Shown here piece after piece: positions 1 through 64,000 of a stretch of DNA of 64,000 nt (position 1 is the first letter of the stretch; each line of letters opens with the position of its first letter). The notes under the pieces were generated by a model. The model was given only the letters and a program-made list of their open reading frames with translations. It had not been told where the DNA came from and searched no databases. The DNA is from Azospira oryzae (GTDB lineage Bacteria > Pseudomonadota > Gammaproteobacteria > Burkholderiales > Rhodocyclaceae). The translations under genes and the position numbers were made by a program. The DNA lies in assembly GCF_004217225.1 (NCBI RefSeq), contig NZ_SHKM01000001.1, positions 1,588,137 through 1,652,136 of the forward strand, read 5' to 3'.

Positions 1-1468
1 GCCCCATCAGGCCGGTGACGAAGGCCATGGGCAGGAGGGCCGCGATCACCGTCAGGGTGGCCAGGATGGTGGGTCCGCCGACCTCGTCCACCGCCCCGGG
101 GATCAACTCCAGCAGGGTCTTCTCGGGGTGCAGCAGCTTCCAGCGGTGGATGTTCTCCACCACCACGATGGCATCGTCCACCAGGATGCCGATGGAGAAG
201 ATGAGGGCGAACAGGCTGACCCGGTTCAGGGTGAAGCCCCAGGCCCAGGAGGCGAACAGGGTGGCGGCCAGGGTCAGGGAGACGGCGATGCCGACGATGA
301 GGGCCTCCCGCCGCCCCAGGGCGAAGAACACCAGCAGCACGACAAAGGCGGTGGCGAAGAGCAGCTTGCCGATCAGCTTCTGGGCCTTCTCCGTGGCGGT
401 GGCGCCGTAGTTGCGGGTGACGGTGACTTCCACACCCTCGGGGATGAGGCTGCCCTTGAGGCTCTCGGCCCGGGCGATGACGGCGTCGGCCACATCCGCC
501 GCATTGACGCCGGGCTTCTTGGAGATGGCCAGGGTGACGGCCGGATAGGTGCCGTCCGGGGAAGCATCCTCGCCCCCCGCGGCGATGCCCCGCTGGGCTG
601 CCGCCGGGCCGGCGCCGAACCAGACGTAGCGCTTGGGCTGGTCCGGACCGTCTTCCACCGTGGCCACATCGGCCAGAAACACCGGCTTGCGGATGCTGCC
701 TTCGCTGCGCACGGCCACCACCAGGTTCTTCACGTCCTGGGCCGATTCGATCAGGGTGCCGGTGTGCACCAGCATTTCCCGCCCGCCCTCCACCAGGCGG
801 CCGGAAGGCTGCTCGTTGTTGGCGATCTGCAGGGCGTCGCGCAGGTCCTGGGCGGTGACGCCGTAGGCATTCATGCGCTCGGCGTCCATGGCGACCCGGA
901 TCACGTGGTCCGGCCCGCCCAGGGTGGTGACGTCCCGGGTGCCGGCCAGGTGCTTGAATTCCACCTCGGCGGAGCGGGCGATCTGCTGCAGTTCGAAGGC
1001 GGAGCGGCGGCTGTCCCGGGTCCAGAAGGTGAGGGAGACGATGGGCACGTCGTCGATGCCCTTGGGCTTGACGATGGGTTCGCCGACGCCCAGGTTGGCC
1101 GGCAGCCAGTCCCGGTTGGAATGGACGGTGTCGTAGAGGCGCACCAGGGCATCCTGGTTCTTCACCCCCACCTCGAACTGCACCGTGATCACCGCCATGC
1201 CCGGGCGGGAGACGGAAAAGACATGGTCCACCCCGGTCATGCGCGAGAGCACCTGCTCCCCCGGGGTGGCCACCAGGTTTTCCACATCCTTGCTCGAGGC
1301 CCCGGGGAAGGGCACCACCACGTTGGCCATGGTGACGTCGATCTGGGGCTCCTCCTCCCGGGGCGTCACCAGGACGGCGAACAACCCGAGGAGCAGCAGC
1401 ACCAGGGCCAGCAGGGGCGTCATGGGGGACGCCTGGAAGGTGTGGGCGATACGGCCGGAAATTCCCAT
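1..1468 (-). CDS. RND efflux pump inner-membrane permease (partial, C-terminus outside window)
   Basis: The first 489 residues of a resistance-nodulation-division permease, reading leftward and leaving the window at base 1. A cytoplasmic start and first membrane helix (about residues 16-34) are followed by the periplasmic porter region. The window ends in the TM helices, after the RND signature VDDAIVVVENIHR, which lies in the proton-relay helix region. Such pumps use the proton gradient to export drugs, metals or small toxic molecules through a tripartite complex. It is the last gene seen of a leftward operon after the adaptor gene (2852-3886) and a flavoprotein gene (1495-2769), with 26 bases between it and the flavoprotein stop. 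The start is the first ATG in frame with the porter domain; its ribosome site is weak. The substrate cannot be told from sequence. The oxidoreductase neighbour hints at sulfur or redox stress, which is inference. Confidence 0.9.
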   Translation of the reverse strand, partial: MGISGRIAHTFQASPMTPLLALVLLLLGLFAVLVTPREEEPQIDVTMANVVVPFPGASSKDVENLVATPGEQVLSRMTGVDHVFSVSRPGMAVITVQFEVGVKNQDALVRLYDTVHSNRDWLPANLGVGEPIVKPKGIDDVPIVSLTFWTRDSRRSAFELQQIARSAEVEFKHLAGTRDVTTLGGPDHVIRVAMDAERMNAYGVTAQDLRDALQIANNEQPSGRLVEGGREMLVHTGTLIESAQDVKNLVVAVRSEGSIRKPVFLADVATVEDGPDQPKRYVWFGAGPAAAQRGIAAGGEDASPDGTYPAVTLAISKKPGVNAADVADAVIARAESLKGSLIPEGVEVTVTRNYGATATEKAQKLIGKLLFATAFVVLLVFFALGRREALIVGIAVSLTLAATLFASWAWGFTLNRVSLFALIFSIGILVDDAIVVVENIHRWKLLHPEKTLLELIPGAVDEVGGPTILATLTVIAALLPMAFVTGLMG

Positions 1469-1494
1469 GTCTGTGTCGGCCCGGACGAACCGGA

Positions 1495-2769
1495 CTATTT
1501 GCCTTTCAGTTTCATGATGCCCAGGGCCTCCATGACGATCTTTTCATAGACCGGCTCGGTGGCCCCCGTTTTCATCTTGCGCAGGAAGTACTTCTCGAAG
1601 GCCACCTTGGCCAGATGCACCCACTTGCCCTCGGAGAACCAGCTGACGTTGCGCGGCGGAATCTGGGGCAGGGCCACGAAGGCGGCGCCGGAGTCGCCGA
1701 AATCGGCCAGGCAGACCGCATTCCAGGTGGCCTTCTCGGTGGGCTCGCGCCCGTCCAGCACGGCGCGGATGTTCTTGGCCGTGGCGGTGACCATGGATTC
1801 GATCATGTAGCCGGTCTTGGGCGTGCCCGTGGGCACCGGCGTCGCCTCCACCGGGGGGATGGCGACGCAGACGCCGACGGAGAAGATGTTGGGATAGCGC
1901 GGGTTGCGCTGGTGCTCGTCGATGAGGACGAAGCCCCGGGGATTGGTCAGGCCTTCGATACCGAACACCGCCTCCACGCCCTTGAAGGCCGGCAGCATCA
2001 TGGAGTAGCTGAAGGGCAGCTCGTGCTCCTTCTTCGGCTGACCCTCCTCGTCGTGCTCGGTGACGAACATCTTGCCGGCTTCCACCCTGCTCACCTTGGC
2101 GTTGCAGATCCACTTGATGTGGCGCTGGCGGAACATGGACTCGATCATGCCCTTGGAGTCGCCGACGCCGCCCAGGCCCAGGTGGCCGATGTAGGGCTCG
2201 GAGGTGACGAAGGTCATGGGCACCCGGTCCCGGATCTTGCGCTTGCGCAGGTCCGTTTCCATGATGAAGGCGTATTCGTAGGCCGGGCCGAAACAGGAGG
2301 CGCCCTGCACCGCCCCCACCACCACCGGGCCGGGCGCGGCGACGAAGCTTTTCCAGCTCTCGGCCGCCTGCTGGGCGTGATCCACGTGGCAGATGGACTG
2401 GGTGTGGCCCTGGGGCCCCAGGCCCTCGATCTCGTCAAAGGCCAGACGGGGGCCGGTGGCGATGATGAGGAAGTCGTAGTCCAGGCTGCTGCCGTCCTCC
2501 AGCTCCACCTGGTTACGCTCCGGATGCACCCGGCGGGCGCCGCACTGGACCAGGGCAATGCCCTTGCGACTCAGCAGGGGCGCCAGTTCCAGCTCGATGT
2601 CCTGGCGCTGGCGCCAGTCCACCGCCACCCAGGGGTTGGACGGCACGAAATGGAAGCGGGACTGGTTGGAGACGACGGTGAGCCTGTCGCCGTTGCGCAG
2701 CAGTTCGCGCATTTCGTAGGCCATGGGCATGCCGCCCAGGCCCGCGCCGATGATGATGATGTGCGCCAT
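1495..2769 (-). CDS. Sulfide:quinone oxidoreductase-like FAD flavoprotein
   Basis: A 424-residue FAD/NAD(P)-binding oxidoreductase. The N-terminal dinucleotide motif GAGLGG lies at residues 8-13, and a second motif ATGPRLAF at about 104-111. Three cysteines sit where sulfide:quinone reductases carry their redox cysteines: C127 (SICHVDHA), C159 (GASCFGPAYE) and C301 (GVCVAIPP). The 32-residue gap between the first two matches the spacing I recall for characterised enzymes. Members of the family oxidise sulfide to polysulfide and pass electrons to quinone at the membrane. The start has a strong ribosome site (GGAGGAGA). The gene lies between the adaptor and the pump of an RND efflux operon, an unusual place for it. 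It could instead be a related flavocytochrome c or NDH-like protein, but the cysteine pattern argues for SQR. Confidence 0.8.
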   Translation of the reverse strand: MAHIIIIGAGLGGMPMAYEMRELLRNGDRLTVVSNQSRFHFVPSNPWVAVDWRQRQDIELELAPLLSRKGIALVQCGARRVHPERNQVELEDGSSLDYDFLIIATGPRLAFDEIEGLGPQGHTQSICHVDHAQQAAESWKSFVAAPGPVVVGAVQGASCFGPAYEYAFIMETDLRKRKIRDRVPMTFVTSEPYIGHLGLGGVGDSKGMIESMFRQRHIKWICNAKVSRVEAGKMFVTEHDEEGQPKKEHELPFSYSMMLPAFKGVEAVFGIEGLTNPRGFVLIDEHQRNPRYPNIFSVGVCVAIPPVEATPVPTGTPKTGYMIESMVTATAKNIRAVLDGREPTEKATWNAVCLADFGDSGAAFVALPQIPPRNVSWFSEGKWVHLAKVAFEKYFLRKMKTGATEPVYEKIVMEALGIMKLKGK

Positions 2770-2851
2770 GGTGTCTCCTCCGTTGGCGTGGTGCGTGGAT
2801 GAGCGGTCTTCTGCCGCTTCTGGGGAAACTGGAGTCGCGTGCTGCCGGGGT

Positions 2852-3886
2852 CTAGCGGGCTGCGCCCTGCTTCAGGGCGATGCCGCCCCGGACCGGATCG
2901 AGGACGATGGTCTCGCCGGCGGACAGCCCCGCCAGCACTTCCACCTCGCCGTCGCCGACGGCCTGGCCCAGGCGCAACTGGCGCAGGGACAGACGGCCCT
3001 GGCCGTCGCGCACATAGAGACCGGCCACCTCGCCGCGACGCACCACGGCACTGGCCGGCACCGTCAGCTTGACCGCCCGGCCGAGGACGAAATGGACCCG
3101 GGCCGCCATGCCCGGCAGCACATCCTGCAGGGAAGCGGCATCGCCGGGCAGGTTGAGGCGCACCTGGACCGTATGGGTGGCGGCATCCGCCGCCGGCAGC
3201 ACGGTCACCTTGGCCGCCGCCACCTGGCGCTGCAGCTCCGGAAATTCGATGCGGCCCTGCAGATCCTTGCCGCCCTTCAGTTCCTTCAGCCGGTACTGGG
3301 GGATTTCCACCGTCACGCGCAAGCCCGCCGGGTCGTAGAGGGTCACCAGGGACCGGCCCTGGGCCGCCATTTCCCCCAGCTCGATGTGGCGCCGCGCCAC
3401 CAGGCCGCTGATGGGCGCCGTGATGGTGCCGTGGCTCTGGCTGGCGCCGGAGGCTCCGGCATTGGCCATGGCCAGGTCCAGGTCGGCCTTGGCCTTGTCC
3501 AGGGCCGACTGGCTGATGAAATTCTGCTGTCGCAGGCTGCGGCTGCGCTCGTACTGGGCCCGGGCATTGACCAGGGCCGCCTGGGCCCCGGCGGCAGTCT
3601 CGGCCGCCTCGCGCACGTCCAGGCGCAGCATGACTTCGCCCTTCTTCACCGCCTGCCCGGCATCGACCCGCATCTCGGTCACCCGGCCGGCCACCTGGGC
3701 CGCCACCACGGCCTGGGAGAGGGCTTCCACCACCCCTTCCGCCGGCAATGTCAGTGCCACTTCCCGGGGCTGCACCACCCGGGTCGGCAACTCGCTCGGG
3801 GACGTTTCGGCAGCCACGACGGACCCAACCGCCAGCGACAGGGCCAGGCTCAGGCAGCGACGGAGGAAGAGGGATGAGGTATTCAT
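2852..3886 (-). CDS. RND efflux periplasmic adaptor (membrane fusion protein)
   Basis: A 344-residue HlyD/AcrA-type adaptor with a signal peptide (about residues 1-25, ending VVAAET). A lipoyl-like half-motif follows, then a coiled-coil hairpin (about 85-130, with repeated Ala/Gln/Arg stretches), the second lipoyl half (APISGLVARR) and a C-terminal beta-barrel and membrane-proximal domain. It would link the RND permease encoded at the left edge to an outer-membrane channel; no channel gene is visible here. The chosen ATG begins the signal peptide. The frame stays open far upstream, but that extension is antisense to aroG and is not credible. The ATG has no good ribosome site and lies only four bases from a palindrome, so the message may be leaderless or nearly so. 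Confidence 0.9.
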   Translation of the reverse strand: MNTSSLFLRRCLSLALSLAVGSVVAAETSPSELPTRVVQPREVALTLPAEGVVEALSQAVVAAQVAGRVTEMRVDAGQAVKKGEVMLRLDVREAAETAAGAQAALVNARAQYERSRSLRQQNFISQSALDKAKADLDLAMANAGASGASQSHGTITAPISGLVARRHIELGEMAAQGRSLVTLYDPAGLRVTVEIPQYRLKELKGGKDLQGRIEFPELQRQVAAAKVTVLPAADAATHTVQVRLNLPGDAASLQDVLPGMAARVHFVLGRAVKLTVPASAVVRRGEVAGLYVRDGQGRLSLRQLRLGQAVGDGEVEVLAGLSAGETIVLDPVRGGIALKQGAAR

Positions 3887-3890
3887 GTAT

Positions 3891-3906
3891 ATAAGAATAT
3901 ACTTAT
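3891..3906. promoter_or_regulatory. Near-perfect 16-bp palindrome at the start of the efflux operon
   Basis: ATAAGAATATACTTAT has arms ATAAG and CTTAT around AATATA, with a single mismatched pair. It ends four bases upstream of the adaptor ATG and is strikingly AT-rich in a GC-rich region. On the minus strand it also contains TATATT- and TATAC-like -10 sequences. The size and AT-rich symmetry resemble operators of ArsR/SmtB- or BigR-type repressors. The regulator is not in the window, so the family is a guess. Confidence 0.55.
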
Positions 3907-4126
3907 GTTCGAGAATCGACAAGCGGGGCATTGCTTTCGGCTCATTCGGGGGAACGTCCCGTCCGCCATGCCGGTTCCGCCGCGGGGACGCGCATGAAGC
4001 GTGACGACGAATGGCGCATCGCCAGGCAGCAGTACCGGTCATGGCCGTTTCCGGCTGGCCGGGAAAAGCGACAGTGCAAAAGGTAGGCGGCGGGCCCTCG
4101 TCGCTCCCGCCAAAACAGCCCCGCCC

Positions 4127-4155
4127 TTCGCCCCAGGCGGGCTTTGGCGTAGAAT
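4127..4155 (+). promoter_or_regulatory. Candidate sigma-70 promoter of aroG
   Basis: A -10 element TAGAAT (4150-4155) stands 17 bases after a poor -35 TTCGCC (4127-4132). It is placed about 58 bases before the aroG ATG. It is supported mainly by the -10 element. Confidence 0.35.
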
Positions 4156-4213
4156 CGGGCGCTTTCCCATTGCCTGGCGCCCTTGTGGGCGCTGCTGTTC
4201 CGAGGTCTGTACC

Positions 4214-5311
4214 ATGACGTCCCTGAAAGCCGCCTCCCACGCCACCAAACCCGTCACCGACGATGTACGCATTCGCGAGATCAAGGAACTGGTGCCGCCG
4301 GCCCACGTCTTCCGCGAATATCCGGTGAGCAACCGGGCGGCCCAGACCACCTACGGCGCCCGCCAGGGCATCCACCGCATCCTGCACGGCGCCGACGACC
4401 GGCTGCTGGTGGTGATCGGCCCCTGCTCCATCCACGACTACGAAGCCGCCATGGAGTACGCCCAGCGCCTGCAGAAGGAAGCCGAGCGCCTCAAGGACGA
4501 CCTGCTGGTGGTGATGCGCGTCTATTTCGAAAAGCCCCGCACCACTGTGGGCTGGAAGGGCCTCATCAACGACCCGCGCATGGACGGCTCCTTCCGCATC
4601 AACGAAGGCCTGCGCCTGGCGCGCAAGATCCTGCTCGACATCAACGAGCTGGGCCTCTCCTGCGCCACCGAATTCCTCGACACCATCAGCCCCCAGTACA
4701 CGGCGGACCTGATCGCCTGGGGCGCCATCGGCGCCCGCACCACCGAATCCCAGGTGCACCGGGAGCTGGCCTCCGGCCTCTCCTGCCCCGTGGGCTTCAA
4801 GAACGGCACCGACGGCAACGTGCGCATCGCCGTGGACGCCATCCGCTCCGCCTCCGCCCCCCACCATTTCCTCTCGGTGACCAAGGGCGGCCACTCGGCC
4901 ATCGTCTCCACCGCCGGTAACGAGGACTGCCACGTCATCCTGCGCGGCGGCAAGGGCCCCAACTACGATGCGGCCAGCGTGGATGCGGCCTGCAAGGACA
5001 TCGCCGCGGCCGGCCTGGCAGCCCGCCTGATGGTGGATTTCTCCCACGCCAACAGCAGCAAGAAGTTCGAGCGCCAGGTGGACGTGGCCAAGGACGTGGC
5101 CACCCAGCTTGCCGCCGGCGACGAGCGCATCATCGGCGTCATGGTCGAATCCCACCTGGTGGAAGGCCGCCAGGACATCACCCCGGACAAGCCCCTGGAA
5201 TACGGCAAGAGCGTCACCGACGCCTGCATCGGCTGGGAAGACTCGGTGCGGGTGCTGGACATCCTGGCCCGGGCGGTGCGCGAGCGCCGCCTGGTGGAAG
5301 CCACGGAATAA
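4214..5311 (+). CDS. aroG: 3-deoxy-7-phosphoheptulonate (DAHP) synthase, class I
   Basis: 365 residues, the usual size of AroF/G/H enzymes. It condenses phosphoenolpyruvate with erythrose 4-phosphate, the first step of the shikimate pathway. Family motifs are plain: GPCSIHDY near residue 76, the KPRTTVGWKG segment, RTTESQVHRE and the C-terminal MVDFSHANS and GVMVESHLVEG metal/substrate region. The ATG at 4214 gives the canonical N-terminus with the extension that carries feedback control in this class. In-frame codons upstream lack family similarity. Which aromatic amino acid inhibits it cannot be told reliably. It stands alone at the head of a rightward group whose next gene begins 11 bases after its stop. 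Confidence 0.96.
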   Translation: MTSLKAASHATKPVTDDVRIREIKELVPPAHVFREYPVSNRAAQTTYGARQGIHRILHGADDRLLVVIGPCSIHDYEAAMEYAQRLQKEAERLKDDLLVVMRVYFEKPRTTVGWKGLINDPRMDGSFRINEGLRLARKILLDINELGLSCATEFLDTISPQYTADLIAWGAIGARTTESQVHRELASGLSCPVGFKNGTDGNVRIAVDAIRSASAPHHFLSVTKGGHSAIVSTAGNEDCHVILRGGKGPNYDAASVDAACKDIAAAGLAARLMVDFSHANSSKKFERQVDVAKDVATQLAAGDERIIGVMVESHLVEGRQDITPDKPLEYGKSVTDACIGWEDSVRVLDILARAVRERRLVEATE

Positions 5312-5322
5312 GGGCCCCCGCT

Positions 5323-6969
5323 TTGGCGGAACACGACTCCCCTGCCCCGACCGAGACGCCGGCGCCGACCGAGACCGGCACGGACACTTCCACCCGCGCC
5401 CTGCTCGGCCCCGGCCACTTCCTCGCCCGCCTGCCCATGCACCGCCTGGTGCTGGGAGTGGCGGCAGTGCTGCTGCTGTTCCGCATCTGGCTGGCGGCGG
5501 TCACCCCCATCACCGGCGACGAAGCCTATTTCGCCTTCTGGGGCTGGCAGCCGGACTGGGGCTTCTACGACCACCCGCCCATGGTGGGCTGGTGGCTGGC
5601 GCCCCTCATGGCCCTCTCCTGGGACGAATGGGTGGTGCGCCTGCCGGCCCTGCTCCTGCCCTTCGTCCTGGCCGGACTCTCCGGCTGGCTGGTGCGCCGC
5701 TCCGGCATTGCCTTCGCCGAGGAGCGGGGCTGGCTGACGGCCCTGCTGGTGCTGCTGCTGCCCACCTCGGTGTGGAACGTCTTCATCACCACCGACACGC
5801 CCCTGGTCTTCTTCTCCCTGCTCTCGGTGGCCGCCTACGTCGTGGCCCTGGAGCGCCAGGGCTGGCAGCGCTGGGCCCTGCACGCCCTGGCCGGCCTGAT
5901 GCTGGGCCTGGCCTTCCTCTCCAAGTATTTCTCGGTGCTGCTGGGCGTCGCCTTCCTGGTGCATGTCATCGTCGCCCGCCGCGAGGAGGGCTGGAGGCGC
6001 TTCGCCGAGTTCGCCCTGTTCGTCGCCGTGGCCCTGCTGGGGCCGGCCCTCAACATCTGGTGGAACTGCAGCCACTGCTGGGCCAACATCATGTTCAACC
6101 TTTACAACCGGCACGAGAGTTCCGGTTGGGGCAAGTCCTGGGCCAATCCCTTCCTCTATGTGCTGACCCTGGGCTACGTCGCCACCCCCTTCCTCCTGGC
6201 CGCCCTGTGGAAGTTCCGCGACGAGGTGAAGAACGCCATCGCCCAGCCGGGCCTGGCCCGCACCGCCTTCTGGCTGGCGGCCGTGCCCCTGGGCCTGTTC
6301 GCCGCCCTGGCCCTGGCCAAGAAGATCGGCCTGCACTGGCTGCTCTCCTTCATCACCCTGCTCTGCATCCTGGCCGCCAGCAGCCTGCCCATGACCGCCC
6401 TGCGCCGCCTGGCGGCCTGGCTCGGCGCTTTCGCCGCCCTGCACGTGGTGCTGTTGCTGGTGGTCAGCCAGCTGCCCCTGTCCACCTGGGAGAAGGCGGA
6501 CTTCCACCGGGGCCTGGTGCTCACCTTCCGCAGCCAGGAGCTGCTGCAGCGGCTGGAGCCCTACGCCAACGACTACGCCTTCGCCTCCGACGGCTATTCC
6601 AACGCCGTCACCCTGGGCTACAACGCCCGGCGCTATTTCATGGTCTTCGGCCTGGCCTCTTCCCATGCCCGCCACGACGACATCCTCACCGACTTCCGCG
6701 AGCTGGACGGCAAGAACATCCTCATCCTGCGGAAGAGCGAACCCAACCCGGGGGAATACGCGCCCTATTTCCGGGACGTGCAGCAGCTGGCCTTCCAGGT
6801 GGAGGGCGTCACCTTCTACCAGGTGCTGGGCCACGGCTTCGACTTCCACACCTACCGGGAACGGGTGCTGCGGGACGTGAAACAGCGCTACTACCGCATC
6901 CCCGGCTTTTTGCCCATGAACGGCTGCTACTTCTGCGAACGCTATTTCCCCGACGAGGAATGCCGCTGA
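5323..6969 (+). CDS. GT39-family (ArnT/PMT-like) membrane glycosyltransferase
   Basis: A 548-residue multi-pass protein. After a Pro/Thr-rich N-terminus comes the first membrane helix (about 41-60). The first periplasmic loop follows, with the acidic pair D66-E67 in TGDEAYFAFWGWQPDWG and the aromatic HPPMVGWW segment, the hallmark of dolichol- or undecaprenyl-phosphate-sugar transferases of GT39 such as ArnT. About ten further helices are visible, then a soluble C-terminal part. It would move a sugar from a lipid-phosphate donor to a periplasmic acceptor (lipid A, glycan or protein). The chosen TTG start has AAGGG upstream; an internal ATG at 5437 would remove the Pro/Thr tail and is possible. 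The stop overlaps the start of the next gene, so the two are translationally coupled. Confidence 0.85.
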   Translation: MAEHDSPAPTETPAPTETGTDTSTRALLGPGHFLARLPMHRLVLGVAAVLLLFRIWLAAVTPITGDEAYFAFWGWQPDWGFYDHPPMVGWWLAPLMALSWDEWVVRLPALLLPFVLAGLSGWLVRRSGIAFAEERGWLTALLVLLLPTSVWNVFITTDTPLVFFSLLSVAAYVVALERQGWQRWALHALAGLMLGLAFLSKYFSVLLGVAFLVHVIVARREEGWRRFAEFALFVAVALLGPALNIWWNCSHCWANIMFNLYNRHESSGWGKSWANPFLYVLTLGYVATPFLLAALWKFRDEVKNAIAQPGLARTAFWLAAVPLGLFAALALAKKIGLHWLLSFITLLCILAASSLPMTALRRLAAWLGAFAALHVVLLLVVSQLPLSTWEKADFHRGLVLTFRSQELLQRLEPYANDYAFASDGYSNAVTLGYNARRYFMVFGLASSHARHDDILTDFRELDGKNILILRKSEPNPGEYAPYFRDVQQLAFQVEGVTFYQVLGHGFDFHTYRERVLRDVKQRYYRIPGFLPMNGCYFCERYFPDEECR

Positions 6970-7877
6970 TGGCCCGCCGCCCCCAAAAGGCCGGCGACAG
7001 CACGCCCCGCGGCGGCCTCTGGCCCTACGTCAAACTGCTGCGCCCGCACCAGTGGGTGAAGAACGGCTTCGTTTTCGTCGGCCTCATTTTCGGCGAGGCC
7101 TTCGCCGACCTGGCCCTGCTGCAGTCCGTGGTCCTGGCGGCCCTGGCCTTTTCCCTGGCCGCCTCCAGCATCTATGTGGTGAACGACCTGGCGGACCGGG
7201 AAAAGGACCGCCTGCATCCGGTCAAGCGGCACCGCCCCCTGGCCGCCGGCACCGTCAATGTCACCGCCGCCCTGCTGCTGGCCGGGGCCTGCCTGTTCGG
7301 CGCCCTCATGCTGGCCTACAGCGTCTCCCTCACCGTGCTGCTGGTGGTGGCCCTCTACGCCGGCCTCAACGTGGCCTACTCCATGGGCCTCAAGCACGTG
7401 GCCGTGCTCGACGTCTTCATCATCGCCGCCGGCTTCATGCTGCGCATCCTGGCCGGCACCCTGGGGGTGGGTATCGCCCCCTCCCACTGGCTGCTGGTGT
7501 GCGGCCTGCTGCTGACCCTGTTCCTCGGTTTCGCCAAGCGCCGCGCCGAACTGAAGGCCCTGGAGGAGGATGCGGGCAGCCACCGCAAGGTGCTGGACGA
7601 CTACGACCCGGTGCTGCTGGACCAGTTCATCACCCTCTGCGCCGCCGGCACCGTGGTCACCTACAGCCTGTACACCGTGGCCCCGGAGACGGTGGCCATG
7701 CACGGCAGCCAGTGGCTCATCGCCACCGTGCCCTTCGTCGTCTACGGCATCTGCCGCTACCTGTTCCGCCTGCACCGGCGCGGCGGCGGCGGCGACCCGG
7801 CGGCGGACCTGCTGGCCGACCCCCATCTCATCGCCGCCTTCGTCGGCTGGTTCGCCACCGTCCTGCTGGTGATCTGA
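6969..7877 (+). CDS. UbiA-family prenyltransferase, decaprenyl-phosphate phosphoribosyltransferase-like
   Basis: 302 residues with eight or nine membrane helices. The first Asp-rich motif reads NDLADREKDRLHPVKRHRP and is followed by LAAG. This is the signature of the UbiA subgroup that transfers 5-phosphoribose from PRPP to polyprenyl phosphate, rather than of UbiA (4-hydroxybenzoate) or heme O enzymes. A second polar loop (AKRRAELKALEED, then HRKVLDDYD) matches the second motif region. It overlaps the GT39 gene by one base, which suggests that it makes a lipid-linked pentose used by that transferase. The DprE1/DprE2-like epimerase genes that would complete a decaprenyl-arabinose route are not in the window. 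Confidence 0.8.
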   Translation: MARRPQKAGDSTPRGGLWPYVKLLRPHQWVKNGFVFVGLIFGEAFADLALLQSVVLAALAFSLAASSIYVVNDLADREKDRLHPVKRHRPLAAGTVNVTAALLLAGACLFGALMLAYSVSLTVLLVVALYAGLNVAYSMGLKHVAVLDVFIIAAGFMLRILAGTLGVGIAPSHWLLVCGLLLTLFLGFAKRRAELKALEEDAGSHRKVLDDYDPVLLDQFITLCAAGTVVTYSLYTVAPETVAMHGSQWLIATVPFVVYGICRYLFRLHRRGGGGDPAADLLADPHLIAAFVGWFATVLLVI

Positions 7878-8107
7878 GCCAGCCGGAGCGCCGCCGCCCC
7901 AGGTCAGCGGAAACCGGCCTACGCAACCGGCCTGCTGAAGGACCTTACCCAGGCACCTGCCCCGCCACCCGCCGGCACCGCCGCTGGCGGCATGACGCGG
8001 AATCTCGTCGGCACCATCGCCAGGAGCCAATAGGGGCGGCCCTGTCAGCCACGGCACCCCCAAAAGCACCGTCCCTGTTACCTCCCAGGGGAGGCATCAC
8101 AAGCCGC
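7878..8107. other. Convergent intergenic region without clear features
   Basis: 230 bases lie between the UbiA-family gene and the leftward sensor kinase. There are GC-rich short inverted repeats (for example CCTCCCAGGGGAGG near 8081-8094), but no T tract that would make a convincing terminator, and no coding signal. Confidence 0.4.
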
Positions 8108-9478
8108 CTATGCCGCCAGGGGCGGAAACACCACCAGCACCCGCAGGCCGTTGCCTTCCGGCCCCACGCCCAGGCTGAGGGCGGCGCCGTGCAGCTCCGC
8201 CACCCGCTGCACGATGGACAGCCCCAGGCCGGAACCTTCCGCCCGGGCCGGCGCCAGCCGGGTGAAGCGCCCCAGGGCCCGCTCCCGGGCCTCGGCCGGG
8301 ATGCCCGGACCGTCGTCGGCCACCGCCAGCACCACCCGCTCTCCGTCCCGGGCCAGGGACACCCACACATGGCCGCCCTCCCGGGTGTAGCGGATGGCGT
8401 TGTCCACCAGGTTGCGCAGCAGGATGCGCAGCAGGTCCCCATTGCCGGCCAGGGTCAGGCTGCCGTCGCCGTCGCTGCCGGCCAGGTCCAGGGCCAGGTC
8501 CACCTGCCGGGACTGGGCCGCCGGGGCCAGCACGGCGCACACCTCCCGCGCCAGGGGCCGGGGGTCCAGGGGCTGCAGGCTGGCGTTGGCGCCCGGGTCC
8601 AGGCGGGCCAGGGTGAGCAGCTGTTCCACCAGCCGGGCCAGGCGTTCGGTGCCTTCCAGCACATTGAGCAGGGCCCGCTGCCGCACCTCCCCCTCCCCGG
8701 CCCGCAGGGCCACCTGGGCCTGGGTCTTGAGGGCAGCCAGGGGCGTGCGCAGTTCGTGGGCGGCGTTGGCGGTGAACTGGCGCTCGTTGTCCAGCAGACG
8801 GGCGATGCGGGCGAAGAGGCCGTCCAGGGCCTGCACCAGGGGCGCCACTTCCGCCGGCACCGGGCCGCTGCCCAGGGGCTGGGGCGAATCGGGGGGACGC
8901 CGGTCCAGCTGTTCGGCGATGCGGGCCAGGGGCACCAGGCCGCGGCCGACGGCCACCCACAGGGCTGCCGCCAGCAGGGGCAGGCCCAGGATCAGGGGCG
9001 CCAGCAGGCGCATGGCGGCCTCCTGGGCCAGGGCATAGCGGATGTCGTGACTCTGGCCCACCTGCACCTGGCGCAGCCCGTCCCGGCTCCATTCGCTGTA
9101 GAAGCGCCATTCGCCGCCATTCCAGCGGGTTTCGACAAAGCCCTCCACCGCCGTCAGGGGCGTCTGCCCGGCCCCGGCGGAATGGAGGGCCAGCACCGGC
9201 CCCTGGGGGGTGCGGCGCCAGATCTGGAACAGCACTTCGCCGCCGGCGGCGCCGGGAGTGGGCCGCACTTCCACGTGGCCGCTGGTGGGCTCGGTGGCCA
9301 GCAGCAGGCGGGCGGTCTGCTGCAGGTGGGCGTCGAAAATGTCGTCGGCCAGGTCGTGGGCCCGCAGAAAGGCGGCGGCGATGGTGGCCACCCAGATCAG
9401 GGCCGACACGGCCAGCAGCAGCAGGAGCAGGCGGCGGCGCAGGGAATAGGCCGGCGTCGGGCGTTGCACGGCAGCCAT
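8108..9478 (-). CDS. Membrane sensor histidine kinase, QseC/TctE type
   Basis: 456 residues. TM1 (about 17-37) and TM2 (about 158-178) flank a 120-residue periplasmic sensor. A HAMP segment follows, then the HisKA box FTANAAHELRTPLAAL with phospho-acceptor H241, and a HATPase domain with N, G1 (DDGPGIP) and G2 (GSGLGLSIV) boxes. It would autophosphorylate in response to an outside signal and pass phosphate to D54 of the regulator encoded just upstream (9478-10176). The two reading frames share one base, so they are translated as a unit. The signal is unknown; QseC- and PmrB-like kinases share this architecture. Confidence 0.9.
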   Translation of the reverse strand: MAAVQRPTPAYSLRRRLLLLLLAVSALIWVATIAAAFLRAHDLADDIFDAHLQQTARLLLATEPTSGHVEVRPTPGAAGGEVLFQIWRRTPQGPVLALHSAGAGQTPLTAVEGFVETRWNGGEWRFYSEWSRDGLRQVQVGQSHDIRYALAQEAAMRLLAPLILGLPLLAAALWVAVGRGLVPLARIAEQLDRRPPDSPQPLGSGPVPAEVAPLVQALDGLFARIARLLDNERQFTANAAHELRTPLAALKTQAQVALRAGEGEVRQRALLNVLEGTERLARLVEQLLTLARLDPGANASLQPLDPRPLAREVCAVLAPAAQSRQVDLALDLAGSDGDGSLTLAGNGDLLRILLRNLVDNAIRYTREGGHVWVSLARDGERVVLAVADDGPGIPAEARERALGRFTRLAPARAEGSGLGLSIVQRVAELHGAALSLGVGPEGNGLRVLVVFPPLAA

Positions 9479-10176
9479 CAGGACTCCGGCGCCGCGGGCG
9501 CGGCGGACGCCTCCCGGGCCACGGTGTAGCCGACGCCGCGCACGGTGCGGATCAGATCGCTGCCGAACTTGCGCCGCAGGTGGTGGATGTGCACCTCCAC
9601 CGCATTGCTGTCCACCGTCTCGTTCCAGCCGTAGGCGGCCTCCTCCAGCTGGTGCCGGGTCAGCACCCGGCCGGCGGCGGCGAGCAGGGCTTCGAGCAGG
9701 GCGAACTCCCGGGGCGACAGCTCCACCGGCAGCCCTGCCAGCTCCACCCGGCGGGCCGCCGGGTCGAGGCGGATGGCCCCGTGCACCAGCAGCGGCGCCG
9801 CCCGGCCTGCACTGCGGCGGATCAGGGCGCGCAGGCGGGCCGCCACCTCGTCCAGGTCGAAAGGCTTGACCAGGTAGTCGTCGGCGCCGCCGTCCAGGGC
9901 CGAGAGCTTGTCGGGCACCCCGTCCCGGGCGGTCAGCACCAGCACCGGAACCGGGTTGCCGGCAGCGCGGCAGCGGGCCAGCACCTCCTGGCCCGACAGC
10001 TGGGGCAGGTTGAGGTCCAGCACCACGGCGGCAAAGCAGTGGGCCTCGGGGCTGGCGAGGACGGTGGCGGCCTCCTGGCCGTCGCGCAGCCAGTCCACGG
10101 TGAAGCCGGCCTGGCCCAGACCGACCTGGAGCCCGTCTCCCAGCAGGGAATCGTCCTCGACGATGAGGATTCGCAT
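9478..10176 (-). CDS. OmpR-family response regulator, QseB/PmrA-like
   Basis: 232 residues: a receiver domain (acidic D8/D9, phospho-acceptor D54 in VVLDLNLPQ, conserved K in YLVKPFDLDE) and a C-terminal winged helix (about 130-225, with DSNAVEVHIHHLRRKFG). It binds DNA as a phosphorylated dimer and is paired with the kinase gene downstream. The start ATG at 10176 gives the standard receiver N-terminus. The genes it controls cannot be named. No gene of a PmrAB or QseBC regulon adjoins it, although the ArnT-like gene 2.5 kb away would be a suggestive target if this were PmrA-like. Confidence 0.92.
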   Translation of the reverse strand: MRILIVEDDSLLGDGLQVGLGQAGFTVDWLRDGQEAATVLASPEAHCFAAVVLDLNLPQLSGQEVLARCRAAGNPVPVLVLTARDGVPDKLSALDGGADDYLVKPFDLDEVAARLRALIRRSAGRAAPLLVHGAIRLDPAARRVELAGLPVELSPREFALLEALLAAAGRVLTRHQLEEAAYGWNETVDSNAVEVHIHHLRRKFGSDLIRTVRGVGYTVAREASAAPAAPES

Positions 10177-10203
10177 GGCTTTATGCTATTTGAAAAAAAC
10201 GAA

Positions 10204-10231
10204 ATGACTACGGAGAATTAGGCGCTAGAAT
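10204..10231 (+). promoter_or_regulatory. Candidate promoter of the GGDEF-EAL gene
   Basis: ATGACT (10204-10209), a 16-base spacer and TAGAAT (10226-10231) stand 31 bases before the ATG, in the AT-rich divergent gap shared with the response regulator. Confidence 0.35.
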
Positions 10232-10262
10232 AACCGCTTTTCATGGCCCCCCCGATGCCGTC

Positions 10263-12386
10263 ATGACCCCCAGGATGGACAACGCTGCCCGGCAGGACGA
10301 TCCAGAACGCGAGCTTTTGCGCGGCCTGCGGGTGCTGCTGGTGGAGGACGACCCGGTGGCACGCTGCGCCGCCGCCGGCATCCTCAGCCGCCACGTGGGC
10401 ACCCTGTGGGAAGCGGCCGACGGCGACGAGGGCCTGCAGCTGTTCCGCCGGCACCAGCCGGACCTGGTCATTTCCGACATCGTCATGCCCCACCGGGACG
10501 GTCTCTCCCTGGCCCGGGAGATCAAGGCCCAGAGCCCGGCGACGCCGATCGTCATCATCACCTCCCACAGCGACAGCGGCGCCCTGCTCGACGCCATCGA
10601 GATCGGCATCGACCGCTACGTGCTCAAGCCCCTCAAGGCCAGCGCCCTGCTCGAAGCCATGGCCACCTGCGCCCGGGCCGCCCGCCTGGAGTCGGAACAC
10701 CGCCTGGCCACCACCGTCTTTCACGCTTCCAGCGAAGCCATCATGATCACCGATGCGGAAAACCGCATCGTGGACGTCAATCCCGCCTTCACCCGCATCA
10801 CCGGCTTCTCCCGGGGCGAGGTGCTGGGCCGCAATCCCCGCATCCTCCAGTCCGGCATCCAGAGCGAGCACTTCTACCGGGAGATGTGGGCGGCCATCAA
10901 CCAGTACGGCCACTGGCGGGGCGAAATCTGGAACCGGCGGCGCAACGGCGAGCTGTATCCGGAATGGCTGGCGGTGGACCGGGTGCTTTCCCCCGAAGGC
11001 GCCGTGCTCAACTACGTCGCCATGTGGTCGGACATCTCCGAGCGCAAGGAGGCGGAGGCCCGCATCCACTACCTGGCCCACTACGACGCCCTCACCGACC
11101 TGCCCAACCGGGTGCTGTTCAACGACCGCTTCACCCAGGCCCTGATCCACGCCCGCCGCTACGACCAGAGCGTAGCCCTGATGTTCGTGGACCTGGACCG
11201 CTTCAAGGTGGTCAACGACACCCTGGGCCACCGGGTCGGCGACGAGCTGCTGAAGCAGGTGGCCGAGCGCCTGCGCCGCTGCGTGCGCGAGGAGGACACG
11301 GTATCGCGCCAGGGCGGCGACGAGTTCGTGGTGCTGCTGGCCAACCTGGACATGTCCGCCGACGCCGCCGTGGTCTCCGACAAGATCCTCGAGGCCCTGG
11401 CCGAGCCCATGTACTTCGAGGGCCACGAACTGAGCGTCACCTGCTCCATCGGCATCGCCTGCTACCCCAGCGACGGCGCCGACCCGGACACCCTGATGAA
11501 GAACGCCGACCTGGCCATGTACCGGGCCAAGAGCGTGGGCCGCAACAACTACCAGTTCTTCAGCCCCGAGCTGGAACAGGGCGCCCTCACCCGCCTGACC
11601 CTGGAAAACGCCATGCGCCGGGCCCTGGACCGGGACGAGTTCGAACTGCATTACCTGCCCCAGGTGGACAACCCCTCGGGCCGCCTGCTCAGCCTGGAAG
11701 CCCTGATCCGCTGGCAGCATCCGGAGCGGGGCCTGCTCCTGCCCAGCCAGTTCATCCCCCTGGCCGAGGAAAGCGGCCTGGTGCTGCCCATTTCCCTCTG
11801 GGTGCTGCGCCGGGTGGCACGGCAGCTGGCCGACTGGCGGCGGCAGAACCTGACCCTGGTGCCGGTGGCCATCAACCTGTGCGAAGCCCAGCTGCGCCAG
11901 CCCGATTTCGCCGAGGCCCTGGGCCGCATCCTGAGCGAGGAAGGGGTGGAAGGGCGCTGGATCGAGCTGGAATTCACCGAAGGCGCCCTCATGCACGACA
12001 CCGAGCGCAACCTGCGGGTGCTCTCGGCTCTGAAGCGTCTGGGGGTCGGCATCACCCTGGACGACTTCGGCGTCGGCTATTCCAACCTCAACGTCCTGCG
12101 CCGCCTGCCGGTGGATACCCTGAAGATCGACCGCTCCCTGGTCACCGACGTGACCCGTAACGAGGACGACGCGGTGATCGTTGACGCCATCATTTCCATG
12201 GCCCAGTCCATGAACCTCAAGGTGGTGGCCGAGGGCGTGGAAACGGCCGACCAGGCCGGCTTCTTCAAGGCCCGGGCCTGCGCCGAAATCCAGGGCCACT
12301 TCTTCTCCAAGGCCATCGGCGCCGTGGAAGTGGCGGCCATGCTGGGCCACGCCCCGGCCGCCGCCAGCACCTCGTCCCCGGCCTGA
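10263..12386 (+). CDS. Response regulator with PAS, GGDEF and EAL domains (cyclic-di-GMP turnover)
   Basis: 707 residues. In order: receiver (about 20-140, phospho-acceptor D72 in VISDIVMP), PAS (about 150-270), GGDEF (about 280-440) and EAL (about 455-700). The diguanylate cyclase signature GGDEF is intact, with an RxxD inhibition site (REED) five residues before it. The phosphodiesterase side keeps EAL (SLEALIRW), the acidic ELEFTEGALM, DDFGVGYSNL, the Lys of LKIDRSL, AEGVET and EIQGHFFSK. Both activities could therefore be real. A phosphorelay likely sets the balance; its kinase is not adjacent. It would tune surface life and motility, in keeping with the type IV pilus and chemosensory genes in the window. 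Confidence 0.93.
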   Translation: MTPRMDNAARQDDPERELLRGLRVLLVEDDPVARCAAAGILSRHVGTLWEAADGDEGLQLFRRHQPDLVISDIVMPHRDGLSLAREIKAQSPATPIVIITSHSDSGALLDAIEIGIDRYVLKPLKASALLEAMATCARAARLESEHRLATTVFHASSEAIMITDAENRIVDVNPAFTRITGFSRGEVLGRNPRILQSGIQSEHFYREMWAAINQYGHWRGEIWNRRRNGELYPEWLAVDRVLSPEGAVLNYVAMWSDISERKEAEARIHYLAHYDALTDLPNRVLFNDRFTQALIHARRYDQSVALMFVDLDRFKVVNDTLGHRVGDELLKQVAERLRRCVREEDTVSRQGGDEFVVLLANLDMSADAAVVSDKILEALAEPMYFEGHELSVTCSIGIACYPSDGADPDTLMKNADLAMYRAKSVGRNNYQFFSPELEQGALTRLTLENAMRRALDRDEFELHYLPQVDNPSGRLLSLEALIRWQHPERGLLLPSQFIPLAEESGLVLPISLWVLRRVARQLADWRRQNLTLVPVAINLCEAQLRQPDFAEALGRILSEEGVEGRWIELEFTEGALMHDTERNLRVLSALKRLGVGITLDDFGVGYSNLNVLRRLPVDTLKIDRSLVTDVTRNEDDAVIVDAIISMAQSMNLKVVAEGVETADQAGFFKARACAEIQGHFFSKAIGAVEVAAMLGHAPAAASTSSPA

Positions 12387-12447
12387 ACCCCGCTCCCTCC
12401 CGGTAGATCCCGTACGGCCGTCCGGCGGATTTTCGCGCGTCGGCAAG

Positions 12448-12482
12448 ACTCCATACGCAATCGTATGGAGTGTACGTATAAT
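12448..12482 (+). promoter_or_regulatory. 24-bp perfect palindrome and -10 element of the CoA-transferase gene
   Basis: Arms ACTCCATACG (12448-12457) and CGTATGGAGT (12462-12471) surround CAAT. A consensus TATAAT -10 lies at 12477-12482, and the palindrome covers the place of the -35 element. The core CATACG-CAAY-CGTATG recurs before the convergent MFS gene at 15222-15237, so one dimeric regulator (TetR- or GntR-like by geometry) probably controls both. Confidence 0.75.
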
Positions 12483-12525
12483 GTTGCGCGACAAAGATTC
12501 CCCGCGATCTAAAAAAGGAGACAGC

Positions 12526-13821
12526 ATGGACCTGCAGGCCCTGTACCAGGAAAAACTCGTAACTCCCGCCGACGCCATCGCCTGCGTCAGGAATGGCGAC
12601 ACCATCGTCGTTCCCACCGGGGTCGGCGAACCGCCCGCCCTGCTCACCGCTCTCTCCGATGCCCGGCGCAACTACCGGGACGTCACCGTCTCCCAGATCC
12701 TGGCCCTGCGCAAATACGGCTACATCGACCCGGAAACCCGGGACCACGTGCGCCACACCGCCTACTTCTTCGGCGGCGCCACCCGCCCCGGCGGCCAGGC
12801 CGGCTGGGTCGATTTCATCCCCAACTATTTCGCCGAGCTGCCCCAGCTGATCGAGCGCGGCCTGTCCCCCGCCGACGTGGTCTTCACCATGGCCTCGCCC
12901 ATGGACGAGCACGGCTACTTCGCCCTCTCCCTGGCCGCCGACTACACCATGGCCGCCGTGAAGAAGGCCCGGGCCATCGTCCTCGAAGTGAACCCCAACG
13001 TGCCCTTCGCCTACGGCGACTGTTACGTGCACATCTCCAAGGTCGCCGCCCTGGTGGAAAGCAGCGACCCGGTGCTGGAAGTGGGCCTGCCCACCATCGG
13101 CCCGGTGCAGGAAGCCATCGGCAAATACGTGGCCGACCTGATCGAGGACGGCTCCACCCTGCAGATCGGCTACGGCGGCATTCCCGACGCCGTGGTGATG
13201 CAGCTCCAGCACAAGCACGACCTGGGCATCCACACCGAGATGATCGGCGACGGCATCCTTTCCCTGATCGAGTCCGGCGCCGTCACCAACAAGAAGAAGA
13301 CCTTCATGCCCGGCAAGTCCGTGGCCACCTTCGCCCTGGGATCGAACAAGCTGTACAAGTTCATGCATCGCAATCCGGCCCTGGAAATGCATCCGGTGGA
13401 ATTCACCAACGATCCCTACATCGCCGCCCGCAACGACAAGCTGATCGCCATCAACGCCACCATGCAGGTGGACCTGCTGGGCCAGTGCGGCTCCGAGAGC
13501 CTGGGCTTCTCCCCCTACTCCGGCACCGGCGGCCAGGCCGACTTCGTGCGCGCCGCCAACCGCTCCAAGGACGGCAAGGCCTTCATCGTGGTGCCCTCCA
13601 CCGCCAAGGACGACACCATCTCCCGCATCGTCCCCACCCTGACCCCGGGCACCCACGTCACCACCAGCAAGAACGACATCAACTACGTGGTCACCGAGTA
13701 CGGCGTCGCCCAGCTGCGCGGCAAGAGCGCCAAGCAGCGGGTGGAAGCCCTGATCGGCATCGCCCACCCCAACTTCCGCAATGAACTGCGGGAAGCGGCT
13801 AAAAAGATGAACCTGCTCTAA
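12526..13821 (+). CDS. Acetyl-CoA hydrolase/transferase family CoA-transferase (4-hydroxybutyrate CoA-transferase type)
   Basis: 431 residues, the usual length for this single-chain family. Conserved features are GYGGIPDAV (215-223), the HTEM motif with E238, ESLGFSPYSGTGGQADFVR, then SRIVPTL and TEYGVAQLRG near the C-terminus. E238 falls where, from memory, the catalytic glutamate of clostridial 4-hydroxybutyrate CoA-transferase lies. It moves CoA between acetyl-CoA (or propionyl-CoA) and another short acid. An excellent ribosome site (AAAAAAGGAG) selects this ATG over an upstream in-frame one at 12481. The shared operator ties it to the MFS transporter, which suggests uptake and activation of one carboxylic acid. 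The true acid is unknown. Confidence 0.85.
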   Translation: MDLQALYQEKLVTPADAIACVRNGDTIVVPTGVGEPPALLTALSDARRNYRDVTVSQILALRKYGYIDPETRDHVRHTAYFFGGATRPGGQAGWVDFIPNYFAELPQLIERGLSPADVVFTMASPMDEHGYFALSLAADYTMAAVKKARAIVLEVNPNVPFAYGDCYVHISKVAALVESSDPVLEVGLPTIGPVQEAIGKYVADLIEDGSTLQIGYGGIPDAVVMQLQHKHDLGIHTEMIGDGILSLIESGAVTNKKKTFMPGKSVATFALGSNKLYKFMHRNPALEMHPVEFTNDPYIAARNDKLIAINATMQVDLLGQCGSESLGFSPYSGTGGQADFVRAANRSKDGKAFIVVPSTAKDDTISRIVPTLTPGTHVTTSKNDINYVVTEYGVAQLRGKSAKQRVEALIGIAHPNFRNELREAAKKMNLL

Positions 13822-13867
13822 AACGAAAGCCCCGGCAGCGCAGGCTGGCGGGGCTCGCTGGAGCGAC

Positions 13868-13895
13868 AGGGCGCGGTCACCACCGCGCCCTTTTT
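13868..13895 (+). terminator. Rho-independent terminator of the CoA-transferase gene
   Basis: A stem AGGGCGCGGT / ACCGCGCCCT with loop CACC is followed by a short T run. It reaches to the stop codon of the convergent MFS gene. Confidence 0.8.
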
Positions 13896-15178
13896 CATGG
13901 CCCCGGCCGGGGCGCCTGCCAGATGTTGCGGCAGCCCGTCTCCTTGACCCAGAAGCTGGCGACGAAGCCGATGCAGGCGGCGGCGGCCATGCAGGCCATG
14001 CCGACGCGGAAGGTGTCCGGCCCATACACGCGCACGCCGTTGGCCAGGGTGCCGTCCCACACCTGGTCCATGGCCCAGCCGGCCAGGGGCTGCAGCAGGG
14101 CGCCGGCGAGGAAGCCGCCCATGTTGGTGACGCTGGTGGACATGCCGGACAGCATGGGCGGATTGACCTCCTTGGCGCAGGCCCAGGTGAGGGCGAAGCT
14201 GGCCGTGGTCAGGCCCATGAGGCCGAACAGGCAGTAGGTGGCCGCCAGGGGCAGGCGGATGTTGGTCAGCCAGAACAGCCACAGCAGACAGTAAAGGAAG
14301 GCCCCGGCGATGACCACCGGCTTGCGCTTGCCGAGCCGGTCCGAGAGGGTGCCGATGAAAAAGCAGCCCAGGGCGAAGCCGGCGAAATAGAGGGAAAGAT
14401 GGGAGGAGGCCTGGGCCCGGGTCAGCTCATGCACCCGCATCAGGTAGGGCGTGGCCCACAGGCCGGCGAAGGAGAAGAAGCTGCCGGCCAGGCCGAAATT
14501 GACCACCACCGCCGGCCAGGTGGAGCGGTTCTTCAGCACCGAAGCCAGGCCGCCGAAGATCACCGTGCGGTCGAAGCGGGGCCGCTCGCCGCCGCCGTCC
14601 TTGACGAAGAACCAGCAGGCCACGCCCAGAAGGGCCGAGAGGGCGCCGGCGCCGACGAAAATGCCGCGCCAGGAAATGCTCTGGGCCAGCAGGGAAAGGG
14701 GCGCGCCGGCCAGCACCGAGCCCAGGTTGCCCACCAGCATGGAGGCCCCCACCAGGGTGGCGAAGCGCCGCTCGTCGAAATTGACGGCGATGATCTTGAG
14801 CATGGCGATAAAGGTCACCGACACCCCCAGGCCCACCAGGGTGCGCCCCACCAGGGCCTCGTTGAGGGTGTCGGCGAGGCCGAAGAGAACGCTGCCCGCC
14901 GCCGCCACCAGGCCACCGAGGAAGAGGATGCGCCGCGGCCCCAGGGTATCCACCAGGACGCCGGTGGGCACCTGCATGATGGTGTAGACGTAGAAATAGG
15001 TGGCCGCCAGGGCGCCGAGGGACGCCGCCGTGGTCTGGAAGGCCAGGGTCAGGTCGTGGGCGATGCCCGCCGGGGCGAAGCGGTGGAAGAAGGACAGCAT
15101 GTAGGCGGCGATGACCACCGCCAGGGTCACGGCACGGGCCGTGCGGGCGGAAGAACCGCCGCTTTGATGTGGGGGCAT
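13895..15178 (-). CDS. MFS transporter, probable organic-acid carrier
   Basis: A 427-residue twelve-helix major facilitator. The loop 2-3 motif lies around DTLGPRRILF and the matching loop 8-9 around SDRLGKRKPV. It is convergent with the CoA-transferase gene, and the two share the CATACG-CAAY-CGTATG operator. The natural reading is that it imports or exports the acid handled by that enzyme; this is inference. The ATG at 15178 has AGGAGAGG upstream. The substrate is not predictable from sequence. Confidence 0.85.
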   Translation of the reverse strand: MPPHQSGGSSARTARAVTLAVVIAAYMLSFFHRFAPAGIAHDLTLAFQTTAASLGALAATYFYVYTIMQVPTGVLVDTLGPRRILFLGGLVAAAGSVLFGLADTLNEALVGRTLVGLGVSVTFIAMLKIIAVNFDERRFATLVGASMLVGNLGSVLAGAPLSLLAQSISWRGIFVGAGALSALLGVACWFFVKDGGGERPRFDRTVIFGGLASVLKNRSTWPAVVVNFGLAGSFFSFAGLWATPYLMRVHELTRAQASSHLSLYFAGFALGCFFIGTLSDRLGKRKPVVIAGAFLYCLLWLFWLTNIRLPLAATYCLFGLMGLTTASFALTWACAKEVNPPMLSGMSTSVTNMGGFLAGALLQPLAGWAMDQVWDGTLANGVRVYGPDTFRVGMACMAAAACIGFVASFWVKETGCRNIWQAPRPGP

Positions 15179-15221
15179 TTATGCCTCTCCTCTTGTCTCC
15201 TTTGGGGGAACGGCATCGTAG

Positions 15222-15237
15222 CATACGCAACCGTATG
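15222..15237 (-). promoter_or_regulatory. Palindromic operator before the MFS gene
   Basis: CATACG and CGTATG around CAAC form a perfect 6-4-6 repeat, the same core as at 12452-12467. On the minus strand an extended -10 (TGC then TACGAT) follows one base after the palindrome, so a bound protein would block or contact RNA polymerase. The MFS ATG is 44 bases further on. Confidence 0.7.
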
Positions 15238-15350
15238 TCGCGCCATTGGGGAATGCCCGCGGTCGGTCCGGGGCCCAGAAAGGGCGGCCCCTGCCGTGCT
15301 ATCCTTGGCCCCCTGAGCGCCCTGCCGCACCCAATCCCATTGCCGCCGCC

Positions 15351-15842
15351 ATGACCACCTACGCCCTGCCCGATTTCGAAGCCAAGATCTGCCCCCCCGA
15401 CCAACTGGCCGAGCGCGCCGCCCGCCTGGCCCGCCCCCTGGTATTCACCAACGGCTGTTTCGACATCCTGCACCGGGGCCACGTCACCTATCTGGCCCAG
15501 GCCCGGGCCCTGGGCGCCGCCATGGTGGTGGCCCTCAACACCGACGCCTCGGTCAAGCGCCTGGGCAAGGGTGACGACCGGCCGGTAAACCGGCTGGAAG
15601 ACCGGCTGGCGGTGATGGCCGCCCTCGGCTGCGTGGACCTGGTCACCTGGTTCGACGAGGACACGCCCCTGCAGCGCGTCCTCGAGGCCCGCCCCGAAGT
15701 CCTGGTGAAGGGCGGCGACTGGGCGCCGGAACGCATCGTCGGTGCCAGCGAGGTCCTGGGCTGGGGCGGCAGCGTCCACTCCATCCCCTTCCTCCACGAA
15801 AAATCCACCACCGCCCTGCTGACCAAGATCCGCGCCCTCTAA
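15351..15842 (+). CDS. rfaE2: D-glycero-beta-D-manno-heptose 1-phosphate adenylyltransferase
   Basis: A 163-residue nucleotidyltransferase matching the C-terminal half of HldE/RfaE. The motif FTNGCFDILHRGH (32-44, with HRGH as the HxGH catalytic element) and the later segment FLHEKSTTALL (the nucleotide-binding ISTT-like region) identify it. It makes ADP-heptose for the lipopolysaccharide inner core. As is common in betaproteobacteria, the kinase half (RfaE1) is a separate gene and is not in this window. The start is the ATG that gives the standard N-terminus. The CDF gene follows nine bases after the stop, so the two may be cotranscribed. Confidence 0.92.
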   Translation: MTTYALPDFEAKICPPDQLAERAARLARPLVFTNGCFDILHRGHVTYLAQARALGAAMVVALNTDASVKRLGKGDDRPVNRLEDRLAVMAALGCVDLVTWFDEDTPLQRVLEARPEVLVKGGDWAPERIVGASEVLGWGGSVHSIPFLHEKSTTALLTKIRAL

Positions 15843-15851
15843 AGGCACGCC

Positions 15852-16760
15852 ATGGCTCACGCCCACCACCACGACTGCGGCCACGGGCACGCCCACAGCA
15901 ACCACCACGGCGGCAAGGGCCTGCTGCTGGCCACCCTGCTGACCCTGGGCTTTGCTGGGGTGGAGGCCGTGGCCGGCGCCTGGAGCGGTTCCCTGGCCCT
16001 CATCGGCGATGCGGGCCACATGGTGAACGACGGCGTTGCCCTGGCCCTGGCCGCGGCCGCCGCCTGGGTTGCCCGGCGCCCCCCCAGCCATCGCCATACC
16101 TACGGCTGGGGCCGGGCCGAAGTGCTGGCCGCCCTGCTCAACGGCCTGGCCATGCTGGCCCTGGTGGTGGCGATCCTGGTGGAGGCGGTGCAACGCTTCC
16201 AGGACCCCGCCCCGGTGGCCGGCCCGGCGGTGATGGCGGTGGCCGTGGTGGGGCTGCTGATGAACGCCTTGGTGGCCTGGATGCTCAGCCGCGGCGAAAG
16301 CTCCCTCAACACCCGGGCCGCCCTGCTGCACGTGCTGGGCGACATGCTCGGCTCCGTGGCCGCCATCGCCTCCGGCGCCATCGTCTATTTCACCGGCTGG
16401 AAACAGGCCGACCCCCTGCTGGCCGCCGGCATCGCCCTGCTCATCTCCGTCTCCAGCCTGCGCCTGCTGCGGGAGGCGCTGCACGCCCTGATGGAAGGCA
16501 CGCCGCCCCACATCTCCGCGGCCGAGGTCGGCGCCGCCATGGAACAGGTGGACGGCGTGCTCGGGGTCTACGACCTGCATGTGTGGACGGTGGGCGACGG
16601 CGAGGTGATGCTCTCGGCCCATCTGCAGGTGGCCGACCTGGCCGCCTGGCCCCAGACCCTGGCCGGGCTGCGCCAGGTGCTGCAGCAGCGCTGGCACATC
16701 CGCCACGTCACCCTGCAGCCCGAGACAGACCCCATCGAACCGCTGCACCGCCCGGCCTGA
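15852..16760 (+). CDS. Cation diffusion facilitator metal exporter (CzcD/ZitB-like)
   Basis: 302 residues. A His-rich N-terminus (11 His in the first 28 residues) precedes six membrane helices with the metal-site motifs DAGHMVND in helix 2 and HVLGDM in helix 5. A cytoplasmic C-terminal domain (about 205-295) follows. It exchanges protons for Zn2+ or similar divalent metals out of the cytoplasm. HxxxD sites of this kind favour zinc and cobalt, though iron or nickel cannot be excluded. It follows rfaE2 closely and is ended by a terminator. Confidence 0.93.
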   Translation: MAHAHHHDCGHGHAHSNHHGGKGLLLATLLTLGFAGVEAVAGAWSGSLALIGDAGHMVNDGVALALAAAAAWVARRPPSHRHTYGWGRAEVLAALLNGLAMLALVVAILVEAVQRFQDPAPVAGPAVMAVAVVGLLMNALVAWMLSRGESSLNTRAALLHVLGDMLGSVAAIASGAIVYFTGWKQADPLLAAGIALLISVSSLRLLREALHALMEGTPPHISAAEVGAAMEQVDGVLGVYDLHVWTVGDGEVMLSAHLQVADLAAWPQTLAGLRQVLQQRWHIRHVTLQPETDPIEPLHRPA

Positions 16761-16781
16761 AAGCCGCTCGCAGCAAAGCGA

Positions 16782-16806
16782 AAGGCCCCGCTGGAGGGGC
16801 CTTTTT
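16782..16806 (+). terminator. Rho-independent terminator after the CDF gene
   Basis: A stem AAAGGCCCC / GGGGCCTTT around GCTGGA runs into a T5 run. In the other direction it may weakly serve the leftward PEBP-like gene. Confidence 0.8.
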
Positions 16807-16845
16807 CACGCCGGGAAAGCCGGATGCTCTCCCGGGATAGCGTTC

Positions 16846-17262
16846 CTACTTGGCCTTGCTGGCGGAAAAGTTCCTGGTCGCGCTGCCCCGGCCCAGTTCC
16901 GTCTGCCCATCGGCGGCCAGAGCCCGCACCGTGATGCTGTAATCGTGGCCGAAGGTGCCGAAGTTGTTGGGACAGGGGCCCAGATAACGCCCCAGGGCGC
17001 CCTCGGGCAGGCTGGCAGTGGCGCCGCCGGCATGGGGCACCGTGCCGCCGCCATGGTCCTTGTTCTGGAAATCCAGGTCGTTCATCGCCACCGCCAGGGA
17101 GGCAGTCCCTTCTGGAATGCCAGAAATCTCCAGGGCAGGGGAGGTGTTGTCGCAGCGGTGCTTTTTCAGCCACTCCCAGTTCACACTGAGGGACGACTGG
17201 GCCAGGGCCAGGGGGCTGACGAGCAAGGCGGAGACGGCGAGAAGGGTGCGCAGGGACGGCAT
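16846..17262 (-). CDS. Secreted PEBP-like (YbhB/YbcL family) protein
   Basis: 138 residues with a clear signal peptide (about 1-22, ending LALAQ). The mature part follows the phosphatidylethanolamine-binding-protein pattern: SPALEISGIPEGTASLAV, then LPEGALGRYLGPCPNNFGT, then HDYSITVRAL. The usual middle section with the DPDAP and HWV motifs is replaced by a shorter MNDLDFQNKDHGGG stretch, so it is a compact, divergent member. The function of periplasmic bacterial PEBPs is unclear. It is monocistronic and lies just downstream of the HD-GYP gene on the same strand. Confidence 0.65.
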   Translation of the reverse strand: MPSLRTLLAVSALLVSPLALAQSSLSVNWEWLKKHRCDNTSPALEISGIPEGTASLAVAMNDLDFQNKDHGGGTVPHAGGATASLPEGALGRYLGPCPNNFGTFGHDYSITVRALAADGQTELGRGSATRNFSASKAK

Positions 17263-17339
17263 GCAAGGCTCCAAAGAGGAAAGAAGAAACAGCGGCGCCA
17301 GTTTATGACGCCGGCAGTTTCGGCGACGTGACAAAAGCC

Positions 17340-20315
17340 TCAGCCGATACAACTCCCCACATCCACCGAATCGATCTGCTCCGGGCGCAGGTAGCGTTCG
17401 CCGTACTCCCGGTACACGCCCGAGGTGAGGAAGAGGTCGAACAGTTCCGGATCGATGTGCCCTTCCCGCTTCATGGCCACCATGATGCGGACGGCTTCGG
17501 AGAGGGTCTTGCCCTTCTTGTAGGGCCGGTCCACGGCGGTGAGGGCCTCGAAGATGTCGGCGATGGCCATCATGCGGGCCGGCGCGCTCATTTCCTCCCG
17601 CCGCAGGCGCCTCGGGTAGCCGCTGCCGTCCATTTTCTCGTGGTGGCCGCCGGCCAGCTCCGGCACGTTCTGCAGATGCCGCGGGAACGGCAGGGCGGTA
17701 AGCATGATGATGGTCTGCACGATGTGGTCGTTGATGATGTAGCGATCCTCCTCGGAGAGGGTGCCCCGGGCCACGGCCAGGTTGTGCAGTTCGCCCCGGT
17801 TGAACTTCCAGGCCGGCACCTGCAGCTTGAAGCCCCAGGGATTGTCGGCCGGCATCAGGTCCCGCGGGCCCCGCTCCAGGAGATGCTCCGGCTTGTCCGC
17901 CAGCAGGGGTTCGGGAGCCGGCAGGGGCACCGGCGGCAGCTGGGCCTTGCGCCGCCCCTCTTCCCAGGACAGACCCAGGCGGTCGTCCAGGGTGCGCCGC
18001 CAGGTGCGGCCGGCGATGCGCTGCAGGCGCTCCAGCTTCTCCGGCGCCATGAATTCGCCGCCCTGGTTGCAGCTGGCAACGAAGGCGAACTCCTCGTCCA
18101 GCACCTGCCACTGGGCATCCAGGGCCTGGCGCAGGGCTGCACCGTCGCCGCCGGCGGCCACCTGCCGCCAGAACTCGATCTCCGCGTCCCGCTTGAGCAC
18201 CTCGAAGCGCATGCGCACCTCGTGGATGCGGTCGTACAGGGTTTCCAGCTTGGTCGCCTTGTCCACCACGTACTCGGGGGTGGTCACCTTGCCGCAGTCG
18301 TGCAGCCAGCCGGCGATGTGCAGGGCCTCCCATTCCTCGTCGCTGAGGGAGAAGTCGGCGTAGGGGCCGGCGGTGGCGTCGCAGGCAGCCCGGGCCAGCA
18401 TCTTGGTCAGCTCCGGCACCCGCTGGCAGTGGCCGCCCGTGTAGGGGCTCTTGGCGTCGATGGCGCCGGCCACCAGCTGGATCAGGCTTTCCAGCAGGGC
18501 CTTCTGGGCCTGGATCAGGCGCTGGTTGTCGATGGCCACGGCGGAAGCCCCGGAGAGGGCCTCGATGAAGGAAATGCGCTCCGGCGACGGCGCCTCGGCG
18601 CTGCCCGGCAGGAACAGGGCCAGCACCCCCACCACCTCCTGGGCCCGGTTTTTCAGGGGCAGGGCCACCAGCAGCACCGGCAGGCCCACCAGGGGGCTGC
18701 CCGGGGCATCGAGGAATTCCATGCCGGGGGGACGCTGGGGCGGCACATCCAGCACCTGGGTGCGGGCCTCCAGGACCGCCAGCAGCAGGGGATGGGTCTC
18801 CCGGGCCGTCGGCAGGAAGACGAGGCCCGGCAGCCCCGCCACCTCACCGCTGGCCGGCGCCCCTTGTTCTTCCGCGGCGGCCCCCACCTCCCAGCGCAGA
18901 GCCGCCGGCAGCAGGCCGCGGCCGTTCTCCGCCATCAGGTAGACGATGCCGCCGCTGGCCTCGGCGCTGGCCAGGGTCTCCTGCAGCACCCGTTCCAGCA
19001 GCCGGTCGAAATTGCGCTCGGCGGTGAGGGTGGCGCTGATGTCGAGGAACTTGCGGATGGTGCCCTTCATCTGGTTCATGGAGCGGGACAGCTCGTCGAT
19101 CTCCCAGATGGGGGAGCCCTTGGCCGGGGTGCCGTCGAAGCGGAAGCGGCGGATTTCCGCCGACTCCCGGATCAGGTCCTTCAGCTCGCCGGAGATGCGC
19201 CGGGCCAGCCACCAGGTGCCGGGAATGGCCAGGGCGATGAGGGCCAGGGTGACCCACAGGGTCCAGGTGCGGATGCGCACCGCCTCGGCCAGCAATTCGT
19301 TTTCCGGCGCCGCCACCAGCAGGTAGTTGGGCTCGTCCCCGGCCTCGGGGACCGCCACCGCCCGCCCGTGCCAGACCTGGCCGGCAGCCTCGATCACCCG
19401 GGAATTCCCGGCGCCAGCCGCGGCCAGGGCCCCCAGCACCGGCACTCCCAGCTGGTCCAGGGTCGGCAGCTGGCCGCCGGCCCGGGCATTGGCCCGGTGC
19501 AGCCGTTCCCGGTCCCGCTCCGCCAGAACCCGGCCCCGGGCATCTACCAGGGCCAGCTGGGAGCCGGGGGTGATGCCGGCACCGGCGAGGGAGGCGGAAA
19601 TCTCTTCCAGAGTCAGGTCCGCCGCCACCACGGCGCCGCTGCCGGCGAGGCGGGCGAAGGTCTTGCCCACCTCCCGGGTGGTGAAGAAGACGTAGGGCTC
19701 GGTGCGCACCAGGGCGGTGGCGGTCTGGGCCCGGATGAACCAGGGACGGCCCCGGGGATCGAAATCGTAGGCGGCCGGATGGCGCCGCTCCAGTTCCTGC
19801 AGCCACTCGTCGAAAAAGATGAAGGTGGGGCGCGCCGCCCTGCCCTGGCGCTCCATGCTCTGCACCAGGAAACGGGCGCCGGCCGGCGCCTGCACTGCCA
19901 GGGCCACGGCCCGGCTGGCCAGGGAGCGGATAAGGAAAAAGTCCCCGTTGCCGTAGCCCACATAGACGGCGGAGAGATGGGCGTTCTTTTCCAGGGCCTC
20001 CCGCAGCATGGGCAGGGCCTGCAGCCGGGAATCCAGGCTGGGAGCCGCGGCCAGGGGATGGTGCACCAGCAGTTCGACCAGGGTTTCCAGGGGGCCGTAG
20101 AGGCGCTGCAGGTCATCCCCGGTCTGGCGGGCGGTGCGCTCGAAGACGTCGCTGGCGGCGGTCAGGACGATGCGGCGTGACTGGTGGAAATTGAACCAGC
20201 CGATCACCGAGCAGGCAACGAAAATGAGCAGGGTGAACAGGTAGGCGATGTGGATGTGCAGGGGATAGAGGCGGCCCCGCTGGCCCCTGGGAAAGACTGC
20301 TGCCTGAAGTGCCAT
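17340..20315 (-). CDS. Membrane sensor with dCache-like, HAMP, GAF and insertion-bearing HD-GYP domains
   Basis: About 991 residues. TM1 (about 22-44) is followed by a long periplasmic Cache-type sensor (with the FDPRGRPWF element), TM2 (about 340-360), HAMP, a GAF-like domain (about 425-600) and an HD-GYP phosphodiesterase. HD lies at about residue 672 (WLHDCGK) and HHEKMDGSGYP at about 892-902. The two are some 228 residues apart, where I would expect roughly 60-70, so a large insertion of about 160 residues splits the domain. The catalytic motifs look intact, so it would degrade cyclic-di-GMP. The ATG at 20315 is preferred over the one at 20321 because GGAGA is then correctly spaced. Confidence 0.88.
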   Translation of the reverse strand: MALQAAVFPRGQRGRLYPLHIHIAYLFTLLIFVACSVIGWFNFHQSRRIVLTAASDVFERTARQTGDDLQRLYGPLETLVELLVHHPLAAAPSLDSRLQALPMLREALEKNAHLSAVYVGYGNGDFFLIRSLASRAVALAVQAPAGARFLVQSMERQGRAARPTFIFFDEWLQELERRHPAAYDFDPRGRPWFIRAQTATALVRTEPYVFFTTREVGKTFARLAGSGAVVAADLTLEEISASLAGAGITPGSQLALVDARGRVLAERDRERLHRANARAGGQLPTLDQLGVPVLGALAAAGAGNSRVIEAAGQVWHGRAVAVPEAGDEPNYLLVAAPENELLAEAVRIRTWTLWVTLALIALAIPGTWWLARRISGELKDLIRESAEIRRFRFDGTPAKGSPIWEIDELSRSMNQMKGTIRKFLDISATLTAERNFDRLLERVLQETLASAEASGGIVYLMAENGRGLLPAALRWEVGAAAEEQGAPASGEVAGLPGLVFLPTARETHPLLLAVLEARTQVLDVPPQRPPGMEFLDAPGSPLVGLPVLLVALPLKNRAQEVVGVLALFLPGSAEAPSPERISFIEALSGASAVAIDNQRLIQAQKALLESLIQLVAGAIDAKSPYTGGHCQRVPELTKMLARAACDATAGPYADFSLSDEEWEALHIAGWLHDCGKVTTPEYVVDKATKLETLYDRIHEVRMRFEVLKRDAEIEFWRQVAAGGDGAALRQALDAQWQVLDEEFAFVASCNQGGEFMAPEKLERLQRIAGRTWRRTLDDRLGLSWEEGRRKAQLPPVPLPAPEPLLADKPEHLLERGPRDLMPADNPWGFKLQVPAWKFNRGELHNLAVARGTLSEEDRYIINDHIVQTIIMLTALPFPRHLQNVPELAGGHHEKMDGSGYPRRLRREEMSAPARMMAIADIFEALTAVDRPYKKGKTLSEAVRIMVAMKREGHIDPELFDLFLTSGVYREYGERYLRPEQIDSVDVGSCIG

Positions 20316-20429
20316 GACCATTCTCCGCTGAGGCCCGTCGGGGCCGCGACATGGTCACAGGCTAACACCGGGACGCCGGGGGGAAACGCCACATCCGTCA
20401 CGAAGTGGCCGGGGACGGGGGCGCCGGCG

Positions 20430-20443
20430 TTGATTTAGGTCAA
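20430..20443 (+). promoter_or_regulatory. FNR/Anr-type box
   Basis: TTGATTTAGGTCAA matches the FNR half-sites TTGAT-N4-ATCAA with one change. It lies 61 bases before the ATG of the Rossmann protein gene, a distance that fits activation at low oxygen. Confidence 0.7.
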
Positions 20444-20503
20444 GCCTGGCGATCGATTCTGGCGGCAGACTGGCGCTTTTCCCGATCCCGGAGTATTTCC
20501 ACC

Positions 20504-20881
20504 ATGCAAGGATTCCGCATTGCCGTCGTCGGCGCCGGCGAAACCGGCACCCCCCTGCTCAAGCAGCTGCTGACCGCCCCCTTCGTCACCGTCCTCGGCG
20601 TCGCCGACCTGGACCTGTCCATGCCCGGCATCGCCCTGGCCAAGGAGCACGGCGTCAAGGTCACCAACAACTTCATGGAGCTGGCCGCCCTGGGCAACGA
20701 AGTCGACATCATCATCGACGTCACCGGCGCCCCCAAGGTGCGCGAAGCCCTGCGCAAGCACATGGTGGACAGCGGCAACACCCACACCCTGATCATGCAC
20801 GAGTCCATCGCCCTGCTGATGATGTCCCTCTCCGCCGGCAAGCTGGTGAGCGGCAAGCACGGCGACCAAGAATACGTCTGA
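20504..20881 (+). CDS. Small single-domain Rossmann (NAD(P)-binding) protein of unknown function
   Basis: 125 residues, little more than one dinucleotide-binding fold. GAGETG lies at residues 10-15, an acidic strand end (GVADLDLS) follows at about 36, and a VDIIIDVTGAP segment resembles the second half of homoserine- or dihydrodipicolinate-type dehydrogenase folds. There is no catalytic domain, so it may sense NAD(H) or act with a partner rather than work as an enzyme. An FNR-type box upstream suggests expression when oxygen is scarce. It stands alone between divergent and convergent neighbours and is closed by a strong terminator. I do not recognise a named family. Confidence 0.75.
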   Translation: MQGFRIAVVGAGETGTPLLKQLLTAPFVTVLGVADLDLSMPGIALAKEHGVKVTNNFMELAALGNEVDIIIDVTGAPKVREALRKHMVDSGNTHTLIMHESIALLMMSLSAGKLVSGKHGDQEYV

Positions 20882-20901
20882 AGCCAGGTCCCGGACCATG
20901 A

Positions 20902-20928
20902 AAAAAGCCGCCCGCGGGCGGCTTTTTC
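20902..20928. terminator. Bidirectional terminator between the Rossmann gene and kup
   Basis: Stem AAGCCGCCCG / CGGGCGGCTT is flanked by A6 on the left and T5 on the right, so it can stop both converging transcripts. Confidence 0.85.
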
Positions 20929-20955
20929 TTTGGCCGGAAGGCCGAGGCAAGGGGC

Positions 20956-22839
20956 TTACAGCACCACCTGGGTGCCCAGCTCCACCACCCGGTTGGAGGG
21001 GATCTTGAAGAAGCTGGTGGCACTGCCGGCGTTGCGGAACAGGGCGATGAACAGCTTCTCGCGCCAGAAGGCCATTTCCGAGCCGAGGCGGGGGATCAGG
21101 GTCTCCCGGCCGAGGAAGAAGGAGGTCTCCAGCATCTCGAAGGAGAGGCCATAGTCGGCGCAGAGGGAAAGGGCCTGGGGAATGTCCGGATCGTCCTTGA
21201 AGCCGTACTGGACGATGACGCGGAAGAAGTTTTCCTTCAGCTTGTGCACCTCCACCCGATCGATCTCCGGCACGTAGGGCACGTCGAAGATCTGCACCGA
21301 GACCATGATCACCCGCTCGTGCAGCACCTTGTTGTGCATCAGGTTGTGCAGCAGGGAATGGGGCACGCCGTTGGGGTCCGCATTGAGGAAGACGGCGGTG
21401 CCGGGCACCCGGGTCGGCGGCGAGACGGCGATGCTGTCGATGAAGGGCAGCAGCTGCAGGGCCTCGCCCTTGAGGCGGTCGGCCAGGAGCTGGCGGCCCC
21501 GCTTCCAGGTGGTCATGAGGACGAAGACGAAGACGCCGACCACCAGGGGGAACCAGCCGCCGTCGGGAATCTTCAGGATGTTGGCGGTGAGGAAGGTCAG
21601 TTCCACCACCAGGAAGCCGGTGAACAGCAGCACCGCCCGGCTCCAGCCCCAGCGCCAGACCTTGGCCGCCACCACGGTGGCGAGCAGGGAGGTGATGACC
21701 ATGTCGCCAGTGACGGCGATGCCGTAGGCCGCCGCCAGGTTGTTGGAGGACTTGAAGCCCAGCACCAGCACCGCCACGGCGCCGAAGAGGCCCCAGTTCA
21801 CGCCCGGCAGGTAGATCTGGCCCTGCTCCTTCTCCGAGGTGTGCTGCACTTCCATGCGCGGCACGAAGCCCAGCTGCATGGCCTGGCGGGTCACCGAGAA
21901 GGCGCCGGAAATGACCGCCTGACAGGCGATCACCGTGGCCAGGGTGGCCAGGCAGACCAGGGGCATGACCGCCCATTCGGGAGCCAGGTTGAAGAAGGGA
22001 TTGGTGGCTGCGGCGGGGTCGGCCAGGATCAGGGCGCCCTGGCCGAAATAGTTGAGCATCAGGGCCGGCAGCACGAAGCTGAACCAGGCCAGCTGGATCG
22101 GCTTGCGGCCGAAATGGCCCATGTCGGCGTAGAGGGCCTCGGCCCCGGTCACCGCCAGCACCACGTTGCCCATGGCCACCAGGGCCATGGCCTTGTTGGC
22201 GAGGAGGAATTCGAAACCGTAGACCGGGTTGGCGGCCAGCAGCACGTGGGGGTTGGCCATGATATTCCACAGGCCCAGCAGGGCCAGGGTGGAGAACCAC
22301 AGCATCATCACCGGCCCGAACATGACGCCCACCGTGGCGGTGCCCCGGCGCTGGATGAAGAAGAGGCCGAACAGCACCACCAGGGTGATGGGGATGACGA
22401 AGGGCTTGAAGGCCGGGGTGACGATCTCCAGGCCCTCCACCGCGGAGAGCACGGAAATGGCCGGGGTCACCATGCCGTCGCCGTAGAACATGGCGGCACC
22501 GAGGATGCCGATGATCATGATGATCTGCTGGCGCCGCTTGCGGTCCTGGGCCTCGTGCAGGGCCAGGGCGATGAGGGCCATGATGCCGCCTTCGCCCCGG
22601 TTGTCGGCCCGCATGATGAAGACCACGTACTTCAGGGAAACGACGATGATCAGCGCCCAGAAGAACAGGGACAGGCTGCCCAGGACGTTGGTCTCGGTCA
22701 GGGGGATAGGATGGTTGCCGGCGAAAACTTCTTTCATGGCGTACAGGGGACTGGTCCCGATGTCGCCATAGACCACGCCGAGGGCGGCCAGGGCCAGAGC
22801 TGCCAGCCGCGCCTTGGTGGTCTGAACGGAATCGTGCAT
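20956..22839 (-). CDS. kup: KUP-family potassium uptake protein
   Basis: 627 residues, the usual length. The opening ALGVVYGDIGTSPLYA (about 17-32) and the GEGGIMAL segment are hallmarks of Kup/HAK/KT transporters. About twelve helices are followed by a cytoplasmic C-terminal domain. It brings K+ into the cell with protons. The ATG at 22839 gives the expected short N-terminus; codons upstream remain open but lack family similarity. It is a single gene with a terminator shared with its convergent neighbour. Confidence 0.96.
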   Translation of the reverse strand: MHDSVQTTKARLAALALAALGVVYGDIGTSPLYAMKEVFAGNHPIPLTETNVLGSLSLFFWALIIVVSLKYVVFIMRADNRGEGGIMALIALALHEAQDRKRRQQIIMIIGILGAAMFYGDGMVTPAISVLSAVEGLEIVTPAFKPFVIPITLVVLFGLFFIQRRGTATVGVMFGPVMMLWFSTLALLGLWNIMANPHVLLAANPVYGFEFLLANKAMALVAMGNVVLAVTGAEALYADMGHFGRKPIQLAWFSFVLPALMLNYFGQGALILADPAAATNPFFNLAPEWAVMPLVCLATLATVIACQAVISGAFSVTRQAMQLGFVPRMEVQHTSEKEQGQIYLPGVNWGLFGAVAVLVLGFKSSNNLAAAYGIAVTGDMVITSLLATVVAAKVWRWGWSRAVLLFTGFLVVELTFLTANILKIPDGGWFPLVVGVFVFVLMTTWKRGRQLLADRLKGEALQLLPFIDSIAVSPPTRVPGTAVFLNADPNGVPHSLLHNLMHNKVLHERVIMVSVQIFDVPYVPEIDRVEVHKLKENFFRVIVQYGFKDDPDIPQALSLCADYGLSFEMLETSFFLGRETLIPRLGSEMAFWREKLFIALFRNAGSATSFFKIPSNRVVELGTQVVL

Positions 22840-23147
22840 GCGAACTCCCGCAGGGGTGTCGAAAGTAATGACAGCGCTGGGTCTTCCCCGCTTTTGCCGC
22901 GGTTTGGAAGACGGGCCGGCGCCCCTTGCCCAGGGGCATACCGACATCCGGCCGACCTTCCGCTACAGCATGGAGGCAACCGGGGTGCGCCAGTCTACAC
23001 CCATTTATTGCGACGCAACATTCCCCTCCGTACGGCCCCGGCAGGGCGGCAAATGACCGCGTCCTGAATGTTGCCGCCGATGGTGGCGGAAAGGCCCCAA
23101 CTGTCTGGTAAACTCGCGTTTTCTCACGTCCATGCCCCCGGGCCCCC
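22840..23147. other. Divergent intergenic region between kup and minC
   Basis: 308 bases. No conserved riboswitch or small gene is evident. A TGGTAAACT sequence at about 23105-23113 could be an extended -10 for minC, but no good -35 is present at the right distance. Confidence 0.4.
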
Positions 23148-23996
23148 ATGAAGTCAGCCCCCAAGTCCGTCCCCCTGCTCGAAATCAAAGGCACCACCCT
23201 GGCCATGACGGTGCTGCAGGCCGCCCTCCGCTCGGCGGACCTGCCCTCCCTGGCCGACAGCCTGACCGACCAGTACGGCCCCAGTTCGGATTTCTTCAGT
23301 TTCGAGCCCACCGTCATCGACCTGGGCGAACTGCCCGCCGACATCGAGCTGGACTGGGCCGGCCTGCTGCCCCTGCTGCGCCGCTACCAGGTGGCCCCCA
23401 TCGGCGTGCGCAACGCCTCCCCGGCTCAGGCCGAAGCGGCCCGCAACGTCGGCCTGATCGTGGTCGAAGAGGCGGAAACCCAGGTGCGCCACAGCCCGCG
23501 CCGGGCCGAAGCCGAGACTCCGGCCGCCCCCGCCGCCCCGACGGCAGCCGCCGCCGCGCCGGCCCAGGCCGAGCTGGACATCGCCCCCGCCAACGCCCCG
23601 GCCAATGAAGCGCCCGCTGCCGCCCCGGCCCCCGCCGCGGCAGCAGAAGCGGCCCCCAGCGGCACCCTGGTGCTGGACAAGCCCCTGCGCAGCGGCCAGC
23701 AGGTCTATGCCCGGGGCGGCGACCTGGTGGTGCTGGCCATGGTCAGCCCGGGCGCCGAGGTCATCGCCGACGGCAACATCCACATCTATGCCCCCCTGCG
23801 CGGCCGCGCCCTGGCCGGCGCCCGGGGCGACGCCAATGCCCGCATCTTCACCACCTGTTTCGAAGCCGAGCTGACCTCCGTCGCCGGGGTGTACCGCACC
23901 TTCGAACCGGGCTCGGAGAAGAGCCTCACCGGCAAGCCCGTACAAATCCGTCTGGAAGGCGAAAAGCTCGTGCTCGAAGCCCTCAAGACCAGCTGA
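23148..23996 (+). CDS. minC: Septum-site determining protein MinC
   Basis: 282 residues. The N-terminal FtsZ-inhibiting domain (about 1-115) is followed by a long Ala/Pro-rich linker (about 118-175, longer than in E. coli). The C-terminal beta-helix domain (about 180-280) has repeated G-G-D/A-N turns (YARGGDLVV, GAEVIADGNIHIYAPLRG). With MinD it blocks FtsZ ring assembly at the poles. It is the first gene of minCDE and lies 46 bases before minD. Confidence 0.97.
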   Translation: MKSAPKSVPLLEIKGTTLAMTVLQAALRSADLPSLADSLTDQYGPSSDFFSFEPTVIDLGELPADIELDWAGLLPLLRRYQVAPIGVRNASPAQAEAARNVGLIVVEEAETQVRHSPRRAEAETPAAPAAPTAAAAAPAQAELDIAPANAPANEAPAAAPAPAAAAEAAPSGTLVLDKPLRSGQQVYARGGDLVVLAMVSPGAEVIADGNIHIYAPLRGRALAGARGDANARIFTTCFEAELTSVAGVYRTFEPGSEKSLTGKPVQIRLEGEKLVLEALKTS

Positions 23997-24042
23997 ACCC
24001 AAAATTTCCGACAACTCTTACTCTTACCAATCCAGAGGTCCC

Positions 24043-24855
24043 ATGAGAATCATCGTCGTCACTTCCGGCAAGGGTGGTGTGGGCAAGACCACCACCAGCG
24101 CAGCCTTCGCCTCCGGCCTGGCCCTGCGCGGCTTCAAGACCGCGGTCATCGACTTCGACGTCGGCCTGCGCAACCTGGACCTGATCATGGGCTGCGAACG
24201 CCGGGTGGTCTACGACCTGGTGAACGTCATCAACGGCGAAGCCAACCTGACCCAGGCCCTGATCAAGGACAAGCACGCCGAGAACCTCTTCGTGCTGCCC
24301 GCCTCCCAGACCCGGGACAAGGACGCCCTGACCGAAGAAGGCGTGGAGAAGGTGCTCAAGGAACTGGAGCACATGGGCTTCGACTACGTGGTCTGCGACT
24401 CCCCCGCCGGTATCGAGCGGGGCGCCGTCATGGCCCTCACCTTCGCCGACGAGGCCATCGTCGTCTCCAATCCGGAAGTCTCCTCCGTGCGCGACTCGGA
24501 CCGCATCCTGGGCATCGTCCAGTCCAAGTCCCGCCGCGCCAAGGAAGGCAACGAGGCGGTCAAGGAACACCTGCTGGTGACCCGCTATTCGCCCAAGCGC
24601 GTCGAGGACGGCGAAATGCTCTCCTACAAGGACGTGCACGAACTGCTGCGCATTCCCCTGCTCGGCGTCATTCCCGAATCCGAAGTTGTGCTGCAGGCCT
24701 CCAACCAGGGCACGCCCGCCATCCACATGAACGGCAGCGACGTGGCCGACGCCTACCAGGACATGGTGGCCCGTTTCCTCGGCGAGGAAGTGCCCCTGCG
24801 CTTCGTGGACTACGAAAAGCCGGGCATCCTGAAGCGCCTGTTCGGAGGCAAGTGA
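24043..24855 (+). CDS. minD: Septum-site determining ATPase MinD
   Basis: 270 residues. The deviant Walker A motif [12 protein letters not shown] lies at residues 10-21, switch I is [11 protein letters not shown], and the C-terminal amphipathic membrane helix (ILKRLFGGK) is intact. It binds ATP on the membrane, recruits MinC and is released by MinE. It is followed one base later by minE. Confidence 0.98.
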
Positions 24856-24856
24856 C

Positions 24857-25123
24857 ATGTCCCTGCTCGACCTTCTTTTTGGCCAGAAACAAAAGACCGC
24901 TTCGGTCGCCAAGGAGCGCCTGCAGCTCATCATCGCCCGGGAACGCAGCGGCGAGCAGAGCTCGCCGGATTTCCTGCCCCAATTGCAGCAGGAGCTGATC
25001 GCCGTCATCTCCAAGTACGTCAAGGTGAACCAGGACGACATCAAGGTCTCCCTGGAGAAGAAGAACAACTTCGAAGTGCTGGAAGTGAACATCGTTCTGC
25101 CGGAAGTGGGCCAGGCCCGCTGA
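24857..25123 (+). CDS. minE: Cell division topological specificity factor MinE
   Basis: 88 residues. It has the N-terminal membrane-targeting stretch (MSLLDLLFG), the MinD-binding helix with [13 protein letters not shown], and the C-terminal topological domain. It stimulates MinD ATPase and drives pole-to-pole oscillation. It is the last gene of the operon. Confidence 0.97.
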
Positions 25124-25141
25124 GCCACTCTGCCACCAAGC

Positions 25142-25168
25142 AAAAAGCCGGGCATGCCCCGGCTTTTT
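25142..25168. terminator. Bidirectional terminator after minE
   Basis: AAAAAGCCGGG and CCCGGCTTTTT form a stem with a small CATGC-type loop. It also serves the convergent outer-membrane protein gene. Confidence 0.85.
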
Positions 25169-25216
25169 CTTTGTCCTGCATTGTGCCCTGCCCTTGACGG
25201 CAGGCCCGGCCCCGCC

Positions 25217-26074
25217 TCAGAAGAAGCGGGTCAGGCGGACCACCCAGCGCCGGTCTTCCAGGAGGCCGTTTTCCGTGCGGAAATCACCGCCGTATTGCAG
25301 GGACAGCTTGCCGACGGGCGAGTTGGCAATCGCCGTGAGCTGGTAGCGCTCCAGCTGGGTGCGGTCGTTCTGGGCCACGCCCGCCACCCGGGTCTCGCCG
25401 CCCCAGGTGTAGAAATAGGTGGCGGCCAGGGCAAAGGTGGCATTGATGTCGTAGCGCAGGCCGGTCTGGGCGGTGTACAGCACCTCCTGGTCCTGCTCCC
25501 GGCGCAGGGGGCCGAATTCCTTGTTGGTGCCGGAGCGCATGCCGTCCACCGCGCCCATCCAGTGCAGATTGCGCAGCACGGCGGTCTGCAGGCCGACCTG
25601 CAGGGCCGTGCTGACCCGGTTGCTGCCCATGTTGAGGACTCGCCCCGCCTGGTAATCCCCGGTGGGCAGGGTCAGGTAGCCGCCCACGGCGAAATAGGTC
25701 TGGCTGGCATGGTTGGCGTAGGGCCACACGGCCAGCAGCATGGTGGTGTCGCCGAAGCCCGAAGCCCCCGGCAGGCTGGCCAGGGTGCCGCCCGGATGCA
25801 GGCTGCCGACGGGCTGCTGCAGATAGGAGAAGGCGGGCATGCCGCCCAGGTCGAAGGTGGCACCCAGGCGCAGCTGGGTCTGGGATAGGGTCACCTTGGG
25901 CTCGCCGGGCATCTTGCGGCCGCGGACGTACATGTCGCCCCGGTCGCTGTCCTGGTAGGCCAGCTGGATCATCCTGGTGCCGGAGGGCGGCACCTGCAGG
26001 TCCCCCGGCTGGAGGTCGATGGCCCAGGCGGCGGCGCTGGGCAGCAGCAGGGCGAGGTAGGTGAGTTTGCGCAT
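25217..26074 (-). CDS. Outer-membrane beta-barrel transporter-like protein (Phenol_MetA_deg type)
   Basis: 285 residues with a signal peptide (about 1-19, ending AAAWA). Many alternating amphipathic strands are typical of a small barrel, with LPTGDY, TGLRYDINATFALAATYFY and a C-terminal ending VRLTRFF (terminal Phe, as in outer-membrane proteins). It resembles the family annotated as transporter or MetA-pathway phenol-degradation proteins, which are thought to let hydrophobic compounds through the outer membrane. No aromatic-degradation enzyme lies next to it. An ATG nine bases upstream is an alternative start. Confidence 0.7.
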   Translation of the reverse strand: MRKLTYLALLLPSAAAWAIDLQPGDLQVPPSGTRMIQLAYQDSDRGDMYVRGRKMPGEPKVTLSQTQLRLGATFDLGGMPAFSYLQQPVGSLHPGGTLASLPGASGFGDTTMLLAVWPYANHASQTYFAVGGYLTLPTGDYQAGRVLNMGSNRVSTALQVGLQTAVLRNLHWMGAVDGMRSGTNKEFGPLRREQDQEVLYTAQTGLRYDINATFALAATYFYTWGGETRVAGVAQNDRTQLERYQLTAIANSPVGKLSLQYGGDFRTENGLLEDRRWVVRLTRFF

Positions 26075-26159
26075 GGCGCGCAAGTGTGGCGAAAGGCCCC
26101 CGGATAGGCAAGCTAGGGCCTTCCCCAGGCCAGGACTGGCCCGAGGCCGGCAGCCGCGC

Positions 26160-27710
26160 TCAGCCCCCGCGCCAGTCCGCCAGGGCGGCCGCCACTTGGG
26201 CCACGGCGCCGTCCCAGTCGCCCCAGGCCGGCTGGCGGAAGAGGCGCAGGCTGGCGTACCAGGGGGTCGCCGCCCCCTGCCGGCCCCAGCGCCATTCGCC
26301 GCCATGCTGCAGCAGCAGCCAGCAGGGGCGGCCGAGGGCGCCGGCCAGGTGGGCCACCGCCGTGTCCACGCTGATGACCAGGTCCAGCTGCTGCACCAGG
26401 GCGGCGGTGTCGGCCCAGTCCTCCAGCCATTCATCCACCCGCTGCAGCTGGGGCAGGGCGGCCAGGGCTTCCTGGTCGGCGGCCGGGATCATCTGCTGCA
26501 GGCAATAGAAGCGGCGCCCCGGCCCCAGCAGGGGCTGCAGCTGCGCCAGGGCAAGGTTGCGGCCGGCATCGCCGTCGGCCTTGGCCGACCACACCAGGCC
26601 GATGCGCCTGCCCTGGAAGGCAGGCAGGACGGGCATCCTGGCGGCACGCTCCGGGGATGCCCGCAGATAGGGCGTCCCAGGCCCTTCTTCGGGACGGCAC
26701 AGGCCCAGGGCCAGGGGCAGGCTGAGCAGGGGACAGTGCAGGTCGTGGGGCGGCAGGTCGCCGCCCATGGGCAGAATCTCGATTCCCGGCCCCAGGCTGG
26801 CAGCCAGGGCGGCCAGGGACGGAGGCAGCAGCAACAGCACCCGGGCGCCGAGGGCGGCCACCCGGGGCACGTAGCGCAGGAACTGGAGGGTGTCGCCCAG
26901 GCCCTGCTCGGCCCACAGCAGCACGGTCTGCTCCTCGGGGGACTGCCGGCCCAGCCACAGGGGCGCGGTGCTGGGCAGCCAGGCGTCGGCCATCTGCCGG
27001 GTTTCCCAGCGCCATTCGTAGCGCTGCCAGCCTTCGCGCCAGCGCCCCAGGGCGAAGCAGCAGTGGGCCTGCTCCACCAGGGCCTCCGGGTGGTCGAGAT
27101 GGAAGCAAAGCAACTGCTCGTAGCTGGCGAAGGCGGCCTCCCAGCGGCCCAGGGCCTGCAGCACCCGGCCCCGCTGCAGGCGCACCTGGAGATTGCCCGG
27201 TTCCCGCTCCAGGGCCCGGTCCAGGGCCGCCAGGGCTTCCTCGTGCCGGTACAGGGCGACCAGGGCCGCGCCCCGACGGGCCTCCAGACCCCAGCAGCGG
27301 GGATCGAGCCGGCGGGCCTGGTCGAAGTCGGCCAGGGCGGCAGCCGCCCGGCCGGCGCCGAGGCGGATATTGCCCCGCAGCACATGGAAATCCACGTTGT
27401 CCCGGTCGATCTCCAGCAGGGTGCCGTAGTGCTCCTCCGCCTCCTGCTGCAGCTGGCGGCACTGGGCCGCCGCCTCGCCGTCGTCCGGGGCGTCGCGCAG
27501 GTAGCGGCCGTAGGCGGCGATGGCTTCCTCGTAACACCCCAGCTCGGCCATCAGGCGGGCGCAGTTGAGGTGCAGGGGATAGAGCCGGGGATTGACCGCC
27601 AGGGCCTGCTGCAGGCAGCCCAGGGCGGCCTCGGTGCGGCCTTCCTGGCGCAGGCTGGCGCTGCGCCCCACCAGGGCGATGATCTGTTCCAGTCCGTCGA
27701 TGTGCGACAT
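26160..27710 (-). CDS. TPR-repeat protein with GT9-like (heptosyltransferase-fold) domain
   Basis: 516 residues. TPR units fill about residues 10-230 (for example AALADFDQARRLDPRCWGLE and ALAALDRALEREPGNLQVRL). A C-terminal glycosyltransferase-B-like half has IGLVWSAKADGDAGRN and QLDLVISVDTAVAHLAGALG, the GT9/heptosyltransferase nucleotide-sugar motif. Proteins of this layout often glycosylate flagellin or other proteins, but no flagellar gene is adjacent. The ATG at 27710 has GGGGAG upstream; an ATG 27 bases earlier is possible. It stands alone, divergent from the ABC importer. Confidence 0.8.
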   Translation of the reverse strand: MSHIDGLEQIIALVGRSASLRQEGRTEAALGCLQQALAVNPRLYPLHLNCARLMAELGCYEEAIAAYGRYLRDAPDDGEAAAQCRQLQQEAEEHYGTLLEIDRDNVDFHVLRGNIRLGAGRAAAALADFDQARRLDPRCWGLEARRGAALVALYRHEEALAALDRALEREPGNLQVRLQRGRVLQALGRWEAAFASYEQLLCFHLDHPEALVEQAHCCFALGRWREGWQRYEWRWETRQMADAWLPSTAPLWLGRQSPEEQTVLLWAEQGLGDTLQFLRYVPRVAALGARVLLLLPPSLAALAASLGPGIEILPMGGDLPPHDLHCPLLSLPLALGLCRPEEGPGTPYLRASPERAARMPVLPAFQGRRIGLVWSAKADGDAGRNLALAQLQPLLGPGRRFYCLQQMIPAADQEALAALPQLQRVDEWLEDWADTAALVQQLDLVISVDTAVAHLAGALGRPCWLLLQHGGEWRWGRQGAATPWYASLRLFRQPAWGDWDGAVAQVAAALADWRGG

Positions 27711-27847
27711 GCGTTGCCAGCTCCCCGTGCTTGCCATGACCGGCGCCGCCGGCTGCGCCGGGACGCCACCGGGGCATTCTTGGCCCGGGGGATGTAAATA
27801 CGGGTTAAGCCCCGGGTAAATCCGGGTTAAGACGATGGCCGACCCTG

Positions 27848-27893
27848 TGCGGAATCCCGGAACGAGCGAGCCATGGCGTGCGGTTTTCCGGAA
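27848..27893 (+). promoter_or_regulatory. Tandem enhancer sites (putative DctD-type UAS) of the ABC importer operon
   Basis: Two copies of TGCGG-N4-CCGGAA lie at 27848-27862 and 27879-27893, 31 bp apart, so on the same face of the helix. The second sits in a perfect 16-bp palindrome (27882-27897, GGTTTTCC / GGAAAACC). They end about 78 bp before the -24 element of the sigma-54 promoter at 27970. The whole 27711-28045 gap (335 bases) is thus regulatory: enhancers, an A-rich linker, promoter and leader. Confidence 0.7.
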
Positions 27894-27969
27894 AACCCGG
27901 GGAGGCGCGGCACCCAAATTCCGATCCAAATCCCTGAAAAAACAATCGCCTGCAAACCTTTCCGGCGGA

Positions 27970-27985
27970 TGGCACGGTCCCTGCA
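27970..27985 (+). promoter_or_regulatory. Sigma-54 (-24/-12) promoter of the ABC importer operon
   Basis: TGGCACGGTCCCTGCA fits TGGCAC-N5-TTGCA with one change and the exact spacing of GG and GC. It lies 60 bases before the substrate-binding protein ATG. Confidence 0.75.
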
Positions 27986-28045
27986 AACAGGAGCCTCACA
28001 ACCCGGCACTGCCGCCGGGGACATCCACCCTGTGAGGAGACTTCC

Positions 28046-29032
28046 ATGCAACAACGCAAAGTTCTGGCTGCGGCCGTCACCGCCCTCTGTGCTTCCGCCC
28101 TGCTGGCCGCCGCGCCGGCCCGGGCCGAGGACGTGGTGCGCCTGGGCAACCTGAAGTTCGCCCACTACGGCGCCGTGTCCTACATGAAGGAGCTGTGCGC
28201 CAAGTACGACCTGAAGGTGGAGGAACGCATGTTCCCCAAGGGCCCGGACATCATGCCGGCCATCGTCGCCGGTGAGGTGGACATCGCCGCCCTGGCCTCC
28301 GACGGCGCCATCTCCGGCCGCGCCAACGGCGTGCCCATCTATACCGTGGCCGGCTTCGCCAAGGGCGGCGCCCGCCTGGTGGCCGGCGCCGACACCGGCA
28401 TCAAGGATATCCAGGGCCTGAAGGGCAAAAAAGTGGGCGTCACCCGGGGCGGCGCCCACGAGCTGCTGCTCTACGCCGAGCTGGAAAAGGCCGGCCTGAC
28501 CTGGTCCGACAAGCCGGGCAAGGACGTGCAGATCGTCTTCCTCGCCTTCGCCGACCTCAACCAGGCCCTGGCCGCCAAGCAGATCGACGCCATGTGCCAG
28601 TCCGAGCCCCAGTCCTCCCAGGCCCTCAACAAGAAGTTCGGGGTGGAGATCATGAAGCCCTACAACACCGCCATGGGCGAGCCGGTGCGCCTCCTGGTGA
28701 TGACCGAGAAGCTGTACAACGAGAAGAAGGACGTGGCCCAGCGGGTCATGAAGTGCTTCGTCGAAGCCACCGCCCTGTTCAACAAGGACATGGCCCTGGC
28801 GGAGAAGTACGTGCGCGAGCAGATGTTCAAGGGCCAGATCAGCTCCCAGGACTTCAAGGACGCCATGGACAACGCCGACTACACCTACGACGTTTCCCCC
28901 GAGCACATCGACATCACCACCTCCTTCATGCAGAAGTACGGCGTCGGCCGCATGGCCAAGCCGCCCAAGGCCGCCGAGTGGGTCAAGCTGGACCTGCTGC
29001 AGAAGGCCAAGACCGAACTGAAGGTGAAGTAA
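28046..29032 (+). CDS. ABC importer substrate-binding protein, NitT/TauT (NMT1) family
   Basis: 328 residues with a signal peptide (about 1-27, ending APARA) and a two-lobed periplasmic-binding fold (GNLKFAHYGAVSYM, then PAIVAGEVDIAAL, then GLKGKKVGVTRGG). It delivers a small anion to the permease encoded next. This family covers taurine, nitrate, sulfonates, thiamine precursors and some aromatic acids (phthalate-type importers). The substrate here is unknown. A sigma-54 promoter upstream and a DctB-DctD pair downstream argue for a carboxylic acid, which is inference. A clear GAGGAGA ribosome site precedes the ATG. Confidence 0.9.
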   Translation: MQQRKVLAAAVTALCASALLAAAPARAEDVVRLGNLKFAHYGAVSYMKELCAKYDLKVEERMFPKGPDIMPAIVAGEVDIAALASDGAISGRANGVPIYTVAGFAKGGARLVAGADTGIKDIQGLKGKKVGVTRGGAHELLLYAELEKAGLTWSDKPGKDVQIVFLAFADLNQALAAKQIDAMCQSEPQSSQALNKKFGVEIMKPYNTAMGEPVRLLVMTEKLYNEKKDVAQRVMKCFVEATALFNKDMALAEKYVREQMFKGQISSQDFKDAMDNADYTYDVSPEHIDITTSFMQKYGVGRMAKPPKAAEWVKLDLLQKAKTELKVK

Positions 29033-29036
29033 GGCC

Positions 29037-29855
29037 ATGCTGAAGAAACTGCAAGCCTTCGCCCACGGCGCCCTGGTGCCGGTGCTGGTGCTGATCCTGT
29101 GGGAGGCCGGCTCCCGGGCCGGCCTCTTCTCCGAGGTGCTGCTGCCCTCCCCCAGCGCCGTGGCGGTGAAATGGTGGGCCTACCTGCTGCCGACCCAGGA
29201 CTACGTCCCGGGCAGCGGCAGCTACTTCACCTGGCTCATTTCCGGCGAGTTGCTGCACGACGCCTATTCCAGCCTCTACCGGGTCATCGTCGGCTTCATC
29301 ATCGGCGCCGGCCTGGCCCTGCCCCTGGGCCTGGTGATGGGTGCCAACAACCGCATCTACGACCTGTTCAACCCCCTGGTGCAGATCCTGCGGCCGATCC
29401 CCCCCATCGCCTACATCCCGCTGGCAATCCTGTGGTTCGGCCTGGGCAACCCGCCGTCCTTCTTCCTCATCGCCATCGGCGCCTTCTTCCCGGTGCTGAT
29501 GAACACCATCGCCGGGGTGCGCCACGTGGACGGCATCTACCTGCGGGCCGCCCGCAACCTGGGGGTCAATTACTGGACCATGTTCACCCGGGTGATCCTG
29601 CCCGCCTCCACCCCCTACATCCTGGCCGGGGTGCGCATCGGCATCGGCACCGCCTTCATCGTGGTGATCGTCTCCGAGATGATCGCGGTGAACGACGGCC
29701 TCGGCTTCCGCATCCTGGAAGCCCGGGAGTTCATGTGGTCGGACAAGATCATCGCCGGCATGATCACCATCGGCCTGCTGGGCCTGGCCATCGACACCGC
29801 CGTCAGCCGCCTCAACAACCACCTGCTGCGCTGGCACCGCGGCCTGGAGCACTAA
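29037..29855 (+). CDS. ABC importer permease, NitT/TauT type
   Basis: 272 residues with six membrane helices. The cytoplasmic coupling loop reads YLRAARNLGVNYWTMFTRVILPAS (the EAA motif of TauC/SsuC-like permeases). It starts four bases after the binding-protein stop, and its own stop is followed two bases later by the ATPase gene. Confidence 0.93.
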   Translation: MLKKLQAFAHGALVPVLVLILWEAGSRAGLFSEVLLPSPSAVAVKWWAYLLPTQDYVPGSGSYFTWLISGELLHDAYSSLYRVIVGFIIGAGLALPLGLVMGANNRIYDLFNPLVQILRPIPPIAYIPLAILWFGLGNPPSFFLIAIGAFFPVLMNTIAGVRHVDGIYLRAARNLGVNYWTMFTRVILPASTPYILAGVRIGIGTAFIVVIVSEMIAVNDGLGFRILEAREFMWSDKIIAGMITIGLLGLAIDTAVSRLNNHLLRWHRGLEH

Positions 29856-29857
29856 CC

Positions 29858-30649
29858 ATGAGCGACATCCTGATTAAGGACGTGCAGAAGGTCTTCAAGA
29901 CCCCCGGCGGCGACGTCACCGCCCTCAAGGACATCAACCTCACCGTCAAGCAGGGCGAATTCGTCTGCCTGCTGGGCCCCTCCGGCTGCGGCAAATCCAC
30001 CCTGCTCAATGCCGTGGCCGGCTTCCAGCCGCCCTCGGCCGGAGAGATCGTCATCGAGGGCAAGAAGATCCTCACCCCGGGCCCGGACCGGGGCATGGTG
30101 TTCCAGGAATACGCCCTCTTCCCCTGGATGACCGTGGCCCAGAACATCGCCTTCGGCCTGCAAATCCAGAAGAAGGAGAAGGCCGAGATCGACCTGACGG
30201 TGAACCAGCTGTTGGACCTGCTGCACCTGAAGGACTTCCGCGACCGCTTCCCCAAGGACCTCTCCGGCGGCATGCGCCAGCGGGTGGCCATCGCCCGGGT
30301 GCTGGCCCTGGATTCGCCCATCATGCTCATGGACGAGCCCTTCGGCGCCCTCGACGCCCTCACCCGGCGCAACCTGCAGGACGAACTGCTGCGCATCTGG
30401 GAGAAGCTGAACAAGACCATCCTCTTCGTCACCCACTCCATCGAGGAGTCCATTTACCTCGCGGACCGCATCGTGGTCATGACCTACCGCCCCGGCACCA
30501 TCAAGCGGGACCAGTACGTCACCATGCCCCGGCCCCGGGATCCCTCCAGCCACGAGTTCAACGAGCTGAAGCGGGAGCTGGGCCGCCTGGTGATGGAGGA
30601 GCAGCAGCGCCACGCTGCCGACGAGCTGAAGCTGGCGGCGGTGGACTAG
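29858..30649 (+). CDS. ABC importer ATP-binding protein, NitT/TauT type
   Basis: 263 residues. Walker A is GPSGCGKST (about 39-47), the Q-loop is FQEYALFPW, the signature is LSGGMRQRVAIAR, Walker B is IMLMDEPFGALD, and the H-loop is VTHSIEES. It powers the importer encoded by the two preceding genes. A terminator follows, so the downstream dctB gene is probably a separate unit. Confidence 0.95.
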   Translation: MSDILIKDVQKVFKTPGGDVTALKDINLTVKQGEFVCLLGPSGCGKSTLLNAVAGFQPPSAGEIVIEGKKILTPGPDRGMVFQEYALFPWMTVAQNIAFGLQIQKKEKAEIDLTVNQLLDLLHLKDFRDRFPKDLSGGMRQRVAIARVLALDSPIMLMDEPFGALDALTRRNLQDELLRIWEKLNKTILFVTHSIEESIYLADRIVVMTYRPGTIKRDQYVTMPRPRDPSSHEFNELKRELGRLVMEEQQRHAADELKLAAVD

Positions 30650-30657
30650 GCACCGCC

Positions 30658-30689
30658 GCGGGGGGGGCGGCTGCCGTCCCCCGCTTTTT
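30658..30689 (+). terminator. Probable terminator of the ABC importer operon
   Basis: GCGGGGG (from 30658) can pair with CCCCCGC (30678-30684) around a GC-rich loop and is followed by TTTTT. Confidence 0.6.
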
Positions 30690-30792
30690 CTCCCCGCTTT
30701 TCCCGTCTTCCTTCCTTTGCGTCTGGCCGCCGCCGGGTCCGGGCATTAGCATAGGCGGCTGCCACCCAACCCTGACCGCGCCCCCTCCCACC

Positions 30793-32625
30793 GTGTCCCT
30801 GCCGCCCCTGCCCGCCCCCGCCACCTCCAGCCGCCGCCGGCTGCTGCTGGGCACCGCCCTGCTCGCCGCCTGCCTTGTCTTCGGCTGGCTCGCCTACCGG
30901 GTGGCCCTGACCATCTTCCTCGATGGCGAACGGCAGAACGCCGCCCGCCGCCTGGAGTTCTACGCCCTTTCCCTGGAAGCCACCCTGGCCCGCTACGAGG
31001 CCCTGCCCGGCCTGCTGGCCCTGGAGCACAAGCTGCACGAACTGCTGGCCCAGCCCGCCGGCAGCGCCCAGGCCAAGGCCGCCAACGCCTATCTGAAGAC
31101 TGCCCAGAGCGGCGCCGAGATCAGTGCCGCCTACCTCATCGACCGCCGCGGCCACACCCTGGCCGCCAGCAACTGGGACAAGGCGGGCAGCTTCGTCGGC
31201 CACAACTACGCCTTCCGCCCCTATTTCCGGGAAGCCATCAAGGGTAGCCTGGGCCGTTTCTACGGCGTCGGCGCCACCACCGGCGAGCCGGGCTACTTCC
31301 TCGCCGCCCCGGTGCGGGACGGCAGCCACGGCCCCATCGAGGGCGTGGTCACCATCAAGGTGAACCTGGCCCCCTTCGAATCCGCCCTGGCCAGGAGCGG
31401 CGACACCGTGCTGCTGGCCGACGACGAGGGCGTCATCTTCCTCGCCCCCAAAGCCGAGTGGCGCTACCGCACCCTGGCCCCCCTCTCCCCCCTGGCCCGG
31501 GAACGGCTGGCGGCCAGCCGCAAGTACGGCGACAGTCCCCTGGAACCCCTCATCAGCGACCGGGCCCTGGAAGACGGCAGCGTGCGCCTGGCGGTGACCG
31601 ACCGGCGCCCCCGGGACCTGCTCATGGAAAGCCAGGCGGTGGGCCACCAGGGCTGGCGCGTGGTGCTCCTCACCGACCCGGCGGAAGCCCGCCGCAGCGC
31701 CCTCGGCGCCGGCTTCACCGCCGCCTTCGCCCTGGCCTTCGTGCTGGCCCTGGCGGCCCACCAGAACCTGCGCCGCAAGCGCCGGGCCGAACTGCACCAG
31801 GCCCATGCCGCCCTGGAGGCGGCCATCGCCGAACGCACCGCCGACCTGACCCGCAAGGTGGAAGCCCTCAAGCAGGCCGAGGCGATCCTGCACCAGACCC
31901 GGGACACGGCGGTGCAGGCCGGCAAGCTGGCGGTGCTGGGCCAGATGTCCGCCGGCATGAGCCACGAACTGAACCAGCCCCTGGCCGCCCTGCAGACCTT
32001 CTCCGACAACGCCGTGGCCCTCATGGACCTGGGCCGCCTGGAGGAAGTGCGGGAGAACCTGGCCATGATCCGCCAGCTCACCGCCCGCCTGGGGCGCATC
32101 GTCACCCAGCTCAAGTCCTTCTCGCGCAAGGGCCCGGCGGAAAAGAGCCCGGTCCCCGTGGCCCGGGCCGTGGACAACGCCCTGCTGATCCTGGAACCGC
32201 GGCGGCGGGAGCTGCAGGCCGCCATCCAGGTGGCGCCCATCGCCCCAGAACTGGCGGTGCTGGCCGACACCACCCGCCTGGAGCAGGTACTGGTGAACCT
32301 GCTGCGCAACGGCCTCGACGCCATGCAGGAGCGGCCGGCGCCCCGCCTGCACCTGCAGGCCGAACGGCGGGGCTCCCAGGTGCGCATCGCCATCCGCGAC
32401 GAGGGCCCGGGCCTGCCGCCGGAGGTCCTGGCCCACCTGTTCGAGCCCTTCTACACCACCAAGCCCGTGGGCGAAGGCCTGGGCCTGGGCCTGGCCATTT
32501 CCCTGGCCATCGTCGAAGGCTTCGGCGGTCGCCTGGAGGGCAGCAACCGGCCGGAAGGCGGCGCCGAATTCGCTATCATCCTGGAAGCCGCCAGCGGCAC
32601 CCAGCCAACCCCCATCTCCGCCTGA
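30793..32625 (+). CDS. dctB: DctB-type C4-dicarboxylate sensor histidine kinase (copy 1)
   Basis: 610 residues from a GTG start. TM1 (about 17-37) is followed by a double-PAS/Cache periplasmic sensor (SFVGHNYAFRPYFREAIKG, GATTGEPGYFLAAPV), TM2 (about 300-320), a coiled coil (ERTADLTRKVEAL) and the kinase core. H391 lies in MSHELNQPLAAL, and the HATPase has RDEGPGLPPE and GLGLGLAIS. DctB senses C4-dicarboxylates outside and phosphorylates DctD. It is 143 bases downstream of the ABC operon. Between it and its regulator gene lies a tautomerase gene. The gap upstream contains no enhancer copy that I can see. Confidence 0.88.
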   Translation: MSLPPLPAPATSSRRRLLLGTALLAACLVFGWLAYRVALTIFLDGERQNAARRLEFYALSLEATLARYEALPGLLALEHKLHELLAQPAGSAQAKAANAYLKTAQSGAEISAAYLIDRRGHTLAASNWDKAGSFVGHNYAFRPYFREAIKGSLGRFYGVGATTGEPGYFLAAPVRDGSHGPIEGVVTIKVNLAPFESALARSGDTVLLADDEGVIFLAPKAEWRYRTLAPLSPLARERLAASRKYGDSPLEPLISDRALEDGSVRLAVTDRRPRDLLMESQAVGHQGWRVVLLTDPAEARRSALGAGFTAAFALAFVLALAAHQNLRRKRRAELHQAHAALEAAIAERTADLTRKVEALKQAEAILHQTRDTAVQAGKLAVLGQMSAGMSHELNQPLAALQTFSDNAVALMDLGRLEEVRENLAMIRQLTARLGRIVTQLKSFSRKGPAEKSPVPVARAVDNALLILEPRRRELQAAIQVAPIAPELAVLADTTRLEQVLVNLLRNGLDAMQERPAPRLHLQAERRGSQVRIAIRDEGPGLPPEVLAHLFEPFYTTKPVGEGLGLGLAISLAIVEGFGGRLEGSNRPEGGAEFAIILEAASGTQPTPISA

Positions 32626-32644
32626 CCCGCCCCGGAACCACGCC

Positions 32645-33004
32645 ATGCCCCACCTGACCCTGGAATACAGCGCCAACCTCTCCCTGGACCCGGCCGCCGG
32701 CCTCGCCGCCCTCAACCGCTGCCTGGCCGACTCCGGCCTCTTCGAGGAAGCCGACATCAAGAGCCGGGCCCTGGCCCTGGATATATTCTGCGTCGGCACC
32801 GCCGCCACGCCCCGGGCCTTCGCCCACGCCAAGTTGAGCCTCATGCCGGGACGCAGCATGGACACCAGGAAGCAGTTGGCCGACAGCCTGCTGGCCGCCC
32901 TCTCGCCCCTGGTGCAGGCGGCACCGGGTACCGAACTGCAGCTGTGCGTGGAGCTGTTCGAGATCGACCGGGCCAGCTATGCCAAGGAGAGCCGCCGTGT
33001 CTGA
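32645..33004 (+). CDS. 5-carboxymethyl-2-hydroxymuconate isomerase-like tautomerase (HpaF family)
   Basis: 119 residues, the usual size. The first residue after Met is the catalytic proline of the tautomerase superfamily (MPHLTLEYSANL). The rest follows the CHMI pattern (DIFCVGTA, FAHAKLSLMPGRS, LCVELFEID). CHMI isomerises an intermediate of homoprotocatechuate breakdown. No other gene of that pathway is in the window. The gene starts 19 bases after dctB and overlaps the dctD start by eight bases, so it is translated as part of the signalling operon. It may act on the ligand that the system senses. Confidence 0.8.
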   Translation: MPHLTLEYSANLSLDPAAGLAALNRCLADSGLFEEADIKSRALALDIFCVGTAATPRAFAHAKLSLMPGRSMDTRKQLADSLLAALSPLVQAAPGTELQLCVELFEIDRASYAKESRRV

Positions 33005-34343
33005 GGCCGCCGCCCTGCCGGTCTTTCTCGTCGAGGACGATCCGGCGGTGCGCATGGGCAGCGCCCAGGCCCTGACCCTGGCCGGCCTGGAGGTGCGCAG
33101 CTTCGCCGATGCCGAAGGGGCCCTGGCGGCCCTGGCCGCCGAACTGCCCGGGGCCGTGGTCAGCGACGTGCGCCTGCCGGGCAGGGACGGCATCGCCCTG
33201 CTGGGCGAACTGCGCCAGCTGGACCGGGAGCTGCCGGTGATCCTGGTCACCGGCCACGGCGACGTGGCCATGGCGGTGCAGGCCATGCGCGACGGCGCCC
33301 ACGACTTCATCGAAAAACCCTTCACTTCCGAACATCTGGTGCGGGTCACCCGCCAGGCCCTGGAGAAGCGGGCCCTGCTGCTGGAAAACCGGCGCCTCAA
33401 GGAAGCCCTGCCGACCCAGGATGGCCTGCCGGTGATCGGCCAGACCCCGGCCATGCAGGAGGTGCGCCGCCTGGTGGCGGCCCTGGCCCCCACCGATGTG
33501 GACATCCTCATCAACGGCGAGACCGGCAGCGGCAAGGAAGTGGTGGCCCGGGCCATCCACAGCGCCTCCGGCCGGCGCGGCCCCTTCGTCGCCATCAACT
33601 GCGCCGCCCTGCCCGAGAGCGTCTTCGAGAGCGAGATGTTCGGCCACGAGGCGGGAGCCTTCACCGGCGCCGGCAAGCGGCGCATCGGCAAGATCGAATA
33701 CGCCCACGGCGGCACCCTGTTCCTCGACGAAATCGAGTCCATGCCCCTCAACCTCCAGGTCAAGCTGCTGCGGGCCCTGCAGGAGCGCAGCATCGAGCGC
33801 CTCGGCGGCAACGCCCCGGTGGCCGTGGATTGCCGGGTGGTGGCCGCCTCCAAGGCCGACCTCAAGGCCCTCTCCGAGGCCGGCCAGTTCCGCGCCGACC
33901 TCTACTACCGGCTCAACGTGGTCAGCATCGACCTGCCGCCCCTGCGCCAGCGCCAGGAGGACATTCCCCTGCTCATGGGCCACTTCCTGCAGCAGGCGGC
34001 CAAGCGCTTCGGCCGGGAAGTGCCGGCCTGGGGCCCGGCCGAGCTGGCCCGCTGGCAGGCCCAGCCCTGGCCGGGCAACGTGCGGGAGCTGAAGAACGCG
34101 GCGGAGCGCTTCTGCCTGGGCCTGGACCAGCCCCAGGCGGCATCCGCGGCGGGCAGCACCCCGGGGGCCGAGCTGCCCCTGGCCCGACGCCTGGAACTGG
34201 CGGAACAGGGCTTCATCGAGGCCGCCCTGGCGGCCTGCCACGGCAATGTGGCCCTGGCGGCCGAGCGCCTGCAGCTGCCGAAGAAGACCCTCTACGACAA
34301 GCTGGCCCGCCTGCAGATCGCCGCCGACACCTTCCGCCGCTGA
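32997..34343 (+). CDS. dctD: DctD-type sigma-54 activator (copy 1)
   Basis: 448 residues. A receiver (phospho-acceptor D57 in VVSDVRLPG) precedes an AAA+ sigma-54 interaction domain: Walker A GETGSGKE, the GAFTGA loop in HEAGAFTGAGKR, and Walker B TLFLDEIESM. A Fis-type helix-turn-helix ends in AERLQLPKKTLYDKLARL. It would activate -24/-12 promoters from upstream sites, probably the one at 27970. The GTG at 32997 is preferred because AAGGAG stands eight bases before it; an ATG 18 bases upstream lacks a ribosome site. Confidence 0.9.
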   Translation: MSEAAALPVFLVEDDPAVRMGSAQALTLAGLEVRSFADAEGALAALAAELPGAVVSDVRLPGRDGIALLGELRQLDRELPVILVTGHGDVAMAVQAMRDGAHDFIEKPFTSEHLVRVTRQALEKRALLLENRRLKEALPTQDGLPVIGQTPAMQEVRRLVAALAPTDVDILINGETGSGKEVVARAIHSASGRRGPFVAINCAALPESVFESEMFGHEAGAFTGAGKRRIGKIEYAHGGTLFLDEIESMPLNLQVKLLRALQERSIERLGGNAPVAVDCRVVAASKADLKALSEAGQFRADLYYRLNVVSIDLPPLRQRQEDIPLLMGHFLQQAAKRFGREVPAWGPAELARWQAQPWPGNVRELKNAAERFCLGLDQPQAASAAGSTPGAELPLARRLELAEQGFIEAALAACHGNVALAAERLQLPKKTLYDKLARLQIAADTFRR

Positions 34344-34439
34344 AGCCGCCGGCCGGGGCCCTTGCCGGGCCCGGTCCGATGCCGTCAAAATGGGTGGCAC
34401 AAGAAGCGGCCCCCCAGGGCCGCAAACCGGGAGGCTCCC

Positions 34440-35609
34440 GTGCCTGCGCGATTCGACAACGGCATCACCGGCACCATCCTGCTGGCGGACGATTCCGCCC
34501 TGGACCGCCATCTGTTCACCCAGCTGCTGCAGCGCTACGGCCACACGGTGCACGCCGTGGCCGACGGGGCCCAGGCCCTGGCCGCCCTCGACGGCCTGCA
34601 GCCGGACCTGGTGCTGCTGGACATCCGCATGCCCGACATGAGCGGGCTGGAGCTGTGCGCCAAGCTCAAGGCCGACCCGGCCACCCGGGACATCCCGGTG
34701 ATTTTCATCAGTGCCGCCAGCGCCGTGGAGGACCGCATCCAGGCCTTTTCCTGCGGCGGCGTGGACTACATCGGCAAGCCCATCAAGAGCGAGGAAGTGC
34801 AGGCCCGGGTCACCACCCACCTGACCCTGCGGGCCCTGCGCCGCACCCTGGAACTGCGGGTGCAGGAGCGCACGGCGGAACTGGAAGTGGCCAACCGGCA
34901 CCTCAGCGCGGAGATCACCGAACGCCGCCGCATGGCCCAGGAACTGCTCGAATCCCGGCAGCAGCTGCGGGACCTGGCCGCCCACGGCGAAGCCGCCATG
35001 GAGCAGGAGCGCAAGCGCATCGCCCGGGAGATCCACGACGAGCAGGGCTCCCTGCTGACCGCCCTGAAAATGGACCTGACCCTGCTGCGACGGGAGCTGG
35101 GCGACGCCCCGCCGGCCATCGGCCAACGCCTGGACACCATGCAGCATCTGGTGGAGGAGGCGGTGCGGGTGATGCGCCAGGTGGCCTCCCAGCTGCGTCC
35201 GGCGGTGCTCAACCTGGGCATCCTGCCGGCCCTGGAATGGCTCACCGAAGAATTCCGCCAGCGCACCGGCATCGCCTGCCACCTGCTGGCCGGGGACGAC
35301 ATTCCCCTGGACGACAGCCGGGCCACCACCCTCTTCCGCATCGTCCAGGAATCCCTCACCAACGTCACCCGTCATGCCGAGGCCAGCCAGGTGGACATCG
35401 GCCTGAGCCTGGAGGCGGAGCACATCCGCCTGGAGATCGCCGACAACGGCAAGGGCTTCGACCCCAGCCAGGTGGGCGGCAACTCCTTCGGCCTGCTGGG
35501 CATGGGCGAGCGCCTGGAAGCCCTGGGCGGCAAGCTGCGCATCGACAGTGCCCCGGGCCGGGGCACCCGCCTGCACATCACCATTCCCCTGGCGGAGGAA
35601 CTGCCATGA
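34440..35609 (+). CDS. Hybrid: receiver plus NarX/DegS-type (HisKA_3) histidine kinase
   Basis: 389 residues from a GTG start with GGGAGG upstream. An N-terminal receiver (D61 in VLLDIRMPD) is followed by a coiled coil (about 130-185) and a HisKA_3 dimerisation domain with H199 in RIAREIHDEQGS. The HATPase ends it (RIVQESLTNVTRHA, NGKGFDPSQ, FGLLGMGERLEALGG). It has no membrane segment, so it is a cytoplasmic relay: its receiver could take phosphate from another kinase. It overlaps the NarL-type gene by four bases, and that protein is its evident partner. Confidence 0.9.
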   Translation: MPARFDNGITGTILLADDSALDRHLFTQLLQRYGHTVHAVADGAQALAALDGLQPDLVLLDIRMPDMSGLELCAKLKADPATRDIPVIFISAASAVEDRIQAFSCGGVDYIGKPIKSEEVQARVTTHLTLRALRRTLELRVQERTAELEVANRHLSAEITERRRMAQELLESRQQLRDLAAHGEAAMEQERKRIAREIHDEQGSLLTALKMDLTLLRRELGDAPPAIGQRLDTMQHLVEEAVRVMRQVASQLRPAVLNLGILPALEWLTEEFRQRTGIACHLLAGDDIPLDDSRATTLFRIVQESLTNVTRHAEASQVDIGLSLEAEHIRLEIADNGKGFDPSQVGGNSFGLLGMGERLEALGGKLRIDSAPGRGTRLHITIPLAEELP

Positions 35610-36235
35610 TCCGCATCCTGCTGGCCGACGACCACAGCATCGTACGCAGCGGCCTCAAGCAACTCCTGGCCACGGAAGCCGACCTGGAGGTGGCCGGCGA
35701 GGCCAGCCAGGGCAGCGAGGTCCTGACCCGGCTGCGCCAGGGCGGCATCGACCTGCTGCTGATGGACATGTCCATGCCCGGCATCAGCGGCCTGGACCTG
35801 ATCCGCCGCGCCCATACTGAAGCGCCGGAGGTCCCCGTCGTCGTCCTCAGCATGCACAACGAGAGCCAGCTGGTGTCCCGGGCCCTGCGCGCCGGCGCCA
35901 GCGGCTACGTGACCAAGGACAGCGACCCGGCCATTCTCCTGGCGGCCATCCGCAAGGTGGCCAAGGGCGGCCGCTTCATCGACCCGGCCCTGGTGGACGC
36001 CATGGTCTTCGGCGCCCCGGAAGAGGCGCCGCCCCACGAGGCCCTCTCCGACCGGGAATTCGAGGTGCTGCAGCTGCTCAGCCAGGGCCTGGCCCTGGCC
36101 GCCGTGGGCGAACGGCTGCACGTCAGCGCCAAGACCGTCAGCACCCACAAGACCCGCCTCATGCAGAAACTCGGCATCGACAACAATGCCGAACTGGTGC
36201 GCTACGCCCTGCGCCACGGCCTGGGCCGGCCCTAG
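35606..36235 (+). CDS. NarL/FixJ-family response regulator
   Basis: 209 residues: a receiver with D54 (LLMDMSMPGISG) and a LuxR-type helix-turn-helix (about 145-205: LSDREFEVLQLLSQG, VSAKTVSTHKTRLMQKLGI). It is coupled by an ATGA overlap to the hybrid kinase. Its target genes are unknown. The chemosensory operon that begins 250 bases further on, or the dct genes upstream, are candidates by position only. Confidence 0.93.
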   Translation: MIRILLADDHSIVRSGLKQLLATEADLEVAGEASQGSEVLTRLRQGGIDLLLMDMSMPGISGLDLIRRAHTEAPEVPVVVLSMHNESQLVSRALRAGASGYVTKDSDPAILLAAIRKVAKGGRFIDPALVDAMVFGAPEEAPPHEALSDREFEVLQLLSQGLALAAVGERLHVSAKTVSTHKTRLMQKLGIDNNAELVRYALRHGLGRP

Positions 36236-36396
36236 GCCCCGCCTCCGCCCTGTCGTTGCGCTGCCCGTTTTACGTCTTCCTCCCCGCTTCCTCCCCACCT
36301 CCTTCCTACTTCCCCCTCCCATCCCCGGCATGGCCGGCCCGCTGCCGCGGGCACTCCTCTTGTAGGGTTTACCTGACCCCCGAATCAGGCTTGCCC

Positions 36397-36423
36397 TAAG
36401 TCACATTCCGCCGTTGCCGACGG
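36397..36423 (+). promoter_or_regulatory. Candidate sigma-28 (FliA) promoter of the chemosensory cluster
   Basis: TAAGTCAC (36397-36404), an exact 11-base spacer and GCCGACGG (36416-36423) resemble TAAAGTTT-N11-GCCGATAA, most clearly in TAA and GCCGA. It lies 59 bases before the first gene. The rest of 36236-36481 is a long pyrimidine-rich stretch (about 36250-36325) with no coding signal. Confidence 0.5.
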
Positions 36424-36481
36424 CGGCGCTTTGGCGTCTGGCGTGAAATACACCCATCGCAGCACGCCACGGACAAGCGCC

Positions 36482-36841
36482 ATGAAAATCCTCATCGTCG
36501 AAGACTCGAAGCTGGTCAGCGAAAGGCTGCGCCTGGCATTCGCCGACCTGCCCCGGGTGGAAACGGTGGTCACCGATCGCATCGACATCGGCCTGCGCCA
36601 TTTCCGCCTGTTCCGCCCCGAACTGCTGATCCTGGACATCGAGGTGGCCGACGGCAGCGGCATGTCCCTGCTGGGCAAGGTGAAGCTGGAAGCGCCGGCC
36701 ACCATCGTCGCCATCTTCACCAACCATCCCGGCTTCCGCCGCCGCTGCGCCGCGGCCGGCGCCGATTTCTTTTTCGACAAGTCCTCCGACTTCGAACCCC
36801 TGGCCAGTACGGTGCGCCACCTGGCGGAGGCCCGGCAATGA
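36482..36841 (+). CDS. Stand-alone response regulator (receiver only)
   Basis: 119 residues, a CheY-like single receiver. D8 and the phospho-acceptor D52 ([13 protein letters not shown]), Thr in AIFTN and Lys in [10 protein letters not shown] are all present. It has no output domain, so it would act by binding a partner or as a phosphate sink. It is the first gene of the chemosensory cluster and is joined by an ATGA overlap to the receptor gene that follows. Confidence 0.85.
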
Positions 36842-37983
36842 GCGCCCCCACCACCTGGACCCCGCTCGGCCTGGGACTGGCCGGCGCCGCCTGGTCCCTG
36901 GGCCAGGGCGGCAGCACGGCCGGCGGCATCGGCGGCGCCCTGCTGCTGGCGCTCGCCGGGGCAGCCGGCGCCTGGTATGGCCGGCAGCACAGCCGCCTGC
37001 TGCAGGAACGGCTGGCCGCAGCCCTGGCGGCCGGTGCCCGGGGCGAGGCGGAGGAACGCCAACGCCAGGCGGGACTGACCGCCCAGGTGCACAGCATCGA
37101 AGGCCACATCCTGCCCATCTGGCGCAAGCAGCTGACCCTGGTCGGCGAGCAGACGGAAACGGCCATCGCCGCCCTCTCCTCCCGCTTCGCCGGCATTGTG
37201 GACGGCCTGGAAGCCAGCGCCCGGGCCTCCGACGCCTCGGTGGGCGGCAATCTGCTGCAGACCCTGGAGCACAGCCGCCGGGAACTGGACGCCCTGCTCG
37301 CCACCCTGGCCGGGCTGCTGGCCAACAAGCGCCGCATGCTGGAAGAGATCGGCCGCCTCGCCGCCTTCACCGACGAACTGGATGCCATGGCCCAGGGGGT
37401 CGGCCGCATCGCCGGCCAGACCAACCTGCTGGCCCTCAACGCCGCCATCGAGGCGGCCCGGGCCGGCGATGCGGGGCGCGGCTTCGCCGTGGTCGCCGAC
37501 GCGGTGCGGGAGCTTTCCAACGAATCGGCCGGCACCGGCCGGCGCATCGCCGACAAGGTGCAACTGGTCAACGAGGCCATCCACGGCGCCCTGCAGGCGG
37601 CGGACCAGGGCGCCCTGGCGGACGAGCAGGCCCTGGGCCAGGCCCAGCACTCGGTGGCGGGAATCCTCGAAGGCTTCCAGCGCGTCACCGGCGACCTGGC
37701 GGACACCGCCAACACCCTGCGCCGGCAGCACCAGGGCATCCAGCAGGAAGTGGCCGAATCCCTGGTCTCCCTCCAGTTCCAGGACCGCATCGGCCAGATG
37801 CTGGGCCACGTCCGCCAGGACATGGAAAGGCTGGAGCGGCACCTGGCCACCGGGCCGGACCACCTGGACGCCCAGGATTGGCTGGACAACCTGGCCAGCA
37901 CCTACACCACGGCCGAGCAGCACGCCGTGCATGGCGGCAAGAGCAGCCAGGCACCGGCCGACTCCGACATCACCTTCTTTTAG
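36838..37983 (+). CDS. Short methyl-accepting-type receptor with a CheZ-like C-terminal motif
   Basis: 381 residues. An N-terminal hydrophobic hairpin (about 8-50) has no periplasmic domain. A cytoplasmic coiled coil follows with the receptor hairpin tip ([20 protein letters not shown], then [13 protein letters not shown]). Beyond the signalling domain the chain reads [16 protein letters not shown]315-D316 and Q320 in QDRIGQ match the CheZ phosphatase motif QDLTGQ (D and Q four apart). It may therefore both signal to CheA and dephosphorylate a receiver; the second role is inference. It senses something cytoplasmic or membrane-borne. It overlaps the preceding receiver gene by four bases. Confidence 0.8.
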
Positions 37984-37993
37984 GACCGCCCCC

Positions 37994-38362
37994 ATGGCAA
38001 AGACAATTCTCATCGTCGACGACTCCGCCTCCCTGCGCCAGGTCGTCAGCATTGCCCTCAAGGGTGCCGGCTACGAAACCCTGGAAGCCTGCGACGGCCA
38101 GGACGGCCTGAACAAGCTCAAGGGCCAGAAGGTGCACCTCATCATCAGCGACGTGAACATGCCGGTGATGGACGGCATCACCTTCGTCACCGAGCTGAAG
38201 AAGCTGCCGGAGCACCGTTTCACCCCGGTCATCATGCTCACCACCGAAGCCGGCGACAGCATGAAGCAGCGTGGCCAGGCGGCGGGCGCCAAGGCCTGGG
38301 TGGTGAAGCCCTTCCAGCCGGCCCAGATGCTCACCGCCGTGACCAAGCTGGTCATGCCCTGA
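37994..38362 (+). CDS. cheY: CheY-like chemotaxis response regulator
   Basis: 122 residues. D9/D10 and the phospho-acceptor D53 (LIISDVNMPVMDG), Thr in MLTTEAG and Lys in WVVKPFQP are present. It is the closest match to a true CheY in the cluster and would carry the signal of the CheA encoded two genes on. The gap to the receptor gene is ten bases. Confidence 0.92.
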   Translation: MAKTILIVDDSASLRQVVSIALKGAGYETLEACDGQDGLNKLKGQKVHLIISDVNMPVMDGITFVTELKKLPEHRFTPVIMLTTEAGDSMKQRGQAAGAKAWVVKPFQPAQMLTAVTKLVMP

Positions 38363-38372
38363 GGAGCGCGCC

Positions 38373-38687
38373 ATGGAGATGAAAACCCATTCCGCCGACG
38401 GCGTCATGCACCTTGCCCTGCAGGGCGAATTCACCATCTACGACGCCGGCATCAAGGACGAGCTGCTGGCCCTGTGCGCCGGCCCCCGGGTGGAGATCGA
38501 CCTGAGCCAGGTCAATGAGATCGACAGCGTCGGCGTCCAGCTCCTGCTGCTGGTCCTGCGCCAGGCCCAGATGCAGCAGCGCAGCCTGCGCCTGGTGGCC
38601 CTGCACCCGGCCGTCAACACCATGTTCGAGCTGTACGACCTGCACCAGACATTCGGTCTCGACAACAACGGGGAGCTGCCGTCGTGA
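38373..38687 (+). CDS. STAS-domain protein
   Basis: 104 residues forming a single STAS (anti-sigma-antagonist-like) domain. The usual phosphorylatable serine lies at S52 in NEIDSVGVQLL. Such proteins in chemosensory clusters are thought to be targets or modulators of the pathway. It overlaps the cheA start by four bases, so its supply is tied to CheA. No Ser/Thr kinase or phosphatase partner is visible here. Confidence 0.85.
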   Translation: MEMKTHSADGVMHLALQGEFTIYDAGIKDELLALCAGPRVEIDLSQVNEIDSVGVQLLLLVLRQAQMQQRSLRLVALHPAVNTMFELYDLHQTFGLDNNGELPS

Positions 38688-40903
38688 GTACCGATGACGT
38701 CCTGCAGACCTTCGTCGCCGAAGCCCGGGAACTGCTGCTGGGCATGGAGGATTCCCTGCTGGCCCTGGAACGGGACCCGCGGGACGGGGAGGCCATCTCC
38801 GCCACCTTCCGCGCCATCCACACCATCAAGGGCTCGGCCGGGCTGTTCAGCCTGGACCAGCTGGTGGCCTTCGCCCACGTGGCGGAAACCCTGCTCGACC
38901 TGGTGCGGGACGGCCGCGTCGCGGTGGACGGGGACCTCATCGCCCTGCTCCTGGAGTGCAGCGACTACCTGGGCTTCCTCATCAACCAGATCGCCGGCGA
39001 GGAGGTGGCCGACGCCGCCACCCAGGAAGCCCGCAGGCCCACCCTGCTGGCCCGTCTCCAGGCATGCATCGCCAGCAGCGTCGCCCCTTCTGCCTCCCAG
39101 GCCGAGAGCCCCCGGCAGGCCCCGCCGAGCGCAGTGCCGGCCGCCGGCGAGGTGGCGGACCCGGTGCATAACGATGCCTGGCACATCTCCCTGCGCTTCG
39201 GCCCCGAAGTCCTGAAGAACGGCATGGACCCGGCCTCCTTCCTGCGCTATCTCGGCACCCTGGGGGAAATCGCTCACATCACCACCCTGTGGCAGCAGAT
39301 GCCGGCGCCGGAAGCCATGGATGCGGAAAACTGCTACCTGGGCTTCGAGCTGGATTTCCGCAGCGAGGCCAGCCGGGAAGCCATCGACAGCACCTTCGAC
39401 TTCGTCCGGGACGACTGCCGCATCACCCTCCTGCCGCCCCGCAGTTCCATCGATGACTACCTCAAGCTCATCGCCGAGGCGCCGGAAGGGCTGGAGCGCC
39501 TGGGCGAGATCCTGGTGGCCAGCGGCGCCCTCAGCCAGGCCGAGCTGGAACGGGCCCTGGAACGGCAGCGCCAGGCCGCCCCGCCGGCCCTGGGGGAGAT
39601 GCTGATCCAGGAAGACGGCATTCCCGCCCCCGTGGTCCAGGCCGCCCTGGAAAAGCAGGCGAAGGGCCGGGAGAACCGCTCCGCCGCCACCCGCTTCATC
39701 CGCGTCGATGCGGAAAAGCTGGAGGACCTGATCAACCAGGTGGGGGAACTGGTCATCGCCGGCGCCTCCGCCACCCTGCTCTCCCAGCGTAGCGGCGACA
39801 CTGCCCTGATCGAGGCCATGGCCCAGGTGGGACGCCACGTGGAGGAGATCCGGGACCGGGCCCTGTCCCTGCGCATGGTGGAGATCGGCGAATCCTTCAA
39901 CCGCTTCCCCCGGGTGGTGCGGGACGTTTCCCGGGAACTGGGCAAGGACATCGAACTGGTCATCACCGGCGCCGAGACCGAGCTGGACAAGACCGTGGTG
40001 GAGAAGATCGGCGACCCCCTCATGCATCTGGTGCGCAACTCCATGGACCACGGCATCGAATCCATCGAAGAGCGCCTGGCCCGGGGCAAGCCGGCCCAGG
40101 GCCGCCTCAGCCTCCACGCCTACCACGAGTCCGGCAGCATCGTCATCGAGGTGGCCGACGACGGCGGCGGCCTGAAGCGGGACAAGATCCTGGCCAAGGC
40201 CATGGACCGGGGCCTGGTGGCGCCGGGCCAGGCCCTCACCGACCGGGACGTCTTCAACCTCATTTTCGAGCCCGGCTTTTCCACCGCCGAGCAGGTCACC
40301 AACCTCTCCGGCCGCGGCGTCGGCATGGACGTGGTCCGCCGCAACATCAGCGCCCTGCGCGGCAGCATCGACATCGAGAGCCAGGAGGGCGTTGGCACCA
40401 CCATGCGCATCCGCCTGCCCCTGACCCTGGCCATCATCGACGGCTTCCTCATCCAGGTGGCGGACAGCGCCTTCGTCCTGCCCCTGGACCTGGTGCAGGA
40501 ATGCATGGAACTGCCCGACGGGGAGCGCCTGCAGAGCCGGGGCCAGAGCAGCCACTACCTGGACCTGCGCGGCGAGGCCCTGCCCTGCCTGCGCCTGCGC
40601 AACCTGCTCAACCTGGAAGGGGAAAGCAGCCAGCGGGAGAACGTGGTCATCGTGCAGTACGGCAACCGCCGGGCCGGCCTGGTGGTGGACCGCCTGCTGG
40701 GCGAGTTCCAGACCGTGATCAAGCCCCTCGGCCAGATCTTCCGCCACCTGCGAGGCTTCTCCGGTTCCACCATCCTCGGCACCGGCGAGGTGGCCCTCAT
40801 TCTCGACGTACCCACCCTGGTGCACGACGCCAGCGGCCGGGAAGCCCGCTTGTTGGGCGAAAGCAACGCCGGCCAAGCCATCGGCAGCGAACAGCCTGCC
40901 TAG
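38684..40903 (+). CDS. cheA: CheA chemotaxis histidine kinase
   Basis: 739 residues from a GTG start. P1 holds the phospho-acceptor H46 (RAIHTIKGSAG). A long middle region (about 165-330) contains a P2-like fold and a helical stretch (LGEILVASGALSQAELERAL). P3 follows, then P4 with HLVRNSMDHGIE, DDGGGL and GRGVGMDVVR, and a C-terminal CheW-like P5. Receptors control its autophosphorylation, and it feeds CheY. Only one HPt domain is present. The cluster around it lacks cheR, cheB and cheD. Confidence 0.95.
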   Translation: MSTDDVLQTFVAEARELLLGMEDSLLALERDPRDGEAISATFRAIHTIKGSAGLFSLDQLVAFAHVAETLLDLVRDGRVAVDGDLIALLLECSDYLGFLINQIAGEEVADAATQEARRPTLLARLQACIASSVAPSASQAESPRQAPPSAVPAAGEVADPVHNDAWHISLRFGPEVLKNGMDPASFLRYLGTLGEIAHITTLWQQMPAPEAMDAENCYLGFELDFRSEASREAIDSTFDFVRDDCRITLLPPRSSIDDYLKLIAEAPEGLERLGEILVASGALSQAELERALERQRQAAPPALGEMLIQEDGIPAPVVQAALEKQAKGRENRSAATRFIRVDAEKLEDLINQVGELVIAGASATLLSQRSGDTALIEAMAQVGRHVEEIRDRALSLRMVEIGESFNRFPRVVRDVSRELGKDIELVITGAETELDKTVVEKIGDPLMHLVRNSMDHGIESIEERLARGKPAQGRLSLHAYHESGSIVIEVADDGGGLKRDKILAKAMDRGLVAPGQALTDRDVFNLIFEPGFSTAEQVTNLSGRGVGMDVVRRNISALRGSIDIESQEGVGTTMRIRLPLTLAIIDGFLIQVADSAFVLPLDLVQECMELPDGERLQSRGQSSHYLDLRGEALPCLRLRNLLNLEGESSQRENVVIVQYGNRRAGLVVDRLLGEFQTVIKPLGQIFRHLRGFSGSTILGTGEVALILDVPTLVHDASGREARLLGESNAGQAIGSEQPA

Positions 40904-40960
40904 ATTCAGCCCCACGACGCCACATCCACAGACCGATTTCTTCGCCCGAAGGAGCATGCA

Positions 40961-43132
40961 ATGACCCTCAAACAACGCCTCATCCTGCTGATCAGCAGCG
41001 CCGCCCTCGGCCTGATCGTCCTCGCCGGTCTCTCGGCCTACCAGATCGAGCGGGTATTCACCATCACCAACTATTCCAACGTCAACTCCCTGCCCTCGGT
41101 GCGGGTGCTGCAGGAAGCCTACGTGCCCCTGGCCAGCATTCGGGCCCAGGTGTGGCAGCACATCACCCTGGAGGACAAGGGACGCATGGCCGAGATCGAA
41201 GGCCGTATCAACACCAACATGGCCAAACTGGAAGACTCGCTGAAACGCTATGAGAGCCTGGTCTCGGACGAGAAGGACCGGCAGCTGCTGCGCGACGACC
41301 GGGACGCCCTGGAAGCCTACCGCCAGGTGCGGGAACAGACCATGGCCCTCTCCCGGGAGAACCGCATGGCCCAGGCCCGGGACTACCTGCTGGCCAACCA
41401 GGCCGCCTTCAACCGCATCAACGACGCTTTCCTCGCCCACCTGCAGTACAACCTGGACCTGGGCACCCAGTCCGCCAAGGAGGCGGAAAGCCTGAGTAGC
41501 GCTGCCGAATGGCAGTCCGCCGTTCTCAGCGGCATCACCCTGGTGCTGGTGGTGGGTCTGGGCATCCTCATCATGCGCTCCGTCTCCCGCCAGCTCGGCG
41601 CCGACCCCGCCATGGTGGCCGCCTGCGTCGATCGGGTGGCCCAGGGCGACCTGTCCCAGGACATCCCCCTGGAGGGAGTGGACAAGGATGCGCTGCTGGC
41701 CAACGTGGTGCGTATGCAGACTGCCGTGCGCAGCCTCATCGACGACATGAACCACATGAGCCGGGAACACGACCTGGGCGACATCGACGTCATCGTGCCC
41801 GTGGAAAAGTACCAGGGCGGCTTCCGCACCGTGGCGGAAGGGGTGAACAACATGGTGGGCGGGCACATCGCCGTGAAGAAGAAAGCCATGGCCTGCGTCG
41901 CCGAGTTCGGCAAGGGCAACTTCGAGGCCCCCATGGAACAGCTCCCGGGCAAGAAAGTCTTCATCAACCACGTCATCGAGCAGGTCCGCGCCAACCTCAA
42001 GGCCCTCATCGAGGACACCTCCACCCTGGCCACCGCCGCCCTCCAGGGCCGCCTGGAAACCCGCGCCAATGCTGAACGCCACACCGGCGACTTCCGCCGC
42101 ATCGTGGTCGGCATCAACGACACCCTGGATGCCATCGTCACCCCGCTCAACGAAGCCATGCGGGTACTGCAGTCGGTGGAGCAGGGCGACCTGACCCAGA
42201 GCATCAATGGCAACTACCACGGCAAGCTGCAGGACCTGAAGGACTGCGTCAATAGCATGGTGGGCCGCCTCAGCACCGTGGTCGCCGAAGTGCGTACCGC
42301 CGCCGACGCCCTCAGCAACGCCAGCGAGCAGATCTCCGGCACCTCCCAGGCCCTCTCTTCTGCCGCTTCGCAGCAGTCTTCCAGCGTCGAGGAGACCAGC
42401 GCCTCCATGGAGCAGATGAGCAGCTCCATCAACCAGAACACGGAGAACGCCAGCGTCACCGACGGCATCGCCAGCAAGGCCTCCACCCAGGCGGTGGACG
42501 GCGGCAAGGCCGTCACCGACACCGTGGCCGCCATGAAGTCCATCGCCGCCAAGATCGGCATCATCGACGACATCGCCTACCAGACCAACCTGCTGGCCCT
42601 CAACGCCGCCATCGAGGCGGCCCGGGCCGGGGACCACGGCAAGGGCTTCGCCGTGGTCGCCGCCGAAGTGCGCAAGCTGGCCGAACGCAGCCAGGTGGCG
42701 GCCCAGGAAATCGGCCAGGTGGCGGGCAACAGCGTCTCCCTGGCGGAACACGCCGGCAAGCTGCTGGACGAGATCGTCCCCTCCATCAAGAAGACCTCCG
42801 ACCTGGTGCAGGAAATCACCGCGGCCTCCAAGGAACAGGCCCTGGGCGTCGGCCAGATCAACAGCGCCATGTCCCAGCTGACCCAGACCACCCAGCAGAA
42901 TGCGGCTTCCTCCGAGGAACTGGCGGCGACGGCCGAGGAAATGACCGGCCAGGCCGAGCAGTTGCAGCAGCTGATGGGCTTCTTCAACACCGGTCACGGC
43001 ACCACCCAGCGCAACGTGCAGGTACGTGGCACCAAGAAGTCCGGCCAGGCACCGCGCCAGGCATCCCGGCAGGAAAGCTGGGAAAGCGCTTCTGCCGAAG
43101 TGGAAGCTGGCGGCGACTTCGTCCAGTTCTAA
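40961..43132 (+). CDS. Methyl-accepting chemotaxis protein with four-helix-bundle sensor
   Basis: 723 residues. TM1 (about 7-27) and TM2 (about 188-206) flank a helical periplasmic domain of the 4HB_MCP type. HAMP-like repeats (about 208-440, including [10 protein letters not shown] and [12 protein letters not shown]) follow, then the signalling domain with [17 protein letters not shown] and [18 protein letters not shown]. No CheR/CheB docking pentapeptide is seen at the end (GDFVQF). It would detect a small solute outside and control the adjacent CheA. Confidence 0.94.
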
Positions 43133-43143
43133 GGAGAATGGCC

Positions 43144-43662
43144 ATGAACGCACCAGTCACCGCCGCTCCCGAGAGGGAGACGGAGGCCCGCACCCAGTGC
43201 CTCACCTTCCAGCTGGGCAATGAGCTGTTCGCCGTGGGCATCCTCAACGTCCGGGAAATCATCGAGTACGGCCACCTGACGGTGGTGCCGATGATGCCCG
43301 ACTCGGTCCGCGGCGTGATCAACCTCCGCGGCGCCGTGGTCCCGGTGATCGACCTGCGCCGCCGCTTCGGCCACGCACCGACCGTGGTCGGACGGCGCAC
43401 CTGCATCGTCATCGTCGAGACCCCCACCGCCGAGGAAACCCAGGTGGTGGGCATCATGGTGGATGCGGTGAACGAGGTCCTGGACATCCCGGACACCCAG
43501 ATCGAACCGCCGCCGGCCTTCGGCACCCACCTGCGCACCGACTTCATCCGGGGCATGGCCAAAATGGACAAGGGTTTCATCCTGGTCCTGGATCTCAACC
43601 ACGTGCTGGCCGAGGACGATTTTCACGCGCTGGTCCAGGACAGCGAATGCGCCGCGGCCTGA
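43144..43662 (+). CDS. cheW: CheW coupling protein
   Basis: 172 residues with the CheW/SH3-like double barrel (FQLGNELFAVGILNVREI, then VRGVINLRGAVVPVIDLRRR). It bridges receptors and CheA. The second of two closely spaced ATGs is chosen because AAGGAG stands at the right distance from it. It follows the receptor gene within 11 bases. Confidence 0.95.
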   Translation: MNAPVTAAPERETEARTQCLTFQLGNELFAVGILNVREIIEYGHLTVVPMMPDSVRGVINLRGAVVPVIDLRRRFGHAPTVVGRRTCIVIVETPTAEETQVVGIMVDAVNEVLDIPDTQIEPPPAFGTHLRTDFIRGMAKMDKGFILVLDLNHVLAEDDFHALVQDSECAAA

Positions 43663-43677
43663 GCAGGGAGGAACTCC

Positions 43678-44934
43678 ATGGAACCGGACCACAACCCCGC
43701 CGAGGATTCGCAGCAGCAACAGGTGCTGGCCGCCTTCGCCCGCTGGAGCCGCACCTACGAACTGATCCTGCACTCGGCCAGTGAAGGCATCTTCAGCCTG
43801 GATACCAACGGCTGCATCACCTTCGCCAACCCGGCTGCCTCGCGCCTGCTGGGCTGGCCGGTGGAGGACATGCTGACCCGGCCGGTGGCTGCCGTGCTCT
43901 ATGGCGACAAACCCAATCCCCTGGCGGGGGAGGCGGAGTTCCAACACCGCCGCCAGGTGTTCCTGCAGCGGGACGGTTCCAGCATTGTCGTCGAGTGCAA
44001 CCAGGCCCTGATCCTGGAGGAGGACCAGACGGTCGGCGCCGTCCTCATGTTCAACGACATCAGCGAGCGGGAACGGGCCGAACGGGCCCTGCAGGACACC
44101 CTGACCTCCCTGGAACAGACCAATCGCCGCCTGACCCAGACCCACGACCAGCTCCTCCATGCCGAAAAGCTGGCCGCCATCGGCCAGCTGGCCGCCGGCG
44201 TGGCCCACGAGATCAACACGCCCCTCGGCTACATCCAGAGCAACCTGGGCGCCATGGCCCGGCACCTGGAGGACCTGCTGACCCTGGTGGACGCCTACGA
44301 GAGCGCCGCCGGCCAGCAACCGCCCGGCCGGGAGCGCATCGACCTGGACTTCCTGCGCCAGGACGCCCCCCAGGTGCTGGCCGAAACCCGCCAGGGCATT
44401 TCCCGGGTGAGCACGGTGGTACGCCATCTCCTGGAGTTCTCCAGCACCTGCGCCAGCGGCGAATGGCGCCAGGCCGACCTGGAAGCCATCTGCCGCACTG
44501 CGGCGGAACGGGCCTGCCAGAAACGCCACAACTTCCGCCTGGAACAGCGCTACGACGCCCTGCCGCCGCTGCACTGCCTGCCGGAACGGCTGCAGCAGGC
44601 CCTGGAAAACCTCATCGACAATGCCCTGCTGGCCATCCCGGCCGAGGGCATGGTGCGCCTGCACGGCAGCTGCCCCGACGGCCGCCAGATCTGCCTGACG
44701 GTGGAGGACAACGGCTGCGGCATCGCGCCGCAGCATCTGGAAAGCATCTTCAATCCCTTCTTCACCACCCGGCCGGTGGGTTCCGGCGAAGGCATGGGAC
44801 TCTCCGTCGCCGACACCGTCGCCCGCCTCCACGGCGGCAACATCGAGGTGGAAAGCAGCCCGGGCCTGGGCAGCCGCTTCACCCTCCACCTGCCACTTCA
44901 AAACAACCTTCCTCAGGCGAAGGCAGCCGAATGA
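43678..44934 (+). CDS. Cytoplasmic PAS-domain sensor histidine kinase
   Basis: 418 residues without membrane helices: PAS (about 25-128), coiled coil (130-160), HisKA with H177 (AAGVAHEINTPLGYIQ) and HATPase (ENLIDNALLAI, NGCGIAPQ, GEGMGLSVADTV). It resembles the ZraS/NtrB-like kinases that pair with sigma-54 activators or with receiver proteins. No response regulator follows it. Its position at the end of the chemosensory group suggests that it phosphorylates the lone receiver at 36482-36841, which is inference. Confidence 0.88.
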   Translation: MEPDHNPAEDSQQQQVLAAFARWSRTYELILHSASEGIFSLDTNGCITFANPAASRLLGWPVEDMLTRPVAAVLYGDKPNPLAGEAEFQHRRQVFLQRDGSSIVVECNQALILEEDQTVGAVLMFNDISERERAERALQDTLTSLEQTNRRLTQTHDQLLHAEKLAAIGQLAAGVAHEINTPLGYIQSNLGAMARHLEDLLTLVDAYESAAGQQPPGRERIDLDFLRQDAPQVLAETRQGISRVSTVVRHLLEFSSTCASGEWRQADLEAICRTAAERACQKRHNFRLEQRYDALPPLHCLPERLQQALENLIDNALLAIPAEGMVRLHGSCPDGRQICLTVEDNGCGIAPQHLESIFNPFFTTRPVGSGEGMGLSVADTVARLHGGNIEVESSPGLGSRFTLHLPLQNNLPQAKAAE

Positions 44935-45030
44935 TCAATCCTGGCCGTTGGTGCAACTTGAATGCAAGCGAATCGCCTCGTAATCAGCGGGGATGAGAGC
45001 AAGCCAACGCCAAAACATACCAAAGTCATA

Positions 45031-45058
45031 TTGCAATAATCCGGCGACAGACTATTGT
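45031..45058 (+). promoter_or_regulatory. Candidate promoter of the lectin gene
   Basis: TTGCAA (45031-45036), a 16-base spacer and TATTGT (45053-45058) lie in an AT-richer patch about 120 bases before the ATG. CAATA and TATTG arms form a loose inverted repeat over the same stretch. Confidence 0.4.
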
Positions 45059-45180
45059 TTTCCAACTGCCGTCTGCCCGCTTCTCAACCGCTCAGACGGC
45101 GGGTCGCCGGACTTCCCTGGATTGCCTTCATCATGGCACCCCCAGCCTCCGGCCTGTGCAAGATCACCAAGGAGGCAAGC

Positions 45181-45813
45181 ATGAGCAAGACCAACTACAT
45201 CATCAGGAACAATCCCAACAACGGCCCGCTGGAAGCATTCACCATCGGCCCCAATGCCGAACTCTGGCATTCGTGGCAGTCGCCCACCGGCCCCGGCGGC
45301 TGGAGCGGCTGGTCCAGCCTGGGCCGCCCAGCCGGCGTCTTCATCAGCCAGCTGGAAGTGATCGGCAACGCCAGGGACAGCGGCCCCTTGGAAGCCTTCG
45401 CCGCAGGCTCCGACGGGGCCCTCTGGCATATCTGGCAGGGCGGCGGCCAGAAGGACAACTGGAGCAACTGGGAATCCCTCGGCTCCCCCAGTCCCAAAGC
45501 CCTGATCACCTCGGTGGAAGTGGTGGAAAATGCCGGCAAGGGCACCCTGGAAGCCTTTTCCATCGCCACCGATGGCGCCCTCTGGCACAACTGGCAATCT
45601 CCCAACGGCCCGGGCGGGTGGAATGGCTGGTCGTCCCTGGGACAACCGCCGGGCGGCATTGCCATCGGCCAACTGCTGGTGGCCGAGAACGCCGGCACCA
45701 GCGGTCCCCTGGAAGCCTTCGCCCTGGGTTCGGACCGGGCCCTGTGGCACATCTGGCAGGGTGGCGGCCAGAAGGACAACTGGAGCAACTGGGAATCCCT
45801 CGGCGTGCCCTGA
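45181..45813 (+). CDS. PLL-like beta-propeller lectin with four repeats
   Basis: 210 residues made almost wholly of four blades that begin LEAF at residues 17, 70, 123 and 177. Each has the pattern LEAF-x5-D/N-x-LWH-x-WQ and ends W-x-x-W-x-SLG. Blades 1 and 3 share SPTGPGGW-type loops; blades 2 and 4 share GGGQKDNWSNWESLG. The protein thus looks like a duplicated two-blade unit. The pattern resembles the Photorhabdus PLL/PHL lectins (seven blades, binding fucose or methylated sugars). Four blades cannot close such a ring, so it may assemble as an oligomer. There is no signal peptide. A strong AAGGAGG precedes the ATG. Sugar binding is inferred. Confidence 0.75.
   Translation: MSKTNYIIRNNPNNGPLEAFTIGPNAELWHSWQSPTGPGGWSGWSSLGRPAGVFISQLEVIGNARDSGPLEAFAAGSDGALWHIWQGGGQKDNWSNWESLGSPSPKALITSVEVVENAGKGTLEAFSIATDGALWHNWQSPNGPGGWNGWSSLGQPPGGIAIGQLLVAENAGTSGPLEAFALGSDRALWHIWQGGGQKDNWSNWESLGVP
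45442..45804 (+). repeat. Direct repeat inside the lectin gene
   Basis: A 42-base stretch at 45442-45483 recurs exactly at 45763-45804, 321 bases (107 codons, two blades) later. Flanking bases are also very similar. The identity at silent positions points to a recent duplication or gene conversion of the two-blade unit. Confidence 0.85.
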
Positions 45814-45856
45814 CCTGGACGGGCACCGTTCCCACACCGGCGTGCCGGTTGCAATG

Positions 45857-45892
45857 AAAAAGCCCGGAATCCGTTACGGATTCCGGGCTTTT
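45857..45892. terminator. Bidirectional terminator between the lectin gene and ssb
   Basis: A perfect 16-bp stem (AAAAGCCCGGAATCCG and its complement) closes a TTA loop, with A and T runs at its two ends. It can end the rightward lectin and leftward ssb transcripts. Confidence 0.9.
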
Positions 45893-45918
45893 CTTCAGTG
45901 CAAGAGACTGGACGGCTC

Positions 45919-46413
45919 TTAAAACGGAATGTCGTCGTCCATGTCGTCGAAAGACGGGGCCTTCTTCTTCGGCGCAGAGGCAGCGGGAGCGGAGGAACGG
46001 GGGCTGAAATCGCCGCCACCGAAGTCGTCGCCGCCGCCGTAGGAGGCACCGCTGCCGCCACCTTGGCCGCCCTGGCCGCCACGGCCGCCGAGCATCTGCA
46101 TTTCGGTGGCTTCGATTTCGGTGGTGTAGCGTTCCTGGCCGTCCTTGTCCTGCCACTTGCGGGTACGGATGCGGCCTTCGATATAGACGGAAGAACCCTT
46201 CTTCAGGTACTGGCCGACGATCTCGGCCAGCTTGCGGAAGAACACCACCCGGTGCCATTCGGTGGCTTCACGCTTCTCGCCGGAATTGCGGTCTTTCCAG
46301 GTTTCGGTGGTAGCCAGGCGGACAGTGGCCACAGCGTCACCGTTGGGCATGTAACGGGTTTCCGGATCGGCCCCCAGATTGCCCAAAAGAATCACTTTAT
46401 TGACTGCAGCCAT
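45919..46413 (-). CDS. ssb: Single-stranded DNA-binding protein
   Basis: 164 residues. The OB-fold begins [17 protein letters not shown] and contains TWKDRNSG and [10 protein letters not shown] Gly-rich linker (about 112-140) and the acidic tip DDDIPF recruit repair and replication proteins. It follows the MFS gene by 32 bases on the same strand, an arrangement common in betaproteobacteria. Confidence 0.97.
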
Positions 46414-46445
46414 CGATGTTTCCCCAATAGTAAAAAATGTTGAAT

Positions 46446-47624
46446 TCAGGCCGGGCGCTGCTGGGCGCGGACCGGCGGTTTCATGGTCAGCCCCAGGGCC
46501 AGCCAGACGAGACTCAGGATTCCGGTACACCACCACACCGCATCGCCCCCCAGACGTTGCGCCAGCATACCGCCGACGGCGCCGCCAAGGAACAACCCGA
46601 GAGACTGGGTCGTATTATAAATGCCAAGTGCCGCTCCCTTGGCTTCCGCCGGTGCGATACGGGAAATCAGGGAAGGCTGGGTCGCTTCCAGGATATTGAA
46701 GGCGACGAAAAAGGCGGTCAACAGCAGGGCCAGGGGCCACAGGCCCTGGCCGAAGAGGCCGAAACCGGCCTGCACCAGGAGCAACAGGACCACGGCGCCG
46801 TTAAAGACCATTTTCATGCGGCCGTACTTCTCCGCCGCGATCACTGCCGGCACCATGAAGGCGAAGGACACCAGCACGGCCGGCAGATACACCTTCCAGT
46901 GCTCGGCCAGGGGCAGGTCGCCGGTCTTGACCAGGGTGGCGGGGATCAGCACCCACATGGCGGTCTGGGTCAGGTGCAGAACGAAAACTCCGAAGTTGAG
47001 ACGCAGCAGCTGGGGATGGAACAGCACGTCGGCAAAGCGGGTGCGGCCGCCATCCACCAGCACCTTGGGCGCCGGCGGCACCACCTTGTACAGGGCGACG
47101 ATGGCCAACAGGGCCAGCCCCCCGGTGAGAGCGAAGATGCCGGCCATGCCGATGGCGGCGTAGAGCAGGGGGGCCGCCACCAGGGAGAGGGCGAAGACCA
47201 GGCCGATGGAGGAGCCGATCATGGCCATCACCTTGGTGCGGTGCTGTTCCCGGGTGAGGTCGGCGGCCAGGGCGGTGACGGCGGCGGAAATGGCACCGGC
47301 CCCCTGCAGCACCCGGCCGGCGATGATCATGGGCAGGTCGTCGGCGGCGGCCGCGATGAAGCTGCCCAGGGCGAACAACAGCAGGCCGAAGACGATCACC
47401 GGCTTGCGCCCGAAACGGTCCGAGGCGATGCCGTAGGGAATCTGGAACAGAGCCTGGGTGGCCCCGTAGATGCCGATGGCCAGGCCCACCAGCAGGCCAT
47501 TGTCGCCACTGGGCAGGGTGTGGGCGTAGACGGCGAAGACCGGCAGGATGAGGAACAGGCCCAGCATGCGCAGGGCAAAGATGGAGGCCAGGCTGGCGCC
47601 GGCGCGGCGTTCCTCGGGGGTCAT
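46446..47624 (-). CDS. MFS transporter (YajR-like)
   Basis: 392 residues with twelve helices. It has the loop 2-3 motif [14 protein letters not shown] and the helix-5 motif around [12 protein letters not shown] typical of drug:H+ antiporter-1 members. The substrate is unknown. The frame stays open upstream to an ATG at 47753, but the extra 43 residues lack the family pattern, so the ATG at 47624 (MTPEERR) is chosen with moderate certainty. It lies directly upstream of ssb. Confidence 0.85.
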
Positions 47625-47775
47625 GGCATCGCCGGCGGGAGCGGCAGCGGTCAGGGGCTTGGCGGACACAGGGAGCAGGTAGGGATGGGGGGAAGAAGCA
47701 GGGGCGAATCTTAGCAGGTTTGCCCGGCGCCACGAAAAGCGCCGCAGCCCCACGGAGCCGCCGCCGGCCTATCCA

Positions 47776-47821
47776 TTCGGATTTCCGAACGCCATGCTCA
47801 GCCTTTGTCCGGAAAGCCGAA
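47776..47821 (+). promoter_or_regulatory. Tandem enhancer sites (putative DctD-type UAS) of aspA
   Basis: A perfect TTCGGA-TT-TCCGAA repeat lies at 47776-47789 and a degenerate copy, TCCGGA-AA-GCCGAA, at 47808-47821. Their centres are 32 bp apart. They end about 75 bp before the -24 element of the aspA sigma-54 promoter. The 336-base gap 47625-47960 is thus regulatory, with an A-rich linker between enhancer and promoter. Confidence 0.75.
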
Positions 47822-47894
47822 CGACACCCCCAAAACGACGGTCAAAACCCCATAAAAAACAAGCCACTAAAAACCAGATCCACCTCCCTCCCGA

Positions 47895-47910
47895 TGGCAC
47901 GGCCCGTGCT
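47895..47910 (+). promoter_or_regulatory. Sigma-54 (-24/-12) promoter of aspA
   Basis: TGGCACGGCCCGTGCT has the invariant GG and GC at the right spacing and shares ATGGCACGG with the promoter at 27970. The start codon of aspA is 50 bases downstream. Confidence 0.75.
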
Positions 47911-47960
47911 GGAGAACAGGGACCGCCGCCGAGCGGGCACATCAGAACAGAGGAGACACC

Positions 47961-49379
47961 ATGAACCAGCCACACCGCGTCGAACACGACCTGCTGGGCG
48001 ACCGCAAGGTCCCGGCCGAGGCCTATTACGGCGTCCATACCCTGCGGGCGGTGGAGAACTTCCCCATCACCGGCACCCCCATCTCCATCTACCCGGACCT
48101 GATCCGGGCCCTGGCCCAGATCAAGCTCGCCGCCGCCAAGGCCAACGAGCAACTGGGCCTGCTGGAAGCCCCCCTGGCCCAGGCCATCGTCGCCGCCTGC
48201 CAGGAGGTGATCGCCGGCAAGCTGCACGAACAGTTCGTGGTGGACGTCATCCAGGGCGGCGCCGGCACCTCCACCAACATGAACGCCAACGAGGTCATCG
48301 CCAACCGGGCCCTGGAAATCATGGGCCATGCCAAGGGCGAGTACCAGCACCTGCATCCCAACCAGCACGTGAACATGAGCCAGTCCACCAACGACGTGTA
48401 CCCGTCGGCGCTGAAGCTGGCCACCTACGTCGGCATCTTCCGCCTGGTGGACGCCCTGGCCTATCTGCGCCGCACCTTCGAGCGCAAGGCCGAGGAGTTC
48501 AAGGACGTGCTGAAGATGGGCCGTACCCAGCTGCAGGACGCGGTGCCCATGACCCTGGGCCAGGAATTCTCCACCTACGCCGTGATGCTGGGCGAAGACG
48601 AGGAGCGGCTGAAGGAAGCCGCCCTCCTGATCCGGGAAATCAACCTGGGGGCCACCGCCATCGGCACCGGCATCAATGCCCACCCGGACTACGCTCCCCT
48701 GGTCTGCCGCCTGCTGGCCGAAACCAGCGGCGTGCCGGTCATCACCGCCCCCAACCTGGTGGAGGCGACCCAGGACTGCGGTTCCTTCGTGCAGCTCTCC
48801 GGCGTCCTGAAGCGGGTGGCGGTGAAGCTGTCCAAGACCTGCAACGACCTGCGCCTGCTCTCCTCCGGCCCCCGCGCCGGCTTCGGCGAGATCAACCTGC
48901 CGCCGCGCCAGGCCGGCTCCTCCATCATGCCGGGCAAGGTCAATCCGGTGATCCCGGAAGTGGTGAACCAGATCGCCTTCGAGGTCATCGGCAACGACCA
49001 GACCGTCACCTTCGCCGCCGAGGCGGGCCAGCTCCAGCTCAACGCCTTCGAACCCATCATCGCCCACAGCCTGTTCAAGAGCGTCAATCACCTGCGTCAG
49101 GGCTGCCTGACCCTGGCCGACCGCTGCGTGGACGGCATCACCGCCAACCGGGATGCCCTGCGGGCCCGGGTGGAGAACTCCATCGGCATCGTCACCGCGC
49201 TGAACCCGTACATCGGCTACGCCGCCGCCACCTCGGTGGCTGCCGAAGCCCTGGAATCGGGCAAGGGCGTGGCCGAGATCGTGCTGGCCCGGGGCCTCAT
49301 GAGCCGGGCCGAGCTGGACGACGTGCTGCGCCCCGAAGTGCTGACCCAACCCCGCGCCCTGCCCCACCGCCAGGGCTGA
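47961..49379 (+). CDS. aspA: Aspartate ammonia-lyase
   Basis: 472 residues of the fumarase/aspartase superfamily. EHDLLGDRKVPAEAYYGVHT at the N-terminus marks aspartase rather than class II fumarase. HVNMSQSTNDVYPSA, TATG-like segments and the signature GSSIMPGKVNP carry the active site. It converts aspartate to fumarate and ammonia. Upstream are a sigma-54 promoter and DctD-like enhancers, and downstream is a dicarboxylate/amino-acid symporter, so the group takes up and uses C4 acids. AGGAG precedes the ATG. Confidence 0.93.
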   Translation: MNQPHRVEHDLLGDRKVPAEAYYGVHTLRAVENFPITGTPISIYPDLIRALAQIKLAAAKANEQLGLLEAPLAQAIVAACQEVIAGKLHEQFVVDVIQGGAGTSTNMNANEVIANRALEIMGHAKGEYQHLHPNQHVNMSQSTNDVYPSALKLATYVGIFRLVDALAYLRRTFERKAEEFKDVLKMGRTQLQDAVPMTLGQEFSTYAVMLGEDEERLKEAALLIREINLGATAIGTGINAHPDYAPLVCRLLAETSGVPVITAPNLVEATQDCGSFVQLSGVLKRVAVKLSKTCNDLRLLSSGPRAGFGEINLPPRQAGSSIMPGKVNPVIPEVVNQIAFEVIGNDQTVTFAAEAGQLQLNAFEPIIAHSLFKSVNHLRQGCLTLADRCVDGITANRDALRARVENSIGIVTALNPYIGYAAATSVAAEALESGKGVAEIVLARGLMSRAELDDVLRPEVLTQPRALPHRQG

Positions 49380-49389
49380 AACCGTTTGC

Positions 49390-49420
49390 GCCGGCAGCCC
49401 GCTGCCGGCCCCTTTTTTTT
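49390..49420 (+). terminator. Terminator between aspA and the symporter gene
   Basis: GCCGGCAG / CTGCCGGC with loop CCCG is followed by CCC and T8. It may let only part of the aspA transcript reach the symporter gene; no second strong promoter is obvious in the 50 bases after it. Confidence 0.75.
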
Positions 49421-49470
49421 CTGACTTTTACTGATCTTGACCGCCGCCCCCGCGGCAACGGAGCCCTTCG

Positions 49471-50784
49471 ATGAAAATGAACAAGCTCACCACCTGGATC
49501 GTCCTGGCCATGCTGGCCGGGGTCGGCGTCGGCTATGCCTGCAACACCATGGCCCCCGACGCCGCCAGCGCCAAGGAAATCGCCGGCTATTTCAGCATCC
49601 TCACCGACATTTTCCTGCGCCTGATCAAGATGATCATCGCCCCCCTCATCTTCGCCACCCTGGTGGCGGGCCTGGCCAACATGGGCGACGCCAAGGCTGT
49701 CGGCCGCGTCGGCGGCCGCGCCCTGGGCTGGTTCATCTGCGCCTCCTTCTGTTCCCTCTTCATCGGCCTGCTCTTCGCCAATGTGCTGCAGCCGGGCCAC
49801 GCCTTGAGCGTGCCCCTGCCCGAGTCCGCCGCCGGCCTCAACCTGAAAACCTCGGCCCTCAACCTGAAGGACTTCATCACCCACGTCTTCCCCAAGAGCA
49901 TCATGGAAGCCATGGCCGGCAATGAAGTGCTGCAGATCCTGGTCTTCGCCGTGTTCTTCGGCCTGGCCCTGGGCCACCTGCACAACCAGGCCGCCCGCTC
50001 CCTGGTGAACACCATGGACGAAGTGGTGCACGTGATGCTGAAGGTCACCGACTACGTCATGCGCTTCGCTCCCTTCGGCGTCTTCGGCGCCGTGGCCGGT
50101 GCCATCACCACCAACGGCCTGGGCATGCTGCTGGTGTTCGGCAAGTTCATGCTCAGCTTCTACGTCGCCCTGGCCGCCCTGTGGGCCCTCCTGATCCTGG
50201 CCGGCTTCATCGTCCTGGGCAAGGACGTGTTCCGTCTCATCAAGCTGGTGCGCGGCCCGCTGCTGGTGGGCTTCTCCACCGCCTCCAGCGAGTCCGTCTA
50301 TCCCAAGCTGATGGAACAGCTGGAAAAGTTCGGCATCAAGACCCGCGTCACCGGTTTCGTCCTGCCCCTGGGTTATTCCTTCAACCTGGACGGCTCCATG
50401 ATGTACACCACCTTCCTGGCCCTGTTCATCGCCCAGGCCTACGACATCCCCATGAGCCTGACCGCCCAGATCACCATGCTGCTGGTGCTGATGGTCTCCT
50501 CCAAGGGTATCGCCGGTGTGCCGCGGGCTTCCCTGGTGGTGGTGGCCGCCGTGCTGCCCATGTTCAACCTGCCGGAAGCCGGCCTGCTGCTGGTGCTGGG
50601 CATCGACCACTTCCTCGACATGGGCCGCACCGTCACCAACGTGCTGGGCAACTCCATCGCCACCGCCGTGGTGGCCAAGTGGGAAGGGGCCATCGACCCG
50701 GTGAGCGAGGAGCTGGCCGAGGCCGAGGAATCCCTGCCGGTGCCGGAAGACGATTCCCTGGTCACCGCCAAGGCCGCCGCCTGA
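49471..50784 (+). CDS. Dicarboxylate/amino-acid:cation symporter (DctA/GltP family)
   Basis: 437 residues. The core motifs are the serine-rich hairpin ASSESVYPKLMEQLEKFG, helix 7 with YSFNLDGSMMYTTF, and the second hairpin MVSSKGIAGVPRAS. Helix 8 carries the substrate-binding GRTVTNVLGNSIATAV. It imports C4-dicarboxylates or acidic amino acids with Na+ or H+. The aspA neighbour makes aspartate or fumarate the likely load. The second DctB-DctD pair, 1.3 kb downstream, is the expected regulator. Confidence 0.92.
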   Translation: MKMNKLTTWIVLAMLAGVGVGYACNTMAPDAASAKEIAGYFSILTDIFLRLIKMIIAPLIFATLVAGLANMGDAKAVGRVGGRALGWFICASFCSLFIGLLFANVLQPGHALSVPLPESAAGLNLKTSALNLKDFITHVFPKSIMEAMAGNEVLQILVFAVFFGLALGHLHNQAARSLVNTMDEVVHVMLKVTDYVMRFAPFGVFGAVAGAITTNGLGMLLVFGKFMLSFYVALAALWALLILAGFIVLGKDVFRLIKLVRGPLLVGFSTASSESVYPKLMEQLEKFGIKTRVTGFVLPLGYSFNLDGSMMYTTFLALFIAQAYDIPMSLTAQITMLLVLMVSSKGIAGVPRASLVVVAAVLPMFNLPEAGLLLVLGIDHFLDMGRTVTNVLGNSIATAVVAKWEGAIDPVSEELAEAEESLPVPEDDSLVTAKAAA

Positions 50785-50804
50785 TCCGTCCGGCCGGAGC
50801 CCCC

Positions 50805-51155
50805 ATGTTCGCCCTGTTCCTGAAGAGCCTGCTGGGGGCCCTGGCCGTCCTGCTGATTGCCCTGCTGTCCCGCAGCAAGAGCTTTTTCATCGCCGGCCTG
50901 GTGCCCCTGTTCCCCACCTTTGCCCTCATTGCCCACGCCATCGTCGGCAGTGAGCGGGGCGGGGCGGCCCTGCGCACCACGGCCATTTTCGGCCTGTGGT
51001 CCCTGCTGCCCTACGGGGTCTATCTGCTGGTGGTGGCCTGGCTCAGCCTGCGCTGCAGCCTGGGCCTGACCCTCGCCAGCGCCACCGCGGCCTGGCTGGG
51101 CAGCGCCGGCCTGCTGCTCCTGGCCTGGAGCCGCCTGTTCCCGCAAGGGAACTGA
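50805..51155 (+). CDS. GlpM-like small membrane protein
   Basis: 116 residues with four hydrophobic helices. The N-terminal FLKSLLGALAVLLIALLSRS and FIAGLVPLFPTFALIAH match the GlpM family, which is linked to glycerol and alginate metabolism in Pseudomonas but has no established activity. It starts 20 bases after the symporter gene and probably shares its transcript. Confidence 0.75.
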   Translation: MFALFLKSLLGALAVLLIALLSRSKSFFIAGLVPLFPTFALIAHAIVGSERGGAALRTTAIFGLWSLLPYGVYLLVVAWLSLRCSLGLTLASATAAWLGSAGLLLLAWSRLFPQGN

Positions 51156-51227
51156 AGCATGTCGCGGGAGGCGCCCGGATTTGACCGGGGGCCGCCCGCC
51201 AAACGTTGTTTTATCCCTCCGCTTTAG

Positions 51228-51256
51228 GCCCGGCATACAATGCCGGGCACTTTTTT
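51228..51256 (+). terminator. Terminator hairpin just before the TauE/SafE gene
   Basis: GCCCGGCA / TGCCGGGC around TACAA is followed by AC and T6, ending 11 bases before the next ATG. The loop and right arm also contain TACAAT (51236-51241), a good -10, so the same DNA may end one transcript and start another. Confidence 0.6.
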
Positions 51257-51267
51257 CCTTTATCGCC

Positions 51268-52035
51268 ATGGATATCAACTGGTTCCTCCTCGCTCCCGCA
51301 GCCTTTTTCGCCGGCATGGTCGATGCCGTGGTGGGCGGCGGCGGACTGATCCAGATTCCCGTACTGCTTTCCCAGTTTTCCCAGACGGCCATCCCCACCC
51401 TCTTCGGCACCAACAAGGTGTCGTCCATCGCCGGCACCGGCGCCTCCCTCTGGCGCTACGCCCGGGCCGTCCCCATTCCCTGGGCCGTGGTCCTGCCGGC
51501 CACCCTGGCCGCCCTGGTGGGCGCCTGGCTCGGCGCCGCCGTGGTGGCCTGGCTGCCCCGGGAGGCCATGCGCCCCCTGGTGCTGGTGCTGATGCTGGCG
51601 GTGGCCATCTACACCTTCCGCCGCAAGGACTTCGGCCATAGCGCCAGCCGCGAGCTGGTGCCCGCCGACCGCTGGCGCGGCGCCCTCCTGGGCCTGACCA
51701 TCGGCTTCTACGACGGCTTCTTCGGCCCCGGCACCGGCAGTTTCCTCATCTTCGGTTTCGTCCGCCTGTTCGGCATGGACTTCCTCAAGGCCTCGGCCAG
51801 CGCCAAGGTCATCAACGCCGCCACCAACCTTTCCGCCATCGCCTTCTTCGCCAGCCACGGCCCCATCCTGTGGACCGTGGGCCTGATCATGGCCGCCTGC
51901 AACCTGGCCGGGGCCCAGGTCGGCACCCTGCTGGCCCTCAAGCGGGGCGCCGGCTTCGTACGCCAGGCCTTCCTCGTCGTGGTGGCCGTGCTCATCGTCA
52001 AGCTTGCCTGGGACATGCTCGCCCCAGCCGCCTGA
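51268..52035 (+). CDS. TSUP (TauE/SafE) family membrane permease
   Basis: 255 residues with about eight helices. The paired family motifs are VDAVVGGGGLIQIP near the start and IGFYDGFFGPGTGSFLIF in the middle. Such proteins move sulfite, sulfoacetate or other small organic anions, mostly outward. The start lacks a ribosome site and lies 11 bases after a terminator hairpin. It sits between the aspA-symporter group and the second dctBD pair, which may point to a carboxylate or sulfonate substrate (inference). Confidence 0.88.
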   Translation: MDINWFLLAPAAFFAGMVDAVVGGGGLIQIPVLLSQFSQTAIPTLFGTNKVSSIAGTGASLWRYARAVPIPWAVVLPATLAALVGAWLGAAVVAWLPREAMRPLVLVLMLAVAIYTFRRKDFGHSASRELVPADRWRGALLGLTIGFYDGFFGPGTGSFLIFGFVRLFGMDFLKASASAKVINAATNLSAIAFFASHGPILWTVGLIMAACNLAGAQVGTLLALKRGAGFVRQAFLVVVAVLIVKLAWDMLAPAA

Positions 52036-52060
52036 GCCCCCGCAAAGGGCCCGGGAGCGG

Positions 52061-52079
52061 CATAATCCGGAAATCCGAA
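52061..52079 (+). promoter_or_regulatory. DctD-type site overlapping a -10 element of dctB copy 2
   Basis: TCCGGA-AA-TCCGAA (52066-52079) matches the aspA enhancer motif. It starts on the last base of CATAAT (52061-52066), a possible -10. It ends 30 bases before the dctB ATG, too close for an enhancer, so it may serve negative autoregulation. Confidence 0.55.
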
Positions 52080-52109
52080 CGGGGCTTCCCACCACCACCG
52101 CCACGCTCC

Positions 52110-53990
52110 ATGCCACCCAGCCAGCGCCTCTTCCGCCTCGCCATCCTGCTCCTGGGCTTCGCCGCCCTGGTGGGCGGCACCAGCCTGCTGGCCTTCCGCT
52201 TCAGCCTGGCCATGGGCCTGGCCGAACTGCAGGCCACGGGCCGGCACCGGCTGGACCTCTACGCCACCAGCCTGGAGCGGGAAATCGACAAGTACGCCTA
52301 CTTCCCCACCACCCTGGGGCTGGAAAAGGACGTGCTGCACCTGCTCACCACCCCCAAGCCCACGCCGGCCCAGATCGAACAGCTCAATCTATACCTCGAG
52401 CAGCTCAACGAGCGGGCCGGCACCCTTTCCATCTACGTCCTCAATGTCAATGGCCGGGTCATGGCCACCAGCAACTGGCGCCGCCCGGATAGCTACCTGG
52501 GGGAAGACCTCTCCTTCCGCCCCTATTTCCGCCAGGCCATGGATACGGGCAGCGGCCGCTTCTTCGGCATCGGCACCACCCGAGGCGAGCCGGGTTACTA
52601 CCTGACCTCGGCCCTGACCAACGCCCAGGGCACGGTGGGCGTGGCGGTGCTCAAGGTGGGCCTGCAACAGCTGGAAAAGACCTGGTCCACCGTGGAGGCT
52701 CCGGCCCTGGTGGCGGACGAGAACGGCGTGGTCATCCTGGCCTCGGTGCCGGACTGGAAATTCACCACCCTGAAGCCCCTGGACGATGCCACCCGCCGTG
52801 CCTTCGACCAGACCCAGCAGTACAACCGCCGCGCCCTCAACCCCCTGGGGGTGGTGGAGCTGGCGGAACTGGACCACGGCGCCCGTCTGGTGCGCCTGCC
52901 CAAGGCCGGGCCGGAGATGGTTTCCATGTTCCCGGTGGCCGGCAAGTTCCTGGCCCAGACCCAGCCCCTGCCGGGCACCCCCTGGACCATCACCGTTTTC
53001 TCCCACCAGGAGCAGGTGCGTGAAATCGCCGCCAACCGGGCCGCCCTGGCCGGCATCGGCGCCGCCTTCCTGTGCATCCTGGCCCTCATGTTCAACGAAC
53101 GCCGCCGCCATGTACGGGACCGGTTGGCCGCCCGGGAAGCCCTGCAGAAGGCCCACGACGAGCTGGAACGCAAGGTGGAGGAGCGCACGGCCGACCTCTC
53201 CGCCGCCAACACCCGCCTGCAGGAAGAAGTGGCTGAGCGCACCCGGGCCGAGCGTACCCTGCGCGCCGCCCAGGACGAGCTGGTGCAGGCCGGCAAGCTG
53301 GCGGTACTCGGCCAGCTCTCCGCCGGCGTCGCCCACGAACTGAACCAGCCCCTGGCGGCCCTGCGCACCCTTTCCGGCAACGCCCGCAAATTCCTCGCCC
53401 GGGGCGACCAGGAAACCGCCGGCAGCAACCTGGAGCGTATCGGCGAACTGGTGGACCGCATGGGCCGCCTCACCGGCCAGTTGAAGTCCTTCGCCCGCAA
53501 ATCCACCGGCAAGCCCCAGGCCGTGCCCATCCGGCGGGCGGTAGAGAACGCCCTGTTCCTGCTGGAACAGCGCCTGCAACGGGCCGGCGTGGTGGCCTGC
53601 ATCGACCTGCCCGAGGAAGAGCTGCTGGCTTGGTGCGACCCCAACCGGCTGGAACAGGTGCTGGTCAATCTGGCCGCCAATTCCCTCGACGCCATGGCCG
53701 GCCGTCCCCAGCAGGCCCTGGACATCAGCGCCCGGCGCCAGGGTGAGCGCATCGAGGTGAAGGTGCGGGACCAGGGCCCGGGCCTGGACGAGGAAGCCCG
53801 CAGCCACCTGTTCGAGCCCTTCTTCACCACTAAGGAAGCCGGCAGCGGCCTGGGCCTGGGCCTGGCCATTTCCGCCGGTATCGTCGCCGATTTCGGCGGC
53901 AACCTGACGGGGGACAACCACCCCGATGGCGGCGCTGTGTTCACCCTGGACCTGCCGGCCGCTCCCGCCGCCCCTGGAGCCCTCTCATGA
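52110..53990 (+). CDS. dctB: DctB-type C4-dicarboxylate sensor histidine kinase (copy 2)
   Basis: 626 residues. TM1 (about 8-30) is followed by a Cache-type periplasmic sensor with the DctB signature SFRPYFRQAMDTGSGRFFGI and RGEPGYYLTSAL. TM2 (about 305-325), a long coiled coil, HisKA with H409 (AGVAHELNQPLAAL) and HATPase (DQGPGLDEE, GLGLGLAISAG) complete it. It senses C4-dicarboxylates outside and acts on the DctD encoded next, with which it shares four bases. It is paralogous to the copy at 30793. The sensor domains differ enough to suggest different ligand ranges. Confidence 0.92.
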   Translation: MPPSQRLFRLAILLLGFAALVGGTSLLAFRFSLAMGLAELQATGRHRLDLYATSLEREIDKYAYFPTTLGLEKDVLHLLTTPKPTPAQIEQLNLYLEQLNERAGTLSIYVLNVNGRVMATSNWRRPDSYLGEDLSFRPYFRQAMDTGSGRFFGIGTTRGEPGYYLTSALTNAQGTVGVAVLKVGLQQLEKTWSTVEAPALVADENGVVILASVPDWKFTTLKPLDDATRRAFDQTQQYNRRALNPLGVVELAELDHGARLVRLPKAGPEMVSMFPVAGKFLAQTQPLPGTPWTITVFSHQEQVREIAANRAALAGIGAAFLCILALMFNERRRHVRDRLAAREALQKAHDELERKVEERTADLSAANTRLQEEVAERTRAERTLRAAQDELVQAGKLAVLGQLSAGVAHELNQPLAALRTLSGNARKFLARGDQETAGSNLERIGELVDRMGRLTGQLKSFARKSTGKPQAVPIRRAVENALFLLEQRLQRAGVVACIDLPEEELLAWCDPNRLEQVLVNLAANSLDAMAGRPQQALDISARRQGERIEVKVRDQGPGLDEEARSHLFEPFFTTKEAGSGLGLGLAISAGIVADFGGNLTGDNHPDGGAVFTLDLPAAPAAPGALS

Positions 53991-55336
53991 GCCAACAAGA
54001 GTCCCTGCAAGTGCTGCTGGTGGAAGACGATCCGGACGTGCGTCTGGGCTGCGAACAGGCCCTGCAACTGGAAGATATTCCGGTGAGCAGCGTCGATAGC
54101 GCCGAGAAGGCCCGCCGCCGTCTGACCCGGGACTTTCCCGGCATCGTCGTCAGCGACATCCGCCTGCCGGGTATGGACGGCATGGCCCTGCTCAAGGAGC
54201 TGCAGGCCATCGACCCGGAGCTGCCGGTGGTGCTCATCACCGGCCACGGCGACGTTTCCCTGGCGGTGCAAGCCATGAAGGGCGGCGCCCACGACTTCAT
54301 CGAAAAGCCCTTTTCCCCCGACTACCTGGTGGAAGTGGTACGCCGCGCCCTGGACAAACGCCGCCTGACCCTGGAAGTACGGCAACTCAGGGCCCGCCTG
54401 GAAAGCCGGGATACCCTGGAAGCCCGCCTCATCGGCCGCTCCCCGGCCATGGTCAAGGTGCGCCAGCTGGTGGCGGACCTGGGCAACAGCGCCGCCGACA
54501 TCCTCATTTTTGGCGAGACCGGCACCGGCAAGGAACTGGCGGCCCGCTGCCTGCACGAAGCCGGCCCGCGGCGGAACGGCAACTTCGTCGCCATCAACTG
54601 CGGCGGCCTGCCCGAGACCCTGTTCGAGAGCGAAATCTTCGGCCACGAGGCCGGCGCCTACACCGGCGCCGCCAAGAAGCGCATCGGCAAGATCGAGCAC
54701 GCCAGCGGCGGCACCCTGTTCCTGGACGAAATCGAGTCCATGCCCATGGCCATGCAGATCAAGCTGCTGCGGGTGTTGCAGGAGCGCAGCCTGGAACGCC
54801 TGGGCTCCAACACGCCCATTCCCGTGGATTGCCGGGTGATCGCCGCCACCAAGGCGGATCTCAAGGAACTCTCGGACCAGGGCCGCTTCCGCGCCGACCT
54901 CTACTATCGGCTCAACGTCGCCACCCTGCCCCTGCCGCCCTTGCGGGAGCGGCGGGAGGACATTCCCCTGCTGTTCGAACACTTCCTGCTGCAAGCCGCC
55001 GCCCGCCACGAGCGCCCGGTGCCCGCCGCCGATCCGGCGCGCATGGGGCCCCTGCTGGCCTATGACTGGCCGGGGAATGTGCGGGAACTGAGGAACGTGG
55101 CGGATCGTTGCGTGCTGGGGATTGAGGCGGGGGTGGCTCCGTTCACCGCGGAGTCGCCCGCTCAAAAGCGCTCCCTGGCCGAAACCGTGGACAGCTTCGA
55201 ACGGGCCCTCATCACCGAAGCCCTTGAAAGAAACCAGGGCAGTTTGGCGCGGACCGCGGAAGACCTGAGAATCGCCAAGACCACGCTACACGACAAAATC
55301 CGGAAATACGGCCTGGCCAACCAGCCATCGGGCTAA
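53987..55336 (+). CDS. dctD: DctD-type sigma-54 activator (copy 2)
   Basis: 449 residues. Receiver with D57 (VVSDIRLPGMDG), AAA+ domain with GETGTGKE and TLFLDEIESMP, and a Fis-type helix-turn-helix ending TAEDLRIAKTTLHDKIRK. The sigma-54 contact loop is GAYTGA rather than GAFTGA, a conservative change that other activators tolerate. The recognition helix (AKTTLHDKIRK) differs from that of copy 1 (PKKTLYDKLAR), in line with the different enhancer sequences. Its probable targets are the aspA promoter at 47895 and its own gene. Confidence 0.93.
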   Translation: MSQQESLQVLLVEDDPDVRLGCEQALQLEDIPVSSVDSAEKARRRLTRDFPGIVVSDIRLPGMDGMALLKELQAIDPELPVVLITGHGDVSLAVQAMKGGAHDFIEKPFSPDYLVEVVRRALDKRRLTLEVRQLRARLESRDTLEARLIGRSPAMVKVRQLVADLGNSAADILIFGETGTGKELAARCLHEAGPRRNGNFVAINCGGLPETLFESEIFGHEAGAYTGAAKKRIGKIEHASGGTLFLDEIESMPMAMQIKLLRVLQERSLERLGSNTPIPVDCRVIAATKADLKELSDQGRFRADLYYRLNVATLPLPPLRERREDIPLLFEHFLLQAAARHERPVPAADPARMGPLLAYDWPGNVRELRNVADRCVLGIEAGVAPFTAESPAQKRSLAETVDSFERALITEALERNQGSLARTAEDLRIAKTTLHDKIRKYGLANQPSG

Positions 55337-55386
55337 CGGGTGACCGGGGCCGGGACTGGCAGGGGAAACCACTCATCAAGGTAAAC

Positions 55387-55415
55387 TTGCCGATAGTCGG
55401 CAGGAATTGTATTAA
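55387..55415 (+). promoter_or_regulatory. Promoter of the minor-pilin operon with overlapping inverted repeat
   Basis: TTGCCG (55387-55392), a 17-base spacer and TATTAA (55410-55415) form a good sigma-70 promoter 48 bases before pilE. A perfect TGCCGA-TAG-TCGGCA repeat (55388-55402) covers the -35 and spacer, a likely operator. Confidence 0.6.
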
Positions 55416-55463
55416 TCCCCGCCATATTCCAAATTAATGCTAAACGACCCGTAGGAGCTTCCC

Positions 55464-55925
55464 ATGCCCAATGCCCCGCTTTCCTACCTGCCGCCCACCA
55501 ATACTGGAAGTTCCCGGCAAGCAGGATTTTCTCTTATCGAACTCATGGTCGTGGTGGCCATCATTGCCATTCTGGCAGCCATTGCCATCCCGGGTTATCA
55601 GGACTACATCGTCCGCAGCCGCTTGACCGAGGCGACCTCCCTTCTCGCTGCCAAGCGGGTCCAAGTCGAGCAGTTCTATGACAACAACCGGACCTACGTT
55701 AACGCTCCCGGTTGTGCCGACGATGCCACCAGCAGCAAGAGTTTCACCTTCTCCTGTGCCAATGTGGCAGCTAACACCTATCGCCTTGAAGCGACTGGGA
55801 AGAGCACCATGTCCGGCTTTACTTTGCGGATTGATCAGGACAACAACCGCTCCACTCCTAGCGCAGGCTCCGGGTGGTCAGCGAACAACAACTGCTGGGT
55901 CACCAAGAAGGACGGATCGTGTTAG
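55464..55925 (+). CDS. pilE: Type IV pilin-like protein PilE
   Basis: 153 residues. The prepilin motif QAG then [16 protein letters not shown] puts the peptidase cut after G21 and E at +5. The hydrophobic helix and a globular domain with four cysteines follow (a pair in the CADD and FSCAN segments, another in [12 protein letters not shown]). The leader of 21 residues is long for a type IVa pilin, but no other Met is available and GGAG is well placed. It opens the minor-pilin operon, so it is more likely a PilE-type minor pilin than the major subunit. Confidence 0.9.
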
Positions 55926-56488
55926 GCAGAGCCCCCCGCCATCTGCCTTTTGAGGCAGGTGCGACACTGATTGAGTTGGCTGTTGCACTGGTCATCTTGG
56001 CGATCTTGCTGACGTTCGGCATGCCAAGCTTTTCCGAATGGATTCAGAACGCCCAGATCAGAACAGCAAGCGAAACGGTGATGACCGGCATTCAATTGGC
56101 CAGGAATGAAGCAGTCAAGCGCAATACAGCGGTTGAATTCGTCTTGGGCAATCCCGGGGCACAGGGCGGAACAGGCTGGACAGTAAGAGAAGCCGCCAGC
56201 GGCACCATCATCCAGCAGACCACAGCGGGAGAAGGATCGCGCAATGCCATCCTGACGCCAACGCCAGGAGACGCCACGACAATCACCTTCAACAGCCTTG
56301 GCCGCCTGCCGGTTGCGATGTTGAACCTTGATGGATCTTCGATCATCACCAGAATAAATGTCGACGTACCGGAATCGGTACTGGCAGCAGACAAATCCAA
56401 CGACATGCGCATCACCATCAGCACCGGAGGACAAATCCGCCTCTGCGACCCCCACATCAGTGCTACGGGAGATCCCAGATCATGCTGA
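55919..56488 (+). CDS. fimT: Type IV minor pilin FimT/GspH family
   Basis: 189 residues from a GTG that overlaps pilE by seven bases, with AAGGA upstream. The prepilin site is FEAG then [16 protein letters not shown], with Ala at +1 and Glu at +5. The globular part has the GspH/FimT pattern ([18 protein letters not shown]) and a C-terminal Cys pair around LCDPHIS and PRSC. It helps prime pilus assembly; FimT proteins of some species bind DNA for uptake, which cannot be told here. Confidence 0.88.
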
Positions 56489-56859
56489 CCCTCACTCCCC
56501 ACCAACAACGCGGCTCGGTTCTACTGGAAGGACTGATTGCGGTACTGATTTTCTCTTTTGGCATCCTGGCGATCGTCGGCCTGCAAGCAGCCTCAACGAA
56601 AGCTGTCACCCAGGCAAAGAGCCGGGTCGACGCAGCATTCGTTGCCAATCAACGCATTGGTGAATTGTGGGGAGACCGGGACAATTTGGGTGCGTATGCC
56701 GAAAGCAAAAAGGAGATCGATGCCCTGCCTAACGGAAAGCGCACCACAGAAATCAACGGCACGACCGTTACGGTAACCGTGGAATGGAAGATGCCGGGCG
56801 ATGCATCGTCAAACACGTATTCCACCGTTGCCCAAATCGTTGGCAATCCACCGATTTGA
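56482..56859 (+). CDS. pilV: Type IV minor pilin PilV
   Basis: 125 residues. The prepilin cut falls after G11 (QQRG then SVLLEGLIAVLIFSFGIL, Glu at +5). The GLQAAS stretch after the helix is typical of PilV. It overlaps fimT by seven bases. It forms part of the priming complex at the pilus tip with PilW, PilX and PilY1. Confidence 0.9.
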   Translation: MLTLTPHQQRGSVLLEGLIAVLIFSFGILAIVGLQAASTKAVTQAKSRVDAAFVANQRIGELWGDRDNLGAYAESKKEIDALPNGKRTTEINGTTVTVTVEWKMPGDASSNTYSTVAQIVGNPPI

Positions 56860-56877
56860 GCGGCGTAGGAGAGTCAC

Positions 56878-57999
56878 ATGAGTCGGCATAACAAAAGCAG
56901 GGGTTTCGGCCTAGTTGAGATCATGGTGGGCATGGTCATCAGCATGATTGCCTCCATCGTGGTGTTCCAGGTATTTGCCTCCGCCGAGCGCCAGAAGCGG
57001 GGAACCACAGGTGCAGCCGACGCCCAAACCAACGGCGCCCTGTCCTTGAGCATGGTGGAAAGTGACGTCAAAGCAGCTGGTTGGGGCCTCGACGCACACA
57101 CGTTCTCAGACTGCGACCGCGTCTTCAGTTATATCGATGACGGGGTATCCGCGCCCGGGGCAGTCCCAAATTTGCTCACGCCGGCCGTCATTTCTGAAGG
57201 TGGAACCGGGCCGGATCAGATAAGCATCCGTTACTTCGACAACCCTGCCAATGCGAACTACAAGTTTGCACTGACTGCGCTGACCGCCAAGCCAGCGGCA
57301 GGCTCGGAATCCATGCGCGTCCGCAGTCTGTACGGCTGCACACCGACAGTTGCGGTACCAAAACCGCTAGCCCTCATTCAGCAGAGCGGCACCTGCACCT
57401 TGGTGCAAATCACCAAGGTAGAAAAACCTACGCTGACCATCTGGACGGAAAGCGGCCTGGGCGCTCCTTCCTACAATCCACCGGGGGCCTATAAGCTTGC
57501 CAATGCTTGGCCGGCATACGACAAGGGCGCGGACTTGCAATGTTTCCCGCAACTCAGCCAGAAGACCTATCGTATTACCAATGGGCAACTCGAATTGCAG
57601 GAACCGGACGCAAACGGGGTTCTCCAGACCTTCCAGATCGCTCCCGACATCCTCAGCCTGCAAGCCCAGTACGGCATCACGGACGTCTGTGCCGGCACTC
57701 CGTGCCCTCAGAAAATCACCGACTGGGTAGATGCAGGAGGAGCCTGGGCGGCCCCCCTGAGCAATGCCAACTCAAAGCGGATCAAGGCGTTGCGCGTCGC
57801 CGTCGTGGCGCGCAGCGCAGAGTATGAGAAGCCAGGTTCCGACGGAACCTGCAAAACAACGACAGAAGAAGCTGTGGCTGCCTGGTCTTCCTGGGCCAAA
57901 TTTGACATCACCACATTCCCGGCTGATTGGCAGTGCTACCGTTACAAGGTGTTCGAAACGGTGGTGCCGCTACGTAACGTCATTTGGGGCAACGTGTGA
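56878..57999 (+). CDS. pilW: Type IV minor pilin PilW
   Basis: 373 residues. The cut falls after G9 (KSRG then FGLVEIMVGMVISMIAS, Glu at +5). A large globular domain follows with ALSLMVESDVKAAGWG, the PilW hallmark, and several cysteines. GGAGAG precedes the ATG. Confidence 0.92.
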   Translation: MSRHNKSRGFGLVEIMVGMVISMIASIVVFQVFASAERQKRGTTGAADAQTNGALSLSMVESDVKAAGWGLDAHTFSDCDRVFSYIDDGVSAPGAVPNLLTPAVISEGGTGPDQISIRYFDNPANANYKFALTALTAKPAAGSESMRVRSLYGCTPTVAVPKPLALIQQSGTCTLVQITKVEKPTLTIWTESGLGAPSYNPPGAYKLANAWPAYDKGADLQCFPQLSQKTYRITNGQLELQEPDANGVLQTFQIAPDILSLQAQYGITDVCAGTPCPQKITDWVDAGGAWAAPLSNANSKRIKALRVAVVARSAEYEKPGSDGTCKTTTEEAVAAWSSWAKFDITTFPADWQCYRYKVFETVVPLRNVIWGNV

Positions 58000-58009
58000 G
58001 GACATGACC

Positions 58010-58636
58010 ATGCCCAACCATATTCCGCCTTCACCAAGAAGCCAGGAAGGTCTGGCCCTATTCGTCGCCCTCATTGTGCTGGTTGCCATGTCGATCGCCG
58101 GCGTTGCCCTGATCCGTTCGGTGGATACAGGCACGTTGATTGCCCGCAATCTGGCATTTCAGCAGAGCGCCACCCTGAGCGGTGACCAGGGGATTGAAAC
58201 GGCCCGCACGTGGCTATTGAACAACTCCAGCTCCCTCACCGGGGACCGGCCTGGCAATGGCTATTACGCCACCAGCCAGGACATGCTGGACCTGACCGGC
58301 AACGTGACTCCCGGCGACACCAGTGACAACGTCAATTGGGACGGTCAGGGAGGCCCCACCACTCCCACTTGCCAAGCCAAGGACAGCGTTGGCAACACTG
58401 TCTGTTATGTCATCCACCGCCTGTGCGACACCACTGGTCCGTTGGACTCATCCACCTGTTCCACGCGGCAGTACATTCGCACAGATAGTAGCAAGGGGGT
58501 GGTCGGAGGCCTTTCGAACTACCAACCCCCCTCCTGGGACCCGGAAATTGCCTCAATGGGCGTATACCGCGTCACCATCCGGGTTTCCGGGGCGCGGAAC
58601 AATATCAGCTACCTACAGGCCTTCATCGTCATTTGA
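58010..58636 (+). CDS. pilX: Type IV minor pilin PilX
   Basis: 208 residues. The leader ends SQEG before LALFVALIVLVAMSIAGVAL; there is no Glu at +5, as is usual for PilX. GVALIRSVDTGTLIARNLAF is the family segment. The second of two ATGs six bases apart is preferred because GAGGA is then properly spaced. Confidence 0.9.
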   Translation: MPNHIPPSPRSQEGLALFVALIVLVAMSIAGVALIRSVDTGTLIARNLAFQQSATLSGDQGIETARTWLLNNSSSLTGDRPGNGYYATSQDMLDLTGNVTPGDTSDNVNWDGQGGPTTPTCQAKDSVGNTVCYVIHRLCDTTGPLDSSTCSTRQYIRTDSSKGVVGGLSNYQPPSWDPEIASMGVYRVTIRVSGARNNISYLQAFIVI

Positions 58637-58671
58637 GTGGCATTCGGTCGACGCACTCCAAGGAGTCGAAC

Positions 58672-61600
58672 ATGAAAAAATCTCCCGTTTTATCCCCCTC
58701 GGTCCGTCTGCTTGCACTCGCCCTGGGCTACACCCTGATCGCCACTCCCACCGGCATCGGTGCTGCAGAAACGCCATTGGCCGATATTCCCCTGGCCAAT
58801 GCCACTACCGAGAACATTCTGCCGAATATCTATTTCATCCTGGATAACTCGGGCAGTATGGACTGGGATTACATGCCCGATTACGTCAATGGCAGCTATT
58901 GCCGCAGTACGGGAACCAGTCTGACCAGTTGTACTAACGGCGATGCTCCTTATTATCTAAGCGCGTTCAATCGGGTCTATTACAACCCGATGGTGAACTA
59001 CACTCCGCCTAAGAACGCCGACAATAGCGACAAGACCAATTACACCACCTGGACCAATGTTCCTTATGACGGTTACGGTATCCAGAGCGGCAGTTCGATC
59101 AATCTGGTTACCAACTATCCGGAACGGGTCGCCTGTAAAAATGGATGGGATGACGTCAACGGCAGCAACTGCGTATCCCAGATCGATGGCGCCAATGCCT
59201 ATAGCTATCCCAACGGCACCTATAGCAACATCAAGACCCGCTACGGCGGCCCGTTCTACTACACGGCCACCGTCGAATGGTGTTCTGCCCAGGAAAGCAG
59301 CGGCCCGAGATTCGGCAAGGCCGGCACCTGCCAAGCTCAGAAATCCTCGACCTACCGATATGTCCGTTACAGCAACTGGAAACGGGTAAGTATCGTTCCC
59401 AGCACCACCAGCTATCCCGGCCCCAACGGAACGACACGCACCTACGCCCAGGAGATGACCAATTTTGCCAACTGGCATGCCTGGTACCGGACCCGGATGC
59501 AGATGACCAAGACTGCCGTTGGACAGGCATTTGCCGATATCCGCGGCACCCCCAATGCCAGCGACCCCCTCGACAAGAATTATTTCCACGCACGGGTCGG
59601 CTTTTCCACCATCAGCGACAAGGGGGCCACCGATAGCAATACTTTCCTGGCCATCAATAATTTTGACACCACCCAGAAAAACACCTGGTTTACCCGTTTG
59701 TACAAGGGAGACCCTACCGTCAGTACACCGCTCCGGGGTGCCCTGGCCAAAGCAGGTCGAATTTATGCTGGCAAGCTGGGAGCGGACCCCATCCAGTATT
59801 CCTGCCAACGTAACTTCACGATTCTCTCGACCGACGGCTACTGGAATACCAACGACGAAACGTCTACCTATGGACCAACCAAGGAAGACGGGAAAACAGC
59901 AGTCGGCGATCAGGATGGAGTCGCTACTGCGACACGGCCTTCCTTCGACGCGCTGAAGAAAAGCAGCACCCTTGCCGACGTAGCCTACTACTACTATCAC
60001 ACCGACCTGCGTACCGACATGCCGAACAATGTTCCGCCGGCTGGTACCAAACTGGAGGAGGACGATGTAGCCACGCATCAGCACATGACCACCTTCACCA
60101 TCGGTCTCGGTGTGGATGGCAACCTGACCTATCAGGACGGCTACAAGACGGCCACCTCCGGCGCCTACTACGATATCAAACAAGGCACCAAGAACTGGCC
60201 GGACCCATTGGATGCCTCGGATGAAGACCGTATTGACGATCTCTGGCATGCAGCCGTCAATGGCCGCGGCACCTACTTCAGCGCCCGCAACCCGGAAGCT
60301 CTGGTCAACGGCCTGGCCAGCGCGCTAGGGGCCATGGAGGCCAGCAGCGGTTCCGGCGCCGCAGCAGCAACGTCAGCCCTGGAACCGACGGCTGGGGACA
60401 ATTACATCTATGTTGCCAATTACCGCACCGTTGCCTGGGAAGGCGAGTTATCTGCCTACACCATTGACCTCAGCACCGGCAACATATCCGCCAATGCCAC
60501 CTGGAAGGCATCTCCTCAGCTCAACAGCAAAATTCCCGCCGTCGGCAACACCGACACCCGGGCTATTTATACCTCCAGTGGCAGCACCCTCAAGGCGCTG
60601 GAATGGGCCAATCTGACTGCGGCGCAAAAAGCATATTTTGATAACACCAAGCTCAGCCAATACCTGGACTGGAGTGCTGCCGACAAAAGCACGGCGACCG
60701 GCGAGTTGATGCTGAATTATGTCCGCGGACACAACCGCTACGAGGACCAGGAACGGGACGTGGCTTTTGGCAGCTACAACCGCCTCTACCGGGATCGCTC
60801 CACCGTCCTCGGCGATATCGTTCACGGCCAGCCGGTCTACGTACAGACTCCTTCCCTGGAGTTCCTGGATGCGGGCTATGCCGAGTTCAAGGCCGCCCAG
60901 GCAGGCCGGACCGGCATGGTTTATGTCGGCGCCAACGACGGCATGCTGCATGCGTTCGACGCTGCCACCGGTGCCGAGAGCTGGGCCTATGTACCGCCCA
61001 TGATCATCAAGGACCTGTGGCGCCTGGCGGACAAGGACTACGCCACCAACCACCGCTACTTCGTGGATGGCCCCATCATCGTTACCGATGCATTCGTCAC
61101 CGGCAGTTGGAAAACCATACTGATTGGCGGCCTGGGCAAGGGTGGGCGCGGCTACTACGCGCTCGATATCACCACTCCGAGCGCACCCAAAGTACTGTGG
61201 ACCTTCTCGGCAGATGACAACCCCAATATGGGCTACAGCTACGGCTCCCCCTTGGTATCCAAGGTAGATGGGCGCTGGGTGGCCTTGTTGCCCTCCGGCT
61301 ATAACAACATTCCCGAAGGTTCCAATTATCCGACCGCTGATGGCAAGGGCTATATCTTCATGGTGGATGCAGGTACCGGTGCCCTGATCAAGACCCTCTC
61401 GACCAACACGGGTAGCTCCGGCAATCCCAGCGGCCTCGGTCGCATCAACGTCAAGGCCGACGATTTTGCCAAGGACAACACCGCGGTGGCTGCCTATGGC
61501 GGCGACCTCTTCGGCAACATGTGGCGCTTCGACCTGTCAGCAGGCACAGTCTCCCCGATCATGACCCTCGGCTCGTCCCAAGCCATCACCGCCGCACCCG

Positions 61601-62175
61601 AGATTGGTGAAATTGACGGCAAAACGGTTCTTTTCTTCGGTACCGGCCGCTATCTGGGACAGGATGACCTGGACAACCCGGCCTCCCAGTCCTTTTATGC
61701 AGTAAAAGACGATGGCACAAGCACCATCAGCCGGGGCTCCATGGTTGCCAAGGTAGCCAACGGCACTGAGGTTGGCGGACCGGAGGTCAATTGGAACATC
61801 CATGGCGGCTGGTACCTGGATTTGCCGATGGGCAAAGAACGGGTCTATCTCAATGCCCAGCTCTTCTTCGGTACCGTCATGTTCTCCAGCATCGTTCCCG
61901 AAGCCAGTGCCTGCCAGCCGGGGGGCTCCAGCCAGCTTTATTTCCTGGACTACAAGAGCGGCGGCGGCGTAGACGGCGGCCGAGCCATCTACACCTTCAC
62001 CTCGCCCATCGTCGGCCTGACTGTGATCAAACTGCCGGGGGGAACACCCAAAGTATTCACCATCACTGCCGACGGCAATCTCAAGGGCGGGGCAATGACC
62101 CTTCCCATCAGCACCGGCAACGGCGGCGGCAATCTCAGTGGCAATCGCATGATGTGGCGGGAGTTGGCCAACTGA
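58672..62175 (+). CDS. pilY1: PilY1 pilus tip adhesin
   Basis: 1167 residues with a signal peptide (about 1-32). A von Willebrand A-like region has a MIDAS start D58-x-S60-x-S62 (FILDNSGSMDW). The C-terminal beta-propeller (about 700-1150) has YVGANDGMLHAFDAATG and GGDLFGNMWRFDLSAG. It sits at the pilus tip, mediates adhesion and controls retraction. The calcium loop before the GDL motif, usually rich in alternating Asp, is here ADDFAKDNTAV, so calcium control may be weak or lost. AAGGAG precedes the ATG. Confidence 0.95.
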   Translation: MKKSPVLSPSVRLLALALGYTLIATPTGIGAAETPLADIPLANATTENILPNIYFILDNSGSMDWDYMPDYVNGSYCRSTGTSLTSCTNGDAPYYLSAFNRVYYNPMVNYTPPKNADNSDKTNYTTWTNVPYDGYGIQSGSSINLVTNYPERVACKNGWDDVNGSNCVSQIDGANAYSYPNGTYSNIKTRYGGPFYYTATVEWCSAQESSGPRFGKAGTCQAQKSSTYRYVRYSNWKRVSIVPSTTSYPGPNGTTRTYAQEMTNFANWHAWYRTRMQMTKTAVGQAFADIRGTPNASDPLDKNYFHARVGFSTISDKGATDSNTFLAINNFDTTQKNTWFTRLYKGDPTVSTPLRGALAKAGRIYAGKLGADPIQYSCQRNFTILSTDGYWNTNDETSTYGPTKEDGKTAVGDQDGVATATRPSFDALKKSSTLADVAYYYYHTDLRTDMPNNVPPAGTKLEEDDVATHQHMTTFTIGLGVDGNLTYQDGYKTATSGAYYDIKQGTKNWPDPLDASDEDRIDDLWHAAVNGRGTYFSARNPEALVNGLASALGAMEASSGSGAAAATSALEPTAGDNYIYVANYRTVAWEGELSAYTIDLSTGNISANATWKASPQLNSKIPAVGNTDTRAIYTSSGSTLKALEWANLTAAQKAYFDNTKLSQYLDWSAADKSTATGELMLNYVRGHNRYEDQERDVAFGSYNRLYRDRSTVLGDIVHGQPVYVQTPSLEFLDAGYAEFKAAQAGRTGMVYVGANDGMLHAFDAATGAESWAYVPPMIIKDLWRLADKDYATNHRYFVDGPIIVTDAFVTGSWKTILIGGLGKGGRGYYALDITTPSAPKVLWTFSADDNPNMGYSYGSPLVSKVDGRWVALLPSGYNNIPEGSNYPTADGKGYIFMVDAGTGALIKTLSTNTGSSGNPSGLGRINVKADDFAKDNTAVAAYGGDLFGNMWRFDLSAGTVSPIMTLGSSQAITAAPEIGEIDGKTVLFFGTGRYLGQDDLDNPASQSFYAVKDDGTSTISRGSMVAKVANGTEVGGPEVNWNIHGGWYLDLPMGKERVYLNAQLFFGTVMFSSIVPEASACQPGGSSQLYFLDYKSGGGVDGGRAIYTFTSPIVGLTVIKLPGGTPKVFTITADGNLKGGAMTLPISTGNGGGNLSGNRMMWRELAN

Positions 62176-62205
62176 CCTTCCGCAGCAATTCTCCGGAACC
62201 AACCA

Positions 62206-62231
62206 CATTACGCCCCGCAAGGGGCGTAATG
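62206..62231 (+). promoter_or_regulatory. Hairpin with GCAA tetraloop covering the TonB-like start codon
   Basis: CATTACGCCCC and GGGGCGTAATG form a perfect 11-bp stem closed by GCAA, a stable GNRA loop. The right arm contains both the AGGGG ribosome-site-like bases and the ATG at 62229. It may be a pilY1 terminator (but no T run follows) or a translational lock. Confidence 0.6.
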
Positions 62232-62897
62232 CTTATTCCCCTGATGCATCGACAACAGCTGGCCTCGGCCCTACTTCTTTCCTGCTGCCTGCATGTCTTG
62301 CTGCTGAGCCTCCCGCCGGGAACACTCGGTGGCAGTCCTCGCCTTGCGCTTGGATTGGAAGCCAAACTTGGCAATGCATACACACCACTGCAAGTCCGGC
62401 TGGGGTTGACTGCCCCGCTCCCACCCATACGGGCATTAGAGGACAAACTACGCTTGCAGGCGCCGCCAGCCGCGGCGCCACAACTGACAACCGCCCCAGA
62501 TATCGTTGAGAAAAATACACAGAGGGACAGTTCCGAGGGCGCCAGTTCATCCGAGGGCGGGAAACCGGACATCGGCATTCCGGTACCGTACTACTACCCC
62601 CCGGCGGAAGTGACCCAACGTCCGCACGTTGCCAGCCCGATCGATACCAGCGTGGTGGATGACGAAGAGGGGTCTGGCAAAGCCATTCTGGTGCTCTACA
62701 TTAACGAGCAGGGCAAAGTGGACAAGGTGGAAACGGAATCCACCCATCTCAGTGAGCGACTGAATGCCCTGGTCGCCCAGCAGTTCGGATCGGCCCGATT
62801 CCTGCCGGCAGAAAAGGACGGACAGCCGGTGAAGAGCCGGCTGCGCATTGAAGTGACGATTCGCCCCAGGCCGCCTCAAACCACGGCGGCCCCCTGA
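62229..62897 (+). CDS. TonB-like protein with C-terminal TonB domain
   Basis: 222 residues. An N-terminal anchor (about 10-30, LASALLLSCCLHVLLLSLP) is followed by a low-complexity periplasmic stretch and a C-terminal TonB domain (about 140-210: GSGKAILVLYINEQGKVDKV, then FLPAEKDGQPVKSRL). TonB proteins pass proton-motive energy to outer-membrane receptors; no exbB, exbD or receptor gene is near. Its place after pilY1 suggests a role in pilus or envelope assembly, which is inference. A second ATG at 62244 would free the start from the hairpin but has no ribosome site. Confidence 0.75.
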   Translation: MLIPLMHRQQLASALLLSCCLHVLLLSLPPGTLGGSPRLALGLEAKLGNAYTPLQVRLGLTAPLPPIRALEDKLRLQAPPAAAPQLTTAPDIVEKNTQRDSSEGASSSEGGKPDIGIPVPYYYPPAEVTQRPHVASPIDTSVVDDEEGSGKAILVLYINEQGKVDKVETESTHLSERLNALVAQQFGSARFLPAEKDGQPVKSRLRIEVTIRPRPPQTTAAP

Positions 62898-62898
62898 A

Positions 62899-63828
62899 TC
62901 AGTTGCCCAGCAGTTCCTTGGGCAGGGGGAAGTTCACCTCCGGCTCCCCATCCCCCAACTGGCGCACATTGCCGGCGCCCAGCGCCTGCAGGCGGGAGAT
63001 GACCCCCTGTACCAGGGTCTCCGGTGCGGAGGCGCCGGCGGTGACGCCAATGGTGTTCACTCCCTGCAGCCATTCGGCCTCAATCTGCTCGGCCCCATCC
63101 ACCAGATAGCCCCGCACACCGCGCAGCTTGGCCACTTCGAGCAGGCGGTTGGAATTGGAGCTGTTGCGGGAGCCCACCACGATCACCAGGTCGCAGGATT
63201 CGGCCAGATGCTTCACCGCATCCTGGCGGTTCTGGGTGGCATAGCAGATGTCGTCCTTGCGCGGTCCTGCGGCATCGGGGAAACGCCCGCGAATGGCCTG
63301 GATGACGTTGGCGGCGTCGTCCACCGACAGGGTGGTCTGGGTGACGAAGCCCAGTTGCTCGGGGAACCGCACCATCAGCTGGTCCACATCCTCCCGGGTT
63401 TCCACCAGGTGCATGCCGCCATTGACGCTCTGCCCCATGGTGCCCTCGACTTCGGGATGGCCCTTGTGGCCGATCATGATGACTTCCCGCCCCTGTTCCC
63501 GCATCTTGGCCACCTCGTTATGCACCTTGGTGACCAGGGGACAGGTGGCGTCGAATACCTTGAGGCCGCGCCGGTCGGCTTCCTCGCGCACGGCCTTGGC
63601 GACGCCGTGGGCGCTGAAGATGACCGTGGCACCGGCGGGCACTTCGTCCAGTTCCTCGACGAAGACGGCGCCCTTGGCGCGCAGGCCGTCCACCACGAAC
63701 TTGTTGTGCACCACTTCGTGACGCACATAGATGGGCGCGCCGAAACGCTCCAGGGCCCGTTCGACGATGGCGATGGCCCGTTCGACGCCGGCACAGAAAC
63801 CGCGGGGATTGGCGAGGATGACTTCCAT
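62899..63828 (-). CDS. ispH: 4-hydroxy-3-methylbut-2-enyl diphosphate reductase
   Basis: 309 residues. The three iron-sulfur cysteines are C12 (PRGFCAGV), C96 (DATCPLVTK) and C195 ([11 protein letters not shown]). [10 protein letters not shown] and the C-terminal GASAPE segment bind substrate. It makes IPP and DMAPP in the last step of the MEP isoprenoid pathway. It follows the FKBP gene on the same strand, a conserved betaproteobacterial and gammaproteobacterial pairing. Confidence 0.97.
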
Positions 63829-63911
63829 GGATGACTCTCAGTTGGGTCGGGAGCCACAGCTCCCGGCACCGGGGGTTGGACGCGGCGGGGCCAAGGCCCC
63901 GGGGCAAGCCT

Positions 63912-64000
63912 TTAGAGGATGCCGATGATCTCCACCTCGAAGCGCACGGACTTGCCGGCCAGGGGGTGGTTGAAATCGAAGAGGGCGTGGCTTTCCGTCA
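63912..64000 (-). CDS. FKBP-type peptidyl-prolyl isomerase, SlpA-like (partial, C-terminal end only)
   Basis: Only the last 28 residues are in the window. They read FDFNHPLAGKSVRFEVEIIGIL at the very end, the typical C-terminus of SlpA/FKBP-type isomerases. Its position directly upstream of ispH supports this. These proteins fold or chaperone other proteins in the cytoplasm. Confidence 0.85.
   Translation of the reverse strand, partial: TESHALFDFNHPLAGKSVRFEVEIIGIL

Follow-up and report, generated by a model that had tools for sequence, protein, structure and literature searches.

The question raised by this locus is what is controlled by two palindromes that precede two genes of Azospira oryzae, a CoA-transferase gene (12526-13821, forward strand) and an MFS transporter gene (13895-15178, reverse strand), which indeed face each other, as had been noted. 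Both are located in the 64,000-nucleotide stretch of DNA analysed here, hereafter called the window. The original prediction proposed one operator type common to the two genes, a small regulon consisting of just these two for uptake and CoA activation of a single acid, and a self-regulated regulator encoded outside the window. Our analysis indicated that both palindromes are very probably operators of one TetR-family repressor, encoded at G000:C1:542073-542657 (G000 being the A. oryzae genome), 1.06 Mb from the window, which would be released by acyl-CoA and would govern genes of beta-oxidation and short-chain acyl-CoA metabolism.

The core operator on the CoA-transferase side, CATACGCAATCGTATG, occupies positions 12452-12467, 58 bp upstream of the start, with no mismatches, and it extends into a perfect 24-bp palindrome (12448-12471, no strand assigned), ACTCCATACG-CAAT-CGTATGGAGT. 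The second operator, CATACGCAACCGTATG (15222-15237, likewise without strand), lies upstream of the MFS gene, 43 bp from its start codon, and also shows no mismatches, the 6-bp arms being perfect in both copies. The exact arrangement CATACG-N4-CGTATG occurs at two places in the 3,450,622-base genome, both of them in the window, and at none for the reversed control, which makes the exact pair notable. When one mismatch was allowed, 8 sites were counted in the whole genome versus 3 for the reversed control, and with two mismatches the counts were 27 and 32 respectively, a background level that renders such loose matching worthless. Within the window, a test allowing up to three mismatches was weak, as at least two matches appeared in 7 of 100 shuffles. 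A weight matrix was derived from TetR promoters of other genomes (80 unique sites, none from A. oryzae itself). It gave the CoA-transferase site 30.0 bits, the best of the window, and the MFS site 19.8, whereas the next place in the 64 kb reached 7.3; the best scores over 30 random 64-kb sequences had a mean of 6.4 and a maximum of 19.9. The motif had been given as CATACG-CAAY-CGTATG before both genes, and its arms held at both places, but CAAY was discarded as a part of it because the centre varies (CACT and TAAC in the sister genome G001). The resulting operator consensus is C[A/G]TACG-N4-CGTATG (CRTACG-N4-CGTATG).

The genome-wide search for the motif, suggested at the outset as a way to find the regulator, led to the TetR gene and to further target promoters. 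Sites with up to one mismatch were located between the genes for a thioesterase and ETF-QO (C1:532525, score 21.4), between etfB and the TetR gene (C1:542032, 25.1), before the 3-hydroxybutyryl-CoA dehydrogenase (HBD) gene (C1:562593, 24.6), before an SDR gene (C3:165350, 23.5), before the DUF485-ActP operon (C2:826504, a weaker 14.4) and between an OmpA-domain gene and gyrA (C1:144900, 12.0). Family searches supported the assignments of thioesterase, ETF-QO, 3HCDH, SDR, DUF485, SSF symporter, OmpA and ETF. NCBIfam cut-offs were reached by the acetoacetate-CoA ligase encoded directly downstream of the thioesterase, by 3-hydroxybutyryl-CoA dehydrogenase and by the cation/acetate symporter ActP; the acyl-CoA dehydrogenase of the etfBA operon gave a superfamily match under every cut-off, and gyrA was assigned by eye. 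Seven of the eight sites of the A. oryzae genome, both window sites included, are kept in G001 at up to one mismatch and with different centres, the SDR site not being found there.

In related genomes the motif was detected at the same target genes. Genes were called with a custom gene caller, and the enoyl-CoA hydratase, MaoC-like hydratase, dienoyl-CoA reductase, etfB, HBD and ETF-QO genes of the relatives were recognised by eye from their N-terminal sequences. Sites with no recognisable beta-oxidation gene nearby, fifteen loci for example, were not counted as targets, nor was one site lying inside a gene, so that some of the one-mismatch matches in relatives represent background. Judged from sequence, the motif appears to mark a beta-oxidation and short-chain acyl-CoA regulon with roughly six to seven promoters in A. 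oryzae, and the idea of a two-gene regulon was abandoned, four of the additional sites outscoring that of the MFS gene.

The candidate regulator is divergent from the genes etfB-etfA-(membrane protein)-acyl-CoA dehydrogenase and contains a TetR_N domain (PF00440, 43.4 bits versus a cut-off of 24). Its own promoter region carries the motif, namely the site at C1:542032. All 15 TetR orthologs with 52% identity or more (41 genomes) had a site with up to one mismatch within about 115 bp upstream, and none was found upstream of 15 more distant TetR loci (three at 49, 38 and 32% identity, and 12 distant ones). Of 80 named orthologs, 31 had an exact site in the 250 bp upstream, 42 a one-mismatch site and the other 7 a two-mismatch site, corresponding to 73 of 80 at up to one mismatch, and at these loci 108 such sites fell in TetR upstream regions versus 12 in 828,666 other positions. 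The TetR-promoter sites usually form tandem pairs, 41 of 75 spacings measuring 21-22 bp, about two helical turns. Family-wide, 58 of 121 genomes contain the exact motif, with 88 sites in total; the reversed control gave 5 sites in 5 genomes. A regulator outside the window that would control itself had thus been correctly anticipated, as far as sequence can tell.

The closest named genome is that of Azospira sp. I13, whose TetR protein is 90% identical and served for the structure prediction. The model is all-helical (10 helices, pLDDT 84.4) and was matched by Foldseek to TetR proteins, with the fatty-acid regulator FadR of Bacillus halodurans (5gpc) as the top match and acyl-CoA-bound FasR among the next. 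TM-scores were 0.6-0.7 with many TetR proteins close behind and, as values near 0.6 are unspecific among proteins of this fold, the match is simply consistent with a fatty-acid regulator. Azospirillum plasmids encode homologs with about 45% identity; at two of the four examined (A. brasilense and A. argentinense), GATACG-CTGC-CGTATGG, scoring 20.3, precedes the TetR gene by 34 bp, and no such site was found at the other two.

The CoA-transferase (431 aa) belongs to the acetyl-CoA hydrolase/transferase family (Pfam PF13336 and PF02550) and is of the 4-hydroxybutyrate CoA-transferase type, its closest solved relatives being the 4-hydroxybutyrate CoA-transferases 3eh7 and 3gk7. Similarity is full-length and Glu238 was aligned with Glu238 of 3gk7, which we take to be the catalytic residue, so both domains and the conserved glutamate of this family are present. 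In these same features the enzyme resembles butyryl-CoA:acetate CoA-transferase as well as 3gk7, but its score with the model of the former, TIGR03948, was 303.2 against a cut-off of 674.8, and therefore its substrate is not readable from the family.

A probable -10 box, TATAAT (12477-12482, forward strand), lies 9 bp after the operator core and is conserved in G001, where the palindrome is also kept. The consensus scan gave no sigma-70 promoter at the CoA-transferase gene because the -35 element, which would lie under the operator, fits no consensus. An overlap with the promoter had been claimed for both copies; it is supported at the CoA-transferase by the conserved box and is plausible at the MFS gene, the scan having returned a complete promoter at neither.

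Orthologs of the CoA-transferase (E <= 1e-110) were found in 43 of 150 genomes of the family, of which 42 remained as full-length after exclusion of a partial copy in G018, and an operator was called when a score of at least 14 was reached within 400 bp upstream. Eighteen of these 42 orthologs, distributed over 11 genera, have an operator, mostly 73-77 bp from the start, and at equal threshold a site appeared in 1 of 2,100 upstream regions after shuffling and in none of 42 stretches taken from within genes. As a TATAAT-like box follows 7-9 bp downstream of the operator in 15 of the 18, the operator spans the -35/spacer region, the usual place of a repressor. The operator was absent upstream of the other 24, one of which is from G002, a congener that does have the TetR gene. 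The presence of TetR was also tried as a test of the operator and rejected: operators occurred in 18 of 39 TetR-positive and 0 of 3 TetR-negative genomes with full-length orthologs, and this co-occurrence is powerless because the regulator, present in all 18 operator-bearing genomes, is also present in 21 of the 24 operator-free ones. The original prediction had hinged on a motif that is rare and conserved in relatives, and it proved to be both, with exact arms at two places only and sites in G001, at the TetR orthologs and before these CoA-transferase genes. The CoA-transferase is, on this evidence, a widespread member of the predicted regulon.

The MFS transporter (427 aa; PF07690, E 1.3e-45) was below the cut-off for all 25 NCBIfam models among the matches listed, and the solved structures to which it is distantly related are those of DgoT, sialin and SLC37A4. 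We consider it unlikely that the CoA-transferase site alone is a true TetR operator, with the MFS palindrome being a fortuitous or borderline match and the MFS gene lying outside the regulon. In favour of that reading, the score of 19.8, set against the random maximum of 19.9, does not take the site by itself beyond chance; the site precedes 2 of the 18 MFS homologs examined, both from Azospira (G000 and G001), and none was found upstream of the other 16; and between the two genomes the leader has changed hardly more than the site (38 of 43 flanking positions kept versus 15 of 16). Also missing here is the flanking G that all 108 TetR-promoter sites have. On the other hand, the 3.45-Mb genome has just two exact-arm copies, and this one lies 2.8 kb from its partner; its G001 counterpart, CATACGTAACCGTATG, retains all 12 arm bases despite an altered centre, and its flanks are like those of the ETF-QO sites, which often lack the G too. 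Around the CoA-transferase gene of six other genomes (G014, G010, G002, G059, G061 and G126) no MFS homolog was found. Since the site was seen in G000 and G001 alone among the homologs examined, no MFS homolog turned up near the CoA-transferase in these six genomes and the leader is nearly as conserved as the site, the MFS gene may have joined the regulon recently and its membership is less certain. A terminator-like stem with a T tail between the convergent genes (13868-13891, forward strand) is weak evidence, as 5 such stems were found in the stretch versus 2.5 expected.

The operator type common to the two genes stood, having exact arms at both and counterparts in G001, but joint uptake and activation of one acid was not borne out: 18 of 42 CoA-transferase orthologs have the operator and 16 of 18 MFS homologs are without it. 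A regulator dedicated to just these two genes and one acid would account for the fact that both exact-arm copies of the genome sit there; it is nevertheless scarcely credible, given the sites at beta-oxidation promoters that outscore the MFS site and the recurrence of the motif at the same beta-oxidation gene set in relatives. Hardly more probable is control of the CoA-transferase through the palindrome by one of its regulatory neighbours, the two-component system at 8108-10176 or the GGDEF/EAL response regulator at 10263-12386. In G000, G001, G002 and G014 a kinase and a response regulator were recognised by eye next to the CoA-transferase gene, but G002 has the same neighbours and no motif, and in 73 of the 80 TetR loci the motif goes with the promoter of the distant TetR gene itself. 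It is possible that the regulator acts through the palindrome as an activator.

The identity of the regulator with a known FadP or PsrA, and thus a described regulon in a new genus, is improbable. FadP was reportedly defined by Kazakov et al. in 2009 by comparative genomics. The accessible parts of two accounts present it as the TetR-family regulator of fatty-acid degradation in the betaproteobacteria Ralstonia, Burkholderia and Comamonadaceae, which speaks for this identity, propose it for most Burkholderiales species and name no regulator for Rhodocyclales (PMC5343134, PMC12543098). Compared by description rather than by sequence or motif, FadP and the Azospira protein share the TetR family, a betaproteobacterial host, several beta-oxidation operons and a presumed repressor role, whereas FadP is reported there in three taxa excluding Rhodocyclales. 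Moreover, when 120 genomes of the order were searched with a profile of the Azospira TetR, 5 contained a relative at E <= 1e-20, and 3 of these 5 belong to its own family; FadP, by contrast, is the regulator proposed for most Burkholderiales. PsrA, a TetR-family protein of gammaproteobacteria, is likewise self-regulated and has fatty-acid degradation targets, but its recognition sequence in the text available, G/CAAAC(N2-4)GTTTG/C (PMC10304680), differs from CRTACG-N4-CGTATG, which by this feature sets the Azospira protein apart from PsrA.

Bacillus FadR, also of the TetR family and acting on fatty-acid degradation, resembles the Azospira protein as the best structural match of its model (5gpc), but identity is about 19% and NCBIfam NF053878 gave 35.6 against a cut-off of 200 bits. 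PA3973 of Pseudomonas aeruginosa, as described in the accessible text, is a TetR protein that similarly has tandem palindromes in its own promoter and adjacent acyl-CoA dehydrogenase and thioesterase genes (PMC9736018), and it differs by its motif, SAAGRNMTGAACG; BadR of Aromatoleum is described as a MarR-type protein with the motif CAAN4TTG. None of the motifs given in these sources for PsrA, PA3973 and BadR matches CRTACG-N4-CGTATG, and the PMC literature, which covers few subscription papers, yielded no published description of this regulator. It most likely belongs to the FadP/PsrA/FadR-like kind.

We infer that TetR most likely represses beta-oxidation and short-chain acyl-CoA metabolism and is released by acyl-CoA. 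Without substrate, the TetR dimer would bind C[A/G]TACG-N4-CGTATG over the -35/spacer region beside the -10 box and would thereby block RNA polymerase. Upon uptake of fatty or short-chain acids, an acyl-CoA, perhaps of C4 length, would bind the repressor and take it off the DNA, and ETF, acyl-CoA dehydrogenase, ETF-QO, thioesterase/acetoacetate-CoA ligase, 3-hydroxybutyryl-CoA dehydrogenase, SDR and the CoA-transferase would be co-expressed, probably together with the acetate symporter operon and, less surely, with the MFS carrier in Azospira. As several targets handle C4 compounds, the acids concerned may be butyrate-like.

On balance, and with some reservation, we favour the view that this protein is a previously undescribed master repressor of the TetR family that controls ETF-linked beta-oxidation and the metabolism of C2-C4 acyl-CoAs and is conserved through Rhodocyclales (Azospira, Dechloromonas, Accumulibacter, Zoogloea, Rhodocyclus, Sulfuritalea). 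It would replace FadP/PsrA in these bacteria, where it would link the activation of short-chain acids with CoA to the oxidation of these acids, and an exchange with Azospirillum may have taken place. This bacterial group is important for denitrification and phosphorus removal. For this well-studied environmental group, the analysis provides a candidate regulator, an operator and a list of targets in the metabolism of fatty acids and short-chain acyl-CoAs, and it places a widespread CoA-transferase of uncertain substrate in a physiological setting. If true, the proposed control would bear on substrate switching in the polyphosphate and PHA accumulators of wastewater.

A weaker copy of the operator motif (score 14.4) was found before the operon encoding a DUF485 protein and the ActP acetate symporter in both Azospira genomes (G000:C2:826504, L041 5505; G001:C7:80539, L241 2540), which suggests that the TetR regulon includes short-chain acid uptake. 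Another motif-like site, CATACGGCAATGTATGG, with a weight-matrix score of 12.0, is located between an OmpA-domain gene and gyrA (G000:C1:144900, L038 5901; G001:C11:73632, L240 2634) and is unchanged between the same two genomes. Neither gene fits a beta-oxidation regulon, and this candidate site might be either a target or a chance match.

Beside the CoA-transferase gene, a response regulator/histidine kinase pair occurs in G000, G001, the congener G002 and the further genome G014 (window 8108-12386; L032, L033, L035), with a large GGDEF/EAL response regulator intervening in three of these four.

TetR homologs were also accompanied by other palindromes. The homolog on the Burkholderia cenocepacia plasmid pBcn842-1 (L368 3971-4579; 39.5% identical) adjoins etfAB and an acyl-CoA dehydrogenase gene, and is preceded by a long palindrome, CATACACATACGTATGTGTATG, which is unlike the Azospira motif and may be an operator of this regulator clade that has diverged in sequence. 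On contig C80 of genome G016 (L067), the palindrome TCCGTACACTAGTGTATTG, with different arms, lies upstream of a 32% identical TetR.

The extended motif gave 15 forward matches in genome G009 (L249-L258, L275) versus 6 in the control. These matches include sites close to genes resembling those for FadJ and dienoyl-CoA reductase, which points to a possibly larger regulon in that genus. Finally, alphaproteobacterial TetR homologs of about 45% identity, adjoining a malonyl-CoA synthase gene on Azospirillum plasmids (L367 3986-4552; L371 2986-3549), have the same putative operator at a distance of 34 bp upstream, which may reflect either transfer or a regulator of much greater age.

Follow-up and report, generated by a model that had tools for sequence, protein, structure and literature searches.

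DctBD-type two-component systems are known to drive DctA, DctPQM, an MFS transporter and an ABC importer of a family other than the one described here. In R. meliloti, DctD binds the 18-mer TGTGCGgaaatCCGCACA, and two DctD sites lie upstream of dctA (PMC11077940). In Pseudomonas, the DctBD-type pair AauSR controls, together with RpoN, the ABC importer AatJQMP (PMC7962211), and MifSR runs the 2-oxoglutarate transporter PA5530 (PMC4482717). DctBD-type control of one dedicated transporter is already well known, and what appears to be new at the Azospira oryzae locus analysed here is the target, an importer of the NitT/TauT type. An earlier sequence-only reading of this DNA had considered NitT/TauT importers unusual as DctD targets. 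No such importer under DctBD-type control was found in our literature search, which covered mainly open-access papers. As a statement about ABC importers in general the claim had to be softened, because AauSR, itself of the DctBD type, controls AatJQMP.

The locus resembles the Rhizobium/Sinorhizobium DctB-DctD-dctA system in that a pair of DctD palindromes stands in tandem before a -24/-12 promoter and in its homologous sensor, activator and recognition helix, and in several relatives the same 18-mer, intact or almost so, precedes the importer. However, the target is an ABC importer operon of the NitT/TauT type instead of the DctA symporter, and the regulator genes follow their target on the same strand, with a tautomerase gene between them. 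AauS-AauR/aatJQMP likewise combines a DctBD-type system and RpoN with an ABC importer, but AatJ is an acidic-amino-acid substrate-binding protein (SBP) of another family, whereas the SBP here is of the NMT1 type. MifS-MifR/PA5530 also pairs a DctBD-type system and RpoN with one dedicated carboxylate transporter, in that case a PRK10406-type MFS symporter and here an ABC operon. On the evidence of sequence and of its conservation, we consider it quite probable that the importer promoter governs a self-contained cassette for carboxylate uptake, run by the adjacent DctB1-DctD1 pair.

The importer promoter and the genes that follow it

The stretch analysed, called the window below, is 64 kb long. 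The features that matter here are the following.

27846-27863, plus strand: putative enhancer site 1, TGTGCGGAATCCCGGAAC, a degenerate DctD-type palindrome matching the R. meliloti DctD site at 13/18
27877-27894, plus strand: putative enhancer site 2, CGTGCGGTTTTCCGGAAA, matching the same site at 12/18
27970-27985, plus strand: sigma-54 -24/-12 element TGGCACGGTCCCTGCA, one mismatch to TGGCAC-N5-TTGCW
28046-29032, plus strand: SBP, NMT1/SsuA-like, NitT/TauT type (Pfam NMT1_2 1e-24; SsuA_fam 9e-42, below cut-off)
29037-29855, plus strand: ABC permease (Pfam BPD_transp_1)
29858-30649, plus strand: ABC ATPase (Pfam ABC_tran)
30662-30682, plus strand: weak terminator-like hairpin between the importer operon and dctB1 (hairpin scan)
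30793-32625, plus strand: dctB1, sensor histidine kinase with a dCache sensor (dCache_1, 5e-17; HisKA; HATPase_c)
32645-33004, plus strand: CHMI-type tautomerase gene between dctB1 and dctD1 (PF02962, 2.5e-17; Pro1 kept)
32997-34343, plus strand: dctD1, sigma-54 activator and proposed regulator (receiver, AAA+ with GAFTGA, Fis-type HTH)
47774-47823, plus strand: for comparison, the two TTCGG/TCCGG-N4-CCGAA sites before aspA-dctA, with a spacing of 32 bp
47895-47910, plus strand: sigma-54 element TGGCACGGCCCGTGCT before aspA-dctA, for comparison
47961-50784, plus strand: aspA and dctA (Lyase_1 with FumaraseC_C; SDF)
52110-55336, plus strand: second DctBD pair, dctB2 (predicted start) and dctD2 (53987-55336)

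The importer element agrees with the published sigma-54 rule of TGGCAC, 5-7 nt and TGC (PMC12316311), since TGGCAC and TGCA are separated by GGTCCC at 27970-27985. Transcription is predicted to start near 27996, ahead of the first importer gene at 28046, and the genome holds a single copy of rpoN (one PF04552 match, 9.6e-67). The two sites occupy the intergenic space that separates the importer operon from a divergent minus-strand TPR/glycosyltransferase gene; they are 31 bp or about three helical turns apart, and site 2 ends 75-77 bp before the TGGCAC of the element. This is where the sequence-only reading had placed two near-identical sites, 31 bp from each other and about 78 bp before a -24/-12 promoter. 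It had also described them as enhancers of the form TGCGG-N4-CCGGAA. The site cores, TGCGGAATCCCGGAA at 27848-27862 and TGCGGTTTTCCGGAA at 27879-27893, are the only exact matches to that form in the window and two of the six in the 3.45-Mb genome, and the sites themselves stand. The asymmetric motif was dropped, because relatives carry a palindrome of which the CCGGAA half is only a variant. We prefer to interpret the importer sites as degenerate forms of TGTGCGG-N4-CCGCACA, with a 3' half that deviates from the DctD consensus in both. With two such sites upstream of the -24 box, the promoter would belong to the DctD-dependent class; in S. meliloti GR4, our positive control, the 18-mer TGTGCGgaaatCCGCACA precedes dctA together with TGGCACGCATGTTGCT.

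We searched for the whole layout with the independently footprinted R. meliloti 18-mer, asking for two sites 30-32 bp apart and a sigma-54 element of at least 11/12. With at least 12/18 per site, the importer promoter was the only place found in the window, and the layout appeared in 0/200 dinucleotide shuffles. At 11/18 or more, a second place emerged before aspA-dctA (47774-47910), and pattern searches of the whole genome (TGCA and AGCA forms) returned the layout at the importer and aspA-dctA only. A chance resemblance in GC-rich DNA has in its favour that single TGCGG-N4-CCGCA-like sites are frequent; the genome contains 568 matches with at most one mismatch to TGCGG-N4-CCGCA, compared with 448 for the control, and a single-site search is uninformative because such sites number in the hundreds. 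The shuffles, the conservation described below and the count of only two such promoters genome-wide nevertheless reduce the probability of this explanation to almost nothing.

Behind the promoter, the same strand carries in order the SBP, permease, ATPase, dctB1, tautomerase and dctD1 genes. The hairpin after the ATPase gene is a weak call, since the scan found 6 hairpins in comparison with 4.2 +/- 2.1 in shuffles. The operon combines an SBP of the NMT1/SsuA-type fold with a single permease gene and a single ATPase gene, as NitT/TauT importers do, and it resembles SsuABC, TauABC and NrtABC in fold and subunit make-up, but none of the curated models for these systems is matched above its cut-off. 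Thus, the SBP does not qualify as an ortholog of SsuA, TauA or NrtA (SsuA_fam 143.2 against a cut-off of 163.5 bits; TauA 37.6 against 304), and it shares about 20% identity with solved members of these types. Its AlphaFold model (pLDDT 90.5; an earlier fold from ten close sequences was poor, at 63.6) has a predicted fold that best matches SsuA, TauA, NrtA and CmpA. The Pfam matches of the SBP were to NMT1 families only, with no amino-acid SBP family among them.

The DctB-DctD pair that the sequence-only reading had seen just beyond the importer operon corresponds to dctB1 and dctD1. DctB1 carries a DctB-like double PDC/dCache sensor on a kinase, matching solved DctB structures (3by9, 2.6e-34; 3e4o, 8.3e-29). 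In a motif-level alignment with solved DctB its FRPYF, G-T and GYF motifs line up, as does the following Lys, and the sensor domain appears related to succinate-binding DctB along the binding region. DctD1 is an NtrC-class activator with receiver, GAFTGA-bearing AAA+ and Fis-type HTH domains, and its recognition helix, PKKTLYDKL, is close to the PRKTFYDKL of S. meliloti DctD. Its most likely start is the GTG at 32997, behind AAGGAG and overlapping the tautomerase stop. The genes directly 3' of dctD1 (34362-36235) encode a receiver-histidine-kinase hybrid and a NarL-type regulator, and further signalling genes come after them. The tautomerase gene (32645-33004) and the second DctBD pair of the window had no place in the sequence-only reading.

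Association of the promoter with dctBD among relatives

We then considered how the promoter behaves across genomes. Among 150 other genomes of the family of A. oryzae, nine possess the importer SBP (76-88% identity). A dctB-(CHMI)-dctD unit adjoins the importer in six of these, all six with a -24/-12 element and DctD-like palindromes; the other three have no dctBD nearby, no -24/-12 element and no DctD-like sites. As regards conservation of the sites, the seven importer and dctBD genomes of the family have at least two DctD-like palindromes in all but one case, which has one. These seven are also exactly the seven best-scoring genomes in a search with DctD1, and no match of that level was found in the three family genomes whose importer has no adjacent dctBD.

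A wider set of loci was drawn from GTDB species, in which 462 relatives of the importer were found. Relatives that keep both importer and dctBD, where loss of the regulatory sequences was looked for, all keep the -24/-12 element (36/36), as against 5/36 loci without adjacent dctBD (Fisher p 3e-15, relatedness ignored). This linkage, directly observed, supports the earlier proposal of a carboxylate-sensing circuit that would drive an ABC importer. The joint occurrence of the sigma-54 switch and the regulator makes on-demand uptake of an organic acid the probable task of the importer. On the SBP tree, the dctBD adjacency label changes at least six times; well-supported branches yield four independent pairs, of which a mean of 3.5 show the promoter changing along with dctBD and none shows the reverse (p=0.125), a test that cannot reach significance because there are only four such pairs. 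In one locus nested in the dctBD-bearing clade, from an Azonexus MAG (L058), dctBD and promoter have both been lost.

Two of the five elements without dctBD are weak, and the remaining three belong to Azospirillum and come with twin GGCGG-N4-CCGCC sites. Adjacency of dctBD is therefore not strictly required, and in Azospirillum the regulator may be encoded at a distance. The Azospirillum loci L102, L111, L112 and L145 combine a perfect or near-perfect sigma-54 element with twin GGCGG-N4-CCGCC sites 32 bp apart and no adjacent dctBD. One could imagine, from these loci, from the roughly 12 sigma-54 activators of the A. oryzae genome and from the similar twin sites at Glu/Asp-type importers of the family, that another activator (NtrC or AauR-like) controls the promoter and that the adjacency of dctBD is incidental. 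We regard this as very improbable, given that adjacency and promoter co-vary and that the importer sites match the DctD footprint sequence, not the AauR-like TTCGG type.

The twin sites are not as widespread as the promoter. With the TGCGG-type motif they were detected in 15/36 importer-dctBD loci and in none of the Chromobacterium and Pandoraea groups. Intact or near-intact copies of the R. meliloti DctD palindrome precede the importer in L054 (18/18), L055 (17/18) and L036 (17/18), the 15-mer TGCGGAATCCCGGAA recurs in inverted orientation upstream of the importer in loci L012/L057 and L016/L055, and the commonest spacing of non-overlapping sites among relatives is 31 bp. The importers of S. 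fredii and R. lusitanum have a sigma-54 element before them (12/12 and 11/12), a divergent DctBD behind them and no CGG-N4-CCG sites. In the rhizobial megaplasmid importer-DctB-DctD units L143 and L144, which have sigma-54 promoters, the DctD helix is divergent (PHRTLNEK), and repeats of the type TTGGCAA...TTGCC stand in place of CGG-N4-CCG sites.

The paralogous DctBD pair at aspA-dctA

The aspA-dctA locus of the same window, with dctB2-dctD2, has a comparable organization: twin sites, a sigma-54 element and a paralogous regulator, DctD2 being 58% identical to DctD1. It differs in its TTCGG half-sites, its 32-bp spacing and its recognition helix, AKTTLHDKI, which is unlike that of S. meliloti DctD. 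More generally, the half-site of the importer promoters is TGCGG; before aspA-dctA and before the Glu/Asp-type importers of the family it is TTCGG, with a spacing of mostly 32 bp. Since helices and half-sites differ in step, the comparison points to DctD1 as the regulator of the importer and suggests that the two circuits are insulated from each other. The importer promoter might also be sigma-54 dependent and driven mainly by DctD2, or by both DctDs, with the adjacent pair serving another target. The relatedness of the two proteins, the likeness of the layouts and the CGG-N4-CCG core common to both sites lend some weight to this alternative, which is improbable in view of the TTCGG-N4-CCGAA sites at 32 bp before aspA-dctA and its family relatives as opposed to TGCGG at 31 bp before the importer, of the matching change in recognition helices, and of the importer genomes without adjacent dctBD, which have neither DctD1 nor the sites.

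We therefore retain DctD1 as the importer regulator and propose the following scenario. The dCache domain of DctB1 would bind a small periplasmic carboxylate, for which a dicarboxylate of the C4 or C5 type is the likeliest candidate, and the ligand-bound kinase would phosphorylate DctD1. We infer that DctD1 would then occupy both sites (27846-27894) side by side on one face of the DNA, oligomerise and, through DNA looping and ATP hydrolysis, open the sigma-54 RNA polymerase complex at 27970-27985, switching on the importer operon (28046-30649). DctB2-DctD2 would run aspA-dctA from a like layout, the TTCGG as against TGCGG half-site keeping the circuits apart. Two paralogous DctBD circuits in one 64-kb window, differing mainly at one half-site base and in the recognition helix, offer a clean case for studying insulation among sigma-54 activators. 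Several Glu/Asp-type SBP genes of the family (L124-L128, L132, L138) have a twin-site sigma-54 layout of their own, mostly TTCGG, that resembles AauR control.

Ligand class and imported substrate

CHMI-type tautomerases are known from homoprotocatechuate breakdown. The gene stands between dctB and dctD in 14/36 importer-dctBD loci, all of the Rhodocyclales clade (the window, L032, L034, L043, L045, L047, L048, L050-L055 and L057), with the catalytic proline kept. Neighbouring catabolic genes gave no clue to the substrate: the neighbours vary among loci, and none is constant beside the importer-dctBD units. This lack would fit an acid that enters central metabolism directly. Sequence and fold searches of the PDB gave the family of the SBP only and not its ligand; this fold family includes binders of sulfonates, nitrate, bicarbonate and thiamin precursors.

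The Pandoraea cluster that holds importer and dctBD also contains a DctA symporter. In genomes without the importer, sister DctBDs of DctD1 (L154, L155, L156, L157, L159, L160 and L146) lie beside transporters of the KgtP-type (PRK10406) MFS, TAXI-TRAP and DASS classes, and in several of these units the palindrome recurs ahead of the transporter gene: TGTGCGGATTTCCGCACA precedes a KgtP-type MFS gene, and a DASS symporter gene has twin sites 31 bp apart. The 2-oxoglutarate transporter PA5530 belongs to the PRK10406 family, as do the MFS transporters beside sister DctBDs L154 and L146, and a TAXI system of Proteus is specific for 2-oxoglutarate (PMC11574862). Together, these kinships and the Pandoraea DctA make a C4/C5 dicarboxylate, 2-oxoglutarate first, our best guess for the imported substrate. 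The circuit could also be real and serve another compound, for example an aromatic or sulfonated carboxylate, to which DctB1 would be tuned; the sulfonate, nitrate and bicarbonate binders among the fold matches, the tautomerase between dctB1 and dctD1 and the absence of consistently adjoining catabolic genes speak for this. We hold it to be less likely than not, because the DctA symporter in Pandoraea and the carboxylate transporters beside sister DctBDs speak against it, and the absence of dedicated catabolic genes fits an acid of central metabolism.

Retaining a C4/C5 dicarboxylate as substrate, we speculate, with a confidence that falls a little short of even for the two statements jointly, that this DctBD branch is a portable carboxylate-sensing cassette, coupled by TGCGG-N4-CCGCA sites and a sigma-54 promoter to at least four unrelated transporter classes (NitT/TauT ABC, KgtP-type MFS, TAXI-TRAP and DASS), and that its NitT/TauT branch is an unrecognised class of importers that use ATP to take up C4/C5 dicarboxylates, 2-oxoglutarate for example. 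The importer family occurs in several hundred species, and its annotation otherwise goes no further than nitrate/sulfonate/taurine-like; the locus gives it a candidate regulator, candidate sites and a candidate ligand class, which makes its substrate testable. One of the MFS-DctBD units is carried by a conjugative plasmid of Burkholderia ambifaria. Finally, in two distant lineages a gene for a small secreted single-Cache (sCache_2) protein lies between the importer ATPase gene and dctB (oriented coordinates 7561-8022 in L034; 12656-13153 in L083), and in L034 it is followed by a further insertion of about 3 kb, possibly a chemoreceptor gene.

Follow-up and report, generated by a model that had tools for sequence, protein, structure and literature searches.

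The lectin gene and its surroundings

The locus carries an intact open reading frame for a four-bladed lectin of the PLL type, the features of which are listed in Table 1 with their positions in the window, that is, the whole stretch of 64,000 nucleotides that was analysed. A strong Shine-Dalgarno sequence lies directly 5' of the ATG at 45181, and the protein read from this start lacks a signal peptide by eye, as had been predicted. Two upstream in-frame starts with a signal peptide (TTG at 45055 and ATG at 45133) were considered and dropped, a good Shine-Dalgarno sequence being present at ATG 45181 only. The original prediction had also given the gene its own promoter and a strong terminator. 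A sigma-70-like site was not found between positions 44900 and 45950. The downstream hairpin is indeed strong, but it is placed between convergent genes; because it is common to the lectin and the convergent ssb gene, its assignment to the lectin as its own terminator is a weak claim. GC-rich hairpins with T-runs can also be read by eye just 3' of ssb in both congeners.

Upstream of the lectin are genes for a methyl-accepting chemotaxis protein (MCP), a CheW-like protein (by eye) and a PAS histidine kinase, while ssb lies downstream in the convergent orientation. The lectin occupies a junction that is not conserved between species: in congener G002 it is a membrane-protein-like gene, not a lectin gene, that comes after a matching kinase neighbourhood, and the neighbours of ssb in congeners G001 and G002 differ from those found here. 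The gene is absent from both of these congeners, is present in a single copy in its own genome, with no second gene of the kind, and is very rare in the family sample, where 3 of 296 other genomes had a match. Its GC content (66%, against 67% for the window) gives no signal of a horizontal gain judged by odd composition. Elsewhere in the window, a 115-nt repeat (37400-37514 and 42564-42678, 83% identical) has its second copy inside an MCP signalling domain, and the pair probably corresponds to two paralogous chemoreceptor genes of one cluster.

Table 1. Features of the lectin locus, in window positions
Feature	Positions	Strand	Basis
Shine-Dalgarno sequence AAGGAGG	45168..45174 (approximate)	+	read from sequence
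CDS, four-blade PLL-type lectin, 210 aa	45181..45813	+	ORF, phmmer, blade HMM, Shine-Dalgarno ahead of ATG
Blade 1 (type A), residues 3-55	45187..45345	+	identity, blade HMM, codon bootstrap
Blade 2 (type B), residues 56-108	45346..45504	+	identity, blade HMM, codon bootstrap
42-nt exact repeat, copy 1 (blade 2)	45442..45483	+	sequence self-comparison
Blade 3 (type A), residues 109-162	45505..45666	+	identity, blade HMM, codon bootstrap
Blade 4 (type B), residues 163-210	45667..45810	+	identity, blade HMM, codon bootstrap
42-nt exact repeat, copy 2 (blade 4)	45763..45804	+	sequence self-comparison
Perfect inverted repeat of 17 bp, probably a terminator in both directions, common to lectin and convergent ssb	45858..45892		hairpin z -6.5

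Blade number and the ABAB repeat

A blade HMM built from the relatives and the lectin itself gives four complete blades with equal scores of about 67 bits apiece, and the strands of the AlphaFold models agree with this count, which is the one originally proposed. Blades 2 and 4 (B) are 81% identical in both amino acids and nucleotides, and blades 1 and 3 (A) are 53% identical in amino acids and 72% in nucleotides; the remaining pairs share 44-51% of their amino acids (neighbouring blades 44-49%). In quartet distances computed on the codon alignment, the split of blades 1 and 3 from blades 2 and 4 was recovered in all 2000 bootstraps; with the identical tract removed, it was still recovered in 1967 of 2000. 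The predicted two-blade ABAB duplication is therefore real, and the 42-nt exact repeat said to accompany it was found in both B blades. Its description as recent is overstated: the NG86 estimates, rough values from short sequences, are dS 0.49 and dN 0.15 for the B copies, and dS 0.69 and dN 0.42 for the A copies. Since the 14 identical codons are clustered beyond chance (permutation p 0.011), the 42-nt tract suggests a later local homogenisation. For comparison, a seven-blade gene of another genome (L028) carries an exact repeat of 215 nt.

Relationship to the PLL lectins

Strong phmmer E-values (9.9e-72 to 3e-51) were obtained for PHL/PLL lectins only, PLL2 and PLL3 among them, the best being PHL at 9.9e-72, aligned in four stretches; with the structural match to PLL2 given below, this upholds the proposed PLL-like nature of the protein. 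Searches of Pfam, PADLOC and phage records returned no match to the lectin, and viral contigs gave none with the single protein and two with the alignment as query. The NCBIfam model NF052348 (beta propeller lectin) scores 56.9 bits (1.8e-15), under its curated cut-off of 200 bits, a threshold that does not discriminate here, as a seven-blade PLL-like protein gets only 98.4.

Seven blades are present in the complete, clearly scoring close relatives (L002, L011, L012, L013, L028, L055 and L064), L002 being a stand-alone protein. Where measured, the blades of relatives have about 46 residues; those of the window lectin, with 53-54, are 7-8 residues longer. The relatives that depart from this number are broken or ambiguous. 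Five blades are seen in L022, and L052 and L065 are short. In G508, a genome of the same family, the lectin gene L015 shows five blades and then the contig end, and another contig (L018) ends in two blades followed by a stop. The interruption falls within repeated sequence, and the two pieces, if they are one gene, amount to at least seven blades. A second clear four-blade form was not seen among the limited samples of relatives. Both the HMM and the AlphaFold strands give four blades to the window lectin where the PLL family has seven, and for this reason we do not file it as a strict family member, despite the likeness in residues and fold. It is a real, intact and rare four-blade variant of PLL-type lectins, a known kind of lectin in which the blade number is new.

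PLL-type blades also occur in other architectures among the relatives. An S8 subtilase is fused to seven such blades in Telluria (L011:4249-6966), and to three in a fragmented assembly of 480 contigs (L003:1-2007, minus strand); in L012 and L013 the blades are fused to another, unnamed domain. A predicted viral contig (L064:2272-3969) encodes a protein with seven PLL-type blades behind an unassigned N-terminal domain, which by eye resembles a peptidase. The 199-aa frame L065:2830-3426 starts like a signal peptide, covers some three blades and ends inside a blade; it is a candidate for either a short propeller or a frameshift. L015/L018 looks like a stand-alone PLL/CV39L-like lectin with no evident signal peptide.

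Sugar-binding sites

In PHL, the fucose site consists of Thr194, Trp199 and Trp214 with backbone contacts at Gly171/Val172, and the galactose site of Arg, Glu, Trp, Gln and Trp from neighbouring blades (PMC5584973). Through the phmmer alignment, by which PHL numbering was transferred, the hydrophobic (fucose) site of the window lectin retains the equivalents of W199 and W214 in all four blades, while the T194 position reads P, S, T and S in blades 1 to 4, with Ser/Thr in three of them; the Trp pair and the Thr that characterise this site are thus represented. The equivalents of E188, H200, W202, Q203 and W211 are likewise kept in every blade. At the polar (galactose) site, Glu, Trp and Gln are kept throughout, but the Arg, nearly invariant among the relatives in our alignment (A1), is replaced in all four blades (P, P, T, P), so that the set of polar-site residues is incomplete. 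It can be proposed from these residues that a fucose or O-methyl-sugar ligand is likeliest and that galactose binding is weaker. Insertions beside the sugar site lengthen the D-A loop, the location of the Gly-Val contact, and owing to these the specificity may differ.

Predicted fold and assembly

AlphaFold2 run with the 13-row alignment A1 gave a model with pLDDT 82.7 and pTM 0.81, and from the single sequence one with pLDDT 77.8 and pTM 0.72. The alignment-based model superposes on residues 81-270 of PLL2 (Z 23.2, 2.0 Å, 187 residues) and 79-268 of PHL (Z 22.8, 2.1 Å, 188 residues; Foldseek, VIA-align 2), and the single-sequence model likewise follows four consecutive PHL/PLL2 blades at about 2.5 Å, although a curvature of this kind may be copied from known PLLs or from the seven-blade rows of the alignment. 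The monomer is thus predicted to be an open arc, a half-ring corresponding to some four successive blades in a ring of seven.

Such a chain is best read as part of an oligomeric propeller, and the leading single mechanism that we can propose is an eight-bladed dimer, with a probability of roughly 0.45. Two half-rings, each of four W-motif blades, would meet head to tail, with blade 4 (B) of the first chain packed against blade 1 (A) of its partner, and would close an ABABABAB ring; because of the ABAB pattern, the junction between the chains would be chemically like the internal junction between blades 2 and 3. Closure by a second chain is suggested by four-bladed pieces of the seven-bladed WD40 propellers PkwA and WRAP, which dimerise, WRAP forming an eight-bladed ring in its crystal structure (PMC6805158). 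For ligands of the L-fucose or O-methyl-sugar type, binding would take place between blades by way of the conserved Trp pair, and the polar sites, those of the galactose type, have probably become weaker. Blade 1, where Thr is replaced by Pro, would take part in the hydrophobic site between chains. On this reading the protein is a soluble, signal-less lectin whose chains would pair, probably into this eight-bladed ring, and it would reach its ligand by some export route or by lysis; two Photorhabdus PLLs were found extracellularly even though PLLs lack signal peptides (PMC12203525).

Alternatives to this dimer have to be weighed. The gene could be a functionless relic, a shrunken and decaying seven-blade lectin, as its rarity, its absence from both congeners and the loss of the polar-site Arg in every blade would fit, and propellers whose blade number falls below that of their lineage have been read as fragments (PMC9218822). 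We consider this rather improbable: the frame is intact behind a strong Shine-Dalgarno sequence, a six-frame search of the flanks gave no blade remnants, dN is lower than dS between the copies of both A and B, the site Trp, His, Gln and Glu are kept in all four blades, and the ABAB pattern requires a duplication, not simple loss. A closed, hemopexin-like monomer, in which the longer blades permit a tighter ring, is improbable as well. Four-blade propellers exist in nature and ABAB would suit such a ring, but the extra residues are in loops rather than strands, both models fit a run of four successive blades in seven-blade PLLs (about 2.0-2.5 Å over some 187 residues), and hemopexin-type chains are absent from the structural matches listed, which is not proof. 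About as doubtful is a different oligomer, built of three or four half-rings, or one that forms no ring, such as the antiparallel dimer of a five-blade WRAP construct; oligomeric propellers are structurally diverse, but the four-blade constructs of both WD40 propellers tested dimerised (PMC6805158).

Seven-blade orthologues that reveal this copy as an assembly collapse would have counted against the original prediction; the complete close relatives do have seven blades, yet a collapse is not thereby shown. In this family, assemblies seem to be interrupted at repeats, as in the G508 gene and the three-blade L003, but a collapse from a larger number of blades (seven, or an ABAB array of six or eight) is quite unlikely for a gene inside a 1.98-Mb contig of a six-contig assembly, whose longest exact repeat is 42 nt and whose blades differ by 19-56%, when L028, with its far longer repeat, stayed at seven blades in a one-contig genome; moreover, loss of AB units cannot give four from seven, because an odd count stays odd.

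Propeller evolution and related systems

Propellers are believed to evolve by way of oligomeric forms with fewer blades, and to our knowledge few natural oligomeric propellers are known. A protein found in nature with four blades in ABAB order, from a lineage with seven, is a test case for propeller evolution, and the window lectin, easy to express, could test directly whether half-propellers pair to close and still bind sugar. We tentatively suggest, at somewhat less than even odds, that a two-blade duplication produced a naturally occurring lectin whose four-blade chains function in pairs, as a homodimeric ring of eight blades, an intermediate of propeller evolution preserved and in use. A survey of highly repetitive propellers, with a threshold (60% median identity) that the window lectin would not pass, encountered amplification from two blades a single time (PMC9218822).

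The closest known systems are Photorhabdus PHL, PLL and PLL2-5, which share with the window lectin the blade sequence and fold, the W-motif, the Trp pair of the hydrophobic site and a stand-alone protein with no signal peptide; they differ in having seven blades instead of four in an ABAB repeat, shorter blades and D-A loops, and the polar-site Arg. In the fucose lectins RSL and BambL, a sub-propeller chain closes by oligomerisation, with the sugar sites between blades. Here the likeness is analogy only, their two AAL-type blades forming a trimeric six-blade ring (for RSL oligomerisation, see PMC12203525). The WRAP and PkwA constructs share four blades from a seven-blade lineage, but are designed WD40 fragments, whereas the window protein is natural and of the lectin type. 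CV39L and BP39L are structural neighbours of the model (6gxs, Z 19.2; 6gxr, Z 15.8), at about 20% identity, and their chains are longer, with some 360 residues. The CV39L model also gives a match below its cut-off to L015, the relative from the same family.
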